DNA from: Arenimonas oryziterrae DSM 21050 = YC6267
GTDB taxonomy: Bacteria > Pseudomonadota > Gammaproteobacteria > Xanthomonadales > Xanthomonadaceae
Assembly: GCF_000420545.1 (NCBI RefSeq)
Contig: NZ_ATVD01000002.1
Location: 248,001-312,000, forward strand
Direction of reading: 5' to 3'
Length of the DNA stretch: 64,000 bases
Shown: piece after piece, positions 1 to 64,000 of the stretch
How the letters are laid out: every line of letters begins with the position of its first letter
How positions within the stretch are numbered: the first letter of the stretch is position 1
The notes under the pieces: model-generated
Database searches by the model: none
Seen by the model: the letters and a program-made list of their open reading frames with translations, nothing else
What the model was told of the DNA's origin: nothing
Program-made: the position numbers and the translations under genes

Positions 1-2511
1 CAGGCCACCGCGCGCGACCGGTCCGAAGCGCAGGTGCACGCCTTCGACGAACGGCGAGTAGACGAAGATTTCGCGGTAAGGACGCGGCTTCGGCAAGTCC
101 GGCACCTTGGCCGGATCGAACTTAAAGCTCACGTAATCCTTGTGCGTGCCACCCTCGCCCTTCTTCTGGAAGAAGCTCGTGCGCAGGGTCGCGTTGATCG
201 CCGCGATGAAGCCACGCAGGATGCGGTCCTCGTCGAGACTGGACACTTTTTCCAGCATGATCGACAGCGCGTCGCCGCAGGCATCGATCTGGGCGTCGCG
301 GTCGAGTGCGCGATCGGCGCCCATTTCCTCGAGGATCGTGCGCAGCTGCTCGCGGTCGGCCATCGGCACGACGTCGGTCAGCGACTGGCGCAGGGCCTGG
401 CAGGTTTTCGGATCGGCCTTGACGTCGCGGCCCGGCTCGAAGCGTGCTTCGAACAATTCGACCAGCAGGCGCGCGATCAGCGGATAACGCGCCAGCGTTT
501 CTTCCATGTACGTCTGCGAGAACGTCACGCCGGTCTGCAGCATGTACTTGCAGTAGCCGCGCAGCATCGACACTTGGCGCCAGCCCAGACCCGCTGCGAG
601 CACGAGACGATTGAAACCGTCGCTCTCGGCGTCGCCGCGCCAAACGGCGGCAAACGCCTCTTCGAAACGCGTGCGCACAGCATCGGCATCGACTTGGCCG
701 GACAGGGCTTCGACCTCGAAGTCCTGAATGACCACGCGGCCGTCTTCGAGCTCGAGCTCGTAAGGATGTTCGCTGTTGATGCGCAGGCCGAGGTTTTCCA
801 GCATCGGCAGCGCGTCGGACAGCGCGATCTCCTTGCCGAGGCGGAACAGCTTGAAGCGCAGCTCGCCTTCGCCGCTGCGATACAGCGACAGGCGCAAATC
901 CTTATCGCCGGTCAGCGCACTGGCCTGCAGCACGTCGCCCGCGGCCAGTTCCGGCGTCACCGATTCGATGTAGCCAGCCGGCATCGCGCGGCCAAAGCGG
1001 TTGGCCAGTTTCAGGCCCTGCTCTTCGCCGTGCCGCTGCACGAGCTGGTCGCGCAGTTCGTCGTGCCAGTTGCGCACGAGACGCGCGAGTTCGAGTTCGA
1101 GCGCAGCGGCGTCGACATTGACCTTCTCGCCGGCTTTCGGGCGGATGGTCAGATGCAACTGCGCCAGCGGCGACTCGCCGATCTGGATATTGGTGTCGAG
1201 ACGGTCGCCGTGCAGCTCGCGCATCAGCAAGGCTTCGATGCGCTCGCGGATTTCGGTGTTGAAGCGGTCGCGCGGGATGTAGACCAGGGCCGAATAGAAG
1301 CGGCCGTAGCGGTCGCGGCGCAGGAACAGGCGCGGACGCACGCGCTCCTGCAGACCGAGAATGCCGATCGCGGTCTGCACCAGTTCTTCCGAGGTCGCCT
1401 GGAACAGCTCGTCGCGCGGCAGGGTCTCCAGAATGTGCTTGAGCGCCTTGCCGCTGTGGCCGGTTTCCGGCAGGCCCGAGGCCTTCATGACGCCGTCGAA
1501 ACGCTGGCGCACGACCGGAATATCCCAGGGGCGGCGGTTGTAGGCGCTGGACGTGTAGAGGCCGAGGAAACGCTGCTCGCGCACGGCGCGACCCTCGGCA
1601 TCGAATTCCAGCACGCCGATGTAGTCCATGTAGCCGGCCCGATGCACCGTCGAACGGGCATTGGTCTTGGTCAGGATCAGCGGATCCAGACGCGCCCCCG
1701 GCGGCAGGTCGGCGGCGGCCAGGCCGGTGAGCGGGCGCGGCGCGGCTTCGTCGTCCTTGCCGTGCATTAGGCCCAGGCCCGTGCCGACGACCGGGCACAG
1801 CATGCGCTTGCCGTCGCGTTCGCCGACTTCGTATTCGCGGTAGCCGAGGAAGGTGAAATGGTTGTCGGCGGCCCAGCGCAGGAAGGCCTGCGCTTCGGCG
1901 CGCTGCTCGTCGCTGGCGGGCATGCGGCGGGTACCGAGTTCTTCGGCGATCACTACCATCTTGTCGCGCATGACTTTCCAGTCCGCCACGGAGCCGCGCA
2001 CATCGGCGAGCACCGTCGCGATTTCCTGCTCCAGCGCGGCCATGACCGCCGCCTCGCCCTGGCGATCAATTTCCAGGTGCATGAAGGATTCGGGGGCACC
2101 CTCGCCCACGCCGACCAGCTTGCCGGACGCATCGCGTGCGATCGCGATGACCGGATGCACGATGCCGTGCATGGCGATATCGCGCTGCGAAAGCAGCATG
2201 CTGACCGAGTCGACCAGGAAGGGCATGTCGTCGTTGACGATCTGCACGACCGTGTACGCGGTTTCGAAACCGTCGCCGGCCGCGGGATTGAACACGCGGA
2301 TCTTCGCCTTGCCCGGCTGACGCTGCTGCGCGAACTCAAGTGCGCTGGCGGCGATGCCGGCCCAGGCGACCGCGGGCCGCAGGGCCAGCTCGTCGGACGG
2401 CATGCGCGCGAAATAGGCGGCAGTGAAGGCCTTGGCGAGCTCGGACTGGCTCGCAGGAACGGCCGATTTCAGCGCGGCGAGGACGGAGTCAAGGGGGGCT
2501 TGGGCGCTCAT
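1..2511 (-). CDS. gdhB: NAD-specific glutamate dehydrogenase, N-terminal 837 residues (3' end beyond window)
   Basis: This is the 5' part of the very large (about 1600 residue) NAD-dependent glutamate dehydrogenase, which deaminates glutamate to 2-oxoglutarate and ammonia in the cytoplasm. Translation from the ATG at 2511 gives MSAQAPLDSVLAAL and runs open to the window edge. Family-typical stretches include VNDDMPFLVDSVSM, FTFLGYREYEV, KTNARSTVHRAGYMDYIGV, YIPRDRFNTEIR and GEGGTHKDYVSFKFDP. The part seen holds the ACT-like N-terminal regions and the start of the region before the catalytic core; the dinucleotide-binding domain lies outside. The long frames on the opposite strand are shadows. 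The family is clear; gdhB is the Pseudomonas name, and other genera use gdh or gdhZ. Confidence 0.95.
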   Translation of the reverse strand, partial: MSAQAPLDSVLAALKSAVPASQSELAKAFTAAYFARMPSDELALRPAVAWAGIAASALEFAQQRQPGKAKIRVFNPAAGDGFETAYTVVQIVNDDMPFLVDSVSMLLSQRDIAMHGIVHPVIAIARDASGKLVGVGEGAPESFMHLEIDRQGEAAVMAALEQEIATVLADVRGSVADWKVMRDKMVVIAEELGTRRMPASDEQRAEAQAFLRWAADNHFTFLGYREYEVGERDGKRMLCPVVGTGLGLMHGKDDEAAPRPLTGLAAADLPPGARLDPLILTKTNARSTVHRAGYMDYIGVLEFDAEGRAVREQRFLGLYTSSAYNRRPWDIPVVRQRFDGVMKASGLPETGHSGKALKHILETLPRDELFQATSEELVQTAIGILGLQERVRPRLFLRRDRYGRFYSALVYIPRDRFNTEIRERIEALLMRELHGDRLDTNIQIGESPLAQLHLTIRPKAGEKVNVDAAALELELARLVRNWHDELRDQLVQRHGEEQGLKLANRFGRAMPAGYIESVTPELAAGDVLQASALTGDKDLRLSLYRSGEGELRFKLFRLGKEIALSDALPMLENLGLRINSEHPYELELEDGRVVIQDFEVEALSGQVDADAVRTRFEEAFAAVWRGDAESDGFNRLVLAAGLGWRQVSMLRGYCKYMLQTGVTFSQTYMEETLARYPLIARLLVELFEARFEPGRDVKADPKTCQALRQSLTDVVPMADREQLRTILEEMGADRALDRDAQIDACGDALSIMLEKVSSLDEDRILRGFIAAINATLRTSFFQKKGEGGTHKDYVSFKFDPAKVPDLPKPRPYREIFVYSPFVEGVHLRFGPVARGGL

Positions 2512-2596
2512 GCGAATTCAGTCTCGATGGAAGCGTGAAAGTAGGAAATTGTAGCCAATTCAGGCCACTAGCGGCCAGTTGGCGGCCGATGAACAA

Positions 2597-2616
2597 AGCC
2601 CCGCCGTAGCGGGGCT
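2597..2616 (-). terminator. Intrinsic terminator after acyl-CoA dehydrogenase
   Basis: A perfect 8-bp stem (AGCCCCGC / GCGGGGCT) with a CGTA loop lies about 40 bp past the acyl-CoA dehydrogenase stop. On the minus strand a short T-rich run (TTGTTC) follows. It separates the dehydrogenase from the glutamate dehydrogenase gene that follows on the same strand. Confidence 0.65.
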
Positions 2617-2654
2617 GGGATACTGGCCGGTATGGCGAGCATGCGTTCGCGCGA

Positions 2655-3815
<1,161 letters not shown>

Positions 3816-3946
3816 GGCAGGTCCTCATTGGCTTTCGGGAAGACCGCCATTGTAGCGGGTCGCGCCGGGCCGATTCGATGACGGACTTGGCAAGACCGCG
3901 TGAAGTCCCGCCTTGACGGCCGCCCGGGGCAGGCCTAACCTGCCTC

Positions 3947-3970
3947 ATCTTTAAATCCGGATGAAAGGAT
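3947..3970. promoter_or_regulatory. Imperfect 24-bp palindrome, candidate operator of the ArsR-methyltransferase regulator
   Basis: The sequence is symmetric about 3958/3959, with 9 of 12 position pairs complementary; the perfect core is ATCCGGAT. It ends 6 bp before the TTG start at 3977, where a bound ArsR dimer would block transcription or initiation of the regulator-metH operon. Binding and autoregulation are inferences from position and from the ArsR family's preference for such palindromes. Confidence 0.45.
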
Positions 3971-3976
3971 AAAGCC

Positions 3977-4906
3977 TTGGATCTCGATGCCTGGTCCGCC
4001 TGTCTGCGCGTACTCGCCGATCCCACCCGGGTCCGCCTGCTGGCGCTGCTCGAGCGCGAAGAGCTCACCGTCGCCGAACTGTCGGCCGTGACCCGGCTCG
4101 CCCAGCCGCGCGTGTCGACCCATCTGGCCAAGCTCAAGGAAGCCGACCTGGTCCGCGACCGGCGGGCCGGCGTGTCGGCCTATTACCGGTTCAACGAGGA
4201 CAACCTGGAGCCGTCGGAACGCGCGCTCTGGGACGCCCTGCGTTCGGGCACGGACGATCCGCTGCTGCGCCAGGACGCCGAGCGCCTGACCGAAGTGCTC
4301 GCCTCGCGGTCGGCCGACCAGAACTGGGCCGATTCCGTCGCCGGCGACATGGAGCGGCACTACTCGCCGGGCCGTACCTGGGAAGCGCTCGCGCGCGCCG
4401 CGCTGCCGATGCTCGCGCCCGGCGACGTGCTGGACGTTGCCTCGGGCGACGGCGTGCTCGCCGAGCTGCTCGCGCCGCATGCCAAGCGCTACATCTGCAT
4501 CGACTCCAGCACCAAGGTCGTGCTCGCCGCGGGCGAACGCCTGCGCAAGCTCGACCACGTCGAGGTGCGCGAGGGCGATATGCAGCACCTGCCCTTCGAC
4601 AAGCCACAGTTCGACCTCGTGCTGATGATGCACGCCCTCACCTATGCCGAAAAACCCGCACTCGCGGTCGCCGAGGCTGCCCGCGTGCTGCGCCGCAACG
4701 GCCAGTTGCTGCTGACCTGCCTGGCCAAGCACGAACACAAGGCTGCAGTGACGCCGTACGGCCACGTCAACCTGGGCTTCACCGAAAAAGACCTGCGCAA
4801 GTACGCCGAAAAAGCCGGCCTGAGCGTGCAGGTATGCGAAGTCGTCACCCGGGAAAAACGCCCGCCGCATTTCGAAGTGCTGACCCTGCTAGCCCGCAAG
4901 GCCTGA
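3977..4906 (+). CDS. ArsR-family regulator fused to a SAM-dependent methyltransferase
   Basis: This 309-residue protein has two parts. Residues 1-90 form an ArsR winged helix ([14 protein letters not shown], then [17 protein letters not shown] as recognition helix, and a wing around [11 protein letters not shown]). Residues 105-309 form a class I methyltransferase with motif [16 protein letters not shown] and a hydrophobic [10 protein letters not shown] strand. No cysteine pair for metal sensing is visible in the DNA-binding part, so arsenic or zinc sensing is unlikely. Fusions of this type occur beside methionine and SAM-cycle genes, and an ArsR regulator that senses S-adenosylhomocysteine (SahR) is known. 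Lying 46 bp before metH, it probably uses the methyltransferase domain as a SAM/SAH sensor. The start is TTG with AGGA 8 nt before it. Confidence 0.8.
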
Positions 4907-4952
4907 TCCACCGATCGCCGCGCCACGAGCGCCGACTCTGTCGAAGGATGAA

Positions 4953-8707
<3,755 letters not shown>

Positions 8708-8711
<4 letters not shown>

Positions 8712-9424
8712 GCGATCTCGCCCCACCGGCCCCGCACATTGTCATCGTCGGCGGCATCAGCAACGCCGAGTTCTTCGAGCGCTACGCGGCGCCCGGCCGG
8801 GTCGGTCTGTGCGGCGGCGTCGACTTCATCAACAAGTCGATCCGCAAGCTGCAGTACCACCTCACGCCCGAGGGCCATCGCAGTCCCTGGTCGCATGCGT
8901 TCTTGTGCAGCGGCCGACGCGTGGACGGTCGGCATTGGCTGCTGGAGTCGGATCTCGACATCCGCCACAAGCAGATCCGCCTGGGCGTGCAGGAAAACCG
9001 CGCCGATCGCTACCACGACGCCGAAACCTTTCCGAACCTGGCGATCCTGGATTTCGCGCTCGACGAGTCGCAGACGGCGAAAGTGCTGACCGAAGCCCTC
9101 GACCTGCTGTCGGGCCTGTCGCACTACTCCCTGCGCGAACTCATCGGCACCCTCATGGCGATGCAGAACCCCAGCCTGCGCCGGCGCCGCAACGTGCTCG
9201 AAAGCGAAGGCGCGCTGTACTGCTCGGCGATGGTGCAGCACTGCTATTCGACGATCGGCATCGAATTCGCACCCGGCGTCGACCACAAGAACGTGACCCC
9301 GCACGACATCAGCATGGCTGCACACCCGCACACGGCCTACGTGTTGATCCGCGAACCGGGCCGTTCTTCCCTGCGCAAACTAAAGAACACGATTTCCCAG
9401 ATGTTCGACGACGTCTCGGCCTGA
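8708..9424 (+). CDS. Permuted papain-like (YiiX/YaeF, NlpC/P60 superfamily) peptidase or amidase
   Basis: This 238-residue protein overlaps the metH stop by 4 bp (ATGA), so its translation is probably coupled. It shows the His-then-Cys order of the circularly permuted NlpC/P60 fold: His63 in WSHAFL, Glu80 in WLLESD and Cys172 in [12 protein letters not shown], followed by [15 protein letters not shown]. That order and spacing resemble YiiX/YebB-like proteins, whose relatives cut peptidoglycan peptides or act on lipids. I see no signal peptide or membrane segment, so it appears cytoplasmic, which is odd for a cell-wall enzyme. The family call rests on three residues and general pattern; the substrate is unknown. 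It converges with the DUF2058 gene with only 9 bp between them. Confidence 0.6.
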
Positions 9425-9433
9425 GGTCGGGGC

Positions 9434-10153
9434 TTACCAGACCAGATCGTCCGGCACCTGATAGGCCGGGTCGCTGTACGGATCGTCGGTCGCAGGCGCG
9501 TTCGGATCGACCTTCAGCGCGACGCAGGGAGCGAACACCGCCTCGGCTTCGATCAGCAGCGCGATCGGCACGACGAGATAACGGCCGCCGTCCTGCACCA
9601 CGCCCAGTTCGCCCGCGTTGAGCGCCTTGAGCTGTTCGGGCGTGACGTACACGCGCTTGATCTTGCCGCCGTATTCGAAGTGCCGCGCGATTTCAGCGTC
9701 CTTGACGTTGAGCGCCTTGTCCTTGAGCAGTTCGGCGAGCTTTGCCTTCGCCTCGCGACGAACGCGCGCTTCTTCCTGCTTCACGCGCTCAGCTTCGATG
9801 CGCTCGTCTTTTTCCTTCTGCGCGCGGATCGCATAGGCCTTGCCCAGGTCGATCTCTTCCTGGCTGCGCTTGGGCGCGCCCGCGGCATGGGCCTGGCGAC
9901 GCTGATCCGGTCGCGGACCCGTGCGCGGCTTGGCGGCGTCGTGGCGCGGCTTGCCGGCCTCGGAGCGCGGTTTCCCGGCTTCGTGGCGCGGACGGTCGCC
10001 GGGCTTGCGGTCGCCGCCGCGATGCTCGGCGCGGCGCGCATCGCCGGGCTTGCCCGGGGCGCTGCGAGGGTCGCGCGTTTCGGGCTTGCGCTCGGGTGCA
10101 GGCGCGGGCTTGAAGCCCAGGCCCAGCAGCTGGTTCTTGAGGGAATCGCTCAT
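9434..10153 (-). CDS. DUF2058 (YaiL-like) protein
   Basis: A 239-residue protein starts at the ATG at 10153 (MSDSLKNQLLGLGF). An upstream in-frame extension would overlap slyX and has no family support. The N-terminal half is basic and low in complexity (PGDRPRHEAGKPRSEAGK), followed by a charged helix and the conserved C-terminal YaiL domain (RVYVTPEQLKALNAGELGVV, ending PYSDPAYQVPDDLVW). YaiL proteins are described as nucleoprotein or polynucleotide-associated; the role is not established. It is last in a tight ugd-slyX-DUF2058 run. Confidence 0.8.
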   Translation of the reverse strand: MSDSLKNQLLGLGFKPAPAPERKPETRDPRSAPGKPGDARRAEHRGGDRKPGDRPRHEAGKPRSEAGKPRHDAAKPRTGPRPDQRRQAHAAGAPKRSQEEIDLGKAYAIRAQKEKDERIEAERVKQEEARVRREAKAKLAELLKDKALNVKDAEIARHFEYGGKIKRVYVTPEQLKALNAGELGVVQDGGRYLVVPIALLIEAEAVFAPCVALKVDPNAPATDDPYSDPAYQVPDDLVW

Positions 10154-10166
10154 GCGTGGTTTTGCT

Positions 10167-10403
10167 TCAGTAGTGCGGCGGCGGCGGTTCTTCGCCGGGA
10201 TCGGAATGCAGTTCCGAGCGCAGTTGCTTGAGATCGTCGAGCGCGCGCTGCAGCAGTTGCAGGGCGCGTCGGGTTTCGGCACGCGATTCGGCGAGCGCGT
10301 CGCTCATCTCCGCCAGCGTGTGCTCCTGGAACGCGACGCGAGTTTCGAGTTCGGCGAAACGGCGATCGAACTGGAACTCCAGCGAGGTATCGGGCACGGG
10401 CAT
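10167..10403 (-). CDS. slyX: SlyX family protein
   Basis: This 78-residue protein is mostly one coiled coil (FAELETRVAFQEHTLAEMSDAL) and ends in PPPPHY, the hallmark terminus of SlyX. The molecular function of SlyX is unknown; the coiled coil suggests a small oligomer. It starts at the ATG at 10403, 6 bp after the ugd stop, and ends 13 bp before the DUF2058 start, so the three genes are probably one transcript. Confidence 0.85.
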   Translation of the reverse strand: MPVPDTSLEFQFDRRFAELETRVAFQEHTLAEMSDALAESRAETRRALQLLQRALDDLKQLRSELHSDPGEEPPPPHY

Positions 10404-10408
10404 GGGCC

Positions 10409-11752
10409 TCACTCCTTCGCGGCGATCGTACGGCCGCGACCGATGCCGTAGTAGGCCAGGCCGGCGGCCTCGACTTCGGCGGGCTCGTAGATGTTGCGGC
10501 CATCGAAAACGACCGGATGCTTGAGCGCGGCCTTGAGCTGGTCGAAATCGGGATTGAGGAATTTCTTCCATTCCGTCACCACGACCAGCGCGTCCGCCCC
10601 CTTCAGCGCCGAGGCAGCGGAATCGCACAGCACCAGATCGGCGCGTTCGCCGAAGATGCGCTGCGCCTCCTCGCTTGCCTCCGGGTCGTGCGCGCGCACC
10701 TGGGCACCGGCTTCCCACAATTGTGCGAGCAAGGTGCGGCTGGACGCCTCGCGCATGTCATCGGTATTGGGCTTGAACGCCAGACCCCAGACCGCGAAGG
10801 TGCGCCCGCGCAATTCACCGCGGAAATGCCGCGCGATGAGTTCGAACAGCTTGTGCTTCTGGCGATCATTGACGGCTTCGACGGCTTCCAGGATCTGCGC
10901 GTGGTAGCCGTGCTGGCGCGCCGTGCGCTCCAGCGCCTGCACGTCCTTGGGGAAACACGAGCCGCCATAACCGGCGCCGGGATAGATGAAGGAATAGCCG
11001 ATGCGCGGATCCGAACCGATGCCGTGCCGCACCATCTCGATGTCGGCGCCGACGCGTTCGGCGATGTTGGCCATTTCGTTCATGAAACTGATCTTGGTCG
11101 CCAACATCGCGTTCGCGGCGTATTTGGTCAGCTCGGCCGACCGCACGTCCATGGCGACGATGCGCTCGTGATTGCGGTTGAACGGCGCGTAGAGACGCTT
11201 CATCGCTTCGAGCGCGGACGGACTCGAGGAGCCGACGACGATGCGATCGGGGCGCATGCAGTCCTTGACCGCATCGCCCTCCTTGAGGAATTCGGGATTG
11301 GAAACGACTTCGAACGGCACGTCCGCGCCGCGCTTGGCCAGTTCCGCAGCCACGGTGGCGCGCACCTTGTCGGCGGTGCCGACGGGCACGGTGGATTTGT
11401 TGACGATGACCGCACGCTTGCCCAGGTTCTGGCCGATCGTGCGCGCGACCGCGAGCACGTACTGCAGGTCGGCGCTACCGTCCTCGTCGGGTGGCGTGCC
11501 GACCGCGATGAAGATGATTTCGCCGTGCGCGATCGCGCTGGTGGCGTCGGTGGTGAACGCGATGCGGCCGGCGCCATGATTGGCCAGCACCATGTCTTCC
11601 AGGCCCGGCTCGTAAATCGGGATCACGCCGCGATTCAGGCCTTCGACCTTGGCCGCGTCGATATCGACGCAAACCACCTGGTTGCCGACTTCGGCAAGAC
11701 ACGTGCCGGTAACCAATCCCACATAACCGGTGCCGAAAACGGTAACGCGCAT
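10409..11752 (-). CDS. ugd: UDP-glucose 6-dehydrogenase
   Basis: This 447-residue enzyme oxidises UDP-glucose twice with NAD to UDP-glucuronate, a precursor for exopolysaccharide, lipid A modification or capsule. Visible are the N-terminal Rossmann motif [12 protein letters not shown], Lys210 and Asn214 in [16 protein letters not shown], and the catalytic Cys266 in [10 protein letters not shown]. Length is usual for bacterial Ugd. A hairpin terminator behind the FKBP gene separates it from that gene. No polysaccharide cluster is nearby, so the product's use cannot be read from context. Confidence 0.96.
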
Positions 11753-11774
11753 GCTGACTCCCGAACCGCAGAAA

Positions 11775-11797
11775 GGGCGGCGGCGATGCCGCCGCCC
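11775..11797 (-). terminator. Terminator-like hairpin after the FKBP gene
   Basis: A perfect 10-bp GC stem (GGGCGGCGGC / GCCGCCGCCC) with a GAT loop starts 6 bp past the FKBP stop. TTTC follows on the minus strand. The stem is strong but the T-run is short, so termination may be partial and some read-through into ugd is possible. Confidence 0.5.
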
Positions 11798-11803
11798 CGG
11801 GGC

Positions 11804-12565
11804 TTACTTGATGATGCTGATCAACTCGACTTCAAAGGTCAGCATCGAGTTCGGACCGATGGGCGCCTGGCCGTTCGGGCCGTAGCCGAGCTTGGACGGA
11901 ATCCACAGCTTGTACTTGCTGCCGACCGGCATCAGGGCGACGCCTTCGGTCCAGCCCGGGATGACCTGGTTCAGCGCGAACTCGGCCGGCTGGCCGCGCT
12001 CGTACGAGCTGTCGAAGGTCGTGCCATTGAGCAACGTGCCCTTGTAGTGCACGCGCACCGTATCGGTCGCCTGCGGCGTCGGACCCGCACCCTGACGCAG
12101 CACCTGGTACTGCAGGCCACTGGCCGTGGTGCGCACACCGGGCTTGGTTTTGTTGGCGGCGAGGAAACGGTTGCCGGCTTCGAGATTCTTCTGGCCCTCG
12201 GCCGCGGCCTGCGCGCTCAGGCGCGCCTGCATCTTCTGGCTGAAGGCGTTGCGCAGCTGTTCGGCCTGCGCATCGGTCATCGCGGTCGGCTTGCCGGAGA
12301 ACACGGCCTGGATGGCCTGCGCCATCACGTTGACATCGATCTCGCCCTTGATCGGCTCGAGCGAACGCGCGACGTCCATGCCGATCATGTAGCTGACCTT
12401 CTGACGCTCGGTGGTCAGGGCGCCAGCAGGCCGGGCGGCAGCGGGCGCGGGCTTGGCGGCCGGCGCGCGCGCAGCGGCTGGCTTGGCAGCGGGCGTCTGG
12501 GCCATGGCAGCAGCGCCAACGGCGAGCGTCGCCACGAGGGCGGCGGAACGAAGAACCGGATTCAT
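11804..12565 (-). CDS. Exported FKBP-type peptidyl-prolyl isomerase
   Basis: This 253-residue periplasmic chaperone has a signal peptide (LRSAALVATLAVGAAAMA, cleavage near AMA-QT), an Ala/Pro-rich linker to about residue 50, an alpha-helical dimerisation domain typical of FkpA and Mip (SYMIGMDVARSLEPIK through AEGQKNLEAGNRFLA), and a C-terminal FKBP domain (TVRVHYKGTLLNGTTFDSS, IPGWTEGVALMPVGSKYKLWIP, LTFEVELISI). It catalyses prolyl cis-trans isomerisation during envelope protein folding. The start is ATG 12565 with AGGAG 8 nt before it; the upstream extension lacks a ribosome site and would bury the signal peptide. Confidence 0.93.
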   Translation of the reverse strand: MNPVLRSAALVATLAVGAAAMAQTPAAKPAAARAPAAKPAPAAARPAGALTTERQKVSYMIGMDVARSLEPIKGEIDVNVMAQAIQAVFSGKPTAMTDAQAEQLRNAFSQKMQARLSAQAAAEGQKNLEAGNRFLAANKTKPGVRTTASGLQYQVLRQGAGPTPQATDTVRVHYKGTLLNGTTFDSSYERGQPAEFALNQVIPGWTEGVALMPVGSKYKLWIPSKLGYGPNGQAPIGPNSMLTFEVELISIIK

Positions 12566-12656
12566 CGGGTGAAACTCCTGGGCTAAGCCGGCGCATGCGG
12601 CATAAGCCCCCATTGTCGCCAGCGCGGGGCTCGGCGGCAATCGGCGCGAACGGCTG

Positions 12657-12753
12657 CCCTCACCCCGGCCCTCGCCCGCAAGCGGGAGAGGGAGTTCGCG
12701 TTGATCCTTCTCCCCGCTCGCGGGGAGAAGGTGGCCGCAGGCCGGATGAGGGG
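12657..12753. repeat. REP-like intergenic element, double hairpin (copy 1)
   Basis: The element starts CCCTCACCCC and ends GGATGAGGGG, which are imperfect inverted termini. Inside are an 11-bp stem with one mismatch (12669-12692, AA loop) and a perfect 12-bp stem (12706-12731, TC loop), followed by a GGCC-GCA-GGCC mini hairpin. Its left half recurs at 15978-16014 and 25342-25374. It sits between the FKBP gene and the glutathione peroxidase stop, where it may also shape transcript ends. Confidence 0.75.
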
Positions 12754-12771
12754 TGCTTCGACGAAGCGCAA

Positions 12772-13335
12772 TTACCCCTTTTTCGCAGGCCTCGGCGCCG
12801 CCATCAGACTCTCGAGTTTCGCAACCAGTTCCGGATCATCGGGCTTGGTGCGGCTGCCGTAACTCGCGACAACCTTGCCGTTGCGATCGATCAGGTACTT
12901 GTGGAAATTCCAGCCCGGCGCATCGCCGGTCGCGGCGGTCAGCTGACGGTAGAAAGGCGTCACTGCATCGCCTTTTACGTGCACTTTTTCGAACATCGGA
13001 AATTTCACGCCGTAGGTGAGCGTGCAAAATTCCTGGATCTGTTTTTCGCTGCCCGGCTCCTGTCCCATGAAATCGTTCGACGGAAAACCGAGAACCGCGA
13101 ATCCGCGATCCTTGTATTTGGCATGCATCGCTTCCAGCGCCTCGTACTGCGGCGTGAAACCACACTTGCTGGCGGTGTTGACCACCAGCAGCACGTCGCC
13201 GCCGTAGGCCCGCTGCAGGTTAACCACCTCTTTTCCGGCCAAACGGCGGTAGTTCTGGTCCAGCAAGGCCTTGCCCGACAGCGCAGGCGCCGCTGCCAAC
13301 AGGCCCGCCAGGGCAACAAACATCAGCTTTTTCAT
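12772..13335 (-). CDS. Exported glutathione/thioredoxin peroxidase
   Basis: This 187-residue glutathione-peroxidase-family protein reduces peroxides with thiols. It begins with a signal peptide (MKKLMFVALAGLLAAAPALS), so it acts in the periplasm. The catalytic set is present: Cys58 (NTASKCGFTPQYEAL), Gln92 (FMGQEPGS), Trp142 and Asn143 (GWNFHKYLI). Cys104 (EFCTLTYGVKFP) lies 46 residues after Cys58, the spacing of the resolving cysteine in thioredoxin-dependent members, so thioredoxin-like partners are more likely than glutathione. It appears monocistronic, with a REP-like element between its stop and the FKBP gene. Confidence 0.92.
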   Translation of the reverse strand: MKKLMFVALAGLLAAAPALSGKALLDQNYRRLAGKEVVNLQRAYGGDVLLVVNTASKCGFTPQYEALEAMHAKYKDRGFAVLGFPSNDFMGQEPGSEKQIQEFCTLTYGVKFPMFEKVHVKGDAVTPFYRQLTAATGDAPGWNFHKYLIDRNGKVVASYGSRTKPDDPELVAKLESLMAAPRPAKKG

Positions 13336-13408
13336 CGACTTACCCCTGGTTGGGGCCCGCGGCCCGGATATATGCCATCAGTTTGGTACGAAAAGTGTGC
13401 AGGGAGTG

Positions 13409-13436
13409 TTGACATCAAATTTTCTAGTGTTATAGT
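13409..13436 (+). promoter_or_regulatory. Sigma70 promoter of the small protein-gntR-ABC operon
   Basis: A consensus -35 box TTGACA (13409-13414) is followed after 16 bp by TATAGT (13431-13436). It is the best-looking housekeeping promoter in the window and stands out in AT-rich sequence 45 bp before the first gene. Such a strong promoter suits an operon held off by a repressor. Confidence 0.8.
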
Positions 13437-13448
13437 TGCCTACAACAC
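13427..13448. promoter_or_regulatory. 22-bp imperfect palindrome over the -10 box, candidate YtrA-type operator
   Basis: Outer arms GTGTT (13427-13431) and AACAC (13444-13448) frame inner arms TAG and CTA, giving 8 of 11 complementary pairs. It covers the -10 element and probable transcription start, where GntR/YtrA repressors act. Self-repression by the regulator encoded second in the operon is inferred. Confidence 0.5.
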
Positions 13449-13480
13449 CGCTCACTTACCTCACCAGCCTGGGAGGCAAT

Positions 13481-13723
13481 ATGTACCACAAAGTCAAAAA
13501 CACGATGGCCGGCCTGATGGTCGCCCTGTCCATGCTGGCGGTGAGCTATTCCGTCGGCGCCCCGCCGCGCAACGAGATGGCCAGCATCGATCTGTCCTCG
13601 CCGGGCTTCAACGTCCAGGCCGACAGTGCCGAGATCGCCCGCAAGCGCAACATCGGCATGAAGCGCCAGATGTCGATGCCGTTCTTCTCGTTCGCGCCGA
13701 TCCTGCCGAAACGGGAGTCCTGA
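13481..13723 (+). CDS. Small exported or membrane-anchored protein leading the GntR-ABC operon
   Basis: This 80-residue protein starts at the ATG at 13481 after a strong GGGAGG. Residues 5-26 are a basic start plus hydrophobic segment (NTMAGLMVALSMLAVSYSVG), either a signal peptide with cleavage near VGA-PP or a membrane anchor. The rest is polar until a distinctive hydrophobic C-terminus, MSMPFFSFAPILPKRES. I do not recognise a family. As the first, best-translated gene of an operon encoding its own regulator and an ABC exporter, it could be the cargo, a sensor of the inducer, or a partner of the permease. It has no cysteines, so lanthionine- or disulfide-type peptides are excluded. Confidence 0.75.
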   Translation: MYHKVKNTMAGLMVALSMLAVSYSVGAPPRNEMASIDLSSPGFNVQADSAEIARKRNIGMKRQMSMPFFSFAPILPKRES

Positions 13724-13725
13724 GC

Positions 13726-14094
13726 ATGAGCATTGCATGGAGCGACAACTCACCGATCTACCGCCAACTCAAGGAGCGGGTGGTGGGCATGATGCTGGAT
13801 GGCGTGCTGAAGCCCGGCGACGCCCTGCCCTCGGTCCGGCAAATCGCCGCCGAGTACCAGCTCAATCCGATTACCGTCTCGCGCGCCTATCAGGAGCTGG
13901 CGGACGAAGCTTTGGTTGAAAAACGAAGGGGACTTGGCATGTACGTTACCGAAGGGGCGCCCGTGAAACTGCTGGCCAGTGAGCGCGAGCGTTTTCTGAG
14001 CGATGAGTGGCCGGCGATGGTGGAACGCATCCGCCGCCTGGGTTTGAACATGGAACAGTTGTTGAAAGCGGCCAATGACGGAGGTGCGAAATGA
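13726..14094 (+). CDS. GntR-family regulator, YtrA subfamily
   Basis: This 122-residue protein has an N-terminal GntR winged helix (PIYRQLKERVVGMMLDGVLKPG, LPSVRQIAAEYQLNPITVSR, then the wing VEKRRGLGMYV). Only a short helical tail (ERFLSDEWPAMVERIRRLGL) stands in place of a ligand domain, which defines the YtrA type. These are repressors encoded with ABC transporters and relieved by cell-wall-active compounds or unknown effectors. It follows the small gene by 2 bp and overlaps the ATPase start by 4 bp. The palindrome at 13427 is the likely binding site. Confidence 0.9.
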   Translation: MSIAWSDNSPIYRQLKERVVGMMLDGVLKPGDALPSVRQIAAEYQLNPITVSRAYQELADEALVEKRRGLGMYVTEGAPVKLLASERERFLSDEWPAMVERIRRLGLNMEQLLKAANDGGAK

Positions 14095-14948
14095 GCGCCC
14101 TGATCACTGCCCGCGGTCTGAGCAAGCGCTACGGAAAGCAGATCGCCGTCGATAACGTGAGTTTCGACATCCCCGCCGGCCGCATCGTCGGCCTGATCGG
14201 TCCGAACGGTTCGGGCAAGACCACCACGCTCAAGGCCATGCTGGGCCTGGCGCCGTTCGACGGCGAGCTGACGGTGCTCGGCCTCGACCCGCGCACCCAG
14301 CGCGATGAGCTGATGCAGCAGGTCTGCTTCATCGCCGACGTGGCGATCCTGCCGCGCTGGCTGAAGGTCAAGGACGCGGTCGACTTCGTTGCCGGCGTGC
14401 ATCCGAAGTTCGATCGCGCCAAGGCCGAGCGCTATCTGTCGCACACCAAGCTCAAGCCGGACATGAAGGTCAAGCAGATGTCCAAGGGCATGATCGTGCA
14501 ATTGCACCTCGCCCTGGTCATGGCCATCGACGCGAAGCTGCTGGTGCTCGACGAACCGACCCTCGGCCTGGACATCCTTTATCGCAAGCAGTTCTACCAG
14601 AACCTCCTGGAAGACTATTTCGACGAAGAGAAGACGATCATCGTCACGACGCACCAGGTCGAAGAGATCGAGCACATCTTGTCCGACCTGATGTTCATCC
14701 GCGAAGGCAAGATCGTTCTTTCGGCGACGATGGACGATGTCGCCGAGCGCTTCACCGAGGTCATGGTCAACGCTGACCGTGCCGATGCCGCCCGCGCGCT
14801 CAAGCCGATCGACGAGCGCCAGGTGTTTGGCAAGTCTGTCTTCCTGTTCGACGGCGTGCCCCGCGCACAGCTGGCTGAAATGGGCGAGACCCGCAATGTC
14901 GGCGTCGCCGATCTGTTCGTGGCAACGATGAAAGGAACCTACGCATGA
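14091..14948 (+). CDS. ABC transporter ATP-binding protein (YtrB-like)
   Basis: This 285-residue nucleotide-binding subunit has Walker A GPNGSGKT (residues 37-44), Walker B LLVLDEPTLGLD and the switch His in VTTHQVEEIEH. The signature is MSKGM in place of LSGGQ, a variant seen in GntR-linked ABC-2 exporters of the YtrB group. It begins in the ATGA overlap with the regulator and ends in a second ATGA overlap with the permease, so stoichiometric translation is expected. The pair probably exports a hydrophobic or cell-wall-active compound; the cargo is unknown. Confidence 0.93.
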   Translation: MSALITARGLSKRYGKQIAVDNVSFDIPAGRIVGLIGPNGSGKTTTLKAMLGLAPFDGELTVLGLDPRTQRDELMQQVCFIADVAILPRWLKVKDAVDFVAGVHPKFDRAKAERYLSHTKLKPDMKVKQMSKGMIVQLHLALVMAIDAKLLVLDEPTLGLDILYRKQFYQNLLEDYFDEEKTIIVTTHQVEEIEHILSDLMFIREGKIVLSATMDDVAERFTEVMVNADRADAARALKPIDERQVFGKSVFLFDGVPRAQLAEMGETRNVGVADLFVATMKGTYA

Positions 14949-15898
14949 ACACCTTCAAGTGGTTGATGAAGCGTGAGTACTGGGAACACAAGGGCGGTCT
15001 GTTCTGGTCCCAGATCGTGGTCGGCGGCTTGATGGTGCTCATGATGGGCATCACCTTCATGGTCGCCCTCGGCACCGGCAAGATGCAGGGCATGCATGTC
15101 AACGGCACCGAGATGCACAGCCTCGCCGAAGCGGTCACGCCGGAAGTGCAGGTCAAGATGGTGGAAGGCATTTCCACCGTGTTCGTCGGCAGCGCCGCGC
15201 CCCTGTTCATCGTGCTGAGCTTCGTGTTGTTCTTCTACTTCCTCGGCTCCCTGTTCGACGATCGCAGCAACCGCAGCGTGCTGTTCTGGAAATCGCTGCC
15301 GATCTCCGATCGCGACACGGTGCTTTCGAAGCTGGCGACGGCGCTGGTGGTGGCACCGGTGATCAGCCTGGTCATCGCGACGATCGTGGGATTGCTCATC
15401 ACGATCCTCATGCTGGGCAGTCTGGCGGTGGCGGGCGTGAATCTGTTCGGCCCGGTGTTCAGCACGGCGCGTACCTATACCTTGCCGCTGGAGTTCTTCG
15501 CCTCGCTGCCGGTGTACATGGTCTGGGCCCTGCCCACGGCCGGCTGGTTGCTGATGATCTCGGCCTGGGCCCGCACCAAGCCCTTCCTGTGGGCCGTCGG
15601 TATTCCTCTGGTCACCGGCGGTCTGCTGAGCTGGACGAACGCGATGCTCGATCTGAACTGGAAGCTCGAGATCCTGTGGCGCGCCATCGGTCGTCTGCTG
15701 CTGAGCGTGGTGCCGGGTTCGTGGTCCTTCCTGATCAACGATCCGGGCCGCATCCAGGCCGACGCGCTGGACCATGGTTCGCCGCTGTCCGCCGCCTGGG
15801 CTGTCATGACGACGCCGGAAATGTGGATCGGTGCGGTGGTCGGTATCGCGATGATCGTGGTTGCAGTCCGCCTGCGTCGGTTCCGCGACGAGGGTTGA
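14945..15898 (+). CDS. ABC-2 type permease subunit
   Basis: This 317-residue integral membrane protein has about six hydrophobic segments: near WSQIVVGGLMVLMMGITFMVAL, LFIVLSFVLFFYFLGSLF, VVAPVISLVIATIVGLLI, YMVWALPTAGWLLMISAWA, FLWAVGIPLVTGGLLS and IGAVVGIAMIVVAV. A periplasmic loop of about 40 residues follows the first. The N-terminus (MNTFKWLMKREYWEHKG) is typical of ABC-2 permeases paired with YtrB-like ATPases. It is the last gene of the operon and is followed by a strong terminator. Confidence 0.9.
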   Translation: MNTFKWLMKREYWEHKGGLFWSQIVVGGLMVLMMGITFMVALGTGKMQGMHVNGTEMHSLAEAVTPEVQVKMVEGISTVFVGSAAPLFIVLSFVLFFYFLGSLFDDRSNRSVLFWKSLPISDRDTVLSKLATALVVAPVISLVIATIVGLLITILMLGSLAVAGVNLFGPVFSTARTYTLPLEFFASLPVYMVWALPTAGWLLMISAWARTKPFLWAVGIPLVTGGLLSWTNAMLDLNWKLEILWRAIGRLLLSVVPGSWSFLINDPGRIQADALDHGSPLSAAWAVMTTPEMWIGAVVGIAMIVVAVRLRRFRDEG

Positions 15899-15940
15899 TT
15901 CGAGCTGCTCCTGCCGGAACATCGGCGCCGGAAACGAAAG

Positions 15941-15966
15941 AGCCCCGCATTGCGGGGCTTTTTTTC
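15941..15966 (+). terminator. Intrinsic terminator of the GntR-ABC operon
   Basis: A perfect 8-bp stem (AGCCCCGC / GCGGGGCT) with an ATT loop is followed by a run of T residues. It lies 43 bp past the permease stop. The stem sequence is the same as in the terminator at 2597. Confidence 0.9.
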
Positions 15967-15977
15967 GTCTGCCGCGA

Positions 15978-16014
15978 CCCTCACCCCAGCCCTCTCCCGC
16001 TCGCGGGAGAGGGA
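15978..16014. repeat. REP-like intergenic element (copy 2, single hairpin)
   Basis: CCCTCACCCC is followed by a perfect 11-bp stem (15990-16000 with 16003-16013) around a TC loop. It matches the left half of the element at 12657. It lies between convergent genes, just after the ABC operon terminator and 11 bp before the fumC stop. Confidence 0.75.
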
Positions 16015-16024
16015 GTCGGCGACG

Positions 16025-17425
<1,401 letters not shown>

Positions 17426-17482
17426 GGGCGGCTCCGATGGGGACGCGCAAGCATAGCGCCGGCCCCCGCAACGAGCATGTAA

Positions 17483-18895
<1,413 letters not shown>

Positions 18896-18897
18896 TC

Positions 18898-20088
18898 ATG
18901 GCCGCCCTGATCGAGGTCGCTGCCAGCGCGAAATACTTCCTCGGCATGCCGGTCGAGCAGTTCCTGCGCGAGTACTGGCAGAAGAAGCCGCTGCTGATCC
19001 GCCAAGCCTTCCCCGGCTACGAGGCGCCACTGGAACCGGAAGATCTCGCGGGCCTGGCCTGCGAGGAAGCCGCGCTGTCGCGCCTGGTCTCCTACAACCG
19101 CAAGAAAGACGCCTGGTCCGTGCGCAGCGGTCCGTTCGCCGAGGAAGAGTTTCCCAAGCTCGGCAAGAAGGACTGGACCCTGCTCGTGCAGGACATGGAC
19201 AAGTGGGATTTCGATGTCCGCGGCCTGCTCGATCGCTTCCGTTTCCTGCCGGCCTGGCGCGTCGACGACGTGATGATCAGCTTCGCCACGCCCGGTGGCT
19301 CGGTCGGCCCGCACGTCGATCAGTACGACGTCTTCCTGCTGCAGGCCCAAGGCCACCGGCACTGGCAGATCGACACGAACCCGAAGGCGTCGAAAGCGTT
19401 CCGACCCGACGTCGAACTCAAGCTCCTGCAGACCTTCAAGCCATCGCACGACTGGGTGCTGGCGCCGGGTGACATGCTCTACCTGCCGCCGGGTGTGCCG
19501 CATCACGGCGAGGCCGTTGATGCCTGCATGACCTTCTCGATCGGCATGCGCGCGCCCTCGCAGTCGGAGCTGATCGTCGATCTCGCCGAAGAACTCGCGG
19601 CCTCGCTGCCGGAAGAATCGCGCTACGGCGATCCGGACCTGACTGAGCCCGACGATGCCTTCGAAATCGACGAGGCCGCGTTCGCGCGTGTGGATGCCGC
19701 GATCGCCGTCCTGCAGAACCTCGATGCCGCAAAGAAGCGCGAATGGTTCGGCCGCTTCATCACGCGTTACCGCGCCTCCGGCGAAGTGTCCGCTGCGCCC
19801 CGCGCGCCCAGCCTTGCCGTCGTCGAGAAAGCCCTGACCGAAGGCGGCCTGCTGCTGCGGCATCCGTTCGCGCGCACGGCCTGGGCGAAAACCGGCAAGC
19901 GTGCGCAGCTGTTCGTCACCGGCGAAGCGTTCACGATGAGCGCGGCCTCGGCCCGCCTGCTCGCCAGCTACGAAGCCCTGGACGAAGCTGCGTTCGCCAA
20001 GCTCGACGACAGCGCCCGCGAGACGCTGGAAACCTTGATCGCACGCGGGCACTATCAGCTCCAGCGCCCCAGCAAATCCCGCCGATGA
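18898..20088 (+). CDS. roxA: JmjC-type 50S ribosomal protein L16 arginine hydroxylase
   Basis: RoxA (YcfD) is a 2-oxoglutarate and Fe(II) oxygenase that hydroxylates an arginine of ribosomal protein L16. The 396-residue sequence has the iron ligands His139 and Asp141 (GPHVDQYDVFLLQ) and the distal His at 202/203 (PGVPHHGEA), on a double-stranded beta-helix, followed by the winged-helix region near the C-terminus. The length agrees with YcfD. It sits between purB and the GNAT gene (4-bp overlap). Confidence 0.92.
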   Translation: MAALIEVAASAKYFLGMPVEQFLREYWQKKPLLIRQAFPGYEAPLEPEDLAGLACEEAALSRLVSYNRKKDAWSVRSGPFAEEEFPKLGKKDWTLLVQDMDKWDFDVRGLLDRFRFLPAWRVDDVMISFATPGGSVGPHVDQYDVFLLQAQGHRHWQIDTNPKASKAFRPDVELKLLQTFKPSHDWVLAPGDMLYLPPGVPHHGEAVDACMTFSIGMRAPSQSELIVDLAEELAASLPEESRYGDPDLTEPDDAFEIDEAAFARVDAAIAVLQNLDAAKKREWFGRFITRYRASGEVSAAPRAPSLAVVEKALTEGGLLLRHPFARTAWAKTGKRAQLFVTGEAFTMSAASARLLASYEALDEAAFAKLDDSARETLETLIARGHYQLQRPSKSRR

Positions 20089-21053
20089 GCCTGCTTCCCA
20101 GCGCCGAATTCCGCATCGATCCCGCGAGCTATCAGGCCGACCTGGCCGACCTGCGCGCCGTGCGCGAACCGGTGTTCGTGATCGAGCAGAACGTGCCGCT
20201 GGAACTGGAATGGGACGAACTCGATCCCCTTTGCCATCACGTGATCGCGCGCGACAACCAGCATCGCCCCATCGGCACCGGCCGGCTCACGCCCGAACAC
20301 ACCATCGGTCGCATGGCCGTGCTGCGCGACTGGCGCGGCAAGGGCGTCGGCGATGCCCTGCTGCAGGCCCTGATCGAGCAGGCGCGCGCGCTGGGCTGGA
20401 CGGAAGTCAGCCTGCATGCGCAGGTCGGCGCCATAGGTTTCTACGAAAAATTCGGCTTCGCACCCTACGGCGACGAGTACGAGGAAGCCGGCATCCAGCA
20501 CCGGAACATGCGGCTGGCGCTGGAGCCGCGCCAGCTCGCCGGTCGTCCGCCGGCAGCCGCGCGCGGCCCGTCCGAAAAACCGGTCGAGTTCGACCATATC
20601 GATCCGGTCATCGACGCGACCGCCCGGCTCATCGGCGGCGCCCGGCGCGAGCTGGTCGTGTACACCCGCGATCTCGAGCATGCGCTGTATGCGCGACCCT
20701 CGATCGTCGAGGCCTTCAAGCAATTCGCGATTTCCGGCCGCGGCGGCGTCGCGCGCATCCTCGTGCAGGACCCGGTGCTCGCCCAGCGTCAGCCGCATCC
20801 CCTGCTCGCGCTGGCGCAACGCTTGCCGACCGCGTTCCAGTTCCGCACGCCGGTCGATCCCGAGGACCTGCAGTACGCCTCGGTGTATCTGGCCACCGAT
20901 CACGATGGTTACCTGTTCCGCACCCTCGGCAGTCGTTTCGAAGGCGACTGGAGCCCGGCCCTGCCTTCGCGCGCGCGCCAGCTCAATGATCACTTCGGGC
21001 GGGTCTGGGAACGCTGCCGTCCGTGCACGGAGTTCCGGGCGCTGGGTCTGTAG
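20085..21053 (+). CDS. GNAT acetyltransferase fused to a C-terminal domain of unknown function
   Basis: This 322-residue protein starts in the ATGA overlap with roxA. Residues 1-145 form a GNAT domain: VFVIEQNVPLELEWDELD, acetyl-CoA motif A MAVLRDWRGKGVGDALLQAL, and motif B IGFYEKFGFAPYGDEY. Residues 165-322 form a second domain (ATARLIGGARRELVVYTRDLE, ILVQDPVLAQ, RPCTEFRALGL) that resembles half of a phospholipase-D fold but lacks an HxK motif. It may bind a substrate rather than catalyse. Linkage to the ribosomal oxygenase suggests a translation or protein-modification role, but the substrate is unknown. Confidence 0.82.
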   Translation: MSLLPSAEFRIDPASYQADLADLRAVREPVFVIEQNVPLELEWDELDPLCHHVIARDNQHRPIGTGRLTPEHTIGRMAVLRDWRGKGVGDALLQALIEQARALGWTEVSLHAQVGAIGFYEKFGFAPYGDEYEEAGIQHRNMRLALEPRQLAGRPPAAARGPSEKPVEFDHIDPVIDATARLIGGARRELVVYTRDLEHALYARPSIVEAFKQFAISGRGGVARILVQDPVLAQRQPHPLLALAQRLPTAFQFRTPVDPEDLQYASVYLATDHDGYLFRTLGSRFEGDWSPALPSRARQLNDHFGRVWERCRPCTEFRALGL

Positions 21054-21111
21054 GCCCGCTCGGGCCCGTCCTGCACCCGCCGACGGGTACTCATGGCCTT
21101 GCCGCTCGGGC

Positions 21112-21117
21112 TATAAT
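21112..21117 (+). promoter_or_regulatory. -10 box of a probable sucA promoter
   Basis: A perfect TATAAT lies 93 bp before the sucA start, in the 156-bp gap after the GNAT gene. No good -35 box lies 16-18 bp upstream, so an activator or weak constitutive use is possible. The rest of the gap shows no other structure. Confidence 0.5.
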
Positions 21118-21209
21118 TCCCGGCCTTGCCCGTCGCTGCTTGGCGAGGCAATGAATTCCAACCCGAACAATGACTTGGCCTGCCTTCCTAAGAGGCCAGA
21201 GCGGATGCC

Positions 21210-24047
21210 GTGGATAGCCTGATCAAGCAGTTTTCCCAGTCCTCGCAGCTTTCCGGCGGCAATGCCGCCTTTATCGAAGACCTGTACGAGCAGTACCTGG
21301 TCGCTCCCGACAGCGTCGGGCCGAAATGGAAAGCCTATTTCGACGCGTTCAAGGGCCGCGAAGCCGGCGATATCCCGCACTCGGCGGTCATGGCCAATAT
21401 CCAGACGGCGGCGCGCCTCGGCGCGCGCGGTCTCGCCAGCGGCGGCATTGACGAAGAAGCGGCGCGCAAGCAGACCGCCGTCGGCAAGCTCGTCACGGCC
21501 TACCGCTCGCGCGGCCATCTCGGCGCGCACCTCGACCCACTGGCGATGACGCCGCCGGAAGACGCTCCGGACCTCAACCTGGCCTTCCACGGCCTGAGCG
21601 ACGCCGACCTCGACGGCGAATATGCCGTCAGCACCTATTTCGGCGCGCCCAAATACAAATTGCGCGACCTGCTCGGCAAGCTCAAGGCGACCTACAGCCA
21701 GAGCATCGGTGCCGAGTTCATGCACATCTCCGACGCGGCCCAGCGCCGCTGGATGCAGCAGCGCTTCGAAGGCGCGGCCGGCAGCTTCGGCCTGGCCAAG
21801 GACGACAAGACCCGCGTGCTCGAGCGTCTCACCGCCGCCGAAGGCCTGGAACGCTATCTGCACACCAAATACGTCGGCCAGAAGCGGTTCTCGCTAGAAG
21901 GCGGCGATTCGCTGATTCCGCTGATGGACACGCTGGTCCGTCGCGGCGGCACCAGCGGCGTCAAGGACGCGGTCATCGGCATGGCCCACCGCGGCCGTCT
22001 GAACGTGCTGATCAATACGCTCGGCAAATCACCGCAAAAGCTCTTCGCCGAATTCGAAGGCCGTTTCGACCATCCCGACACGCCCGAGCATAGCGGCGAC
22101 GTGAAGTACCACATGGGCTTTTCGGCCGACGTGGCCACGCCCGGCGGCCCGGTGCACCTCGCCCTCGCCTTCAATCCCTCGCACCTGGAAATCGTCGACC
22201 CGGTCGTCGCCGGCAGTGTGCGGGCGCGCCAGATGCGTCGCCAGGACGCCGAGCGCAAGCAGGTCCTGCCGATCCTGATCCACGGCGATGCCGCGTTCGC
22301 GGGTCAGGGCGTGATCATGGAACTGTTCCAGATGTCGCAGGCGCGCGGTTTCGCGGTCGGCGGCACGGTGCACGTGGTCATCAACAACCAGGTCGGCTTC
22401 ACCACCAGCCGTCCCGACGACGCGCGTTCCACGCTGTACTGCACGGACCCGGCGAAGATCGTCGGCGCCCCGGTGCTGCACGTGAACGGCGATGATCCGG
22501 AAGCCGTGGTGTTCTGCGCGCAGATCGCCTACGACTTCCGCCAGGAATTCGGTCGCGACGTCGTCATCGATCTCGTCTGCTACCGCCGTCACGGTCACAA
22601 CGAAGCCGACGAACCGGCGGCGACGCAGCCGCTGATGTACCAGAACATCCGCGCCCGCAAGACCACGCGCGAGTTGTATGCCGATGCGCTTGCCGCGCAG
22701 GGCGTCATCACCGCCGATGCCGCCAAGGCCCTCGTCGATGCGTACCGCGATCGCCTGGACCGCGGCGAAGTCACCACCGAGCTGGCCAAGGTCGGCGCCG
22801 ATCCGTATGCGGTCGACTGGACGCCCTGGCTCAACGGCAAGCTGTCGGACGCGGTGAAAACCGGTCTCGCCCGTTTCTCGCTCGACAGTCTCGCCAAGAA
22901 GATCAATGCGGTGCCGGACACGCTCAAGCTGCACCCGCGCGTCGCGAAGATCTACGAAGACCGCCGCAAGATGGCGACGGGCGAGCTCGCGATGGACTGG
23001 GGCTTCGCCGAAAACCTCGCCTACGCGACCCTGCTCACCGAAGGCTACCGTCTGCGCCTGGTCGGCCAGGACGCTGGCCGCGGCACCTTCTTCCATCGCC
23101 ATGCGGTCGTGCACGACCAGGTGACGGGCGAAGCGGTCATGCCGCTGCGCCAGCTCGCGCAGCAGCCCGAACACGCGGTCATCATCGATTCGCTGTTGTC
23201 GGAAGAAGCGGTCATGGCCTTCGAATACGGCTATTCCACGGCCGAGCCGATGACGCTGAACATCTGGGAAGGCCAGTTCGGCGATTTCGCCAACGGCGCG
23301 CAGGTGGTCATCGACCAGTTCATCACGTCCGGCGAATCGAAGTGGGATCGTCTGTGCGGTCTGGTGCTGTTCCTGCCGCACGGCTACGAAGGCCAGGGCC
23401 CCGAGCACAGCTCGGCGCGTCTGGAACGTTTCCTGCAGCTGTGCGCGCTCAACAACATCCAGGTCTGCACCCCGACCACGCCGGCGCAGATGTTCCACAT
23501 GCTGCGTCGTCAGATGCTGCGCGCGACGCGCAAGCCGCTCGTGGTCATGACGCCGAAGTCGATGCTGCGCAACAAGGTGTCGGTGTCGACGATGGAAGAT
23601 CTCGCCAACGGCGGCTTCCAGAACCTCATCCCCGACAGCGTCTGCGCCGATCCGGCCAAGGCGCGCCGCGTCGTCGTCTGCGGCGGCAAGGTGTACTACG
23701 ACCTGCTGGAAGTGCTGGAAGCGAAGGCGATTTCCGATGTCGCCGTCGTGCGCGTCGAGCAGTTGTATCCGTTCCCGCGTCCGGAGCTGGCCGAGGAGCT
23801 CAAGCGCTTCGCCAATGCCAAGGAAGTGGTCTGGTGCCAGGAAGAGCCGCAGAACCAGGGCGCGTGGTACCAGATCCAGCATCACCTGCGCTTCTGCCTG
23901 CAGGCCGGCCAGAACCTGCACTACGCCGGCCGTGCGCGCTCCGCAGCGCCGGCCTGCGGACATCTGAACTCGCACAATGCCGAACAGGCCAAGTTGATCG
24001 CCGACGCGCTGATCAACCCGGCCAACGGCGAACACGTCACCGAATAA
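21210..24047 (+). CDS. sucA: 2-oxoglutarate dehydrogenase E1 component
   Basis: SucA decarboxylates 2-oxoglutarate with thiamine diphosphate and hands the succinyl group to SucB. The 945-residue sequence shows the N-terminal segment ([20 protein letters not shown]), the substrate/TPP region ([51 protein letters not shown]) and the transketolase-like pyrimidine domain ([23 protein letters not shown]). The start is GTG 21210; the ATG at 21205 is out of frame. A clear Shine-Dalgarno is missing, unusual for so highly expressed a gene. sucB follows after 25 bp. Confidence 0.97.
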
Positions 24048-24072
24048 CCGAACACCACCCAGGGCCCTTTCC

Positions 24073-25263
24073 ATGAGCATCGAAGTCAAAGTGCCGGTTC
24101 TGCCGGAATCCGTTTCCGACGCCACCATCGCCACCTGGCACAAGAAGGCCGGCGATTCCGTCCGCCGCGACGAGAACCTGCTCGACCTCGAGACCGACAA
24201 GGTCGTGCTCGAAGTGCCGTCGCCGGTCGACGGCGTGCTCAAGGAGCTCAAGTTCAAGGAAGGCGACACCGTCACGAGTTCGCAGGTCATCGCGATCATT
24301 GAAGAAGGTGCCGTGGCTGCCGCTGCTCCCGCCGCTGCCGCGCCGGCTGCGGCCGCGCCTGCCGCTGCGGCTCCGGCGGCCGCCAAGGCGGCGCCCGCCG
24401 CCGCGAAAATCGACTCGGCCCTGCCGCCCGGCGCCGCGAACTTCGCCGCGCGCAACGACGTCAATCCGGCCGATGTCGCCGGCACCGGCCGTCGCGGCGC
24501 AGTGACCAAGGAAGACCTGGTCAACTTCGTCAACAGCGGCGGCGCCAACGCCGCCTCCGGTGCCCGTCCGGAGCAGCGCGTGCCGATGACGCGCATCCGT
24601 CAGCGCATCGCCGAACGCATGATGCAGTCGAAGAACTCCATCGCGATGCTCACGTCCTTCAACGAGGTCAACCTCGGCAAGGTCATGGCGATGCGCAAGG
24701 AACTCGGCGAGCCGTTCGAGAAGACCCACGGCATCAAGCTCGGCTTCATGAGCTTCTTCGCCAAGGCCGCCGCGAACGCGCTGGCCAAGCACCCAGTCGT
24801 GAACTCCTCGGTCGATGGCACCGACGTGATCTATCACGGTTATTCGGACATCTCGATCGCCGTGGCGACCGAAAAAGGCCTGGTGACCCCGGTCCTGCGC
24901 AGCGTAGAGAACCAGAGCTTCGCCGACATCGAACTGGCGATCGCGAACTACGCGAAAGCCGCGCGCGAAGGCGGTCTCAAGCTCGAGGATCTGCAGGGCG
25001 GCACGTTCACCATCACCAACGGCGGCACCTTCGGCTCGCTGATGTCGACGCCGATCGTCAACCCGCCGCAGTCGGCGATCCTGGGCATGCATGCCATCAA
25101 GGAGCGTCCGATCGCCGAGAACGGCCAGGTCGTGATCGCGCCGATGATGTACATCGCGCTGTCGTACGACCACCGCATCATCGACGGCAAGGATGCGGTG
25201 CTGTTCCTGGTGGACATCAAGAACCAGCTGGAAAATCCGCACCGGATGCTGCTGGGCCTTTAA
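24073..25263 (+). CDS. sucB: Dihydrolipoyllysine succinyltransferase (E2 of 2-oxoglutarate dehydrogenase)
   Basis: SucB carries the succinyl group on lipoyl-lysine and transfers it to CoA. In 396 residues there is one lipoyl domain with Lys43 in LETDKVVLE, a swinging Ala/Pro linker (about residues 78-113, repeated PAAAA units), a peripheral subunit-binding domain ([20 protein letters not shown]) and the catalytic domain ending in [15 protein letters not shown] with the active-site His. It is the middle gene of sucA-sucB-lpdA. Confidence 0.97.
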
Positions 25264-25274
25264 GTCCCGACGTC

Positions 25275-25292
25275 CCTCCCCCATCTGGGAGG
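25275..25292. repeat. Short hairpin between sucB and lpdA
   Basis: CCTCCC and GGGAGG form a 6-bp stem 11 bp past the sucB stop, without a T-run. It may stabilise the sucAB transcript end or mark a processing site before lpdA rather than terminate. Confidence 0.4.
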
Positions 25293-25341
25293 AAGGAAGG
25301 AGCACGTTCTCCGGCCAGTCCGAAAACCGCGCTCCGACATT

Positions 25342-25374
25342 CCCCTCACCCTGCCCTCTCCCCCGGGAGAGGGA
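25342..25374. repeat. REP-like intergenic element (copy 3, truncated hairpin)
   Basis: The CCCTCACCC leader is followed by a 9-bp perfect stem (CCCTCTCCC / GGGAGAGGG) with a two-base loop, a shortened form of the copies at 12657 and 15978. Here it lies inside the suc operon, 20 bp before lpdA, so it is probably transcribed and could modulate mRNA decay or lpdA translation. Confidence 0.7.
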
Positions 25375-25382
25375 ACATCTAG

Positions 25383-26828
<1,446 letters not shown>

Positions 26829-26845
26829 TCGCGGCCGCTCAAGAG

Positions 26846-27838
26846 ATGAGCCGCCCCGGGTCTTTCCGCGCCTTCCGCATCCACAACGACGATGCCGGCT
26901 ATCGCGCCGGCATCGAGACGATGTCGGTCGACGGGCTGAGCCCGGGCGAGGTCGTCGTCCAATCGGCGTACAGCAGCGTCAATTACAAGGACGCACTCGC
27001 CGGCACCGGCCAGGGCAAGATCCTGCGGCAGTTTCCGCTCAACGGCGGCATCGATGTCGCCGGTCACGTCATCGCATCCAGCGACCCGGCGTTCAAGGAA
27101 GGCGATGCCGTGCTCTGCACCGGCTGCGGGCTTTCCGAGACACGGGATGGCGGCTACAGCGAAATCGCGCGCCTGGAATCACGCTGGGCCGTGCACCTGC
27201 CCCCGGGCCTGAGCCTGCGCGAGAGCATGATCCTCGGCACGGCGGGCTTCACTGCGGGTCTGGCGCTGTATCGCATGCAGCAGAACGGCCAGACACCGGC
27301 GCTCGGCCCGATCGCGGTCAGCGGCGCCACCGGCGGCGTCGGCAGCCTGGCAATCGCGATCTTCTCGAAAGCCGGTTATGCGGTCAGCGCGATCAGCGGC
27401 AAGCCCGAACACGCCGATCACCTGCGCCGCCTCGGTGCTGGCGAGGTGCTCGCGCGCGAGGCGGTCGCCACCGGAAAACCGCTTGATTCCACACGTTTCG
27501 GCGGCGCCCTGGACAATGTCGGCGGCCCGATGCTGGCCAGCCTGTTGGCGCAGACGGCGCCTTACGGCAACGTCGCCAGTTGCGGCCTGGCGGGCAGCCA
27601 CGCGCTGCCGGCGACGGTCATGCCCTTCATCATCCGCGGCGTGTCCCTGCTCGGGATTGCCTCGGCAGGCACCGCCCGGGACATCCGCGACGCGGTCTGG
27701 CAGCACCTGGCTTCCGATTGGAAACCCGACTCCCTCGCCGCCATCTGCACGCGTGAAATCGGCCTGGAAAGCCTTGCCGAGGCCTTCCCGCCCATGCTGG
27801 CCGGAGGCTCCTTCGGTCGGACAATCGTCAAACTGTGA
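26846..27838 (+). CDS. acuI: AcuI/YhdH-family acryloyl-CoA reductase (zinc-free MDR)
   Basis: This 330-residue medium-chain dehydrogenase/reductase uses NADPH; characterised members reduce acryloyl-CoA to propionyl-CoA. Typical blocks are SSVNYKDALAGTGQGKI, PLNGGIDVAGHV, GTAGFTAGLALYRMQQNGQ and the nucleotide motif VSGATGGVGSLAIAIF. It lacks the zinc-ligand cysteines of alcohol dehydrogenases, as expected. It follows lpdA by 17 bp. The family is clear; the physiological substrate is inferred. Confidence 0.85.
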   Translation: MSRPGSFRAFRIHNDDAGYRAGIETMSVDGLSPGEVVVQSAYSSVNYKDALAGTGQGKILRQFPLNGGIDVAGHVIASSDPAFKEGDAVLCTGCGLSETRDGGYSEIARLESRWAVHLPPGLSLRESMILGTAGFTAGLALYRMQQNGQTPALGPIAVSGATGGVGSLAIAIFSKAGYAVSAISGKPEHADHLRRLGAGEVLAREAVATGKPLDSTRFGGALDNVGGPMLASLLAQTAPYGNVASCGLAGSHALPATVMPFIIRGVSLLGIASAGTARDIRDAVWQHLASDWKPDSLAAICTREIGLESLAEAFPPMLAGGSFGRTIVKL

Positions 27839-27900
27839 ATCAATCTTGCGTCATCCGGCATTGACAGGCATACAATCACGCAATCTTTGTGGAGGGCCCT

Positions 27901-28269
27901 ATGGCACGCATCCTGATTGTTGACGATTCCCCGTCCCAGCTCATGGGCATGAAGCGCATCGTGGAGAAGCTCGGCCACGAGGCCCTGAGTGCGGAGGATG
28001 GCGCGGCGGGCGTCGAAGCGGCCAAGGCCAACCTGCCCGACCTGATCCTCATGGACGTGGTCATGCCGAACCTCAACGGCTTCCAGGCCACCCGCGCGAT
28101 TTCCAAGGAAGCCACCACGGCGCATATCCCCGTCGTGCTGGTGACCACCAAGGACCAGGAGACCGACAAGGTCTGGGGCATGCGCCAGGGCGCCAAGGCC
28201 TACATCACCAAGCCGTTCACCGAAGCGCAGCTGGTCGATGTGATCAACAGCCTGCTCGCCGGCGGCTGA
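27901..28269 (+). CDS. pilH: Single-domain response regulator, PilH type
   Basis: This 122-residue CheY-like receiver has acidic Asp8/Asp9, phosphoacceptor Asp52 (LILMDVVMPNLNG) and the switch Lys in YITKPF. VLVTTKDQETDKVWGMRQGAKAY matches PilH of the type IV pilus chemosensory system, which opposes PilG. The usual neighbours pilG, pilI, pilJ and chpA are absent on both sides. It starts with ATG 27901 after GGAGGG. A TACAAT at 27871 could be a -10 box, with no convincing -35. Confidence 0.85.
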   Translation: MARILIVDDSPSQLMGMKRIVEKLGHEALSAEDGAAGVEAAKANLPDLILMDVVMPNLNGFQATRAISKEATTAHIPVVLVTTKDQETDKVWGMRQGAKAYITKPFTEAQLVDVINSLLAGG

Positions 28270-28287
28270 TTCCGCCGCAGGGCAAGC

Positions 28288-28315
28288 AAAAAGGCGGGGA
28301 TTCCCCGCCTTTTTT
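28288..28315. terminator. Bidirectional terminator between pilH and cbpA
   Basis: The stem GGCGGGG / CCCCGCC with an ATT loop is flanked by five A residues on the left and six T residues on the right. It serves the convergent pilH (plus) and cbpA (minus) genes. Confidence 0.9.
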
Positions 28316-28344
28316 GTTGCCCGCATTCGACGGCCGGCCGCGGC

Positions 28345-29238
28345 TCAGCTGCGGAACGCCTCGGCCATCTGCTTGTAGAGTTCGCGCTGCGCGGGCGTTT
28401 CCGCTTTCGGCGCGCGGATCTCGATTTCCACGATCTGGTCGCCCGCCGCCGGCTTGCCCGGCAGGCCGCGACCGCGCAGGCGCAGCTTGCGGCCGGCATC
28501 GGAGTCCGCCGGCACGCGCAGTTCCACCGAACCGCCCAGGGTCGGCACGCTCACCGTCGTACCCAGCGCCGCTTCCCACGGCGCCAACGCCAGCGTGTAG
28601 AGGATGTTGCGGCCGTCGACTTCGAAGTCCGCATGCGGCCGATAGTCGATTTCCAGCAGCAGATCGGCGCGATGCGGCCCCTGCGCCTGGCCCTGCCCGC
28701 CCAGGCGGATCACCTGGCCCGGCCGGATGCCGGCAGGCACCTTCACTTCCAGCGTACGGCCGTCGATGCCGATGCGCTGGATGCCACCCGAATAGGCGAT
28801 TTCCAGCGGAATGGCCAGCTTGGCGCGGGTGTCGCCCGGAGGCGCCGGACGCCCGCGCGCGCCGCCCCGGGCGCCGCCGAACAGCGATTCGAAGAAATCG
28901 CTGAAGCCCGCACCGCCGCCGCCATCGTCGAAACGGAAGCCGCCGTTGCCGAAACCGCCCGGCCCCTGGCCGAACTGGTCGCCGAAATCGGGCGGTGGCC
29001 GAAACTCCTCGCCCGGACGATAGCCGCGCGCGCGCAGCTGGTCGTAGGACGCGCGTTTGTCCTTGTCGCGCAGCACTTCATAGGCCTCGTTGACCGCCTT
29101 GAAGCGCTCTTCCGCGCCTTTTTCCTTGCTGACATCCGGGTGGAATTTGCGCGCCAGCCGGCGATAGGCGGTCTTGATCTCCGCCTCGCCCGCGCTCGCT
29201 TCCACACCGAGGGTGTCGTAGTAGTCCTTGAATTCCAT
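28345..29238 (-). CDS. cbpA: CbpA-like DnaJ co-chaperone (curved DNA-binding protein)
   Basis: This 297-residue J-protein has an N-terminal J domain with His33-Pro34-Asp35 in KFHPDVS, a Gly/Phe-rich linker (about residues 85-125), and two C-terminal substrate-binding domains (LEIAYSGGIQRIGIDGRTLEVKVP, ILYTLALAPWEAALGTTVSVPTL). It lacks the zinc-finger cysteines of DnaJ, which defines the CbpA class. It would stimulate DnaK and may bind curved DNA. It lies downstream of hsp20 on the same strand, with a strong hairpin between. Confidence 0.92.
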   Translation of the reverse strand: MEFKDYYDTLGVEASAGEAEIKTAYRRLARKFHPDVSKEKGAEERFKAVNEAYEVLRDKDKRASYDQLRARGYRPGEEFRPPPDFGDQFGQGPGGFGNGGFRFDDGGGGAGFSDFFESLFGGARGGARGRPAPPGDTRAKLAIPLEIAYSGGIQRIGIDGRTLEVKVPAGIRPGQVIRLGGQGQAQGPHRADLLLEIDYRPHADFEVDGRNILYTLALAPWEAALGTTVSVPTLGGSVELRVPADSDAGRKLRLRGRGLPGKPAAGDQIVEIEIRAPKAETPAQRELYKQMAEAFRS

Positions 29239-29257
29239 CCCGCCTCCAACAACAAGA

Positions 29258-29279
29258 CCCGCGGAGCGAACTCCGCGGG
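29258..29279 (-). terminator. Hairpin between hsp20 and cbpA
   Basis: A perfect 9-bp stem (CCCGCGGAG / CTCCGCGGG) with a 4-base loop is followed on the minus strand by TCTTGTTGTT. It can end hsp20 messages while letting a fraction read into cbpA, giving different doses of the two chaperones. Confidence 0.6.
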
Positions 29280-29314
29280 GGGATTCTACGTCGTTGCCGC
29301 CGCGCTACGCGGCC

Positions 29315-29752
29315 TTACTGCACCTGGATGCGTCGCGGCGTCGACTGCGGACGCTTGGGAATGACGATTTCCAGCACGCCGTGCTTGCCGGTCGCGACGA
29401 TATTTTCCGCATCGGCACTGTCGGGCAAGGTGAACTGACGCTGGAAGGCGCCCTGCTCGCGCTCGGTGCGCGCGAGACGTTCGCCGTCGACGGGTTCGTC
29501 GGCCTTGCGCTCGCCCTGGATCGTCAGCACGCCCTTGTCCATGCTGATCTCGATCGCCGCCGGATCGACGCCCGGCAGGTCGGCGAGGATGACGAAGCGG
29601 CCGGCTTCTTCCTTGATGTCGACGCGCGGCTGCCAGCGCGCCGTGGCGGTGTTGGCTGCGGCGGCGTCGTTGAACAGGTGGTCGAACACTTGCTTGAGTT
29701 CGGCGTGCAACGGGTTGTGGCTGTAGCGGAGGTGGTGACGGGCGAGGCTCAT
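29315..29752 (-). CDS. Small heat shock protein (Hsp20/alpha-crystallin)
   Basis: This 145-residue holdase has an alpha-crystallin domain (PRVDIKEEAGRFVILADLPGV through GVLEIVIPKR), with the family hallmark GVL at its end and a C-terminal tail (PQSTPRRIQVQ) carrying a degenerate IXI motif (IQV). It prevents aggregation of unfolding proteins and works with the DnaK system, fitting the cbpA neighbour. The start is ATG 29752 with a near-perfect AAGGAG. Confidence 0.93.
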   Translation of the reverse strand: MSLARHHLRYSHNPLHAELKQVFDHLFNDAAAANTATARWQPRVDIKEEAGRFVILADLPGVDPAAIEISMDKGVLTIQGERKADEPVDGERLARTEREQGAFQRQFTLPDSADAENIVATGKHGVLEIVIPKRPQSTPRRIQVQ

Positions 29753-29816
29753 GGTGTGGCTCCTTGGGCGGCGGGTGATTACCGCCATGTCCCCTATCTG
29801 TATTCGCCGGAATTTT

Positions 29817-29823
29817 TTTCAAG
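29817..29823 (-). promoter_or_regulatory. CTTGAAA box, possible sigma32 -35 element before hsp20
   Basis: On the minus strand CTTGAAA, the consensus heat-shock -35 sequence, lies 65-71 bp before the hsp20 start. A matching CCCCAT-type -10 is not evident at the right spacing, so this is a weak call supported mainly by the chaperone it precedes. Confidence 0.35.
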
Positions 29824-29908
29824 GACTGGAAATTCAAGCCCGCCGCCCCCATCGCCACGGGGCTTTCACCGGCTTCGTTTAGAATCGCCCCCCAGACAGG
29901 AGAAACCC

Positions 29909-30388
29909 ATGACGATCCAGATCGGCGAAAAAATTCCGCAGGCCACCCTCAACTACCTCAAGGATGGCGTGCAGGCCGTCAACACCGACGAATTGTTCGC
30001 GGGCAAGAAGGTCGTGCTGTTCGCCGTGCCGGGTGCGTTCACCCCGACCTGCTCGGCCAAGCATCTGCCGGGCTATGTCGAGAAGCTCGGCGAATTCGAG
30101 AAGCACGGCGTCGACGTCGCCTGCCTGTCGGTCAATGACGCCTTCGTCATGGGCGCCTGGGCGAAGAGCCAGAACGTACCCGATTCCGTGCACATGCTCG
30201 CCGACGGCAATGGCGCGTTCACCAAGGCCCTGGGCCTGGAACTCGACGCCACCGCCTTCGGCATGGGCCTGCGGGCAAAGCGTTTCGCGCTGTACGCCGA
30301 AGATGGCGTGGTCAAGCAGCTGTTCGTGGAAGCGCCGGGCGAGTTCAAGGTCTCCGCAGCCGACTATGTGCTCGAGCACCTGGGCTGA
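29909..30388 (+). CDS. Peroxiredoxin, Prx5 family
   Basis: This 159-residue thiol peroxidase carries peroxidatic Cys48 in PGAFTPTCSAKHLPGY and a second cysteine at 72 (VACLSVND), the arrangement of Prx5 enzymes that use glutathione or glutaredoxin. It reduces hydrogen peroxide, alkyl peroxides and peroxynitrite in the cytoplasm. The start is ATG 29909 after AGGAG. A TAGAAT at 29880 could be a -10 box. It is monocistronic, with a strong terminator after it. Confidence 0.92.
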   Translation: MTIQIGEKIPQATLNYLKDGVQAVNTDELFAGKKVVLFAVPGAFTPTCSAKHLPGYVEKLGEFEKHGVDVACLSVNDAFVMGAWAKSQNVPDSVHMLADGNGAFTKALGLELDATAFGMGLRAKRFALYAEDGVVKQLFVEAPGEFKVSAADYVLEHLG

Positions 30389-30411
30389 AACGACGCTCGT
30401 CGTAGAAACAG

Positions 30412-30440
30412 GAAAGCGGCCGCGAGGCCGCTTTCTTTTT
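30412..30440. terminator. Bidirectional terminator between peroxiredoxin and pbpC
   Basis: A perfect 10-bp stem (GAAAGCGGCC / GGCCGCTTTC) with a GCGA loop is followed by TTTTT on the plus strand. It lies 24 bp after the peroxiredoxin stop and 3 bp before the pbpC stop, so it can also end the pbpC transcript. Confidence 0.9.
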
Positions 30441-30442
30441 GC

Positions 30443-32809
30443 TCAGCGCAGGACCCGCAGTTGCAGTTCCGCCCAGGCACCGGACTCGGCCATCGCGGTG
30501 ATGCGCTGATCGCCCGGTTCGGCGAACGCATGCGAAAAACCGGCACTGCCGACGCTCTCGCCGACAAGCTGACCATTGACCAGCCAGCGCACGCGACGGC
30601 TGGTACCGAGCGCGCGCAGCCGCACTTGCGGCGGCAAGGCGCTGTTGGGCGCCCGCGCGATCGCACTGCCGTTGCTCGGACCTTCGATGCGCAGCGACTC
30701 CATCGCGGTCAGCGCATCGCCGCTGCAATCAGGCGACAGCGCGGGAATTTCCGCGGCCTTGCGCTGCGCCATCGGCAACCACGGATAGGCGAGACTGGGC
30801 CAGCGCGCGATCGCCATCGACCGCGTGGCATGCGTCTGCGAACACGCGCCGGCGATGCGCTTCCCGCTCGTCGCATCCACTTCGACAACCAGACGGCCGG
30901 AACTCCACAGGCGCGCGTCGCGCTCGGGCAAGGTCGGCGGCAGACTGCCAGTCAAGGCCCAGGCATCGCGTTTTTCGCGGCACAGTTCCGGATGCGCGGG
31001 ATCGTCGGCCAGACCAAGCGGCCAGCAGATATCGAGCCGGCGTACGTCCGGTGGCGGCGCACGTCGCGTCGCGACATGCCGGTTGCGCGGCAAACTGTCG
31101 ACAACCTCGAACAGCAAGGGCAAGGCCGTGACCGCACCGTACTGACCGGGCATCGGCGTGCCATCGGGCCGACCGACCCAAACGCCGATGGTGAAATCGG
31201 CCGTGCTGCCGAGCGCCCAGGCATCGCGGAAGCCGTAACTCGTTCCGGTTTTCCAGGCCACGCGTTGCTGGCTGCCAGTATCGAACGTGTCCTCGCTCAG
31301 GCCGTCGCGCTCGTGCTTTTCCAGGACCTCGCGAATGATCCATGCCGCGCCCGGCGACAGCAGACGTCGCGCCCCGGGGACCTGCCCGGGCGTGTAATTG
31401 ACGCGGCCGGCCAGTCCCTCGCGATTGAGCGCGACGTAGGCGCCTACAAGTTGTTCGAGCGAGACACCGGTACCGCCGAGAATGATCGATAGATTGGGTT
31501 TGGCGCCGGTCGGCAGACGCAGTTGCACACCGGCATGCGCCAGGCGCGCGGAGAAACGCTCCGGCCCGAGCCGGTCGAGCAGATCCACCGCCGGCACGTT
31601 CAGTGACAGTCGCAAGGCGTCGGATGCGGACACCGGCCCGTTGAAATTCGGATCGAAATTGGACGGACGGTAGTCGCCGAAACTTTGCGGTGCGTCGATC
31701 AGCAGGCTTTCGGAATGGATCAGGCCATCGTCCATCGCCAGGCCATAGAGGAAAGGCTTGAGCGTCGAGCCCGGCGAGCGCGTCGCCTGCACCATGTCGA
31801 CATGCCCCAGGCTTGCCTCTTCACCGAAGGCCAGCGAGCCGACATAGGCGCGCGCCTCGAGCGTGTGATTGTCGACGACCAGCAAGGCGGCCGAACTGCG
31901 CTCGGGCAAGCGGGAAAAATAGGCGGAAACGCGTTCTTCGAGCATGCGCTGCAGATCGGGGTCGATCGTGCTGCGGACTTCGGTCTTGCCCGGATTGGCG
32001 TTGCGCAGTCGCTCGGCCAGCAAGGGTGCGAGCATCGGCGGTTCCAGACGACGCGACACCACCGGCTCGATCAAGGCGTCGTGCACTTCCGCCTCGCTCC
32101 AGTCGCCCTGTGCAGCCATGCGCGCGAGCACCTTGTCGCGCGCCAGACGCGCGGCTTCGCTGTGCCGGTCCGGACGCAGACGGCTCGGCGACTGCGGCAA
32201 CACGGCGAGCAACGCCGCTTCCGCCGGCGAGAGCTTGCGCGAGGACTTGCCCAGATACGCCCAGCTCGCGGCCTCCACGCCTTCGATGGTGCCGCCGAAG
32301 GGCGCATGGTTGAGATAGATGGTCAGGATTTCGGTCTTGGAACAATGCAGCTCCAGCTGCAGCGCGCGCAGCATCTGACGAATCTTGCCCCAGCCGCTGC
32401 GCGGTTGCGGCTCGATGATGCGCGCGACCTGCATGCTCAGCGTCGAGCCCCCGGAGATGATGCGGCCGTTGCCGATCCACTGTCCGGCCGCGCGTACCAG
32501 TGCGACCGGATTGACACCCGGATGCCGCCAGAACCAGCGGTCCTCGTAACCGATCAAGGCCTGCACGTAAAGGGGTGACACGTCGTCGACCTTGACCGGA
32601 TATCGCCACACGCCGTTATCCGCCGCGAAGGCACGCAGTGGCGTGCCGTCGCTTGCCGTCACGATCACGCTGGCGTCGTGACGGTCGGGCAAGGGCAAGG
32701 GAAACAAGCGATCGAGACAGAACACGAAAACCGCGAACAACAACAGGCAAACACCGGCGTGGGCGGCGCGGCGGCGCCAGCGGCGGGCATGGAACGGAGG
32801 AAGGGACAT
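30443..32809 (-). CDS. pbpC: Penicillin-binding protein 1C
   Basis: This bifunctional class A PBP has 788 residues. A signal anchor (VCLLLFAVFVFCLDRLF) is followed by the glycosyltransferase domain with Glu89 in YEDRWFWRHPGV and STLSMQVARI, a transpeptidase with SxxK in SPGSTLKPF (about 347) and KTGTSYGFRDAW (about 519), and a C-terminal BiPBP_C domain (about 690-788). PBP1C polymerises glycan, with weak or no crosslinking in E. coli, and is widely paired with the macroglobulin gene, here 59 bp upstream. The pair is thought to repair the wall after protease attack from outside. Confidence 0.95.
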   Translation of the reverse strand: MSLPPFHARRWRRRAAHAGVCLLLFAVFVFCLDRLFPLPLPDRHDASVIVTASDGTPLRAFAADNGVWRYPVKVDDVSPLYVQALIGYEDRWFWRHPGVNPVALVRAAGQWIGNGRIISGGSTLSMQVARIIEPQPRSGWGKIRQMLRALQLELHCSKTEILTIYLNHAPFGGTIEGVEAASWAYLGKSSRKLSPAEAALLAVLPQSPSRLRPDRHSEAARLARDKVLARMAAQGDWSEAEVHDALIEPVVSRRLEPPMLAPLLAERLRNANPGKTEVRSTIDPDLQRMLEERVSAYFSRLPERSSAALLVVDNHTLEARAYVGSLAFGEEASLGHVDMVQATRSPGSTLKPFLYGLAMDDGLIHSESLLIDAPQSFGDYRPSNFDPNFNGPVSASDALRLSLNVPAVDLLDRLGPERFSARLAHAGVQLRLPTGAKPNLSIILGGTGVSLEQLVGAYVALNREGLAGRVNYTPGQVPGARRLLSPGAAWIIREVLEKHERDGLSEDTFDTGSQQRVAWKTGTSYGFRDAWALGSTADFTIGVWVGRPDGTPMPGQYGAVTALPLLFEVVDSLPRNRHVATRRAPPPDVRRLDICWPLGLADDPAHPELCREKRDAWALTGSLPPTLPERDARLWSSGRLVVEVDATSGKRIAGACSQTHATRSMAIARWPSLAYPWLPMAQRKAAEIPALSPDCSGDALTAMESLRIEGPSNGSAIARAPNSALPPQVRLRALGTSRRVRWLVNGQLVGESVGSAGFSHAFAEPGDQRITAMAESGAWAELQLRVLR

Positions 32810-32868
32810 GGAGGGAAGTCGAAGGCCGCGGGGACGACGCGAACGTCATCCCCGCGGAAAACCAAGTC

Positions 32869-35800
32869 TCAAGGTTGGACGACGGTGATGTTTTCCACCG
32901 TGGTGCGACCGACAGCACGCAGTTCGGGACGATACATATCCTCGACCTGCGGCGGCGGCACCACGTACGTGCCCGGCGTCACAGCGCGCACCAGATAGAA
33001 CAGTTTGGCCGTGTCGTAGGAGAGCTTGACGGCAGCGACATAGCGGTCGTCGCGATACTCCTCGTGCACGATCGTTGCCTGGCTGCCGCGCTCGTCGAGA
33101 GACACGCCGTCGACGGTGATGTCGGCCCATTGTTCGGCCGGCGTCAGGTTCAGGTTCTCGATCTCCAGGCCCGCCGGCAGCAGGTCGACGACCAACGCAT
33201 CGGGCACGCTTTCGCGCGACTCGATCTTCAGCTCGACGATCAGGGGCTGACCCTCGCGCAGGGTGCCGCCCTTCCAGGGCGTGCCGTCGGTGTTGTAGTA
33301 GCTGCGCAGGACGCGGATCTTGCCGTCGCTGACCGCCGGACGCGTGCGCGGAATGCCTGCGACTTCCACCGTCGCATACAGCGCACCGGTCGATTGCAGG
33401 TTGTAGCGCACGCCAGCCGCGAGATCGGCATAACTCAGGCTCTGGCTGGCGATGCGATCGGGCGTGAGCTTGGTCTGCGCGCTGCCGATGCTGTAGTCGC
33501 CCTGGAACACGCGTTCCTGGTCCATCGTGTTGGCGAGCGTCTTGCCCAGGCGGGCCAGCGCGATCTGTTCCTGCGTGCTGTACCAAACGTAGCGTTCGCT
33601 GGCGCGCGCGCTGAGGTTGCGCGACAACGAGAGCAGACGCGCATCGGCCTGCGGCAGGTTCAGCTTGTGACGCTTGGCCAGCATCACGATCAGGGCCTCG
33701 TCGCGGATGCTGGTGCCGTAGTCGCCGTAGTAGTACGGGCGGTCGTCCTTCATCTTGAACGCCTCTGCCAGCGCCTTCTTGCCGCGCGCCTGGTCGCCTT
33801 GCAGCGTCAGGGCCAGGCCGAGGTGCATCATCGCCAGCGGCGTCTTGGCCTTGGCGCGATCGTTGTCGTACAGCGCACGCAGCGTGCCCAGCGGTGCCCG
33901 GTTGACGCGTGCCAGCACGTAGCCGGCATGCGCCTGGTAGGCGAAGCGCAGGTTGTCGCGATAGTCATAGCCGTAGAACGGCGAGCTGCTGGTCAGCAGA
34001 TCCTCGTTCAGACGCGTCAGCGCTTTCTGCAACATGCCTTCGGGCACGGCGAAGCCGGCGTCGCGGGCATCGAGCAGGAACTCGGTGATGTACGGCGTGA
34101 GGATCGGATACGCCTCGGAATCGCCGCCCCAGAGCGAGAAATGTCCGCTGCTGGTCTGCATCGAGGCCAGACGGCTGAAGGCGCCTTCCAGGCGGTGGCG
34201 GCGATCATCCGGCGTCAGCCCCTTGAAGCCCATGCGCGCAGCGGTCTCGGCGTCGAGCAGCAGCGCCGCGTAGCCACGCGTCGTCGTCTGCTCGGCGCAG
34301 CCGTACGGATACTTGAGGATGTCGTCGAGCACCTGGGCGAATGGAATCGGCGGCAAGGTGCTGACGGTGACACGGGCATTGACCGTGCCCGGCATCAGAC
34401 CATCGGCGATCTCGGTGCCGACCGTGAGCCCCTGCCCCGACGTCAGCGTCTGCAGACGCGAACGCGCGACACCGCCCCAGGCCGGACGCACCGGAATCTC
34501 GAAGCTGCGATTGACGGTGTGACCGCCGCCGGTGACCTTGAGCTTGATCGTGCCCAGGCCGAAGCCCTGCCCGCCCGCGAGCGGGAAGGTCAGCGTGTTC
34601 TTGCCCTCGGCACCGAGCGTGAACTTGCGGCGGCCATTGGCCACGTCCAGCGGGCCGTCGGTGTCGATGGCGACGTTGAACTCGGCGATGCGACCGGTGA
34701 AGTTCTGCACGTCCAGCGTCAGCATGCTGCGATCACCGGGCGCGAGCGCGCGCGGCGCGCTGATCTCGGCGAGTACCGGCGCACGCAGCACGCTTTCCGT
34801 ACTGCCCTGCCCGTACTGGTCCTGGCTGTAGACAAGAGCCGACACGCGCAAGGTGCCGTTGAAGTCGGGCACGTTCACGCTGACCTGGGCTTCGCCGCGC
34901 GCATTGAGCACGACCGGGCCGGCGTACAGATCCACCGTCTGCACCTTGGCAGTCGGACGCTTCGCCTGCGGCAAGGCTTGCAGTGCCATGTCGCCGCCGA
35001 ACTTCAGCGAGGCGGTATCGCCTTCGAAACTCTCGATGACGCGACCGTAGATGTCATAGGCATCGACACCCAGGCGACGCTGCGCGAAGAAATGACTCGC
35101 GGCATCGGGCACCGGGAAACGCGTGATGTTGAGAATGCCGATGTCGACGGCGGAGACCGTGACCCAGGCCTTCTTGCCGGCCAGTTGCGGCGCCTTGATC
35201 GTGATCGGCAGCGCCTGCTCGGGACGGCTGAGCTTGGGCGCGGTCACCGTCACCGCAACCCGGCGATCGGCGCGCACCATGGGCACGTGCACGACACCGA
35301 CCGCGCGCGCGGGCGTGACTTTCTCGACCGCCGAACCGCCGCGGAACACCAGCGCAGTGATGTAGACGTCGTGGCGCTCCCAGTCTTTGGTGACCGTGAG
35401 TTCGAAGGTCGCACCGGCCTTGGCATCGATCGGCTGCGTGTGCAGCAGATGATCGCTTTCGACGATCAGCACGCCCGGGCCCGGATGCGGCGGCGTCACG
35501 GTGACCTTGACCTTGTCGCCGGCGCGATAGCCGGTCCGGTCGATCGCGAGCTTGACCTTGTCGGGGCGCGCGTCGAGGCCGCGGTTCTGGTTATCCCAGT
35601 CCCAACCGGCGACGAACGGGAAACGCGTGACCAGGCCGGTCGCCGGATCCTTCACTTCGACGCGGTATTCGCCCCATTCGACGGTGAAGTCGACGCGGGC
35701 GGCGCCCTCGGCGCGCGCGGCGACGGTTTTGGTCTCGACCGTCTTGAAGGTGGACGTGTAGTCGTAGCCCCAATGGTCGCTGTCATAGGTCCAGTGATAG

Positions 35801-37791
35801 TTGCGCTCCTCGCGCACCAGGCTCACGGAAAGATTGCTCGCGGCCTGCAGACGGCCGTCGGCCATGCTGCGGATGATCTCGAAGCCGACCGTGCTGTCGT
35901 ACGGAGCCGATTCCTTGGCGTCGAACAGCGGACGGACGCCGACCAGCACCGGCGCCGGCCAGAACGTGCGCTTGAGGCTGCGGCTGACCGGTCGACCGCC
36001 GGTTTCATACACGCTGCCGGTCACGATCACCGATACGGGCGCCGTGTTCTTGACCTCGTCGGGCAGCTTCAGCGCGTAGCTAAGCTTGCCTTGCGCATCG
36101 AGTGCGGTGTCGATGACGTCCTCGGGTTTCTTCGGCAACGACAGGGTCGGATCGCCGAAGAAATGGTCCGGGTACTTCTCGACCGGATGCTGCTCGGTCA
36201 CCACGCCCATGCGCGCGGTGAAACGGTTCTCCGAGGCCGGCGCGCCGTACAGATACGCGGCGGTCACGTCGAGCTTGAGCGCTTCGCCCGGCTTGATCGT
36301 CGCCTGGGCGGAATTGAGGTCGAGCTTCATGCGCTCGGGCAGGAACTCCTCGATGTGCAGCTTCATGCCCTGCACCACATCGCCCGCGCCCGGCGCGGTA
36401 CGGAATTCGACCTGCCAGTTGCCGGTCGGCGCATCGGGCGGCAAGGCCTGCTGCCATTCGAAATAGCCGGCTTCGCGCGGCGTGAGCTGCGATTCGATGA
36501 ACACCTTGCCATCGGGTTGCTTCAGGCTCAGGAACAGCGGCTGCGCCTTGACCGGCTTGCCGTCGAAATTGCGCATCAGGGCCGAGATGCGCAGGGTTTC
36601 ACCGGGGCGGTACAGGTCGCGACCGGACCAGGCGAAGACATCGAACCAGGCCTGTTCGCGGCCGGACACGTCGAACTCGGAGAGGTCCAGCGCCGGCTGG
36701 TTGAACGCCAGCATTGACACGTCGTTGCCGCGGCGCGCGATCAGCACCTGCTCGGCATTGAGCTTGTAGGCGACGAGCGCGTCGCCGTTGGAGTCGGTCG
36801 TCGCCTTGAGCGTCGTCTCGCCCTTGCGATCGAGCGCGGACAGGGTGACGTCGCCCAGCGCTTCACCGGACTTCAGAGAGGCGGTGTGGACGTAGATGTT
36901 GTCCTTGTAGGCGCGCACGTGCAGGCCGATGTCGCTGACGTAGAAGATCGCCGTCTCATATTCGCTGTCGAACTTCGCGACCGGCTTCATGACGGCGAAA
37001 TACAGGCCGGCGCCCTGCAGCTGGCTGATGTCCTTGAGCGGCAGATAGGTCAGACGGCGTTCGTTCTGCGCGCCACCGAGCACGAAACGATTGAGGTAGA
37101 CCGAATCGGCGTATTCGCGGATCGAGGCACGCGACTCGCTTTCGTAATCGCCCTCGTCGAGCTGCCAGCCGCTGCGACGACCGCCGCGCTGGTATTCGGC
37201 GAAGAACTTGGCGACTTCGCTGTCGCGCACGCGGAAGAATTCGACGTCCACTTCCGGCACGTTCACCGACACCACCGGCAGGCCGCGGCTTTCCTTCGCC
37301 GGCAGCACACTGCCTTGCGAGGCGAAGCCGACAGCGGGCTCCATCGGCCCGGTGAAGATCTTACGTTCGTCGTCCTTGCCCAGGATCTTGCCGTCCGCGG
37401 CGGTGAGGGCGGCGCGGATCAGCACCGAATAGGTTTCGCTCGCTTCGACATAAGGAAAGCGCAGCGTCTTGCCGTCGCTGGAGAGCACCCAGCTGCCCTT
37501 GATCAGTTCGCCCTTCGGCCCCTTGACCACCAGCAGCTGATCGAAATCCTGCGAACTCGCCAGCGCCTGCGAGAACTCAAGCTCGATGGCGGCGTCCCCG
37601 TTCTCTTCGCCGCGTCCCGCGGAGACCAGCCCGAATCCGACGACCTTTTCGCGCAAGTCCACGGCCGCCTGACCGGGCTGCAACTCGGGGACCTGGTTGG
37701 CGTCGCGCTTGCATCCGGTCAGACCGCTGACGACCAAAACGCAGGCAACAAAAAACGCCGCTATGCGACGTTGGGTTCGGGAATGGAACAT
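32869..37791 (-). CDS. yfhM: Bacterial alpha-2-macroglobulin lipoprotein (ECAM/YfhM type)
   Basis: This 1640-residue periplasmic protease trap starts with a lipoprotein signal (FFVACVLVVSGLTGC, Cys27 lipidated). Residues +2/+3 are Lys-Arg, unlike the Asp retention signal I recall for E. coli YfhM, so outer-membrane sorting is possible under the E. coli rule. A series of macroglobulin (MG) domains follows, then the thioester in PYGCAEQTTTR (Cys1165, Gln1168) inside an alpha-toroid, and a C-terminal receptor-like domain. Bait cleavage would expose the thioester and trap the protease covalently. It is upstream of pbpC on the same strand, the classical pairing. Confidence 0.93.
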   Translation of the reverse strand: MFHSRTQRRIAAFFVACVLVVSGLTGCKRDANQVPELQPGQAAVDLREKVVGFGLVSAGRGEENGDAAIELEFSQALASSQDFDQLLVVKGPKGELIKGSWVLSSDGKTLRFPYVEASETYSVLIRAALTAADGKILGKDDERKIFTGPMEPAVGFASQGSVLPAKESRGLPVVSVNVPEVDVEFFRVRDSEVAKFFAEYQRGGRRSGWQLDEGDYESESRASIREYADSVYLNRFVLGGAQNERRLTYLPLKDISQLQGAGLYFAVMKPVAKFDSEYETAIFYVSDIGLHVRAYKDNIYVHTASLKSGEALGDVTLSALDRKGETTLKATTDSNGDALVAYKLNAEQVLIARRGNDVSMLAFNQPALDLSEFDVSGREQAWFDVFAWSGRDLYRPGETLRISALMRNFDGKPVKAQPLFLSLKQPDGKVFIESQLTPREAGYFEWQQALPPDAPTGNWQVEFRTAPGAGDVVQGMKLHIEEFLPERMKLDLNSAQATIKPGEALKLDVTAAYLYGAPASENRFTARMGVVTEQHPVEKYPDHFFGDPTLSLPKKPEDVIDTALDAQGKLSYALKLPDEVKNTAPVSVIVTGSVYETGGRPVSRSLKRTFWPAPVLVGVRPLFDAKESAPYDSTVGFEIIRSMADGRLQAASNLSVSLVREERNYHWTYDSDHWGYDYTSTFKTVETKTVAARAEGAARVDFTVEWGEYRVEVKDPATGLVTRFPFVAGWDWDNQNRGLDARPDKVKLAIDRTGYRAGDKVKVTVTPPHPGPGVLIVESDHLLHTQPIDAKAGATFELTVTKDWERHDVYITALVFRGGSAVEKVTPARAVGVVHVPMVRADRRVAVTVTAPKLSRPEQALPITIKAPQLAGKKAWVTVSAVDIGILNITRFPVPDAASHFFAQRRLGVDAYDIYGRVIESFEGDTASLKFGGDMALQALPQAKRPTAKVQTVDLYAGPVVLNARGEAQVSVNVPDFNGTLRVSALVYSQDQYGQGSTESVLRAPVLAEISAPRALAPGDRSMLTLDVQNFTGRIAEFNVAIDTDGPLDVANGRRKFTLGAEGKNTLTFPLAGGQGFGLGTIKLKVTGGGHTVNRSFEIPVRPAWGGVARSRLQTLTSGQGLTVGTEIADGLMPGTVNARVTVSTLPPIPFAQVLDDILKYPYGCAEQTTTRGYAALLLDAETAARMGFKGLTPDDRRHRLEGAFSRLASMQTSSGHFSLWGGDSEAYPILTPYITEFLLDARDAGFAVPEGMLQKALTRLNEDLLTSSSPFYGYDYRDNLRFAYQAHAGYVLARVNRAPLGTLRALYDNDRAKAKTPLAMMHLGLALTLQGDQARGKKALAEAFKMKDDRPYYYGDYGTSIRDEALIVMLAKRHKLNLPQADARLLSLSRNLSARASERYVWYSTQEQIALARLGKTLANTMDQERVFQGDYSIGSAQTKLTPDRIASQSLSYADLAAGVRYNLQSTGALYATVEVAGIPRTRPAVSDGKIRVLRSYYNTDGTPWKGGTLREGQPLIVELKIESRESVPDALVVDLLPAGLEIENLNLTPAEQWADITVDGVSLDERGSQATIVHEEYRDDRYVAAVKLSYDTAKLFYLVRAVTPGTYVVPPPQVEDMYRPELRAVGRTTVENITVVQP

Positions 37792-37912
37792 GGTGGCACC
37801 TCCGGGGACTGCCCAGACGAACGTGCCGAGTCTTGCAACCCGGCCACGTTTTTAATGGAATTTTAACTGCGGTTATTTTTTCGTTATTTATCAATGACTT
37901 TCTTGAAATCAG

Positions 37913-38710
37913 TTACTTGCCGCTCGCCACGACCGGCAGTTTCGCCGCCTGGGCGGTCGCGGAAGCCACCTTGTCGATCGGTGTCATCTGCATCGCGGTA
38001 TCGGCCACATCCAGGCCCAGACCGCTGCCGCCGTTTCGCGAAGAGCGCATCAAGCGACCAAAATCGATATCGACATAGCCCATCGGATGCCCGTCAGCGG
38101 AAAACGCCATGCCGGGCACGCCATCGACGAGCAACACGGTTTTCGGCGTGCGCGTTTCGCCCATGACGAATCCAGGGCGGAACACCGGTACGCCGCCCCA
38201 CTCGTCCGACGTGCGCAGCAGCGAGAAGAACACCATGCCCGGCTCGGCACGAATGCCGTCGGACAGATTCACGAAGCTCAGCCCCGCCGGCGGCTGCCGC
38301 AGTCGCAGCCAGGCCAGACCGAGCTGGCTGTCGCGCGTGACCAGATCGGCCGGCAACCAGTCGTCGCTGCCGGGCAAACGCACGCGGAAATCGCTGGACT
38401 TGGCGACCGGCGCCGCGCCCTGCCCGCCGCCGCTGGGCATGAACGCACCGAAATCCATGCTGACCGCGCGATCGGGCACGAGCAGCAGGCCGTTCGCGCC
38501 GACCAGCAAGGCCTGCGTGCGATCCTCGATGCGCTCTTCCTTGCCGGAGCTGTTGACCGACATCACGAACTTCACGGTGACCACGGACTGCGCATGGCGC
38601 GCGGTGAGGTCCTTGTAGATCTGCCGGTAGTCCTCGACCTCGGCAGCGGAAACGCGCAGCGGCGAAAGCACGGACAACGCGAGCAACACGAACAGCGAAA
38701 CGGATTTCAT
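37913..38710 (-). CDS. Secreted trypsin-fold protein without catalytic residues (pseudoprotease)
   Basis: This 265-residue protein has a signal peptide (MKSVSLFVLLALSVLSPLRVSA) and a pattern reminiscent of HtrA proteases: HAQSVVTVKFVM, ALLVGANGLLLVPDRAV, RLPGSDDWLPADLVTRDSQLGLAWLRL and VDGVPGMAFSADGHPMGYV. Aligned by eye with its neighbour, the His position falls in VPDRAV (no His), the Asp is replaced by Gly near 131, and the GNSGGP segment reads GVPGMAF (no Ser). It overlaps the protease gene by 4 bp and is made with it. It may regulate, scaffold or protect substrates. The fold assignment is by pattern only. Confidence 0.65.
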   Translation of the reverse strand: MKSVSLFVLLALSVLSPLRVSAAEVEDYRQIYKDLTARHAQSVVTVKFVMSVNSSGKEERIEDRTQALLVGANGLLLVPDRAVSMDFGAFMPSGGGQGAAPVAKSSDFRVRLPGSDDWLPADLVTRDSQLGLAWLRLRQPPAGLSFVNLSDGIRAEPGMVFFSLLRTSDEWGGVPVFRPGFVMGETRTPKTVLLVDGVPGMAFSADGHPMGYVDIDFGRLMRSSRNGGSGLGLDVADTAMQMTPIDKVASATAQAAKLPVVASGK

Positions 38711-40785
38711 CGGGACTCCGGAGCGTCGGCCTTGAGCCAGTAGCGTTCGAGATAGAGGATGCGCGTCTGGCTGCCGCGAATCACCTGCAAGGGAATGAGA
38801 CCGCCGTCGACGGCCGCGAGCGAATGATCGAGTGCTTTCGACAGTTCATCGGGCGTGCTGACCAGACGGTCGCCGAGCTGGATGATGACATCGCCGCGCT
38901 TGAGATGCGCCAGACCCGCGGCGCCACCGCTTTCGACGCCATCGATGATCACGCCACTGCGATCCATCGGCAGCTTGAGCGCGACGCGATCGTAGAAACC
39001 CAGTTCGCGCAGCTGCGCGCGCAAGCCGGCAACCGCGAGCGTGCGCAGGCCGGAGGTATCGACCGGCGACGGCAACAACCCGACGTCGAATTCGATCGTC
39101 TTGCCGTCGCGCAGCGCCGAGAAACGCGAGCGACTGTCGAGCGACAGATCGTGCACGCGCTGGTCGAAGCCTTCCGACGAAGTTTCGTTGTTGGGCTTGA
39201 GCGGCTCGCCGTCGACCGACACCAGCAGGTCGCCGACTTTCGCGCCGGCCTTCGCCAGCGGACTGCCCGGATACAAGCGGGAAATGCGGTAGCCCGGCCC
39301 GGGCAGGCCGATTTCGCGCGCCAGGGAGGTGGTGAACGGCTGCACTTCCACGCCGACCCAGGCTTTCGGCAACTCGGGCAATGGCGTGCGCGCCTGGTCG
39401 CCGAACACGGGCGTGAGCAGACTCAGACGCTGCGCGCCGTCACGCTCGCTTTGCACGATGAGCGGTTTGACTTCGGCGCCGGGGCGCAGCGCGCTGGAGA
39501 GATCGGCCAGCGAATTGACCGGTTTGCCATCGATGCGCCGGATCACGTCGCCAGCCGCCAATTCCGGGCGCGCCACGGCGGCCGGTCCGCCTGGACGCAC
39601 GCCGGTGACGAGCAGGCCGGCAGCATCGTCGAGATTACGTCGGCGGCCCATCGCTGCCGTGAGTTCGGACGCGGAAATGCCCAACGGCGGCACCGCGTTT
39701 TCGTCGCCGCGTTCGCGCGTCTGCGCGGTGGCCTTGAGTTCGATGTCGCGGCGCTTGCCGTCGCGTTCGACTTCGATGCGCACGGCCGAATTCACCGGCA
39801 GTTCGGCGATGTGCTTTTGCAGGGCCGGCAAGTCGATCGGCTGCGGTGCGTCGATCGCTTCGCCGTTGAGCTTGAGAATGCGGTCGCCGGCACGAAGGCC
39901 GGCTTTCTCCGGCGGCGAATCGCGTTCGACCGCATTGACCAGCACGCCATGGCTGAAGCCGGTGCCCTTGAGCGAACGCAGGCGAAACCCGAGCGAAACG
40001 CGGCTGACGCTGCCTTTGTCGATGAGCGCGCGAACCACACTGCCCGCCTCCGGACCAGGAATCGCGAACGCGAGGTCGCCGCCGACGATCATGCCGCGCG
40101 TATTGACGCCGACTATGCGGCCGCTCAGATCCACCAGCGGGCCGCCGGAATTGCCCGGCGCGATCGCCGCGTCGTGCTGGATCCAGGCGTAATAGCGACC
40201 GGTCGGCTCGTCTTCACCCAGGCTGTCTTCGTACTCGGCCTCATCGTCGAACAGGGAAACCAGCAGGCGGCGCGGATTGTTGACGACGCCGGCACTCATC
40301 GAATTGGACAGGCCCCAGGGCGCGCCCATCGCCAGCACGGTATCGCCGGGCTTGATGTCGAGCGAGGTCGCGAATTCGGCGTAGGCGAAGGTCTCCGGAC
40401 GCGGCGACTGCACCTGCAACACGGCCAGATCCGACAATGTGTCGGTGCCGACGAGTTTCGCCGGCAGCTCGCGACCGTCGGCGAACACGACGCGGAAGGA
40501 TTTGCCGTTCTGGGTGACGTGCGCATTGGTAGCGATGTGGCCCTGCGCACTGACCACGGTGCCGCTGCCGCTGGACACGCTCAGCGAGGGTTCGCCCTGG
40601 CGATAGTCCTGACGCACCGTGAGGATGCTCACGACGACGGGCAGCACCTTGTCGCGCGCAGCGGAAATGCGGTTGCTGTCGGCCGTCGCGGGCAGCGACT
40701 GGTCGGCATGGGAAAGGGTCGGGGCGAGAAACAGCAGCCCCAGCAAGATCATCGCCGGGCGCAGGAAGAATCGGATGTCGTGCAT
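38707..40785 (-). CDS. HtrA/Deg-like serine protease with four PDZ-like domains
   Basis: This 692-residue exported protease has a signal peptide (MILLGLLFLAPTLSHA) and an intact triad: His89 (IATNAHV), Asp119 (SDLAVLQV) and Ser213 (APGNSGGP). PDZ-like domains follow at about 265-355, 367-455, 474-572 and 583-680, each with a recognisable AGLRAGD, LAAGDVI, AKVGDLL or LKRGDVI element. DegP has two PDZ domains, so this is an expanded member. The acidic insertion DDEAEYEDSLGEDEPTG (about 180-196) resembles a regulatory loop. It heads the same-strand run pseudoprotease-macroglobulin-pbpC. Confidence 0.88.
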   Translation of the reverse strand: MHDIRFFLRPAMILLGLLFLAPTLSHADQSLPATADSNRISAARDKVLPVVVSILTVRQDYRQGEPSLSVSSGSGTVVSAQGHIATNAHVTQNGKSFRVVFADGRELPAKLVGTDTLSDLAVLQVQSPRPETFAYAEFATSLDIKPGDTVLAMGAPWGLSNSMSAGVVNNPRRLLVSLFDDEAEYEDSLGEDEPTGRYYAWIQHDAAIAPGNSGGPLVDLSGRIVGVNTRGMIVGGDLAFAIPGPEAGSVVRALIDKGSVSRVSLGFRLRSLKGTGFSHGVLVNAVERDSPPEKAGLRAGDRILKLNGEAIDAPQPIDLPALQKHIAELPVNSAVRIEVERDGKRRDIELKATAQTRERGDENAVPPLGISASELTAAMGRRRNLDDAAGLLVTGVRPGGPAAVARPELAAGDVIRRIDGKPVNSLADLSSALRPGAEVKPLIVQSERDGAQRLSLLTPVFGDQARTPLPELPKAWVGVEVQPFTTSLAREIGLPGPGYRISRLYPGSPLAKAGAKVGDLLVSVDGEPLKPNNETSSEGFDQRVHDLSLDSRSRFSALRDGKTIEFDVGLLPSPVDTSGLRTLAVAGLRAQLRELGFYDRVALKLPMDRSGVIIDGVESGGAAGLAHLKRGDVIIQLGDRLVSTPDELSKALDHSLAAVDGGLIPLQVIRGSQTRILYLERYWLKADAPESR

Positions 40786-40936
40786 GGGAACCCCGGGAGA
40801 CTTGCCGCAAGCTTAGGCGCAAGCCGCGTGAAAAATCCATGCGCCTTGCGGGCAGTTACCGGGAAGCAGGTGGTCCAACCGCGACCGCGATCGCGCCGGG
40901 CGGGCGCGATTGCGGGTCACGAACGGGAGGCGCAGG

Positions 40937-43543
<2,607 letters not shown>

Positions 43544-43738
43544 TCGACCTTCCGTATTCGACGATTTCCAGGCCCGTTCCGGGGTTCGGAACGGGGTACT
43601 TCATGCGACAGGAAATCATAGCAGAATCCGGCCTCGGGAAGGGTCGGATTGGCCCGAAAAATCAGGGCTTTAGGCGCTTGACATGGGCATCGGAAACCCG
43701 GTCTTTTCCGGGTCGGAAAAACAGGAGCGCCGGCGTGC
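43544..43738. other. 195-bp gap between gyrA and mtnA
   Basis: The gap holds the gyrA promoter, a hairpin of CCCGTTCCG/CGGAACGGG type at 43572-43594 in the gyrA leader, and two overlapping small stems near 43696-43720 (ACCCGG/CCGGGT and TTTTCCG/CGGAAAA) that could end mtnA transcripts but lack a T-run. No open frame here looks real. Confidence 0.5.
43615..43623 (-). promoter_or_regulatory. Extended -10 promoter of gyrA
   Basis: TGCTATGAT on the minus strand fits the extended -10 pattern (TGnTATGAT), 72 bp before the gyrA ATG. The -35 region is poor, which is compatible with extended -10 promoters and with supercoiling-sensitive gyr promoters known in other bacteria. Confidence 0.6.
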
Positions 43739-44788
43739 TCAGCCGGTGCCGAAAACGGCGGCCATCCGGGCCGCGTCCGGGGCCAGGATCACGCCCCGCT
43801 CGGTGACGATGGCATCGATCAGGCCGGCCGGCGTCACGTCGAAAACCGGATTGAACGCGGTGATGCCTTCGGCGACCGTGCGCGTTCCGGCAACGGCCAG
43901 CAGCTCGGCGCCGTCGCGCTCCTCGATGTGGATGTCCGCGCCGGTCGCGGTGGCCATGTCGACCGTGGACGAGGGCGCGACCACCATGACCTTGACGCCA
44001 TGGTGGCGTGCGGCGATGGCGTGATGGTAGGTACCGATCTTGTTGGCGGTATCGCCATTGGCGCAGATGCGATCGGCGCCGACGACGAGCCACTGCACAG
44101 CGCCGGTTTTCATGAGATGGGCGCCGGCGGCGTCGGCGATCAGGGTCGCAGGAATCCCGTCCTGCAGCAGCTCCCAGACGGTCAGGCGCGCCCCTTGCAG
44201 CCAGGGACGGGTCTCGCTCGCGTAGACCCGGTCGATGCGTTCAAGTGCCACCCCGGCGCGGATCACGCCCAGTGCCGTGCCGAATCCCGCCGTCGCCAGC
44301 GAACCGGTATTGCAATGGGTCAGCACGCCGGAACCTGGCGCGATCAGTTCGGCGCCGAGGCGACCCATGTGCCGATTCGCGGCGAGGTCTTCGCGCTCGA
44401 TCGCCAGCGCCTCGCGCTCGATCACCTCCCGCCAGTCGCCGCCGGCGGCAGCGAGCGCCGCACGCATGCGCGCGATCGCCCACATCAGGTTGACGGCGGT
44501 CGGACGCGAGGCGTTGAGTTCGGCGATCGCCGGATCCATCGCCACCAGTGCCTGCGCCCCGTTGGCGGCCGCGATGCCCTCGCCAGCCAGGACCACGCCG
44601 AACGCGGCGGAAATGCCGATCGCCGGTGCGCCGCGAACCACCAGATCGCGGATCGCCTGCGCGACCGCATGGCTGTCGGCGCAGTCGAGATATTCGACGA
44701 CGAACGGCAGCTTGCGCTGATCGAGCAAGGACAGGCGTCGGTCCTGCCAGCGGATCGGACGAATGCGGTCGTAACGGTCGAAGTCCAT
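43739..44788 (-). CDS. mtnA: S-methyl-5-thioribose-1-phosphate isomerase
   Basis: MtnA converts methylthioribose-1-phosphate to methylthioribulose-1-phosphate in methionine salvage. The 349 residues match the bacterial length. The catalytic pair is present: Cys159 in [13 protein letters not shown] and Asp239 in [18 protein letters not shown], plus the phosphate-binding [13 protein letters not shown]. It lies upstream of gyrA on the same strand, but the 195-bp gap and gyrA's own promoter suggest separate control. Other mtn genes are not in the window. Confidence 0.95.
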
Positions 44789-44844
44789 GCGGGTTCCTTG
44801 TCTGCTGCCTCCAGTTTATCAAGCACGCGGGTTATGCTCGGCTC

Positions 44845-45528
44845 ATGGCCACACGAAAAGCCGCAAGCCCGCGCCGAGCGCGCGTCAAAGCCGATCTGCC
44901 GGACACCGGTATCGAAACCGCGCTGCACACCGCCTGCGTCAAGGCCGGTGCGGCGGCGGCGCTGCAGGTCTCGCTCGAGCGCCTGCCCCTGCTCAAGCCC
45001 TTCCTGCCCCGCCCGGTCACCAATGCCGCCCGCGGCGATGCACCCGAACGCCTGCAACGCCTGCTGATCAAGGAAATCTACAGCCGCTATCGCCTCAAGC
45101 CGGCCGGCTGGGAGATCGAGGGCATCCTGGCCGTCGCGCAGACGCAAAGCGTGCTGACGCCGCTGGCGACGCAGGAAGGTCTGCGTTCGGTGCTGCGGAC
45201 CTGGCTGCCCGACCGTCTGAGCAGTCCGCTGGTGCGCTATACGCCGCTGGAACCACTGGTCACCGCCACGGCCAAGGCGGTCGCGGCGACCTGGGCAGCG
45301 GGACGCTACGCCGACAGCGTCTGTCGTCTGCGCAAGGCCGGCGCCGACTGGCTGCCGGCACCGCTGGCCGAGGCCCTGAGCCTGGCGCCGGCAAAACTTC
45401 GCCGCTGGAGCGCCGAGGCCCTCGCGCTCGCCCTGCCCCCGCTGCGTTTCGCGACCGCCTGGAGTCCGGTGGCAGTGGCGAAAACCACGACCGTGCGCAA
45501 AGCCCGCGCCAAGCGCAGCGCAAAATGA
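44845..45528 (+). CDS. Basic conserved-looking protein of unknown function
   Basis: This 227-residue soluble protein diverges from mtnA with 56 bp between the starts. It is strongly basic at both ends (ATRKAASPRRARVK and TTTVRKARAKRSAK) and mostly helical, with a tidy core (ERLQRLLIKEIYSRYRLKPAGWEIEGILAVAQTQSVL, AEALSLAPAKLRRWSAEALALALPPLRF). There is no signal peptide, membrane segment or enzyme motif. Basic tails suggest nucleic-acid binding. I do not recognise a family. Codon use matches its neighbours. Confidence 0.7.
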   Translation: MATRKAASPRRARVKADLPDTGIETALHTACVKAGAAAALQVSLERLPLLKPFLPRPVTNAARGDAPERLQRLLIKEIYSRYRLKPAGWEIEGILAVAQTQSVLTPLATQEGLRSVLRTWLPDRLSSPLVRYTPLEPLVTATAKAVAATWAAGRYADSVCRLRKAGADWLPAPLAEALSLAPAKLRRWSAEALALALPPLRFATAWSPVAVAKTTTVRKARAKRSAK

Positions 45529-45562
45529 AAAATCCGCCGGCGCAGCACGCCGACGGATTTTC
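45528..45562. terminator. Bidirectional terminator between the basic protein gene and the DUF3011 gene
   Basis: AAAATCCG and CGGATTTT arms enclose CGGCG/CGCCG inner arms with one mismatched pair between, and the loop is CAGCA. T residues follow on both strands (TTTT plus, TTTTT minus). It abuts the stop of the basic protein gene. Confidence 0.75.
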
Positions 45563-45585
45563 CTGAGCGACGGATTGCCGGCAAA

Positions 45586-46464
45586 TCAGTACACGACGAA
45601 TTCCGCGCGGCAGCCGCGATCCACCCAGACGCCGTCGTTGCGATAGCCCCAGCTCTCGTTGACCGTGCAGGCACCGCGGCTCAGTTGCCGGGAAATCTGC
45701 GCCTGCCGCAGATAGCCGCCGGCGCGACAAAAGACATAGCGACCATCGCGCGACTCACAGGTCAGGCGGCGGGCATTGCCATAGCCGTTTCCATAGCCGT
45801 TACCGCCGTAGCCACCGTTGTTGCCATAGCCATTGCCGTAACCGTTTCCATAACCGCTATAGCCCGAACGGCTGCCAATCACGAACTCGGCGCGACAGCC
45901 TTGCGAAACCCAGATGCCGCGACGATCCCAACCCCAGGTACGGCCCTCAAGGCATTGGCCGCGCGAGAGCTGGTTGGCCAATCGCACGCCGTAACGCGTG
46001 TCGACATCGCAGTAGACGGTGCGTGCATTCGACGACTCGCAGCGCACCACCTGACCGCGATTGCGGCCATTGCCGTAGCCGTTGCCGTAGCCGTTGCCGT
46101 AGCCGTTGTCGTTGTCGTTCCAGCCGCGATCGTCGTCGCCGCGACCATAGCCGTAGCCGTAGCGGCTACTCAATTCGAACTCCGCCCGGCAGCCGCCGCT
46201 GACCCAGAGACCGCGACCATCCCAGCCCCAGGTCTGTCCCTGGATGCAGGCGGCGCGCGAGGTCTGGCGCAGAAACCGTACGTCGTAGCCGTTGTCGACA
46301 CGGCAGTAGACCGTGCGCTGATCCTGCGACTCGCAGCGCAGGGTCTGTGTCCCACGGTCCGCGCGGGAATACTGGTCGTCGTGACGCGAATTCCAGTCGT
46401 CGGCCGAGGCGGTTTGCGCGAGGCCGAGCACGAGCAGGACTAGCAGGGAAAGCGGGGTGTTCAT
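45586..46464 (-). CDS. Secreted DUF3011 protein with three repeats and YGN-rich linkers
   Basis: This 292-residue protein starts at ATG 46464 with a signal peptide (LSLLVLLVLGLAQTASA). Three similar modules follow, each of the form LRCESQDQRTVYC...GQTWGWDGRGLWVSGGCRAEFEL, with three conserved cysteines and a WGWD-type core; the last ends the protein (CRAEFVVY). Linkers are low-complexity YGNGYGN repeats. DUF3011 proteins are common in xanthomonads and have no known function; the module may be a lectin- or carbohydrate-binding-like disulfide fold. Longer upstream in-frame starts are unlikely, because the signal peptide begins exactly here. Confidence 0.85.
   Translation of the reverse strand: MNTPLSLLVLLVLGLAQTASADDWNSRHDDQYSRADRGTQTLRCESQDQRTVYCRVDNGYDVRFLRQTSRAACIQGQTWGWDGRGLWVSGGCRAEFELSSRYGYGYGRGDDDRGWNDNDNGYGNGYGNGYGNGRNRGQVVRCESSNARTVYCDVDTRYGVRLANQLSRGQCLEGRTWGWDRRGIWVSQGCRAEFVIGSRSGYSGYGNGYGNGYGNNGGYGGNGYGNGYGNARRLTCESRDGRYVFCRAGGYLRQAQISRQLSRGACTVNESWGYRNDGVWVDRGCRAEFVVY
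46071..46112. repeat. 12-bp tandem repeat inside the DUF3011 gene
   Basis: The unit CCGTAGCCGTTG is repeated in tandem (encoding NGYGNGYGN on the minus strand), with similar runs near 45780-45860. In-frame copy-number change would alter only linker length. Confidence 0.7.
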
Positions 46465-46654
46465 GGTGGCTCCAGGCTGGCTCCGAGGTGGACCAGGCTC
46501 GGTTCGAAACATAGGCACGTCTTTGTGAACCGTCATCCAACCTTCACGGCGAACCCGCGTGAGGCTTAGCGCCGATTCACTTTTCCAGGACGCACATCCC
46601 GGCTTGTGACGGACATCATTGTCAGCAGCGGCCCTAGCCCCTAAGGTTGGCGCC

Positions 46655-47914
46655 ATGAACGCCCCTCCGCCGCGTCCCCCTCTGCAGTGGCCGTTCCTCG
46701 CCTGCGGTCTGGGCGTGGTCGGCCTGCTGGTGTGGTTCGGCTCGGTGCAGATGAGCGTGCTGCATTCGTGGCTGGGGCTGCTGGCCGGCGTCGGCCTGCT
46801 GATCCTGATGCTTCGTCAGTTCCGGGGTCTGCACCGTCAGGCCACGCAGGACGCACAGGCGATCCAGGTCGTGCGTCGCGAACTGGCGATCGAACAGGCG
46901 CGACAGGAAAGCCATTCCGCCGATCTCGGCCTGCTCAGCCGCTTCGGCAATCTGCTGCTGGCCTGTACCGACGAAGCCGAAGCCTTGCAGACCAGCCAGC
47001 AGATGCTGTCCCTGTTGCTGCCCGGCAGCGCGGGCTCGATCTACCCGCTCATCGATGGCGAAGGTCTCGCCGAAGCGACGCACCTGTGGGGCATCCATGT
47101 CTGTGGCACCCGCCCCCAGGCTAGTGCGCAGGATTGCTGGGCCATGCATCGCAAGCGCCAGCATGTCGCCAGCAACCAGTCGCCGGAGAGCCTGTGTCCG
47201 CACGTGCAGCCGAACGGATCGGCGGCGTTTTTCACCTCGTGCATTCCACTGGTCGCGCAGAACGAATCCCTGGGCTGGATCTATCTCAGCTCTCCGGGCG
47301 CGGAGGCCTATCCGAAACTGCAGATGGCGGTCGCCGCCGCCGAACAGCTCGCCCTGGCCCTGGCGAACCTGAAACTGCGCGAAAGCCTGCGCGACCAGTC
47401 GGTCCGCGATCCGCTGACCACGCTGTTTAACCGCCGCTACCTCACCGAGTCGCTGGGTCGCGAAATGGCGCGCAGTGGTCGGCGCAAGCAAACGCTGGCG
47501 GTGATGACTTTCGACATCGACCACTTCAAGGCCTTCAACGACACCTACGGCCACGCTGCCGGTGATGCCGTGCTGGTCGCGTTCGCACGACTGCTGCAGA
47601 CCTCGTCGCGCAGCGAAGACATCGCCTGCCGCATGGGCGGCGAAGAGTTCGTGCTGATCATGCCGGAAATGGAACTGACGGTCGCCGAACGCCGCGCCCA
47701 CGAATTGCTCGCCGGCATCACCCAGCTGCAGATCATGCACGAGGGTCAACTGCTGCCCGCGGTCACCACGTCGATCGGGCTCGCGTTGTTCCCCGACCAC
47801 GGCCGCCAGCCGGATCGCCTGCTGGCCGCCTCCGATCAGGCGGTGTATCGCGCAAAGAGCGCCGGCCGCAACCAGCTCGTCGTCGCCGACGCCGTCGACA
47901 TCACGTCGAGCTAG
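46655..47914 (+). CDS. Membrane-anchored diguanylate cyclase with a GAF-like sensor region
   Basis: This 419-residue protein has two N-terminal transmembrane segments (about 13-31 and 35-53), a coiled linker, a GAF-like region (about 85-245) and a C-terminal GGDEF domain. The active site is GGEEF (328-332), with the inhibitory I-site RSED (319-322) exactly five residues before it, so it should make cyclic di-GMP with product feedback. DPLTTLFNRRYL and FDIDHFKAFNDTYGH are canonical. Its signal is unknown. The start is ATG 46655 with AAGG 8 nt upstream. Confidence 0.93.
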   Translation: MNAPPPRPPLQWPFLACGLGVVGLLVWFGSVQMSVLHSWLGLLAGVGLLILMLRQFRGLHRQATQDAQAIQVVRRELAIEQARQESHSADLGLLSRFGNLLLACTDEAEALQTSQQMLSLLLPGSAGSIYPLIDGEGLAEATHLWGIHVCGTRPQASAQDCWAMHRKRQHVASNQSPESLCPHVQPNGSAAFFTSCIPLVAQNESLGWIYLSSPGAEAYPKLQMAVAAAEQLALALANLKLRESLRDQSVRDPLTTLFNRRYLTESLGREMARSGRRKQTLAVMTFDIDHFKAFNDTYGHAAGDAVLVAFARLLQTSSRSEDIACRMGGEEFVLIMPEMELTVAERRAHELLAGITQLQIMHEGQLLPAVTTSIGLALFPDHGRQPDRLLAASDQAVYRAKSAGRNQLVVADAVDITSS

Positions 47915-47921
47915 GCCACCG

Positions 47922-48890
47922 TCAGGCGCGATCGAACGGAAACGCGATCACGTCGGCGATGCGCTCGGTGCCAAGCATCGCCATCAGCAAGCGATCCACG
48001 CCCAGCGCCACGCCCGCGCTCGAGGGCAGTTTCGGCAGCGCCGCCAGCAGGCGTTCGTCGACCGGCGGCTGCACCGCTGCCCGCTTCTGCCGCGTCGCCA
48101 GATCGCGCCCGAAGCGCTCGCGCTGTTCGGTGGGGTCAGTGAGTTCGTGATAGCCGTTGGCGACTTCCAGCGGGCCGACATAAACCTCGAACCGCTCCGC
48201 CACCGGCACGTCGCCGGGACGGATCTTCGCGAGTGCGCATTGGCTCGCCGGATAATCGAAGATCAGCAGGATGCGGTTGGCCGGAATCGACGGCTGGATC
48301 AGGTGCGTCATCAGCAGATCTAGCCAATCGTCGCGACCCAGCCCATCGGGATCGATATCGAAAACGGCCAGCGGGCCGCGCAGTTCCGCTTCGGTCGCGG
48401 TGAGCGCGTCGAATCCGAAGCTATCCTGATAGAGCTGGCGGAAACTGACATCGCGCACGGTCGCGCGCCGGCCGGCGAGGTGCAACGCGTCCTTCACCAG
48501 CTCGGCGCATTCGTCCATGAGCTTGTGATGGGTCCAGCCCGCGCGATACCACTCGAGCATGCTGAATTCGGGATTGTGGCGCTTGCCGGCTTCGCCGTTG
48601 CGGAACACGCGCCCGAGTTCGTAACAATCGCCGATACCGGACGCGAGCAGACGCTTGAGAGGAAATTCCGGCGAGGTGCGCAGCCAGCGCTGACCGACGC
48701 CCGCGCTCTTGGGGCCGATGAATTGCAACTGGAAACTCTCGATGTTGGCATCGGTATTGCCGGCCATCGAGAGGATCGGCGTCTCGACTTCGAGCACGCC
48801 GCGATCGGCGAAGAACTTCCGGATCAAGGCGTACAACTGCGCGCGCAGCCGCAGTGCCTTGATATTGGCGGTGGGCTTCCAGTCCTTCAT
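47922..48890 (-). CDS. epmA: Elongation factor P--(R)-beta-lysine ligase
   Basis: EpmA (GenX/PoxA) attaches beta-lysine to elongation factor P, which helps ribosomes through polyproline. The 322 residues are a lone class II lysyl-tRNA-synthetase-like catalytic core without an anticodon domain. Motif 2 reads GRVFRNGEAGKRHNPEFSMLEW, motif 3 VALGVDRLLMAMLG, and VETPILSMAGNTDANIESF is typical of EpmA. It converges with the cyclase gene. Polyproline stretches occur in this window, for example in SlyX (PPPP). Confidence 0.93.
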   Translation of the reverse strand: MKDWKPTANIKALRLRAQLYALIRKFFADRGVLEVETPILSMAGNTDANIESFQLQFIGPKSAGVGQRWLRTSPEFPLKRLLASGIGDCYELGRVFRNGEAGKRHNPEFSMLEWYRAGWTHHKLMDECAELVKDALHLAGRRATVRDVSFRQLYQDSFGFDALTATEAELRGPLAVFDIDPDGLGRDDWLDLLMTHLIQPSIPANRILLIFDYPASQCALAKIRPGDVPVAERFEVYVGPLEVANGYHELTDPTEQRERFGRDLATRQKRAAVQPPVDERLLAALPKLPSSAGVALGVDRLLMAMLGTERIADVIAFPFDRA

Positions 48891-48958
48891 GTCGCGTTCC
48901 TCCCTGCGGTCGCCGGAATTACTGTACTCGGGTGCAGGAAAATCGGAAGCCCGCGGAC

Positions 48959-51304
<2,346 letters not shown>

Positions 51305-52093
51305 TCAACGCCCCGGCTTGATGTTCAACTTTTCGCGCGCGCGGTCGTAGGCGCGCACGTCGTCGCGGATATTGGCGATGCGCTGGCGGCCGAGGGCATT
51401 GCGCTCTTCGTCGAGCAGGACGGCGTCGAGCAATTCGGCCATGCGCTGCGCGGTCGGCAGCAGGGTGTCCCAGGCATCGAGCGCCGACAGCGGGCCCGGC
51501 AAGGTCATGAAGAAACTGATGCCCGGCGTCTTCAAGTCCTTGATGGTGCGCAGATCGAAGGACCCGGGTTTGATCAGGTTGGCGACGCTGAAGATCGGCC
51601 CCTGCTCCGGATGCTTGTCGACCATGCGATGGAAAATGCTCATGTGCCCGTAGATCAGTCCGGCTTTTTCGGCGGCCACGACCAGATCCGGACCGGTCAG
51701 GGCATGACCGGCGCGCGCGGCGACATACAGGCTGACGATCTTGTCGAAATCGGCACTGGGCCGCGCGCCGATCTGCATGCCGCGGTTCTGCGTGGCAGGA
51801 TCCGGCGTCGCCGGCGTGCGCGTCGCGCCGCCGTCGGCAAGCGAGGCTTCCAGCAGGTCGAATTCGGCCTGCGCGACTTCGCCGTCGCCCAGATGGATGT
51901 CGGCATCGGATTCGAGAATTTCGCGCAGCGTGGGTTCCTGGCGTCGATCCGGATCGGAAGGCTTGCCGCCGGGAACGCGCTTGCCCTGCTCGGGCTTCTT
52001 GCGACTGCTGAAGAAGATGACGGCCATCAGAATCAGCGCCGCGATGGCAATGCCGATGCGCAGCAGGGCGGTATCGCTGATTCCTTCGAACAT
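51305..52093 (-). CDS. zipA: Cell division protein ZipA
   Basis: ZipA tethers FtsZ to the inner membrane at the division site. The 262-residue protein has an N-terminal membrane anchor (LLRIGIAIAALILMAVIFFSS), a charged flexible linker and a C-terminal FtsZ-binding domain (about 125-262; IVSLYVAARAGHALTGPDLVVAAEKAG, FSVANLIKPGSFD, ISFFMTLPGP). It starts at ATG 52093 with GGGAG 7 nt before it. It stands between smc and ligA, a gene order typical of Lysobacterales and Pseudomonas. Confidence 0.94.
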   Translation of the reverse strand: MFEGISDTALLRIGIAIAALILMAVIFFSSRKKPEQGKRVPGGKPSDPDRRQEPTLREILESDADIHLGDGEVAQAEFDLLEASLADGGATRTPATPDPATQNRGMQIGARPSADFDKIVSLYVAARAGHALTGPDLVVAAEKAGLIYGHMSIFHRMVDKHPEQGPIFSVANLIKPGSFDLRTIKDLKTPGISFFMTLPGPLSALDAWDTLLPTAQRMAELLDAVLLDEERNALGRQRIANIRDDVRAYDRAREKLNIKPGR

Positions 52094-52190
52094 CCTCAAT
52101 CTCCCGATTCGCGATGGAGCAAGTCTAACCGCGCCGCCGTGCCGCCGTGACCGGCGCGGAGGTCATCAGCGCCGATCGGTCCGCCGGCGA

Positions 52191-55100
52191 TTATGCCGCA
52201 CCGACCAGGCGTGCTGCCTCGGCCAGATCCACCGAGACCAGACGACTGCAGCCCGGCTCGCGCATGGTTACGCCGGAGAGCTGCTTGGCCGCTTCCATCG
52301 TCGCCTTGTTGTGGGTGACGAACAGGAACTGCACCTTCTCGCTCATCTCGGTCACCATCGACGAGAAACGGCCGACGTTGGCTTCGTCCAGCGGCGCATC
52401 GACTTCGTCGAGCAGGCAGAACGGCGCCGGATTCAGGCGGAAGATCGCGAACACCAGGGCGACCGCGGTCAGCGCTTTTTCACCGCCGGAAAGCAGCGAA
52501 ATATTCGACACGCGCTTGCCCGGCGGGCGCGCCATGATCGACACGCCGGTGTCGAGCAGGTCTTCGCCGGTCAACTCCAGATACGCATGACCGCCGCCGA
52601 ACAGGCGCGGGTACAGCTCCTGGATGCCGGTGTTGACGCGGTCGAAGGTTTCCTTGAAGCGGCCGCGGGTTTCGCGGTCGATCTTCTTGATGGCGCCTTC
52701 GAGGGTTTCCAGTGCCGAGGTGAGATCGGCGTTTTGCGCATCCAGATAGGTCTTGCGCTCGCTCTGTTCGCCGTACTCCTGGATCGCAGCGAGATTCACC
52801 GGCTCGAGGCGGCGCATCTTGGCGTCGATGTCGCCGAGCGTCTTGGTCCAGCCGTCGAAGTCGGCCTTCTCGGGCAAGGCAGCGATGACCGCCTCAAGCT
52901 CGAGACCGGCGCCGACGATGGCTTCGGAAAGCTGCTCGGACTTCAACGTGAGCGCCTGTGCTTCCAGGCGGCGCGTGGAAATCGCTTCGCGCTGCGCCAG
53001 CGACTGCTGATCGCGCTGCTGGCGGGTCTGTTCGTATTTGCGCAGCTCGTTCTCGATGCCGTCGAGCGTGGAGCGCGCGGCTGCCAGATCCTTCTCGACC
53101 ACGATGCGCTGATCGAGCACGGCCTGCCGGTCGGACTGCAGTTTCACGATCGGCGCATCGCCTTCGGCGAGCTGCGCGACGAGCTCGTTCAAGCGCAATT
53201 CTAGTTGCGCCCGTTGGCTGCCCATGCGCGCCAGCGACTGCGTGAGCGCCAACACGCGGGCGCGCTGCGACTCGAGCGCCAGTGCGAGCTGATGCGCGGA
53301 CTCGCGCGCCTCGCGCGCCGAATTGCGGGCCAGGTCGCGCTGCTCGCTGAGCGTGCGGCGCTGGCTGTCGAGCTGCTGGCGTTCGGTTTCGAGGTCGCCC
53401 ATTTTCGCAACGGCCTGCTCCAGCCGCGCGCGCGCCTCGCGGATCTGCGTCTGCGATTCGTCCAGTGTCTGGGCCAGCGTCGCCAGCTCGGTGTCGATGT
53501 GGGTGATGCGCGACTGCGCCGATTCCAGGCGGCTCTTGTGCCCCTGCATCTGGCCAGCCAGCTCGGACACGCCGCGATGCGTCAGATACATCGTGCGCTG
53601 CGCGTCCTCGCGGTGCTGCTCGGCTTCGAGCAGCTTGTCGCGCATCAGGGTCAGCGATTCGTTGATCGACTGTTCCTTCTTGCCGAGCGCTTCGATTTCG
53701 GCACGCAAGGCCTTGATCTCGTTCTCGCGTGCGAGCGAACCCTGCTGCGCCTCGCCGCTGCGCACCACGCGCAACCAGCCGGCACCGAGCCATTCGCCGC
53801 GACGGGTGATGACTGCCTCGCCTTCGCCCAGGCGATCGGCGAGCGCGCGCGCGGAACCCGCGTCATCGGCGACACGGATTTTCGCGAGCAGCTGGCGCAC
53901 GGCCGTCGGGCCCTGCACTTTCGCAGCCAGCGAATCGGTCGGCACCGACGCGTTGTCGCGTGCGGAAGACACCAGCGCGACGCGGCCCTGGCCGAGACTG
54001 GTCAGCGCGTCCAGCCACTCGCCGGGTGCGTCCACGGTGACGGCTTCGAGCAGGCTGCCGAGCACGGTTTCGACGGCGGTTTCCCAGCCGGCTTCCACAT
54101 CCAGCGACTCGCCCAGACGGGTATTGCCGTCAATGCCCTGGCTCTTGAGCCAGTCGAGCGCGACGTTCTTTTCCTGGCCAAGCGCCGCGTGCTGCAGCGC
54201 TTCGAGCGACGCGAGACGACCCCGTGCCGCCTGGATCTGTTTGCGCGCTTCGGACAATTCGTTCTGCTGCTGGCGCTGTTGTTCCTGCAAGGCGGTGAGA
54301 TTGGCCTTGCGCTGCTCCAGATCGCCGGCCAGCGCGTCGAGGCCGGCTTTTTTCTGGTCGTGGTCCTCAGTCATCGCCGCGAGGGCGGTCAGCAAGGCGC
54401 CCGTGTCGAGTCCGCCACGCTCGCCCGAGAGGGTTTCGCGACGGCGACCGGCATCGAGCGACTGCTTTTCGAGGTATTCGATCTTGGTGCGTTCGACTTC
54501 GGCCCAGCGCGCGGCTTCGGCCTGCGCCTTGGCGTAGGTGTCCCAGCGCTGCTGCCAGTCGTTCAGGGCCGTTTCGGCGGCACGCAGGGCTTCCTGACGC
54601 GACGTATCGTCGCCGCTGAGCGCAGCGAGCTTGGGCTCGGCATCGGCGATCGTGCTGCGCAGGTCGCCCAACTGTTTTTCGTCGCCGGTAATGTGTTCGC
54701 CGATCTGCGCGAACGCCGCATCCGCTTCGGCGCGTGCCGTTTCCAGACGCTGCTTGAGCTCGCGCTGGTGGCTGATCTGCTGCTCGATGCGCGCCAGCTC
54801 ACCGCTGATGCGATAGCCCTCGGCCTGCACCTTGCCCAGGGCTTCGCTGGCTTCGGTGTGCTGCACGCGGCAGGTCTCGATCTGCGCCTCGGCCGAACGC
54901 TGCTCGGCCTGGAACTGCTGCAGCTTGAGTTCGTCCTGGGTCATCGCCTCGCGCATGCCGCTCAATTCGCCATCGAGCTTGCGGTATTCGAGACCCTTGA
55001 GCTGGGCATCCTTCTCGCGACGTTCGGCCTGCAGTGCCTGGTACTGCTCGGCGGCGCGCGCCTGGCGCTTGAGGTGGTCGATCTGCTTGTCGACTTCTTC

Positions 55101-55694
55101 GCGCAGGTCGTTGAGGCGATCGAGATTCTCGCGCGTGTGCTTGATGCGCGTTTCGGTTTCCTTGCGGCGTTCCTTGTACTTGGAGATGCCGGCGGCCTCT
55201 TCGAGGTAGACGCGCAGATCCTCGGGCTTGGCCTCGATGATCTGGCTGATCATGCCCTGCTCGATGATCGAGTAGCTGCGCGCGCCCAGACCAGTGCCGA
55301 GGAACAGGTCGGTGATGTCGCGACGACGGCAACGCGCACCGTTCAAGTAGTAGTTGGACTGGCCGTCGCGGCTGACGGAACGCTTCACGGAAATTTCCGC
55401 GTAACGCGCGTACTCGCCGCCGACCGTGCCTTCGGAGTTGTCGAAGATCAGCTCGACCATCGCCTGACTGACCGGCTTGCGCGTCGAGGAACCCGAGAAG
55501 ATCACGTCGGTCAACGAATCGCCGCGCAACCGGCTCGCCGAACTCTCGCCCATGACCCAGCGCACGGCGTCGATGATGTTGGACTTGCCGCAACCGTTCG
55601 GACCGACGACGCCGGTCATGTTGGTCGGCAGGTGCAGGACCGTGGGGTCAACGAAGGATTTGAAGCCGGACAGCTTGATCGTCGAAAGGCGCAT
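52191..55694 (-). CDS. smc: Chromosome segregation ATPase SMC
   Basis: This 1167-residue SMC subunit dimerises and works with ScpA/ScpB to extrude DNA loops and organise the chromosome. It has Walker A GPNGCGKS (31-38), two long coiled-coil arms, a hinge around residues 510-640, a C-terminal signature LLSGGEKALTAVALVFA and Walker B PFCLLDEVDAPLDEAN. The start ATG 55694 (MRLSTIKLSGFKSF) matches the family; a TTG three codons upstream is possible, and neither has a clear Shine-Dalgarno. Its partners scpA and scpB lie 2.5 kb away on the other strand. Confidence 0.97.
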   Translation of the reverse strand: MRLSTIKLSGFKSFVDPTVLHLPTNMTGVVGPNGCGKSNIIDAVRWVMGESSASRLRGDSLTDVIFSGSSTRKPVSQAMVELIFDNSEGTVGGEYARYAEISVKRSVSRDGQSNYYLNGARCRRRDITDLFLGTGLGARSYSIIEQGMISQIIEAKPEDLRVYLEEAAGISKYKERRKETETRIKHTRENLDRLNDLREEVDKQIDHLKRQARAAEQYQALQAERREKDAQLKGLEYRKLDGELSGMREAMTQDELKLQQFQAEQRSAEAQIETCRVQHTEASEALGKVQAEGYRISGELARIEQQISHQRELKQRLETARAEADAAFAQIGEHITGDEKQLGDLRSTIADAEPKLAALSGDDTSRQEALRAAETALNDWQQRWDTYAKAQAEAARWAEVERTKIEYLEKQSLDAGRRRETLSGERGGLDTGALLTALAAMTEDHDQKKAGLDALAGDLEQRKANLTALQEQQRQQQNELSEARKQIQAARGRLASLEALQHAALGQEKNVALDWLKSQGIDGNTRLGESLDVEAGWETAVETVLGSLLEAVTVDAPGEWLDALTSLGQGRVALVSSARDNASVPTDSLAAKVQGPTAVRQLLAKIRVADDAGSARALADRLGEGEAVITRRGEWLGAGWLRVVRSGEAQQGSLARENEIKALRAEIEALGKKEQSINESLTLMRDKLLEAEQHREDAQRTMYLTHRGVSELAGQMQGHKSRLESAQSRITHIDTELATLAQTLDESQTQIREARARLEQAVAKMGDLETERQQLDSQRRTLSEQRDLARNSAREARESAHQLALALESQRARVLALTQSLARMGSQRAQLELRLNELVAQLAEGDAPIVKLQSDRQAVLDQRIVVEKDLAAARSTLDGIENELRKYEQTRQQRDQQSLAQREAISTRRLEAQALTLKSEQLSEAIVGAGLELEAVIAALPEKADFDGWTKTLGDIDAKMRRLEPVNLAAIQEYGEQSERKTYLDAQNADLTSALETLEGAIKKIDRETRGRFKETFDRVNTGIQELYPRLFGGGHAYLELTGEDLLDTGVSIMARPPGKRVSNISLLSGGEKALTAVALVFAIFRLNPAPFCLLDEVDAPLDEANVGRFSSMVTEMSEKVQFLFVTHNKATMEAAKQLSGVTMREPGCSRLVSVDLAEAARLVGAA

Positions 55695-55930
55695 GGGCAG
55701 CAATATTTGGTGCGGAACCGGACTCAGGCCGGCTGTCGGGGCGCGAGGCTCCGCCGCGGGGTTTGCAGGGGTCCGAAATCAGGCCGTCTGTCCGTCCAGG
55801 TTATTGATTTATATGGAAGACAGACGCGCGAGAAAGACGGTCGAGGGTCAGTATACCGTGCCCCGGGCACCCGGGTAGGCGCCATGTGAAGCCATGTGAA
55901 CACCGGGACCGCGGGTGGCCGCAGCCACCC
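55695..55930. other. 236-bp gap upstream of smc
   Basis: This is the longest gap in the window. It holds a TATAAA on the minus strand (55813-55808) that could be an smc -10 box, a CCCGGG-rich palindrome near 55861, and two adjacent perfect copies of GCCATGTGAA (55881-55900). A 7-bp hairpin (GGGTGGC/GCCACCC, 55913-55930) directly follows the bolA stop without a T-run. No credible open frame is seen. Confidence 0.5.
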
Positions 55931-56215
55931 CTACAGGCCGGCTTCTGCGGGGGTCCGGGCCTTGATGGACAGGGCGTGGATATCGGTCTGCATGAGGCTG
56001 CCGACGGCCGCGAAGACCCGGCGATGGCGCGCCAGCGGCGCCAGACCGGCGAAGACCTCGCTGACGATGTCGACGGCGAAATGCCCGCGACCGTCCCGGG
56101 CCCCCTCATGCCCCGCGTGCTTGTGGCTCTCGTCGACGACGTCCAGGGAGACCGGCGCAAGGCCCTGTAGTGCCGCCTGGATCAGCGCAACACGCGGATT
56201 CGGGGCGGAGCTCAT
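55931..56215 (-). CDS. bolA: BolA-family protein
   Basis: This 94-residue BolA-like protein has the conserved block SHKHAGHEGARDGRGHFAVDIVSEVFAGLAPLARHRRVF and a C-terminal DIHALSIKA. BolA proteins pair with monothiol glutaredoxins to bind or traffic [2Fe-2S] clusters, and affect cell shape and biofilm. Its start overlaps the YciI gene's stop by 4 bp, so both are co-translated. Confidence 0.9.
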   Translation of the reverse strand: MSSAPNPRVALIQAALQGLAPVSLDVVDESHKHAGHEGARDGRGHFAVDIVSEVFAGLAPLARHRRVFAAVGSLMQTDIHALSIKARTPAEAGL

Positions 56216-56511
56216 GGCAAGACGTGGCGGAACGGGCGGACGTCGACCCGGTCGTAGACGCCCGCGGCCATGTACGGATCGGCACCAGCCCAGGCGCGCG
56301 CCTCTTCGAGCGAGGGAAACTCGGCGACGATCAGACTGCCGGAAAAGCCGGCCGGGCCCGGATCTTCGGCATCGATGGCCGGAAACGGGCCGGCCAGACG
56401 CAGGCGGCCGGCATCGCGCAGCGCTTCAAGCCGGGCCAGATGCGCCGGTCGCGCGGCCTTGCGGGCTGCCAGGGAGTTTTCGGTGTCGCTGCCGATGATC
56501 GCGTACCACAT
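56212..56511 (-). CDS. YciI-like protein
   Basis: This 99-residue protein (MWYAIIGSDTENSLAARKAARPAHLARLEAL) has the ferredoxin-like YciI/DUF1330 pattern, with a His in the RPAHL segment and an Asp in AGADPYMAAGVY that form the putative catalytic dyad of the family. YciI itself has no firmly assigned role. A gene for a YciI protein before bolA is a recurrent gammaproteobacterial arrangement. The start is ATG 56511 with GGGGA upstream; longer upstream frames lack similarity. Confidence 0.85.
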   Translation of the reverse strand: MWYAIIGSDTENSLAARKAARPAHLARLEALRDAGRLRLAGPFPAIDAEDPGPAGFSGSLIVAEFPSLEEARAWAGADPYMAAGVYDRVDVRPFRHVLP

Positions 56512-56582
56512 GCCGTGTCTGTCCCCGTCGTCGTTTTCCAGGCGCGCATCGTAGCCCGCCGCCCGCATGCCTGCTGCCCTGG

Positions 56583-57404
56583 CTAACCGCGCTCGCAATC
56601 GGCCAGGATCGCCGCCAGCGCTTCCGGCGAACGCCAATGCCAGCCGCAGACATAGCGCGGCAGATGCCAGGGATCCGAGGCGAGCGTGACCGGCTCGCCC
56701 TGCACGCCCAGCGCCGCCGACAGTCCCAGGCGAGCCCCCTCGCCCGGCAGATACCGCGTCACCAGGAAAGGATTCGCCTGTCCGTAGGGATAGGCGAAGA
56801 ATCGGCACCGCGAAGGCGCCAGGCGCGCGTTGAGGTAATCCACAGCCTGGTCGATCTCGAACGCGGCGCGTGCCGGTGAATTCACTTCGGAAAAATCGCC
56901 GCGTGGCATCGCTTCCGGACCCGGACCGGGCATCACCGGATGATTGTGGTCCCAGCTATGGCATTCGATCGCCATGAGGCCGCTGCCGACAGCCGACGCC
57001 CACCAGTCCTCGCGCATCCAGTCCAGGCCATGCAGGCATTCGCGATCCATGCGCGCGCGCGCCTTGGGATCGGCGATCACGAACACACTCATGTGCAGGT
57101 CCGGCTGCTGCGATCCGGCGGCATCCTGCAGGCAACCGAGAAAGCCGCGCTGGCGGCCCTGCCCGGGATAGTCGACGTCGCGAAAATCCAGATCGGTGCC
57201 GTCGTCGCAGGTCAGCACCAGGCAACGGGAGAGATCGCGCTTCGCTTGGCCCGCCAGTTGCTCGGTGACCCACGCGAGCGGCACCACGCGCCAGCCGAGG
57301 CGCGAAAACATCGCCAGGTCTTCGGCGAGCGCGCGGTGATCGTTGTCGGCGTAACCGGGGCCGGCCACGTTGCCGGCGTGATATGTCAGTATCGGCAGTC
57401 GCAT
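56583..57404 (-). CDS. Polysaccharide deacetylase-family (CE4) protein
   Basis: This 273-residue protein has the NodB-homology fold. Motif 1 is LTCDDGTDLDF (Asp67/Asp68) and the metal-binding motif is ECHSWDHNHP (H-x3-H). Late motifs include FFAYPYGQANPFLVTRYLPGEGA. The enzyme would remove acetyl groups from a GlcNAc polymer or related sugar. No signal peptide is visible, so the substrate is probably intracellular or a precursor. Cysteines at 61 and 66 near the active site are unusual. It diverges from yciO. Confidence 0.82.
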   Translation of the reverse strand: MRLPILTYHAGNVAGPGYADNDHRALAEDLAMFSRLGWRVVPLAWVTEQLAGQAKRDLSRCLVLTCDDGTDLDFRDVDYPGQGRQRGFLGCLQDAAGSQQPDLHMSVFVIADPKARARMDRECLHGLDWMREDWWASAVGSGLMAIECHSWDHNHPVMPGPGPEAMPRGDFSEVNSPARAAFEIDQAVDYLNARLAPSRCRFFAYPYGQANPFLVTRYLPGEGARLGLSAALGVQGEPVTLASDPWHLPRYVCGWHWRSPEALAAILADCERG

Positions 57405-57486
57405 CGTCGGGAGTGTCGTGGTCCGTGGGCCGTCACTTTCAACAGCCCGGGACCGGGTGCCAGCAACCGCACGCCATCATAACGAC

Positions 57487-58113
57487 ATGAGCCAACGCCT
57501 CAGCATTCATCCCGTCACGCCGCAGGAGCGCCTGATCCAGAAAGCCGCCGAGATCCTCAAGGCTGGCGGGCTGGGCCTGTGCCCGACGGATGCGGGCTAT
57601 GCCCTGGTCTGGGCGCTGAACGGGACCGAGGCCGAAAACCGGGTCCAGCGGCTGCGGCAACTGGACAGCAAGCATCCTTTCACCTTACTCTGTCGACAGA
57701 TTAGTGAGGCCGGCCGTCTGGCCCGGCTCGACGATCCGGCCTTCCGGCTCCTGCGATCGCTGACCCCCGGTCCCTGTACTTTCATCCTTCCGGCCTCACC
57801 GGAATTGCCCAAACGTCTCAAGAACAGCGGCCGCAGCAAACGCCGCGATATCGGCATTCGCCTGCCCGACCACGTGGTCGCGAAGGCCTTGCTGGAGGCG
57901 ATGGGAGAACCGCTGCTTTCCACCAGCCTGGTGCTGCCGGACGAGGATGAGCTCGCCAGCCACGAGGCCGAATCGGTGGCAGAGCGGTGCATGCGCTGGG
58001 TCGATGTCATGCTGGACGCGGAAGACTGCGAACCGGGACCGACCAGCGTGGTGGACTGCACGGGCGATGAGCCCACCGTCGTGCGCCAGGGCTTCCACCC
58101 GGTGACGCTGTAA
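57487..58113 (+). CDS. yciO: YciO/TsaC-family threonylcarbamoyl-AMP synthase-like protein
   Basis: This 208-residue protein of the YrdC/Sua5 superfamily opens the condensin cluster. It has LCPTDAGYALVWAL, LRQLDSKHPFTLLCRQIS, LTPGPCTFILPAS and RRDIGIRLPDH, the four conserved blocks around the nucleotide pocket. TsaC makes threonylcarbamoyl-AMP for tRNA t6A; YciO is a paralogue with a weaker or unclear role. The usual order yciO-scpA-scpB-rluB is kept here. Confidence 0.9.
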   Translation: MSQRLSIHPVTPQERLIQKAAEILKAGGLGLCPTDAGYALVWALNGTEAENRVQRLRQLDSKHPFTLLCRQISEAGRLARLDDPAFRLLRSLTPGPCTFILPASPELPKRLKNSGRSKRRDIGIRLPDHVVAKALLEAMGEPLLSTSLVLPDEDELASHEAESVAERCMRWVDVMLDAEDCEPGPTSVVDCTGDEPTVVRQGFHPVTL

Positions 58114-58191
58114 CCCGCAGAACAGCAATGACCAGAACCACCCGGCCCGGACGGCCCGCTCTCCAGAGCCCATTCCTGAACCAGTGACTTG

Positions 58192-59091
58192 ATGACCACC
58201 GAACCCGCGCCCGTCGCGCCCGAATCCGCTTTCCCGGTCCCGCCGCAGCAGCAGGAAATGCCGCTCGCCGTGTTCAAGGGCCAGCCGGTCCTGCAAATGC
58301 CCCAGGACCTGTACATCCCGCCGGATGCGCTGGAAGTGATCCTGGAGGCCTTCGAAGGCCCGCTGGACCTGCTGCTGTACCTGATCCGCCGCCAGAACCT
58401 CGACATCCTCGACATCCCGGTCGCGGAAATCACCAAGCAGTACGTCGACTACATCGACGTGATGCAGGACTTGCGCTTCGAACTCGCCGCCGAATACCTG
58501 GTCATGGCCGCGATCCTGGCCGAGATCAAATCGCGGATGCTGCTGCCGCGGCCGCCGTCGGAGGAAGGCCTGGAAGCCGACCCGCGCGCCGAACTCGTGC
58601 GCCGTCTGCAGGAATACGAGCGCTTCAAGAAAGCCGCCGAGGATATCGACCAGCTCGATCGCCTCGACCGCGACACCAGCATCGCCTCGGCGCACGTGCC
58701 CGAGCGCACGGTGCACCGCGACCCGCCGCCGGTGGACCTGCGCGAAATGCTGCTGGCGCTGCGCGACGTGCTCAAGCGCGCCGAGCTGTTCACCCATCAC
58801 GCGATCAAGCGCGAAGCCCTGTCGGTGCGCCAGCGCATGGGCGAAGTGCTCAACCGCCTCGCCGACGGCAGCTTCCACGGCTTCGAGACGCTGTTCAACG
58901 CCGAAGAAGGCAGGCTGGGCGTCGTCGTGACGTTCCTGTCGGTGCTGGAACTGGCCAAGGAACAGCTGCTCGAAATCGTGCAGGAAGCGCCGCTCGCGCC
59001 GATCTACGTCAAGTCACTGGCCGCGTCCGATCGCGATGCCGCCAACGATGCCGACTTGCCCGAACCCACTTCAGATGGCGGCTACGCCTGA
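58192..59091 (+). CDS. scpA: Segregation and condensation protein A
   Basis: ScpA is the kleisin that bridges SMC heads and binds ScpB. The 299 residues include the N-terminal SMC-neck-binding region (FEGPLDLLLYLIRRQNLDILDIPVAEIT), an acidic/basic middle and the C-terminal winged helix (GEVLNRLADGSFHGFETLF, VVTFLSVLELAKEQLLEIVQEA). The N-terminal 45 residues before the domain are Pro/Gln-rich. It starts at ATG 58192; a TTG one codon earlier is possible. Confidence 0.95.
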   Translation: MTTEPAPVAPESAFPVPPQQQEMPLAVFKGQPVLQMPQDLYIPPDALEVILEAFEGPLDLLLYLIRRQNLDILDIPVAEITKQYVDYIDVMQDLRFELAAEYLVMAAILAEIKSRMLLPRPPSEEGLEADPRAELVRRLQEYERFKKAAEDIDQLDRLDRDTSIASAHVPERTVHRDPPPVDLREMLLALRDVLKRAELFTHHAIKREALSVRQRMGEVLNRLADGSFHGFETLFNAEEGRLGVVVTFLSVLELAKEQLLEIVQEAPLAPIYVKSLAASDRDAANDADLPEPTSDGGYA

Positions 59092-59113
59092 ACCCCCGGA
59101 ACATCAAAGCACA

Positions 59114-59890
59114 ATGGATCAAGATCCCGATTTCCTAGCTCTCGTCAAACGCGTCGTCGAAGCCGCGCTGCTCGCCGCACCGCAACCGCAGACGCTGACC
59201 CAGCTCGCCGCCCTCTTCCCCGAAGACCAGCCGGTCACGCCGGCCGAAATCGGCCAGGCCATCGCCTCGCTGCAGACGGACTGCGAACACCGCGGCGTCG
59301 AACTGGTCGAGGTCGCGTCCGGTTATCGCTTCCAGGTGCAGGCCGACGTGCATTCCTACGTCACCCGCATGTGGACCGAGCGCCAGACCAAGTACACGCG
59401 CGCCACGCTCGAGACGCTGGCGCTCATCGCGTATCGCCAGCCGATCACCCGCGGCGAGATCGAACAGATCCGCGGCGTCGGCGTGAACGCGAACATGATC
59501 AAGATGCTTGAGGAGCGCGAGTGGATCCGCTCGGTCGGCCACCGCGACGTGCCGGGACGGCCGGAGCTGTTTGGCACCACCAAAGCCTTCCTCGACTATT
59601 TCGGCCTCAAGAGCCTGGACGAACTGCCGCCGCTGGCCGAGCTCAAAGACATTCCCGAACTCGAGCCGCAGCTGCCGTTCGATCTCTCCCCCGCCGTCGT
59701 CGCCAATGCCGCCATGGCCGATGCCGACGACGAACACCCCGAGCAAGACCCCGACGCAGCCGACGAATCCGATGACGATTCCGAGGCTTTCAACGACACC
59801 CACCCTACGGATCAGAGCATCGTCGAGACGACGACCGCGGAAACGAACGAACAGGCCGGCGACAACGCCGAGCCGGAGCTAGAGAAATGA
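59114..59890 (+). CDS. scpB: Segregation and condensation protein B
   Basis: ScpB dimers bind ScpA through two winged-helix domains. In 258 residues the core runs from VKRVVEAALLAAPQPQTLTQLAALF through YTRATLETLALIAYRQPITRGEIEQIRGV to GRPELFGTTKAFLDYFGL. It then has an acidic, disordered tail of about 90 residues (PEQDPDAADESDDDSEAFN) not found in Bacillus ScpB. ATG 59114 is preferred because family similarity begins there; upstream ATGs overlap scpA. The stop overlaps rluB. Confidence 0.93.
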   Translation: MDQDPDFLALVKRVVEAALLAAPQPQTLTQLAALFPEDQPVTPAEIGQAIASLQTDCEHRGVELVEVASGYRFQVQADVHSYVTRMWTERQTKYTRATLETLALIAYRQPITRGEIEQIRGVGVNANMIKMLEEREWIRSVGHRDVPGRPELFGTTKAFLDYFGLKSLDELPPLAELKDIPELEPQLPFDLSPAVVANAAMADADDEHPEQDPDAADESDDDSEAFNDTHPTDQSIVETTTAETNEQAGDNAEPELEK

Positions 59891-61647
59891 GCGACACCAA
59901 AATCAAGAAAGTCCTGTCCCTGAAAGCGAAAGGCGACGAGTCCAGCCCGAAGATCGAAGAGCGCCTGCACAAAGTGCTCGCGCAGGCCGGCCTCGGTTCG
60001 CGCCGCGCGCTCGAAGAGCGCATCGCCCAGGGGCTGGTCAAGGTCAATGGCGAAGTTGCCCAGACCGGCCAGTCGGTCAGCAGCGGCGACCGCATCGACA
60101 TCGACGGCAAGACCTTCGTCGCCAGCGCACTGTCGGAACCGGCGAGCGTGCTGATCTACAACAAGCCCGAAGGCGAAGTCACCACCCGCGAAGATCCGGA
60201 AGGCCGCCCGACCATTTTCGATTCGCTGCCGCGCCTGAAGGGCGCGCGCTGGATCGCCGTCGGCCGCCTCGATATCAATACCACCGGTCTCCTGCTGCTG
60301 ACCACCGACGGCGAACTCGCGAACGCGCTGATGCACCCGTCGAACGCGATCGAACGCGAATATGTCTGCCGCATCCACGGCGAAGTGCCCGACAACATCG
60401 TCGACCGGCTCGCGCGAGGCGTCGCGCTGGAAGACGGCCCGGCGAAATTCGACAGCATCGAACGCATCGGCTCGAGTGATTCGCACGCCTGGTTCCAGGT
60501 CGTTGTCGCCGAAGGCCGCAATCGCGAAGTGCGTCGCCTGTGGGAATCGCAGGGCTACCAGGTCAGCCGCCTCAAGCGCGTGCGCTATGGCGACGTCAGC
60601 CTGCCGCGTCTGCTCAAGCGCGGCCACGCGGTCGAGATGGAACAGGAAAAAGTCGAAACCCTGCGCAAGATTTTCGGCCTCGAGAACAACGCGCCGGTAC
60701 TGACCCTGCAGCCGGTGATCGGCCAGCGCAAATCGCGCCCGACCGAAATCCGCGTCGGCAAGGACCGTGCGCAGGCTGGCTACGTCAATGGCCACGTCAA
60801 CGATGAAGCGCGCGAACTGCGCCGCTTCGACCACGTGCGCGAAGACAAGCCGCGCGGTCGCGGTCGTCCGGGCGCCGGTCCGGGCCGCGGCAAACCCGGC
60901 GGCGGTTACAAGGGCAAGCCCGGTGGCAAGCCGTTCTCCGGTCCGATGGGTTCGGATGCACCGGTGCGTACGCATGGCCCACGCGCTCCCGGCGGCGGCA
61001 AGCCGGGTTTCAAACCGAAGAAGCCGTTCGGCGCCGCCGGTCCGCGCGACGACAACTTCGGCAATCGCATCGATGATCGCGGTCCGCGTCCGCCCAAGCC
61101 GTTCGGCGATCGTCCGCCGCGTCCGCAGGGCGACCGTCCGTTCAACGATCGTGGTCCGCGTCCGAACGCTGGCCCCGGTGGCTTCAAGGGCAAGCCGCGT
61201 GGCCCGAAGCCGGGCATGCCCGGTCAGGATCACAACCACAATCCGGCCGAGTTCAAGAGCTGGTACGTGCCCGATGGCGTGGAGACCGGTTCGAAGGTCG
61301 CGCCGCCGCGAGGCGCGCGTCCGCCCAAGCCGTTCGCGACGGAGCGGGGTCCGCGTCCGCAAGGCGATCGCGCGTATGCCGCACGCGGTCCGCGTCCGCA
61401 GGGCGACCAGGCGCGCGGCCCCAAAGGCCCGCGTCCGCAGGGTGATGGTCCCTACCAGAACCGTGGCCCGCGTCCGCAGGGCAATGGCCCGAATGCGCGT
61501 GGTCCGCGTCCACAGGGCGACAGCCCGTACGGCGCTCCCCGCGGTCCGCGTCCGCAGGGCGACCGCCCGGCCGGCGGCCCGCGCAAACCGGCAGGCCCGC
61601 GTCCGCCGTTCCGCAAACGTCCCGAAGGCCTGCCCTCGGACGACTGA
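59887..61647 (+). CDS. rluB: 23S rRNA pseudouridine(2605) synthase with a long basic disordered tail
   Basis: RluB isomerises U2605 of 23S rRNA. An S4-like domain (ERLHKVLAQAGLGSRRALEERI) is followed by the catalytic core with Asp129 in GRLDINTTGLLLLTTDGELAN and EGRNREVRRLWESQGYQVSRLKR. Residues 290-586 form a Gly/Pro/Arg-rich tail built of repeated RGPRPQGD units around a possible short motif, FKSWYVPDGVETG. The whole is 586 residues, against about 290 in E. coli. Such basic tails bind RNA and may aid ribosome contact. It ends the yciO-scpA-scpB-rluB cluster. Confidence 0.93.
   Translation: MSDTKIKKVLSLKAKGDESSPKIEERLHKVLAQAGLGSRRALEERIAQGLVKVNGEVAQTGQSVSSGDRIDIDGKTFVASALSEPASVLIYNKPEGEVTTREDPEGRPTIFDSLPRLKGARWIAVGRLDINTTGLLLLTTDGELANALMHPSNAIEREYVCRIHGEVPDNIVDRLARGVALEDGPAKFDSIERIGSSDSHAWFQVVVAEGRNREVRRLWESQGYQVSRLKRVRYGDVSLPRLLKRGHAVEMEQEKVETLRKIFGLENNAPVLTLQPVIGQRKSRPTEIRVGKDRAQAGYVNGHVNDEARELRRFDHVREDKPRGRGRPGAGPGRGKPGGGYKGKPGGKPFSGPMGSDAPVRTHGPRAPGGGKPGFKPKKPFGAAGPRDDNFGNRIDDRGPRPPKPFGDRPPRPQGDRPFNDRGPRPNAGPGGFKGKPRGPKPGMPGQDHNHNPAEFKSWYVPDGVETGSKVAPPRGARPPKPFATERGPRPQGDRAYAARGPRPQGDQARGPKGPRPQGDGPYQNRGPRPQGNGPNARGPRPQGDSPYGAPRGPRPQGDRPAGGPRKPAGPRPPFRKRPEGLPSDD
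61081..61610 (+). repeat. Tandem GGTCCGCGTCCGCAGGGCGA-type repeats in the rluB tail
   Basis: Degenerate units of about 24-36 bases recur eight or more times with conserved Arg-Gly-Pro-Arg-Pro-Gln-Gly-Asp coding content. Spacing between units varies, so expansion has been followed by divergence. This is coding repeat DNA, not a CRISPR array. Confidence 0.8.
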
Positions 61648-61681
61648 GGCATCGCGGCGTTCGACGATGCGACACACGAAC

Positions 61682-61704
61682 AACCCGCCGAAAGGCGGGT
61701 TTTT
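61682..61704 (+). terminator. Intrinsic terminator after rluB
   Basis: AACCCGCC / GGCGGGTT with a GAAA tetraloop is followed by TTT. It lies 34 bp after the rluB stop and before the methyltransferase gene, so the two are probably separate units. Confidence 0.85.
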
Positions 61705-61746
61705 CGTGACTGCGCACGCATGCGATGATCGCCCCTCTCCATCGCG

Positions 61747-62511
61747 ATGCCGCCCATGTCCGATCTTGAAGCCCAGTGCCTGGCCCGGCCGTGGTTCTAT
61801 CCCTTCGTATTGCCGTCGGGCCAGCGCGTGGCCAGCGATCACGACGGCCTGCTCGACGGCATCCATCACACGCGTTCGTCGATGTTGCGTGCGGCCGTCG
61901 CGGCGCAGTTCGGTGCGACGCTACCGCCGGGACTTCAGGCCATCGACCTGGCCAGCCATCAGGGCTGGTTTTCGGCGCAGTTGCTCGATCTCGGCTTCGC
62001 CGGCGTGCTCGGCATCGATGCGCGCCAACAACACGTCGACGATGCTCGTCTGATGCTGCACACGCTCGGTCGCACGCAGGCGCGCTTCGAACAAGCGGAC
62101 GTGCATGCGCTTGCGACGGACGTCATGGGCGAATTCGACCTCGTGCTGTGCCTGGGCCTGATCTATCACCTGGAAAATCCCGTCGGCGCCCTACGCCAGG
62201 CACGCCGACTGTGCCGCGGCATGTGCCTGATCGAAACCCAGATCGCGCCCGGACAGAACGGCTGGATGGATTTCGGGCATCACCAGTACGTCCGGCCGAT
62301 CCAGGGCAGCTTCGCGATCATCGACGAGACCGAAGAAACCCATGGCCCGGAAACTTCGACCCTGGGCATTTGCCTGGTGCCGAGCCTGGATGCGCTGCTG
62401 TGGATCCTGCGCAAGGTCGGCTTCGCGCGCGTGGAAGTACTACCAGTGCCGGAAGACGGTTACGAACAGCTCGTGCATCACAAGCGGGTCATGGTCGCGG
62501 CCTACGTCTGA
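61747..62511 (+). CDS. Class I SAM-dependent methyltransferase, CmoB/DUF1698-like
   Basis: This 254-residue protein (248 if translation starts at the second ATG, 61756) has an N-terminal segment WFYPFVLPSGQRVASDHDG, then the SAM-binding Rossmann core with motif I IDLASHQGWFSAQLLDLG (acidic-loop form), motif II VLGIDARQQHVDDAR and FDLVLCLGLIYHLENP. That LIYHLENP block is typical of DUF1698 methyltransferases related to the tRNA wobble-uridine enzyme CmoB. Whether the substrate is tRNA or a small molecule is not evident. No signal peptide is present. Confidence 0.8.
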   Translation: MPPMSDLEAQCLARPWFYPFVLPSGQRVASDHDGLLDGIHHTRSSMLRAAVAAQFGATLPPGLQAIDLASHQGWFSAQLLDLGFAGVLGIDARQQHVDDARLMLHTLGRTQARFEQADVHALATDVMGEFDLVLCLGLIYHLENPVGALRQARRLCRGMCLIETQIAPGQNGWMDFGHHQYVRPIQGSFAIIDETEETHGPETSTLGICLVPSLDALLWILRKVGFARVEVLPVPEDGYEQLVHHKRVMVAAYV

Positions 62512-62610
62512 GCGCCGCCACGCGAATGTGACGGTGTTCGCGGGATCGCTTGAGCCCTAGCTCTAGGGAAGTTTGTGAAGGTCGTCGTGGACCCACCACG
62601 GAGATCTGCC

Positions 62611-63396
62611 ATGCGCCCCACCCCACTGCTGTTCATCGCGATCGCACTGCTCTCCCTGACCGGCTGCGCCCAGCAGACCGCCATCGCCAACCACGACAGC
62701 GCCGCTCTGGTGCAAGCCATCCGCGCCGCCAACCAGACCCCGGGCAAAGACGTGATCCGCCTGGCCCATCGCGGCCTGTACGTCATCGGTGGACCCGCCG
62801 AACCCGGCTTGCTGCTACCGGCGATCCGCGGTGAACTGCAGATCATCGGCGACGGTGCCGAGATTCGCGGCTACACCGGCGACAAGCTTGCCCTGCTGCA
62901 GATCGACAAAGGCAGCACGCTTGCGCTCGACAACCTCAGTCTCGCCGAAGGCAGCGAAGGCGCGGTACGCAATTTCGGCGCACTCAGGATGACCGCCGTA
63001 CGCATCATCGACAGCACCGGCTCGCGCAGTTCGGCGATCGTACTCAACCATGGCGACATCGACGCCGTCGACAGCGAAATCGCCTACAACACGCTGGCCG
63101 GTGCGCATCGTGATGCCGGCACGGTGCTCAACTTCGGGCGCATCGTGCTGGACCGCACGACGATCCACGACAACCGTGCGATCGGCGGCTCGCCCAATCT
63201 CGCCGTCGCCGGCGGCGTGCTGAACTACGGCAGCCTGCGCGTCGACGGCTTGGTCATGCAGGACAACGATGCCGAACAAGGCGCGGCCGCGCTGCAGGCC
63301 GACGGCATCCTCAATCTGGGCAATGGCGAAGTCGAAGGCGCCACCGCACGCGGTGCGATCCGCAACGGCGGTGGTCTGGCGATCCTCAATCCCTGA
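62611..63396 (+). CDS. Lipoprotein with a repetitive beta-helix-like body
   Basis: This 261-residue lipoprotein (signal LLFIAIALLSLTGC, Cys19, Ala at +2) starts at ATG 62611 after GGAG. Its body is a ladder of at least five turns centred on an Asn-aromatic/His/Leu-Gly triplet: VRNFGALR, VLNHGDID, VLNFGRIV, VLNYGSLR and ILNLGNGE, about 27-35 residues apart, with hydrophobic beta edges. This is the pattern of right-handed parallel beta-helices (polymorphic outer membrane protein-like). It may be a polysaccharide-binding or structural outer-membrane lipoprotein. I do not recognise a named family. Confidence 0.75.
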   Translation: MRPTPLLFIAIALLSLTGCAQQTAIANHDSAALVQAIRAANQTPGKDVIRLAHRGLYVIGGPAEPGLLLPAIRGELQIIGDGAEIRGYTGDKLALLQIDKGSTLALDNLSLAEGSEGAVRNFGALRMTAVRIIDSTGSRSSAIVLNHGDIDAVDSEIAYNTLAGAHRDAGTVLNFGRIVLDRTTIHDNRAIGGSPNLAVAGGVLNYGSLRVDGLVMQDNDAEQGAAALQADGILNLGNGEVEGATARGAIRNGGGLAILNP

Positions 63397-63439
63397 TTCG
63401 CCGGCGGCGGGTCGGTTCGACGCGGAACCTCGCAAAAAG

Positions 63440-63463
63440 AAAAGCCGGCGCAAGCCGGCTTTT
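63440..63463. terminator. Bidirectional terminator between the lipoprotein and CsgG-like genes
   Basis: AAAAGCCGGC / GCCGGCTTTT form a perfect 10-bp stem with a GCAA tetraloop. The A/T ends make it work for both converging genes; it is 44 bp after the lipoprotein stop and 24 bp before the CsgG-like stop. Confidence 0.85.
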
Positions 63464-63486
63464 CCATAGACGAAGACGCCGAACGA

Positions 63487-64000
63487 TCAGTCCAGATCGA
63501 TCGAGCCGCTGGTGCGTTCGCGGCGACGCTGTTCCTGCGCGTCGAACTTCGCCTTGCAGCTGTTCTGCTGGACCATCACGCAGTCCAGGTAGTCGCTGAT
63601 CAGCACGACAGCGGCGCGGATCGCCTTGCCGGCCGGTTTGTTTTCCTGGTTGGCGAGGTTGCCGCCGACGCCGCCGCGATAGAAGTCGAGCTTCATGCCG
63701 CCGCCCTTGGACGTGCCCTCGATCGTGCGCGAATAGGCGATCTCGCCGGTGGTCGTGTCGACCACGCGCAGATCCACAGCGATGTAGGCATTCTGCGAAT
63801 TGCCGCCGAGCGACACGCCACCGAAGCTCAGGCCGCTGTTGGACTTCTTGGTTTCCTCTTCGTACGAGGTCACGGTACCCATGACCAGGTACTGCGCGCC
63901 CGCGAGCTTGCCCATCTGCGCGGCCGTGCTGGCCTTGGCGCGGCCGGAGGCCATCAGGTTCTGCTCTTCGAGCACGGCCTTGAGTTTGGTGCGTTCGACA
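63487..64000 (-). CDS. CsgG-family outer-membrane secretion or assembly lipoprotein, C-terminal part
   Basis: The reading frame enters from beyond the window and runs to a TGA at 63487, giving about 170 residues. VERTKLKAVLEEQNLMASG, AQMGKLAGAQYLVMGTVTSYEEE, AYIAVDLRVVDTTTGEIAYSRTIEG and a trailing CKAKFDAQEQRRR match the CsgG/HfaB-like domain, which builds the outer-membrane pore for curli or holdfast export. The Gly/Ser stretch around GLSFGGVSLGGNSQ corresponds to the region that forms the transmembrane beta-hairpin in CsgG. The N-terminal signal and lipobox are outside. The neighbours seen give no csg operon. Confidence 0.75.
   Translation of the reverse strand, partial: VERTKLKAVLEEQNLMASGRAKASTAAQMGKLAGAQYLVMGTVTSYEEETKKSNSGLSFGGVSLGGNSQNAYIAVDLRVVDTTTGEIAYSRTIEGTSKGGGMKLDFYRGGVGGNLANQENKPAGKAIRAAVVLISDYLDCVMVQQNSCKAKFDAQEQRRRERTSGSIDLD

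Follow-up and report, generated by a model that had tools for sequence, protein, structure and literature searches.

In Arenimonas oryziterrae, an exported HtrA-family protease with four PDZ domains (htrA4) and the product of the gene immediately downstream, a protease relative that has lost its catalytic residues, probably make up one exported, two-subunit, hetero-oligomeric HtrA. The two genes are paired across genomes, the second product is, by sequence, catalytically dead and shares the protease fold of the first, and a constant inventory of domains is divided differently between the two chains in different genomes; it is from these observations that we infer a physical complex. More tentatively, the pair may represent a widespread, unnamed class of hetero-oligomeric HtrAs in which a dead subunit is obligatory, in a structural or allosteric capacity, and four PDZ domains are divided either 2+2 or 4+0, a split bacterial counterpart of the Deg7/Nma111p plan.

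Locus and domain architecture

The window, that is, the whole stretch of DNA analysed, spans 64,000 nt, and all coordinates below are positions in it. A preliminary description had placed four open reading frames on one strand, with a 4-bp overlap between the protease gene and its dead relative and a 121-bp gap upstream of yfhM, and all of these features were recovered where it had put them, on the minus strand; gyrA, which it left unmentioned, lies directly upstream of htrA4 on the same strand:

40937..43543, minus strand: gyrA, upstream neighbour, context outside the mechanism (conserved in Lysobacterales families f1 and f3)
38707..40785, minus strand: htrA4, signal peptide, protease domain and four PDZ domains, 692 aa (Pfam, alignment, Foldseek)
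40012..40674, minus strand: active protease domain of htrA4, approximately residues 38–258 (Pfam, alignment; chosen boundaries)
40186..40269, minus strand: enlarged loop before the catalytic serine, approximately residues 173–200 (GVV-to-GNSGG length, low pLDDT)
39730..40002, minus strand: PDZ1 of htrA4, approximately residues 262–352 (Pfam PDZ_2, 264–351)
39400..39690, minus strand: PDZ2 of htrA4, approximately residues 366–462 (Pfam stretches, model secondary structure; chosen boundaries)
39070..39366, minus strand: PDZ3 of htrA4, approximately residues 474–572 (Pfam stretches, model)
38734..39036, minus strand: PDZ4 of htrA4, approximately residues 584–684 (Pfam stretches, model, PDZ4 profile)
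38707..38710, minus strand: 4-bp stop/start overlap of htrA4 and partner, ATGA (ORF coordinates)
37913..38710, minus strand: dead partner, predicted exported HtrA-fold pseudoprotease without PDZ domains, 265 aa (AlphaFold model, fold searches, alignment)
37792..37912, minus strand: AT-richer gap between partner and yfhM, 121 bp (GC profile)
32869..37791, minus strand: yfhM-type thioester alpha-2-macroglobulin lipoprotein, 1640 aa, neighbouring module (Pfam, translation)
30443..32809, minus strand: pbpC, penicillin-binding protein 1C, 788 aa, neighbouring module (TIGR02073)

Pfam assigns the 692-aa htrA4 protein a single Trypsin_2 domain (residues 73–227) and four PDZ stretches, as the preliminary description had it, and the catalytic triad is intact, with His89, Asp119 and Ser213 invariant in all 11 aligned rows, the window's included. 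The trypsin-fold domain with its His-Asp-Ser triad and the four C-terminal PDZ domains place htrA4 among the HtrA/Deg proteases; Foldseek matches it to DegP (E = 5.6e-24), a signal peptide was recognised by inspection of the translation, and the best matches listed for its C-terminus among PDB sequences are ordinary HtrAs (E = 1.9e-23). It resembles DegP and DegQ, of the Do family, in protease fold, triad, PDZ domains and export signal, and scores below the Do-family cut-off (TIGR02037, 320.6 versus 416.2 bits). DegP and DegQ have two PDZ domains and are not known to have a dead partner.

The loop before the catalytic serine is longer in htrA4 than in the DegP-like proteins of its own genome. 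The segment from GVV to GNSGG measures 41 residues in the window and 38–43 in 78 four-PDZ rows, 28–33 in 11 two-PDZ active chains, and, in a pair of DegP-like proteins encoded by the window's own genome, 24 and 25; the count leaves out L071, L091 and L100 (active chain cut off), which lack GNSGG, and L114, L118, L121 and L127, which the motif used did not fit. This loop has low pLDDT when htrA4 is folded alone. The htrA4 model as a whole is weak (pLDDT 75.1), and a shallow alignment may be the sole cause of its poor active-site loops.

A protease fold without catalytic residues

The 265-aa partner scores 14.5 bits on Pfam Trypsin_2 (cut-off 27.6), and no NCBIfam model matched it at E up to 1. 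Because its scores stay below every curated Pfam and NCBIfam cut-off, genes of this kind may frequently carry a hypothetical-protein label. Its AlphaFold model (mean pLDDT 83.8) matches HtrA1 in Foldseek (E = 8.7e-10) and, in VIA-align, aligns with HtrA1 at Z = 19.8 and with DegQ and DegP at Z = 19.5 (171–180 residues, rmsd 2.4–3.4 Å); the HtrA fold is predicted to span residues 20–259. At the catalytic His and Asp positions the window partner has R and G, and at the Ser position one alignment places P and another a gap beside A-F, with Ser in neither. Fold match and residue loss together bear out the earlier proposal of a catalytically dead protease relative.

This loss runs through the partner family. 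We aligned 82 partner rows: 71 are partners belonging to 69 loci among the 80 analysed in the scan described below (two loci contribute two copies), and the other 11 are the rows of profile A1, some of which share genomes with scanned loci (for example, L020 and L081). The catalytic His is kept in 0/82 rows, the Ser in 0/82 (28 are gaps, belonging to the f1/f3 group in the rows shown) and the Asp in 47/82, whereas the 15 active domains included in the alignment keep all three residues. The invariant columns in 31 diverse partner rows are V, G, D, P and G, and the best matches listed for the partner profile among PDB sequences are ordinary HtrAs (E = 2.5e-10). From these alignments and the structural model, we predict that the partner is a proteolytically inactive HtrA-fold pseudoprotease.

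Pairing across genomes

Of 150 sampled genomes of the order Lysobacterales, 12 carry the protease pair; wherever the partner was found (12/12), the protease accompanies it. A scan that used only the C-terminus of htrA4, with seeds from pair-bearing genomes, confirmed 90 loci, and the best 80 of these 90, which we analysed, belong mostly to Planctomycetota, with others from Acidobacteriota, Hydrogenedentota and Lysobacterales. Within these best 80, the partner lies at most 500 bp downstream in 67, at 1.2–2.5 kb in 2 and, unlinked, in another part of the same genome in 10; a search of the remaining one, L108, a MAG, found no partner. Among 148 genomes of the class of the planctomycete G515, strong matches to the one gene and to the other come from an identical set of 14 genomes and are adjacent in all 14, with cut-offs (partner >120 bits, htrA4 C-terminus >200 bits) that were fixed after the scores were known. 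Among 199 genomes of the phylum of G527, pairing holds in 7 of 7 partner-bearing genomes.

Co-occurrence of both genes in several phyla suggests one two-part enzyme. The preliminary description had suggested that protease, dead relative and macroglobulin trap could belong to a single system: the association of the protease with its dead relative stands (12/12, 14/148 and 7/7 genomes), and that with the trap does not. The main groups agree between trees of the active chain and of the partner; deeper branches disagree (L124/L125, L118/L119 and L113). Departures from simple pairing comprise tandem partner copies in loci L097 and L114, second, lone partner copies in G646 and G577, and, in G542, a partner-like frame of 320 aa (78.7 bits) that stands alone, without a strong htrA4 match.

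BLAST clustering of open reading frames around 67 loci (L080–L141 and five Acidobacteriota loci; two are gyrA-linked) recovered the active chain in 65 and the partner in 42. We rejected the idea of an additional conserved module gene, the next family being present in 7 of the 67. Among 370 genomes of Gammaproteobacteria searched with profile A1, no match beyond the window's own genome exceeded 32.2 bits; these matches, in 22 genomes, are taken as ordinary HtrAs, judged by frame length and score.

Two distributions of the PDZ domains over the chains

Other genomes carry a 2+2 form, in which an active protease with two PDZ domains is followed by a dead protease with two PDZ domains. The domain total equals that of the 4+0 form in the window, where all four PDZ domains sit on the active chain. 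Weaker partner matches occur in 29 genomes beyond the 14 of the G515 class tally; 14 of the 29 were opened, 13 of which hold a dead two-PDZ chain and one the lone frame of G542, and G536, G615 and G530 complete a set of 16 dead two-PDZ chains. GNSGG is absent from 16/16, and 5/16 have no adjoining active chain.

In all 11 tandem 2+2 loci, PDZ1 and PDZ2 are the profiles that score best on the two PDZ domains of the active chain. For the last PDZ domain of the dead chain, the PDZ4 profile scores best in 16/16 (40–65 bits), compared with 22 and 14 bits for the DegP-like controls of the window's own genome; by these profiles, htrA4 PDZ4 appears to be the counterpart of the dead chain's second PDZ domain in 2+2 systems. 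The first PDZ domain of the dead chain is best matched by PDZ3 in 8/16 and by PDZ1 in 7/16, with equal scores in 1/16, and the PDZ3 profile also scores 44 on an ordinary DegP-like control, so that the counterpart of PDZ3 is not traced specifically: htrA4 PDZ3 corresponds to this domain through its place in the order, not through a specific sequence match. A transfer of domains from one chain to the other is what one would expect of two proteins that function as a complex.

The macroglobulin and PBP1C genes form a separate module

The two genes downstream of the pair are what the preliminary description took them to be. The 1640-aa protein has bacterial macroglobulin domains (Pfam), and its translation contains a thioester motif, GCAEQ, as well as the lipobox LTGC; it is a thioester alpha-2-macroglobulin lipoprotein, and the 788-aa protein is PBP1C (TIGR02073 PBP_1c, 764.6 versus a cut-off of 494.2 bits). 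A CxEQ macroglobulin lipoprotein beside PBP1C is the known YfhM/PBP1C arrangement; this pairing and its proposed role in defence plus wall repair, which the description had called known, are indeed in print in the accessible text of PMC3328433.

Four-gene adjacency across Lysobacterales, set beforehand as a test of the larger system, is absent in most relatives. The pair adjoins yfhM in 4 of 150 order genomes, all in the window's genus (4/4), and in 11/11 Arenimonas-type loci versus 0/5 Silanimonas loci; among pair-bearing genomes of the order sample, yfhM lies beside the pair in 0/5 of f3 and 0/3 of f7. A search of the five pair-bearing Silanimonas genomes gave no yfhM orthologue (two without a match, three with a macroglobulin at 26–27% only), and, of the 74/150 Lysobacterales genomes with yfhM-type genes (E up to 1e-40), 65 lack the pair. 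Each module occurs without the other, which speaks against placing the trap in the protease system; in the genomes examined, the pair is no part of the YfhM (ECAM)/PBP1C module outside the window's genus. The macroglobulin and PBP1C genes are a module separate from the protease pair, and the protease trap seems to lie beside the pair through local gene order only.

The 121-bp gap has a GC content of 0.475, versus 0.59–0.71 in its flanks, and is likely a module break between partner and yfhM. No terminator-like site was found in it, so that the second sign against the larger system set beforehand, a strong terminator with separate regulation, is not borne out by the sequence; RNA structure in this yfhM leader was not significant (z = −1.34), and no sigma-70-like site was found within 30000–41500. 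A terminator-like site lies 3′ of pbpC at 30435–30412, one among 10 found versus 8.7 expected.

On the upstream side, gyrA lies beside the pair in 8/8 readable f1/f3 loci of the order sample and in 20 Lysobacterales loci of the contig scan, and yfhM itself adjoins gyrA in 3 of 6 pair-less relatives opened. We rejected gyrA as a functional partner, its place beside the pair being confined to Lysobacterales f1/f3 and to L115, which has a convergent gyrA-like gene.

Comparison with known systems

Plant Deg7 has the same inventory as the pair, one active and one dead protease domain and four PDZ domains, here summed over two genes. Its domain order, given in the accessible text of PMC3473262 as PD-PDZ-PDZ-PDia-PDZ-PDZ, equals that of the bacterial 2+2 form read over its two genes, and the same text involves the inactive protease domain in trimerization. 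Deg7 is one polypeptide, whereas here there are two genes and two exported chains; fused bacterial Deg7-like genes considered in G733 and G750 were rejected, the long frames being spurious readings over separate genes. Yeast Nma111p has a Deg7-like inventory, with an active and a dead protease domain and four PDZ domains. The Pfam model PDZ_1 (PF12812), which presumably covers Nma111-like proteins, exceeded its cut-off in 1 of 18 relatives (L102, 33.2 versus 28 bits, over PDZ2) in a scan run without a DegP control; it was weaker or absent in the other 17 and absent in the window's htrA4.

The pair also resembles MamE and MamO of magnetotactic bacteria in joining an active with a dead HtrA. According to the accessible text of PMC4794232, dead MamO activates MamE without catalysis, activation is tied to the transporter domain of MamO, and a physical MamE–MamO interaction was not detected. 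That TauE-like domain is needed for activation and MamO binds metal, whereas the 265-aa partner has no transporter domain; on the NCBIfam MamE and MamO models, htrA4 reaches 165.6 of 800 and 52.6 of 800 bits, respectively, and belongs to neither. Among the papers listed in open-access literature searches (titles and abstract starts), none was seen on such a protease/dead-partner pair outside MamE/MamO.

Proposed mechanism and alternatives

HtrAs are trimeric in make-up, and their activation loop has a regulatory role. In the mechanism that we propose, the active chain would recruit unfolded or tagged clients through its PDZ domains and then cut them. The dead chain would be a non-cutting subunit with an HtrA protease fold that co-assembles with the active chain; it could fix the oligomeric state of that chain and/or dock on its enlarged loop, switching the protease on. 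As the direction of regulation, we regard activation as more likely than inhibition, and the pair may serve in envelope quality control.

The partner could instead be an inhibitor or adaptor that caps the protease or delivers one class of clients, rather than a stoichiometric subunit. The pairing data fit this equally, the 4-bp overlap gives coupled synthesis, and the tandem copies and lone second partners would suit client-specific adaptors; yet a 2+2 dead chain with two PDZ domains of its own suits a subunit better than a small regulator, and the protease fold is retained across the partner family, so that we consider this account unlikely. Somewhat less likely again is that the two proteins are separate envelope actors, the partner being a repurposed HtrA fold (a chaperone, or a metal or ligand binder) and adjacency reflecting shared expression and an origin by tandem duplication. 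MamO, which binds metal besides activating MamE (accessible text of PMC4794232), lends this some plausibility, as do the 10 genomes with an unlinked partner and the G542 frame. Against it, all 10 unlinked partners are in htrA4-bearing genomes, strong matches to both genes coincide exactly in 14/148 genomes, and the PDZ domains are shared out over the two chains in different ways.

A single operon for defence and repair, in which the protease, its dead partner, the macroglobulin trap and PBP1C are adjusted to one another, is highly improbable: the adjacency that favours it, in the Arenimonas-type loci and the four order-sample genomes of the genus, fails in the Silanimonas, f3 and f7 genomes, Silanimonas yields no yfhM orthologue, most yfhM genomes (65/74) lack the pair, and yfhM can adjoin gyrA without it. 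Least probable of all, and barely credible, is a partner that functions as a hydrolase through some other active site. Its fold is conserved and more than half of the rows keep the Asp, but none has Ser at the nucleophile position, the GxSGG-like strings in L106, L116 and L130 sit 18–28 residues further on in glycine-rich loops, and the invariant columns of the 31 diverse rows are only the five named above. A two-subunit HtrA with a non-cutting partner is the account that we prefer.

Significance

HtrA proteases have been studied mostly as homo-oligomers. If true, a two-gene HtrA with a dead partner across phyla would provide a ready test system for the control of a protease by a pseudoprotease, with natural variants available in which the PDZ domains are carried on one chain or divided between both. 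The pair would then also offer a point of comparison, from bacteria, for the dead domain found in Deg7-type proteins.

The four genes

Translation and searches of Pfam and NCBIfam bear out the four-gene run that the preliminary description proposed for this region; all four genes are present, with gyrA adjoining:

40937–43543, minus strand, gyrA
38707–40785, minus strand, htrA4, an HtrA protease with four PDZ domains
37913–38710, minus strand, its dead partner, an HtrA-fold pseudoprotease
32869–37791, minus strand, yfhM, a thioester macroglobulin lipoprotein
30443–32809, minus strand, pbpC, encoding PBP1C

The htrA4 product, 692 residues long, is a protease of HtrA type that has its catalytic triad intact and carries four PDZ domains. 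The gene for the 265-residue partner overlaps the 3' end of htrA4 by 4 bp and, as had been claimed, encodes a catalytically dead relative: an HtrA protease domain without catalytic residues. The partner matches no curated family of Pfam or NCBIfam above cut-off; its AlphaFold model (pLDDT 83.8) superposes on HtrA1, DegQ and DegP (Z 19.5–19.8, structure comparison). By inspection, both proteins start with a putative Sec signal peptide. The macroglobulin/PBP1C genes had rightly been called a known pair, this module being already described in excerpts of PMC3328433.

A widespread protease–pseudoprotease pair

The pair of htrA4 and its dead partner is widespread. Among 150 Lysobacterales genomes, each searched for the partner, htrA4 and yfhM, the partner was found in 12 and stood directly behind htrA4 in all 12 (11 full-length htrA4 matches at E ≤ 8.4e-118 and one contig-end fragment, in genome G047); the other htrA4 matches, in 7 further genomes, reached E 4.2e-45 at best. 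A better partner profile located it in 24 of 397 Lysobacterales genomes and 9 of 98 genera.

A genome-collection scan used peptide patterns from the htrA4 C terminus, with seed rows from genomes that have the pair; the partner played no role. The best 80 of its 90 loci lie in Arenimonas, Silanimonas, other Lysobacterales, many Phycisphaerae, other Planctomycetota, Acidobacteriota and Hydrogenedentota, with one deltaproteobacterial and one ‘cyanobacterial’ MAG. Within these best 80 of 90, the partner lies at most 500 bp downstream on the same strand in 67, and 2 others have it 1.2 and 2.5 kb downstream; it is not nearby in 11, and 10 of those 11 genomes encode it elsewhere. Two htrA4 genes are followed by tandem dead partners (L097:8752-10502 and L114:4962-6601), possibly specialised copies.

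In the class to which the Phycisphaerales MAG G515 (locus L126) belongs, we also surveyed 148 genomes with the partner and the htrA4 C terminus: strong matches to both occurred in the same 14 genomes and were adjacent in all 14, and G542 holds a weaker partner-like frame standing alone. With the partner as the only query, 7 of 199 genomes in the phylum of the Acidobacteriota MAG G527 (L092) gave matches, and an active chain adjoined in all 7: six with all four PDZ domains on the active chain (4+0) and one with two on each chain (2+2).

The order gyrA–htrA4–partner is conserved in Lysobacterales, at 8/8 readable loci of families f1 and f3, with a 4-bp gyrA/htrA4 overlap in the four f3 loci (L020, L021, L023, L025); three loci of family f7 carry the pair without adjoining gyrA. 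In a planctomycete MAG (L115:8827-11469), a gyrA-like gene is convergent with htrA4, probably by coincidence.

Two independent modules at gyrA

The macroglobulin trap had been proposed to belong to the same system. Counting adjacency across Lysobacterales did not uphold this: yfhM adjoins the pair in 4 of the 150 genomes only, the four of the window's own genus, and the modules occur apart. Genes of yfhM type (E up to 1e-40, a distant class counted in) are present in 74 of the 150; the pair is absent from 65 of these 74, and 9 of the 12 pair-bearing genomes also have such genes. Five f3 genomes with the pair have yfhM elsewhere, and three f7 genomes with the pair gave no yfhM match passing 1e-40. 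Among named genomes, yfhM follows the pair at 11/11 Arenimonas-type loci versus 0/5 Silanimonas loci; no yfhM orthologue was found in the five Silanimonas genomes (two near-identical pairs among them, by the tree), three having only a 26–27% macroglobulin. Of six pair-less genomes examined in the window's family, three (L028, L030, L036) have the yfhM–pbpC module itself beside gyrA, the gyrA and yfhM matches being 0.3 to 1.4 kb apart. The pair and the yfhM module are independent of each other and have become neighbours next to gyrA.

Many Lysobacterales genomes hold another macroglobulin class with larger proteins (25–27% identity, reading frames some 1,900–2,100 residues long, for example G040:C33:50483-55105), and at G005:C1:1405696-1410374 a yfhM-type macroglobulin appears as two matches lying next to each other, with the break near query residue 1020.

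Catalytic loss and descent

In an alignment of 82 partner rows and 15 active domains, no partner row has His at the catalytic His position or Ser at the catalytic Ser position (28 gaps at the latter), and 47 retain the Asp; rows without it, among those shown, are mainly of f1 and f3. Three partner rows contain a GxSGG-like string 18–28 residues beyond the Ser column, inside glycine-rich loops. Judged from sequence, the dead state is old. Uniform catalytic loss together with a conserved fold argues that the partner retains some non-catalytic function.

The same main groups appear in the active-chain tree and in the partner tree: f1+f3 (support 100 in both), f7 with L123 (100 and 98, respectively), four Acidobacteriota-type rows (100 and 98) and Hydrogenedentota (100 in both). 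These common groups are consistent with inheritance of the pair as a unit; some deeper placements disagree. In both trees the f7 pair (L024, L026, L027, L098, L123) falls among mainly planctomycete sequences, which suggests transfer between phyla. Two record labels look wrong: L123, labelled Oceanospirillales, has a contig number and coordinates identical to those of an f7 Lysobacterales genome (G529 / G947), and L066, a MAG recorded as ‘Rhizobium sp.’, falls within Arenimonas in the tree.

A second division of the PDZ domains

The weaker matches of the G515-class survey pointed to tandem genes, each about as long as an ordinary HtrA gene. At 11 such 2+2 loci, gene 1 encodes an active protease with two PDZ domains; gene 2, too, encodes two PDZ domains, but its protease domain lacks GNSGG. 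Five more dead two-PDZ genes have no active gene adjoining. We scored these chains on profiles of the window family (four PDZ domains, both protease types), with two DegP-like proteins of its own genome as controls. Gene 1 scored 182–216 on the htrA4 protease profile versus 115 and 131 for the controls, and its PDZ domains best matched PDZ1 and PDZ2 at 11/11 loci. The partner profile gave 32–83 for the dead two-PDZ proteases, 16.5 and 22.7 for the controls and 2–27 for the active chains. The last PDZ of the dead chains was best matched by PDZ4 in 16/16 (40–65 bits; controls 22 and 14), the first by PDZ3 in 8, PDZ1 in 7 and both equally in 1, a control scoring 44 with PDZ3. Among these 16 chains, His is retained in one (L184), Asp in two and Ser in none. 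From these matches, the 4+0 form of the window therefore looks like the same parts redistributed, or the other way round. Both forms occur in a single Hydrogenedentota genome, G530 (4+0 at L120/L155, 2+2 at L184), and in the active-chain tree the four-PDZ rows form one group of modest support (81), with two-PDZ rows outside.

A proposed mechanism

In HtrA enzymes, protease domains assemble into trimers or cages; PDZ domains bind client C termini, and the activating signal is received by a loop that precedes the active site. The segment before the catalytic serine spans 38–43 residues in 78 four-PDZ rows, 28–33 in 11 two-PDZ active chains and 24–25 in the two DegP-like proteins of the window's genome. 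All parts of the system are of known kinds; in titles and abstract openings of the open-access literature, we found no description of the htrA4/partner combination, its breadth or the way its PDZ domains are shared out among the two chains outside magnetosome genes. There, a live HtrA is likewise joined by a dead one, excerpts of PMC4794232 showing that MamE is activated by MamO; Deg7, like the partner, contains a dead protease domain, reported in excerpts of PMC3473262 as involved in trimerization. For htrA4 and its partner, we infer the interaction, its stoichiometry and the sign of its effect: the dead chain would pack against the active chain within a mixed oligomer, where it may hold the enlarged loop before the catalytic serine of the active chain.
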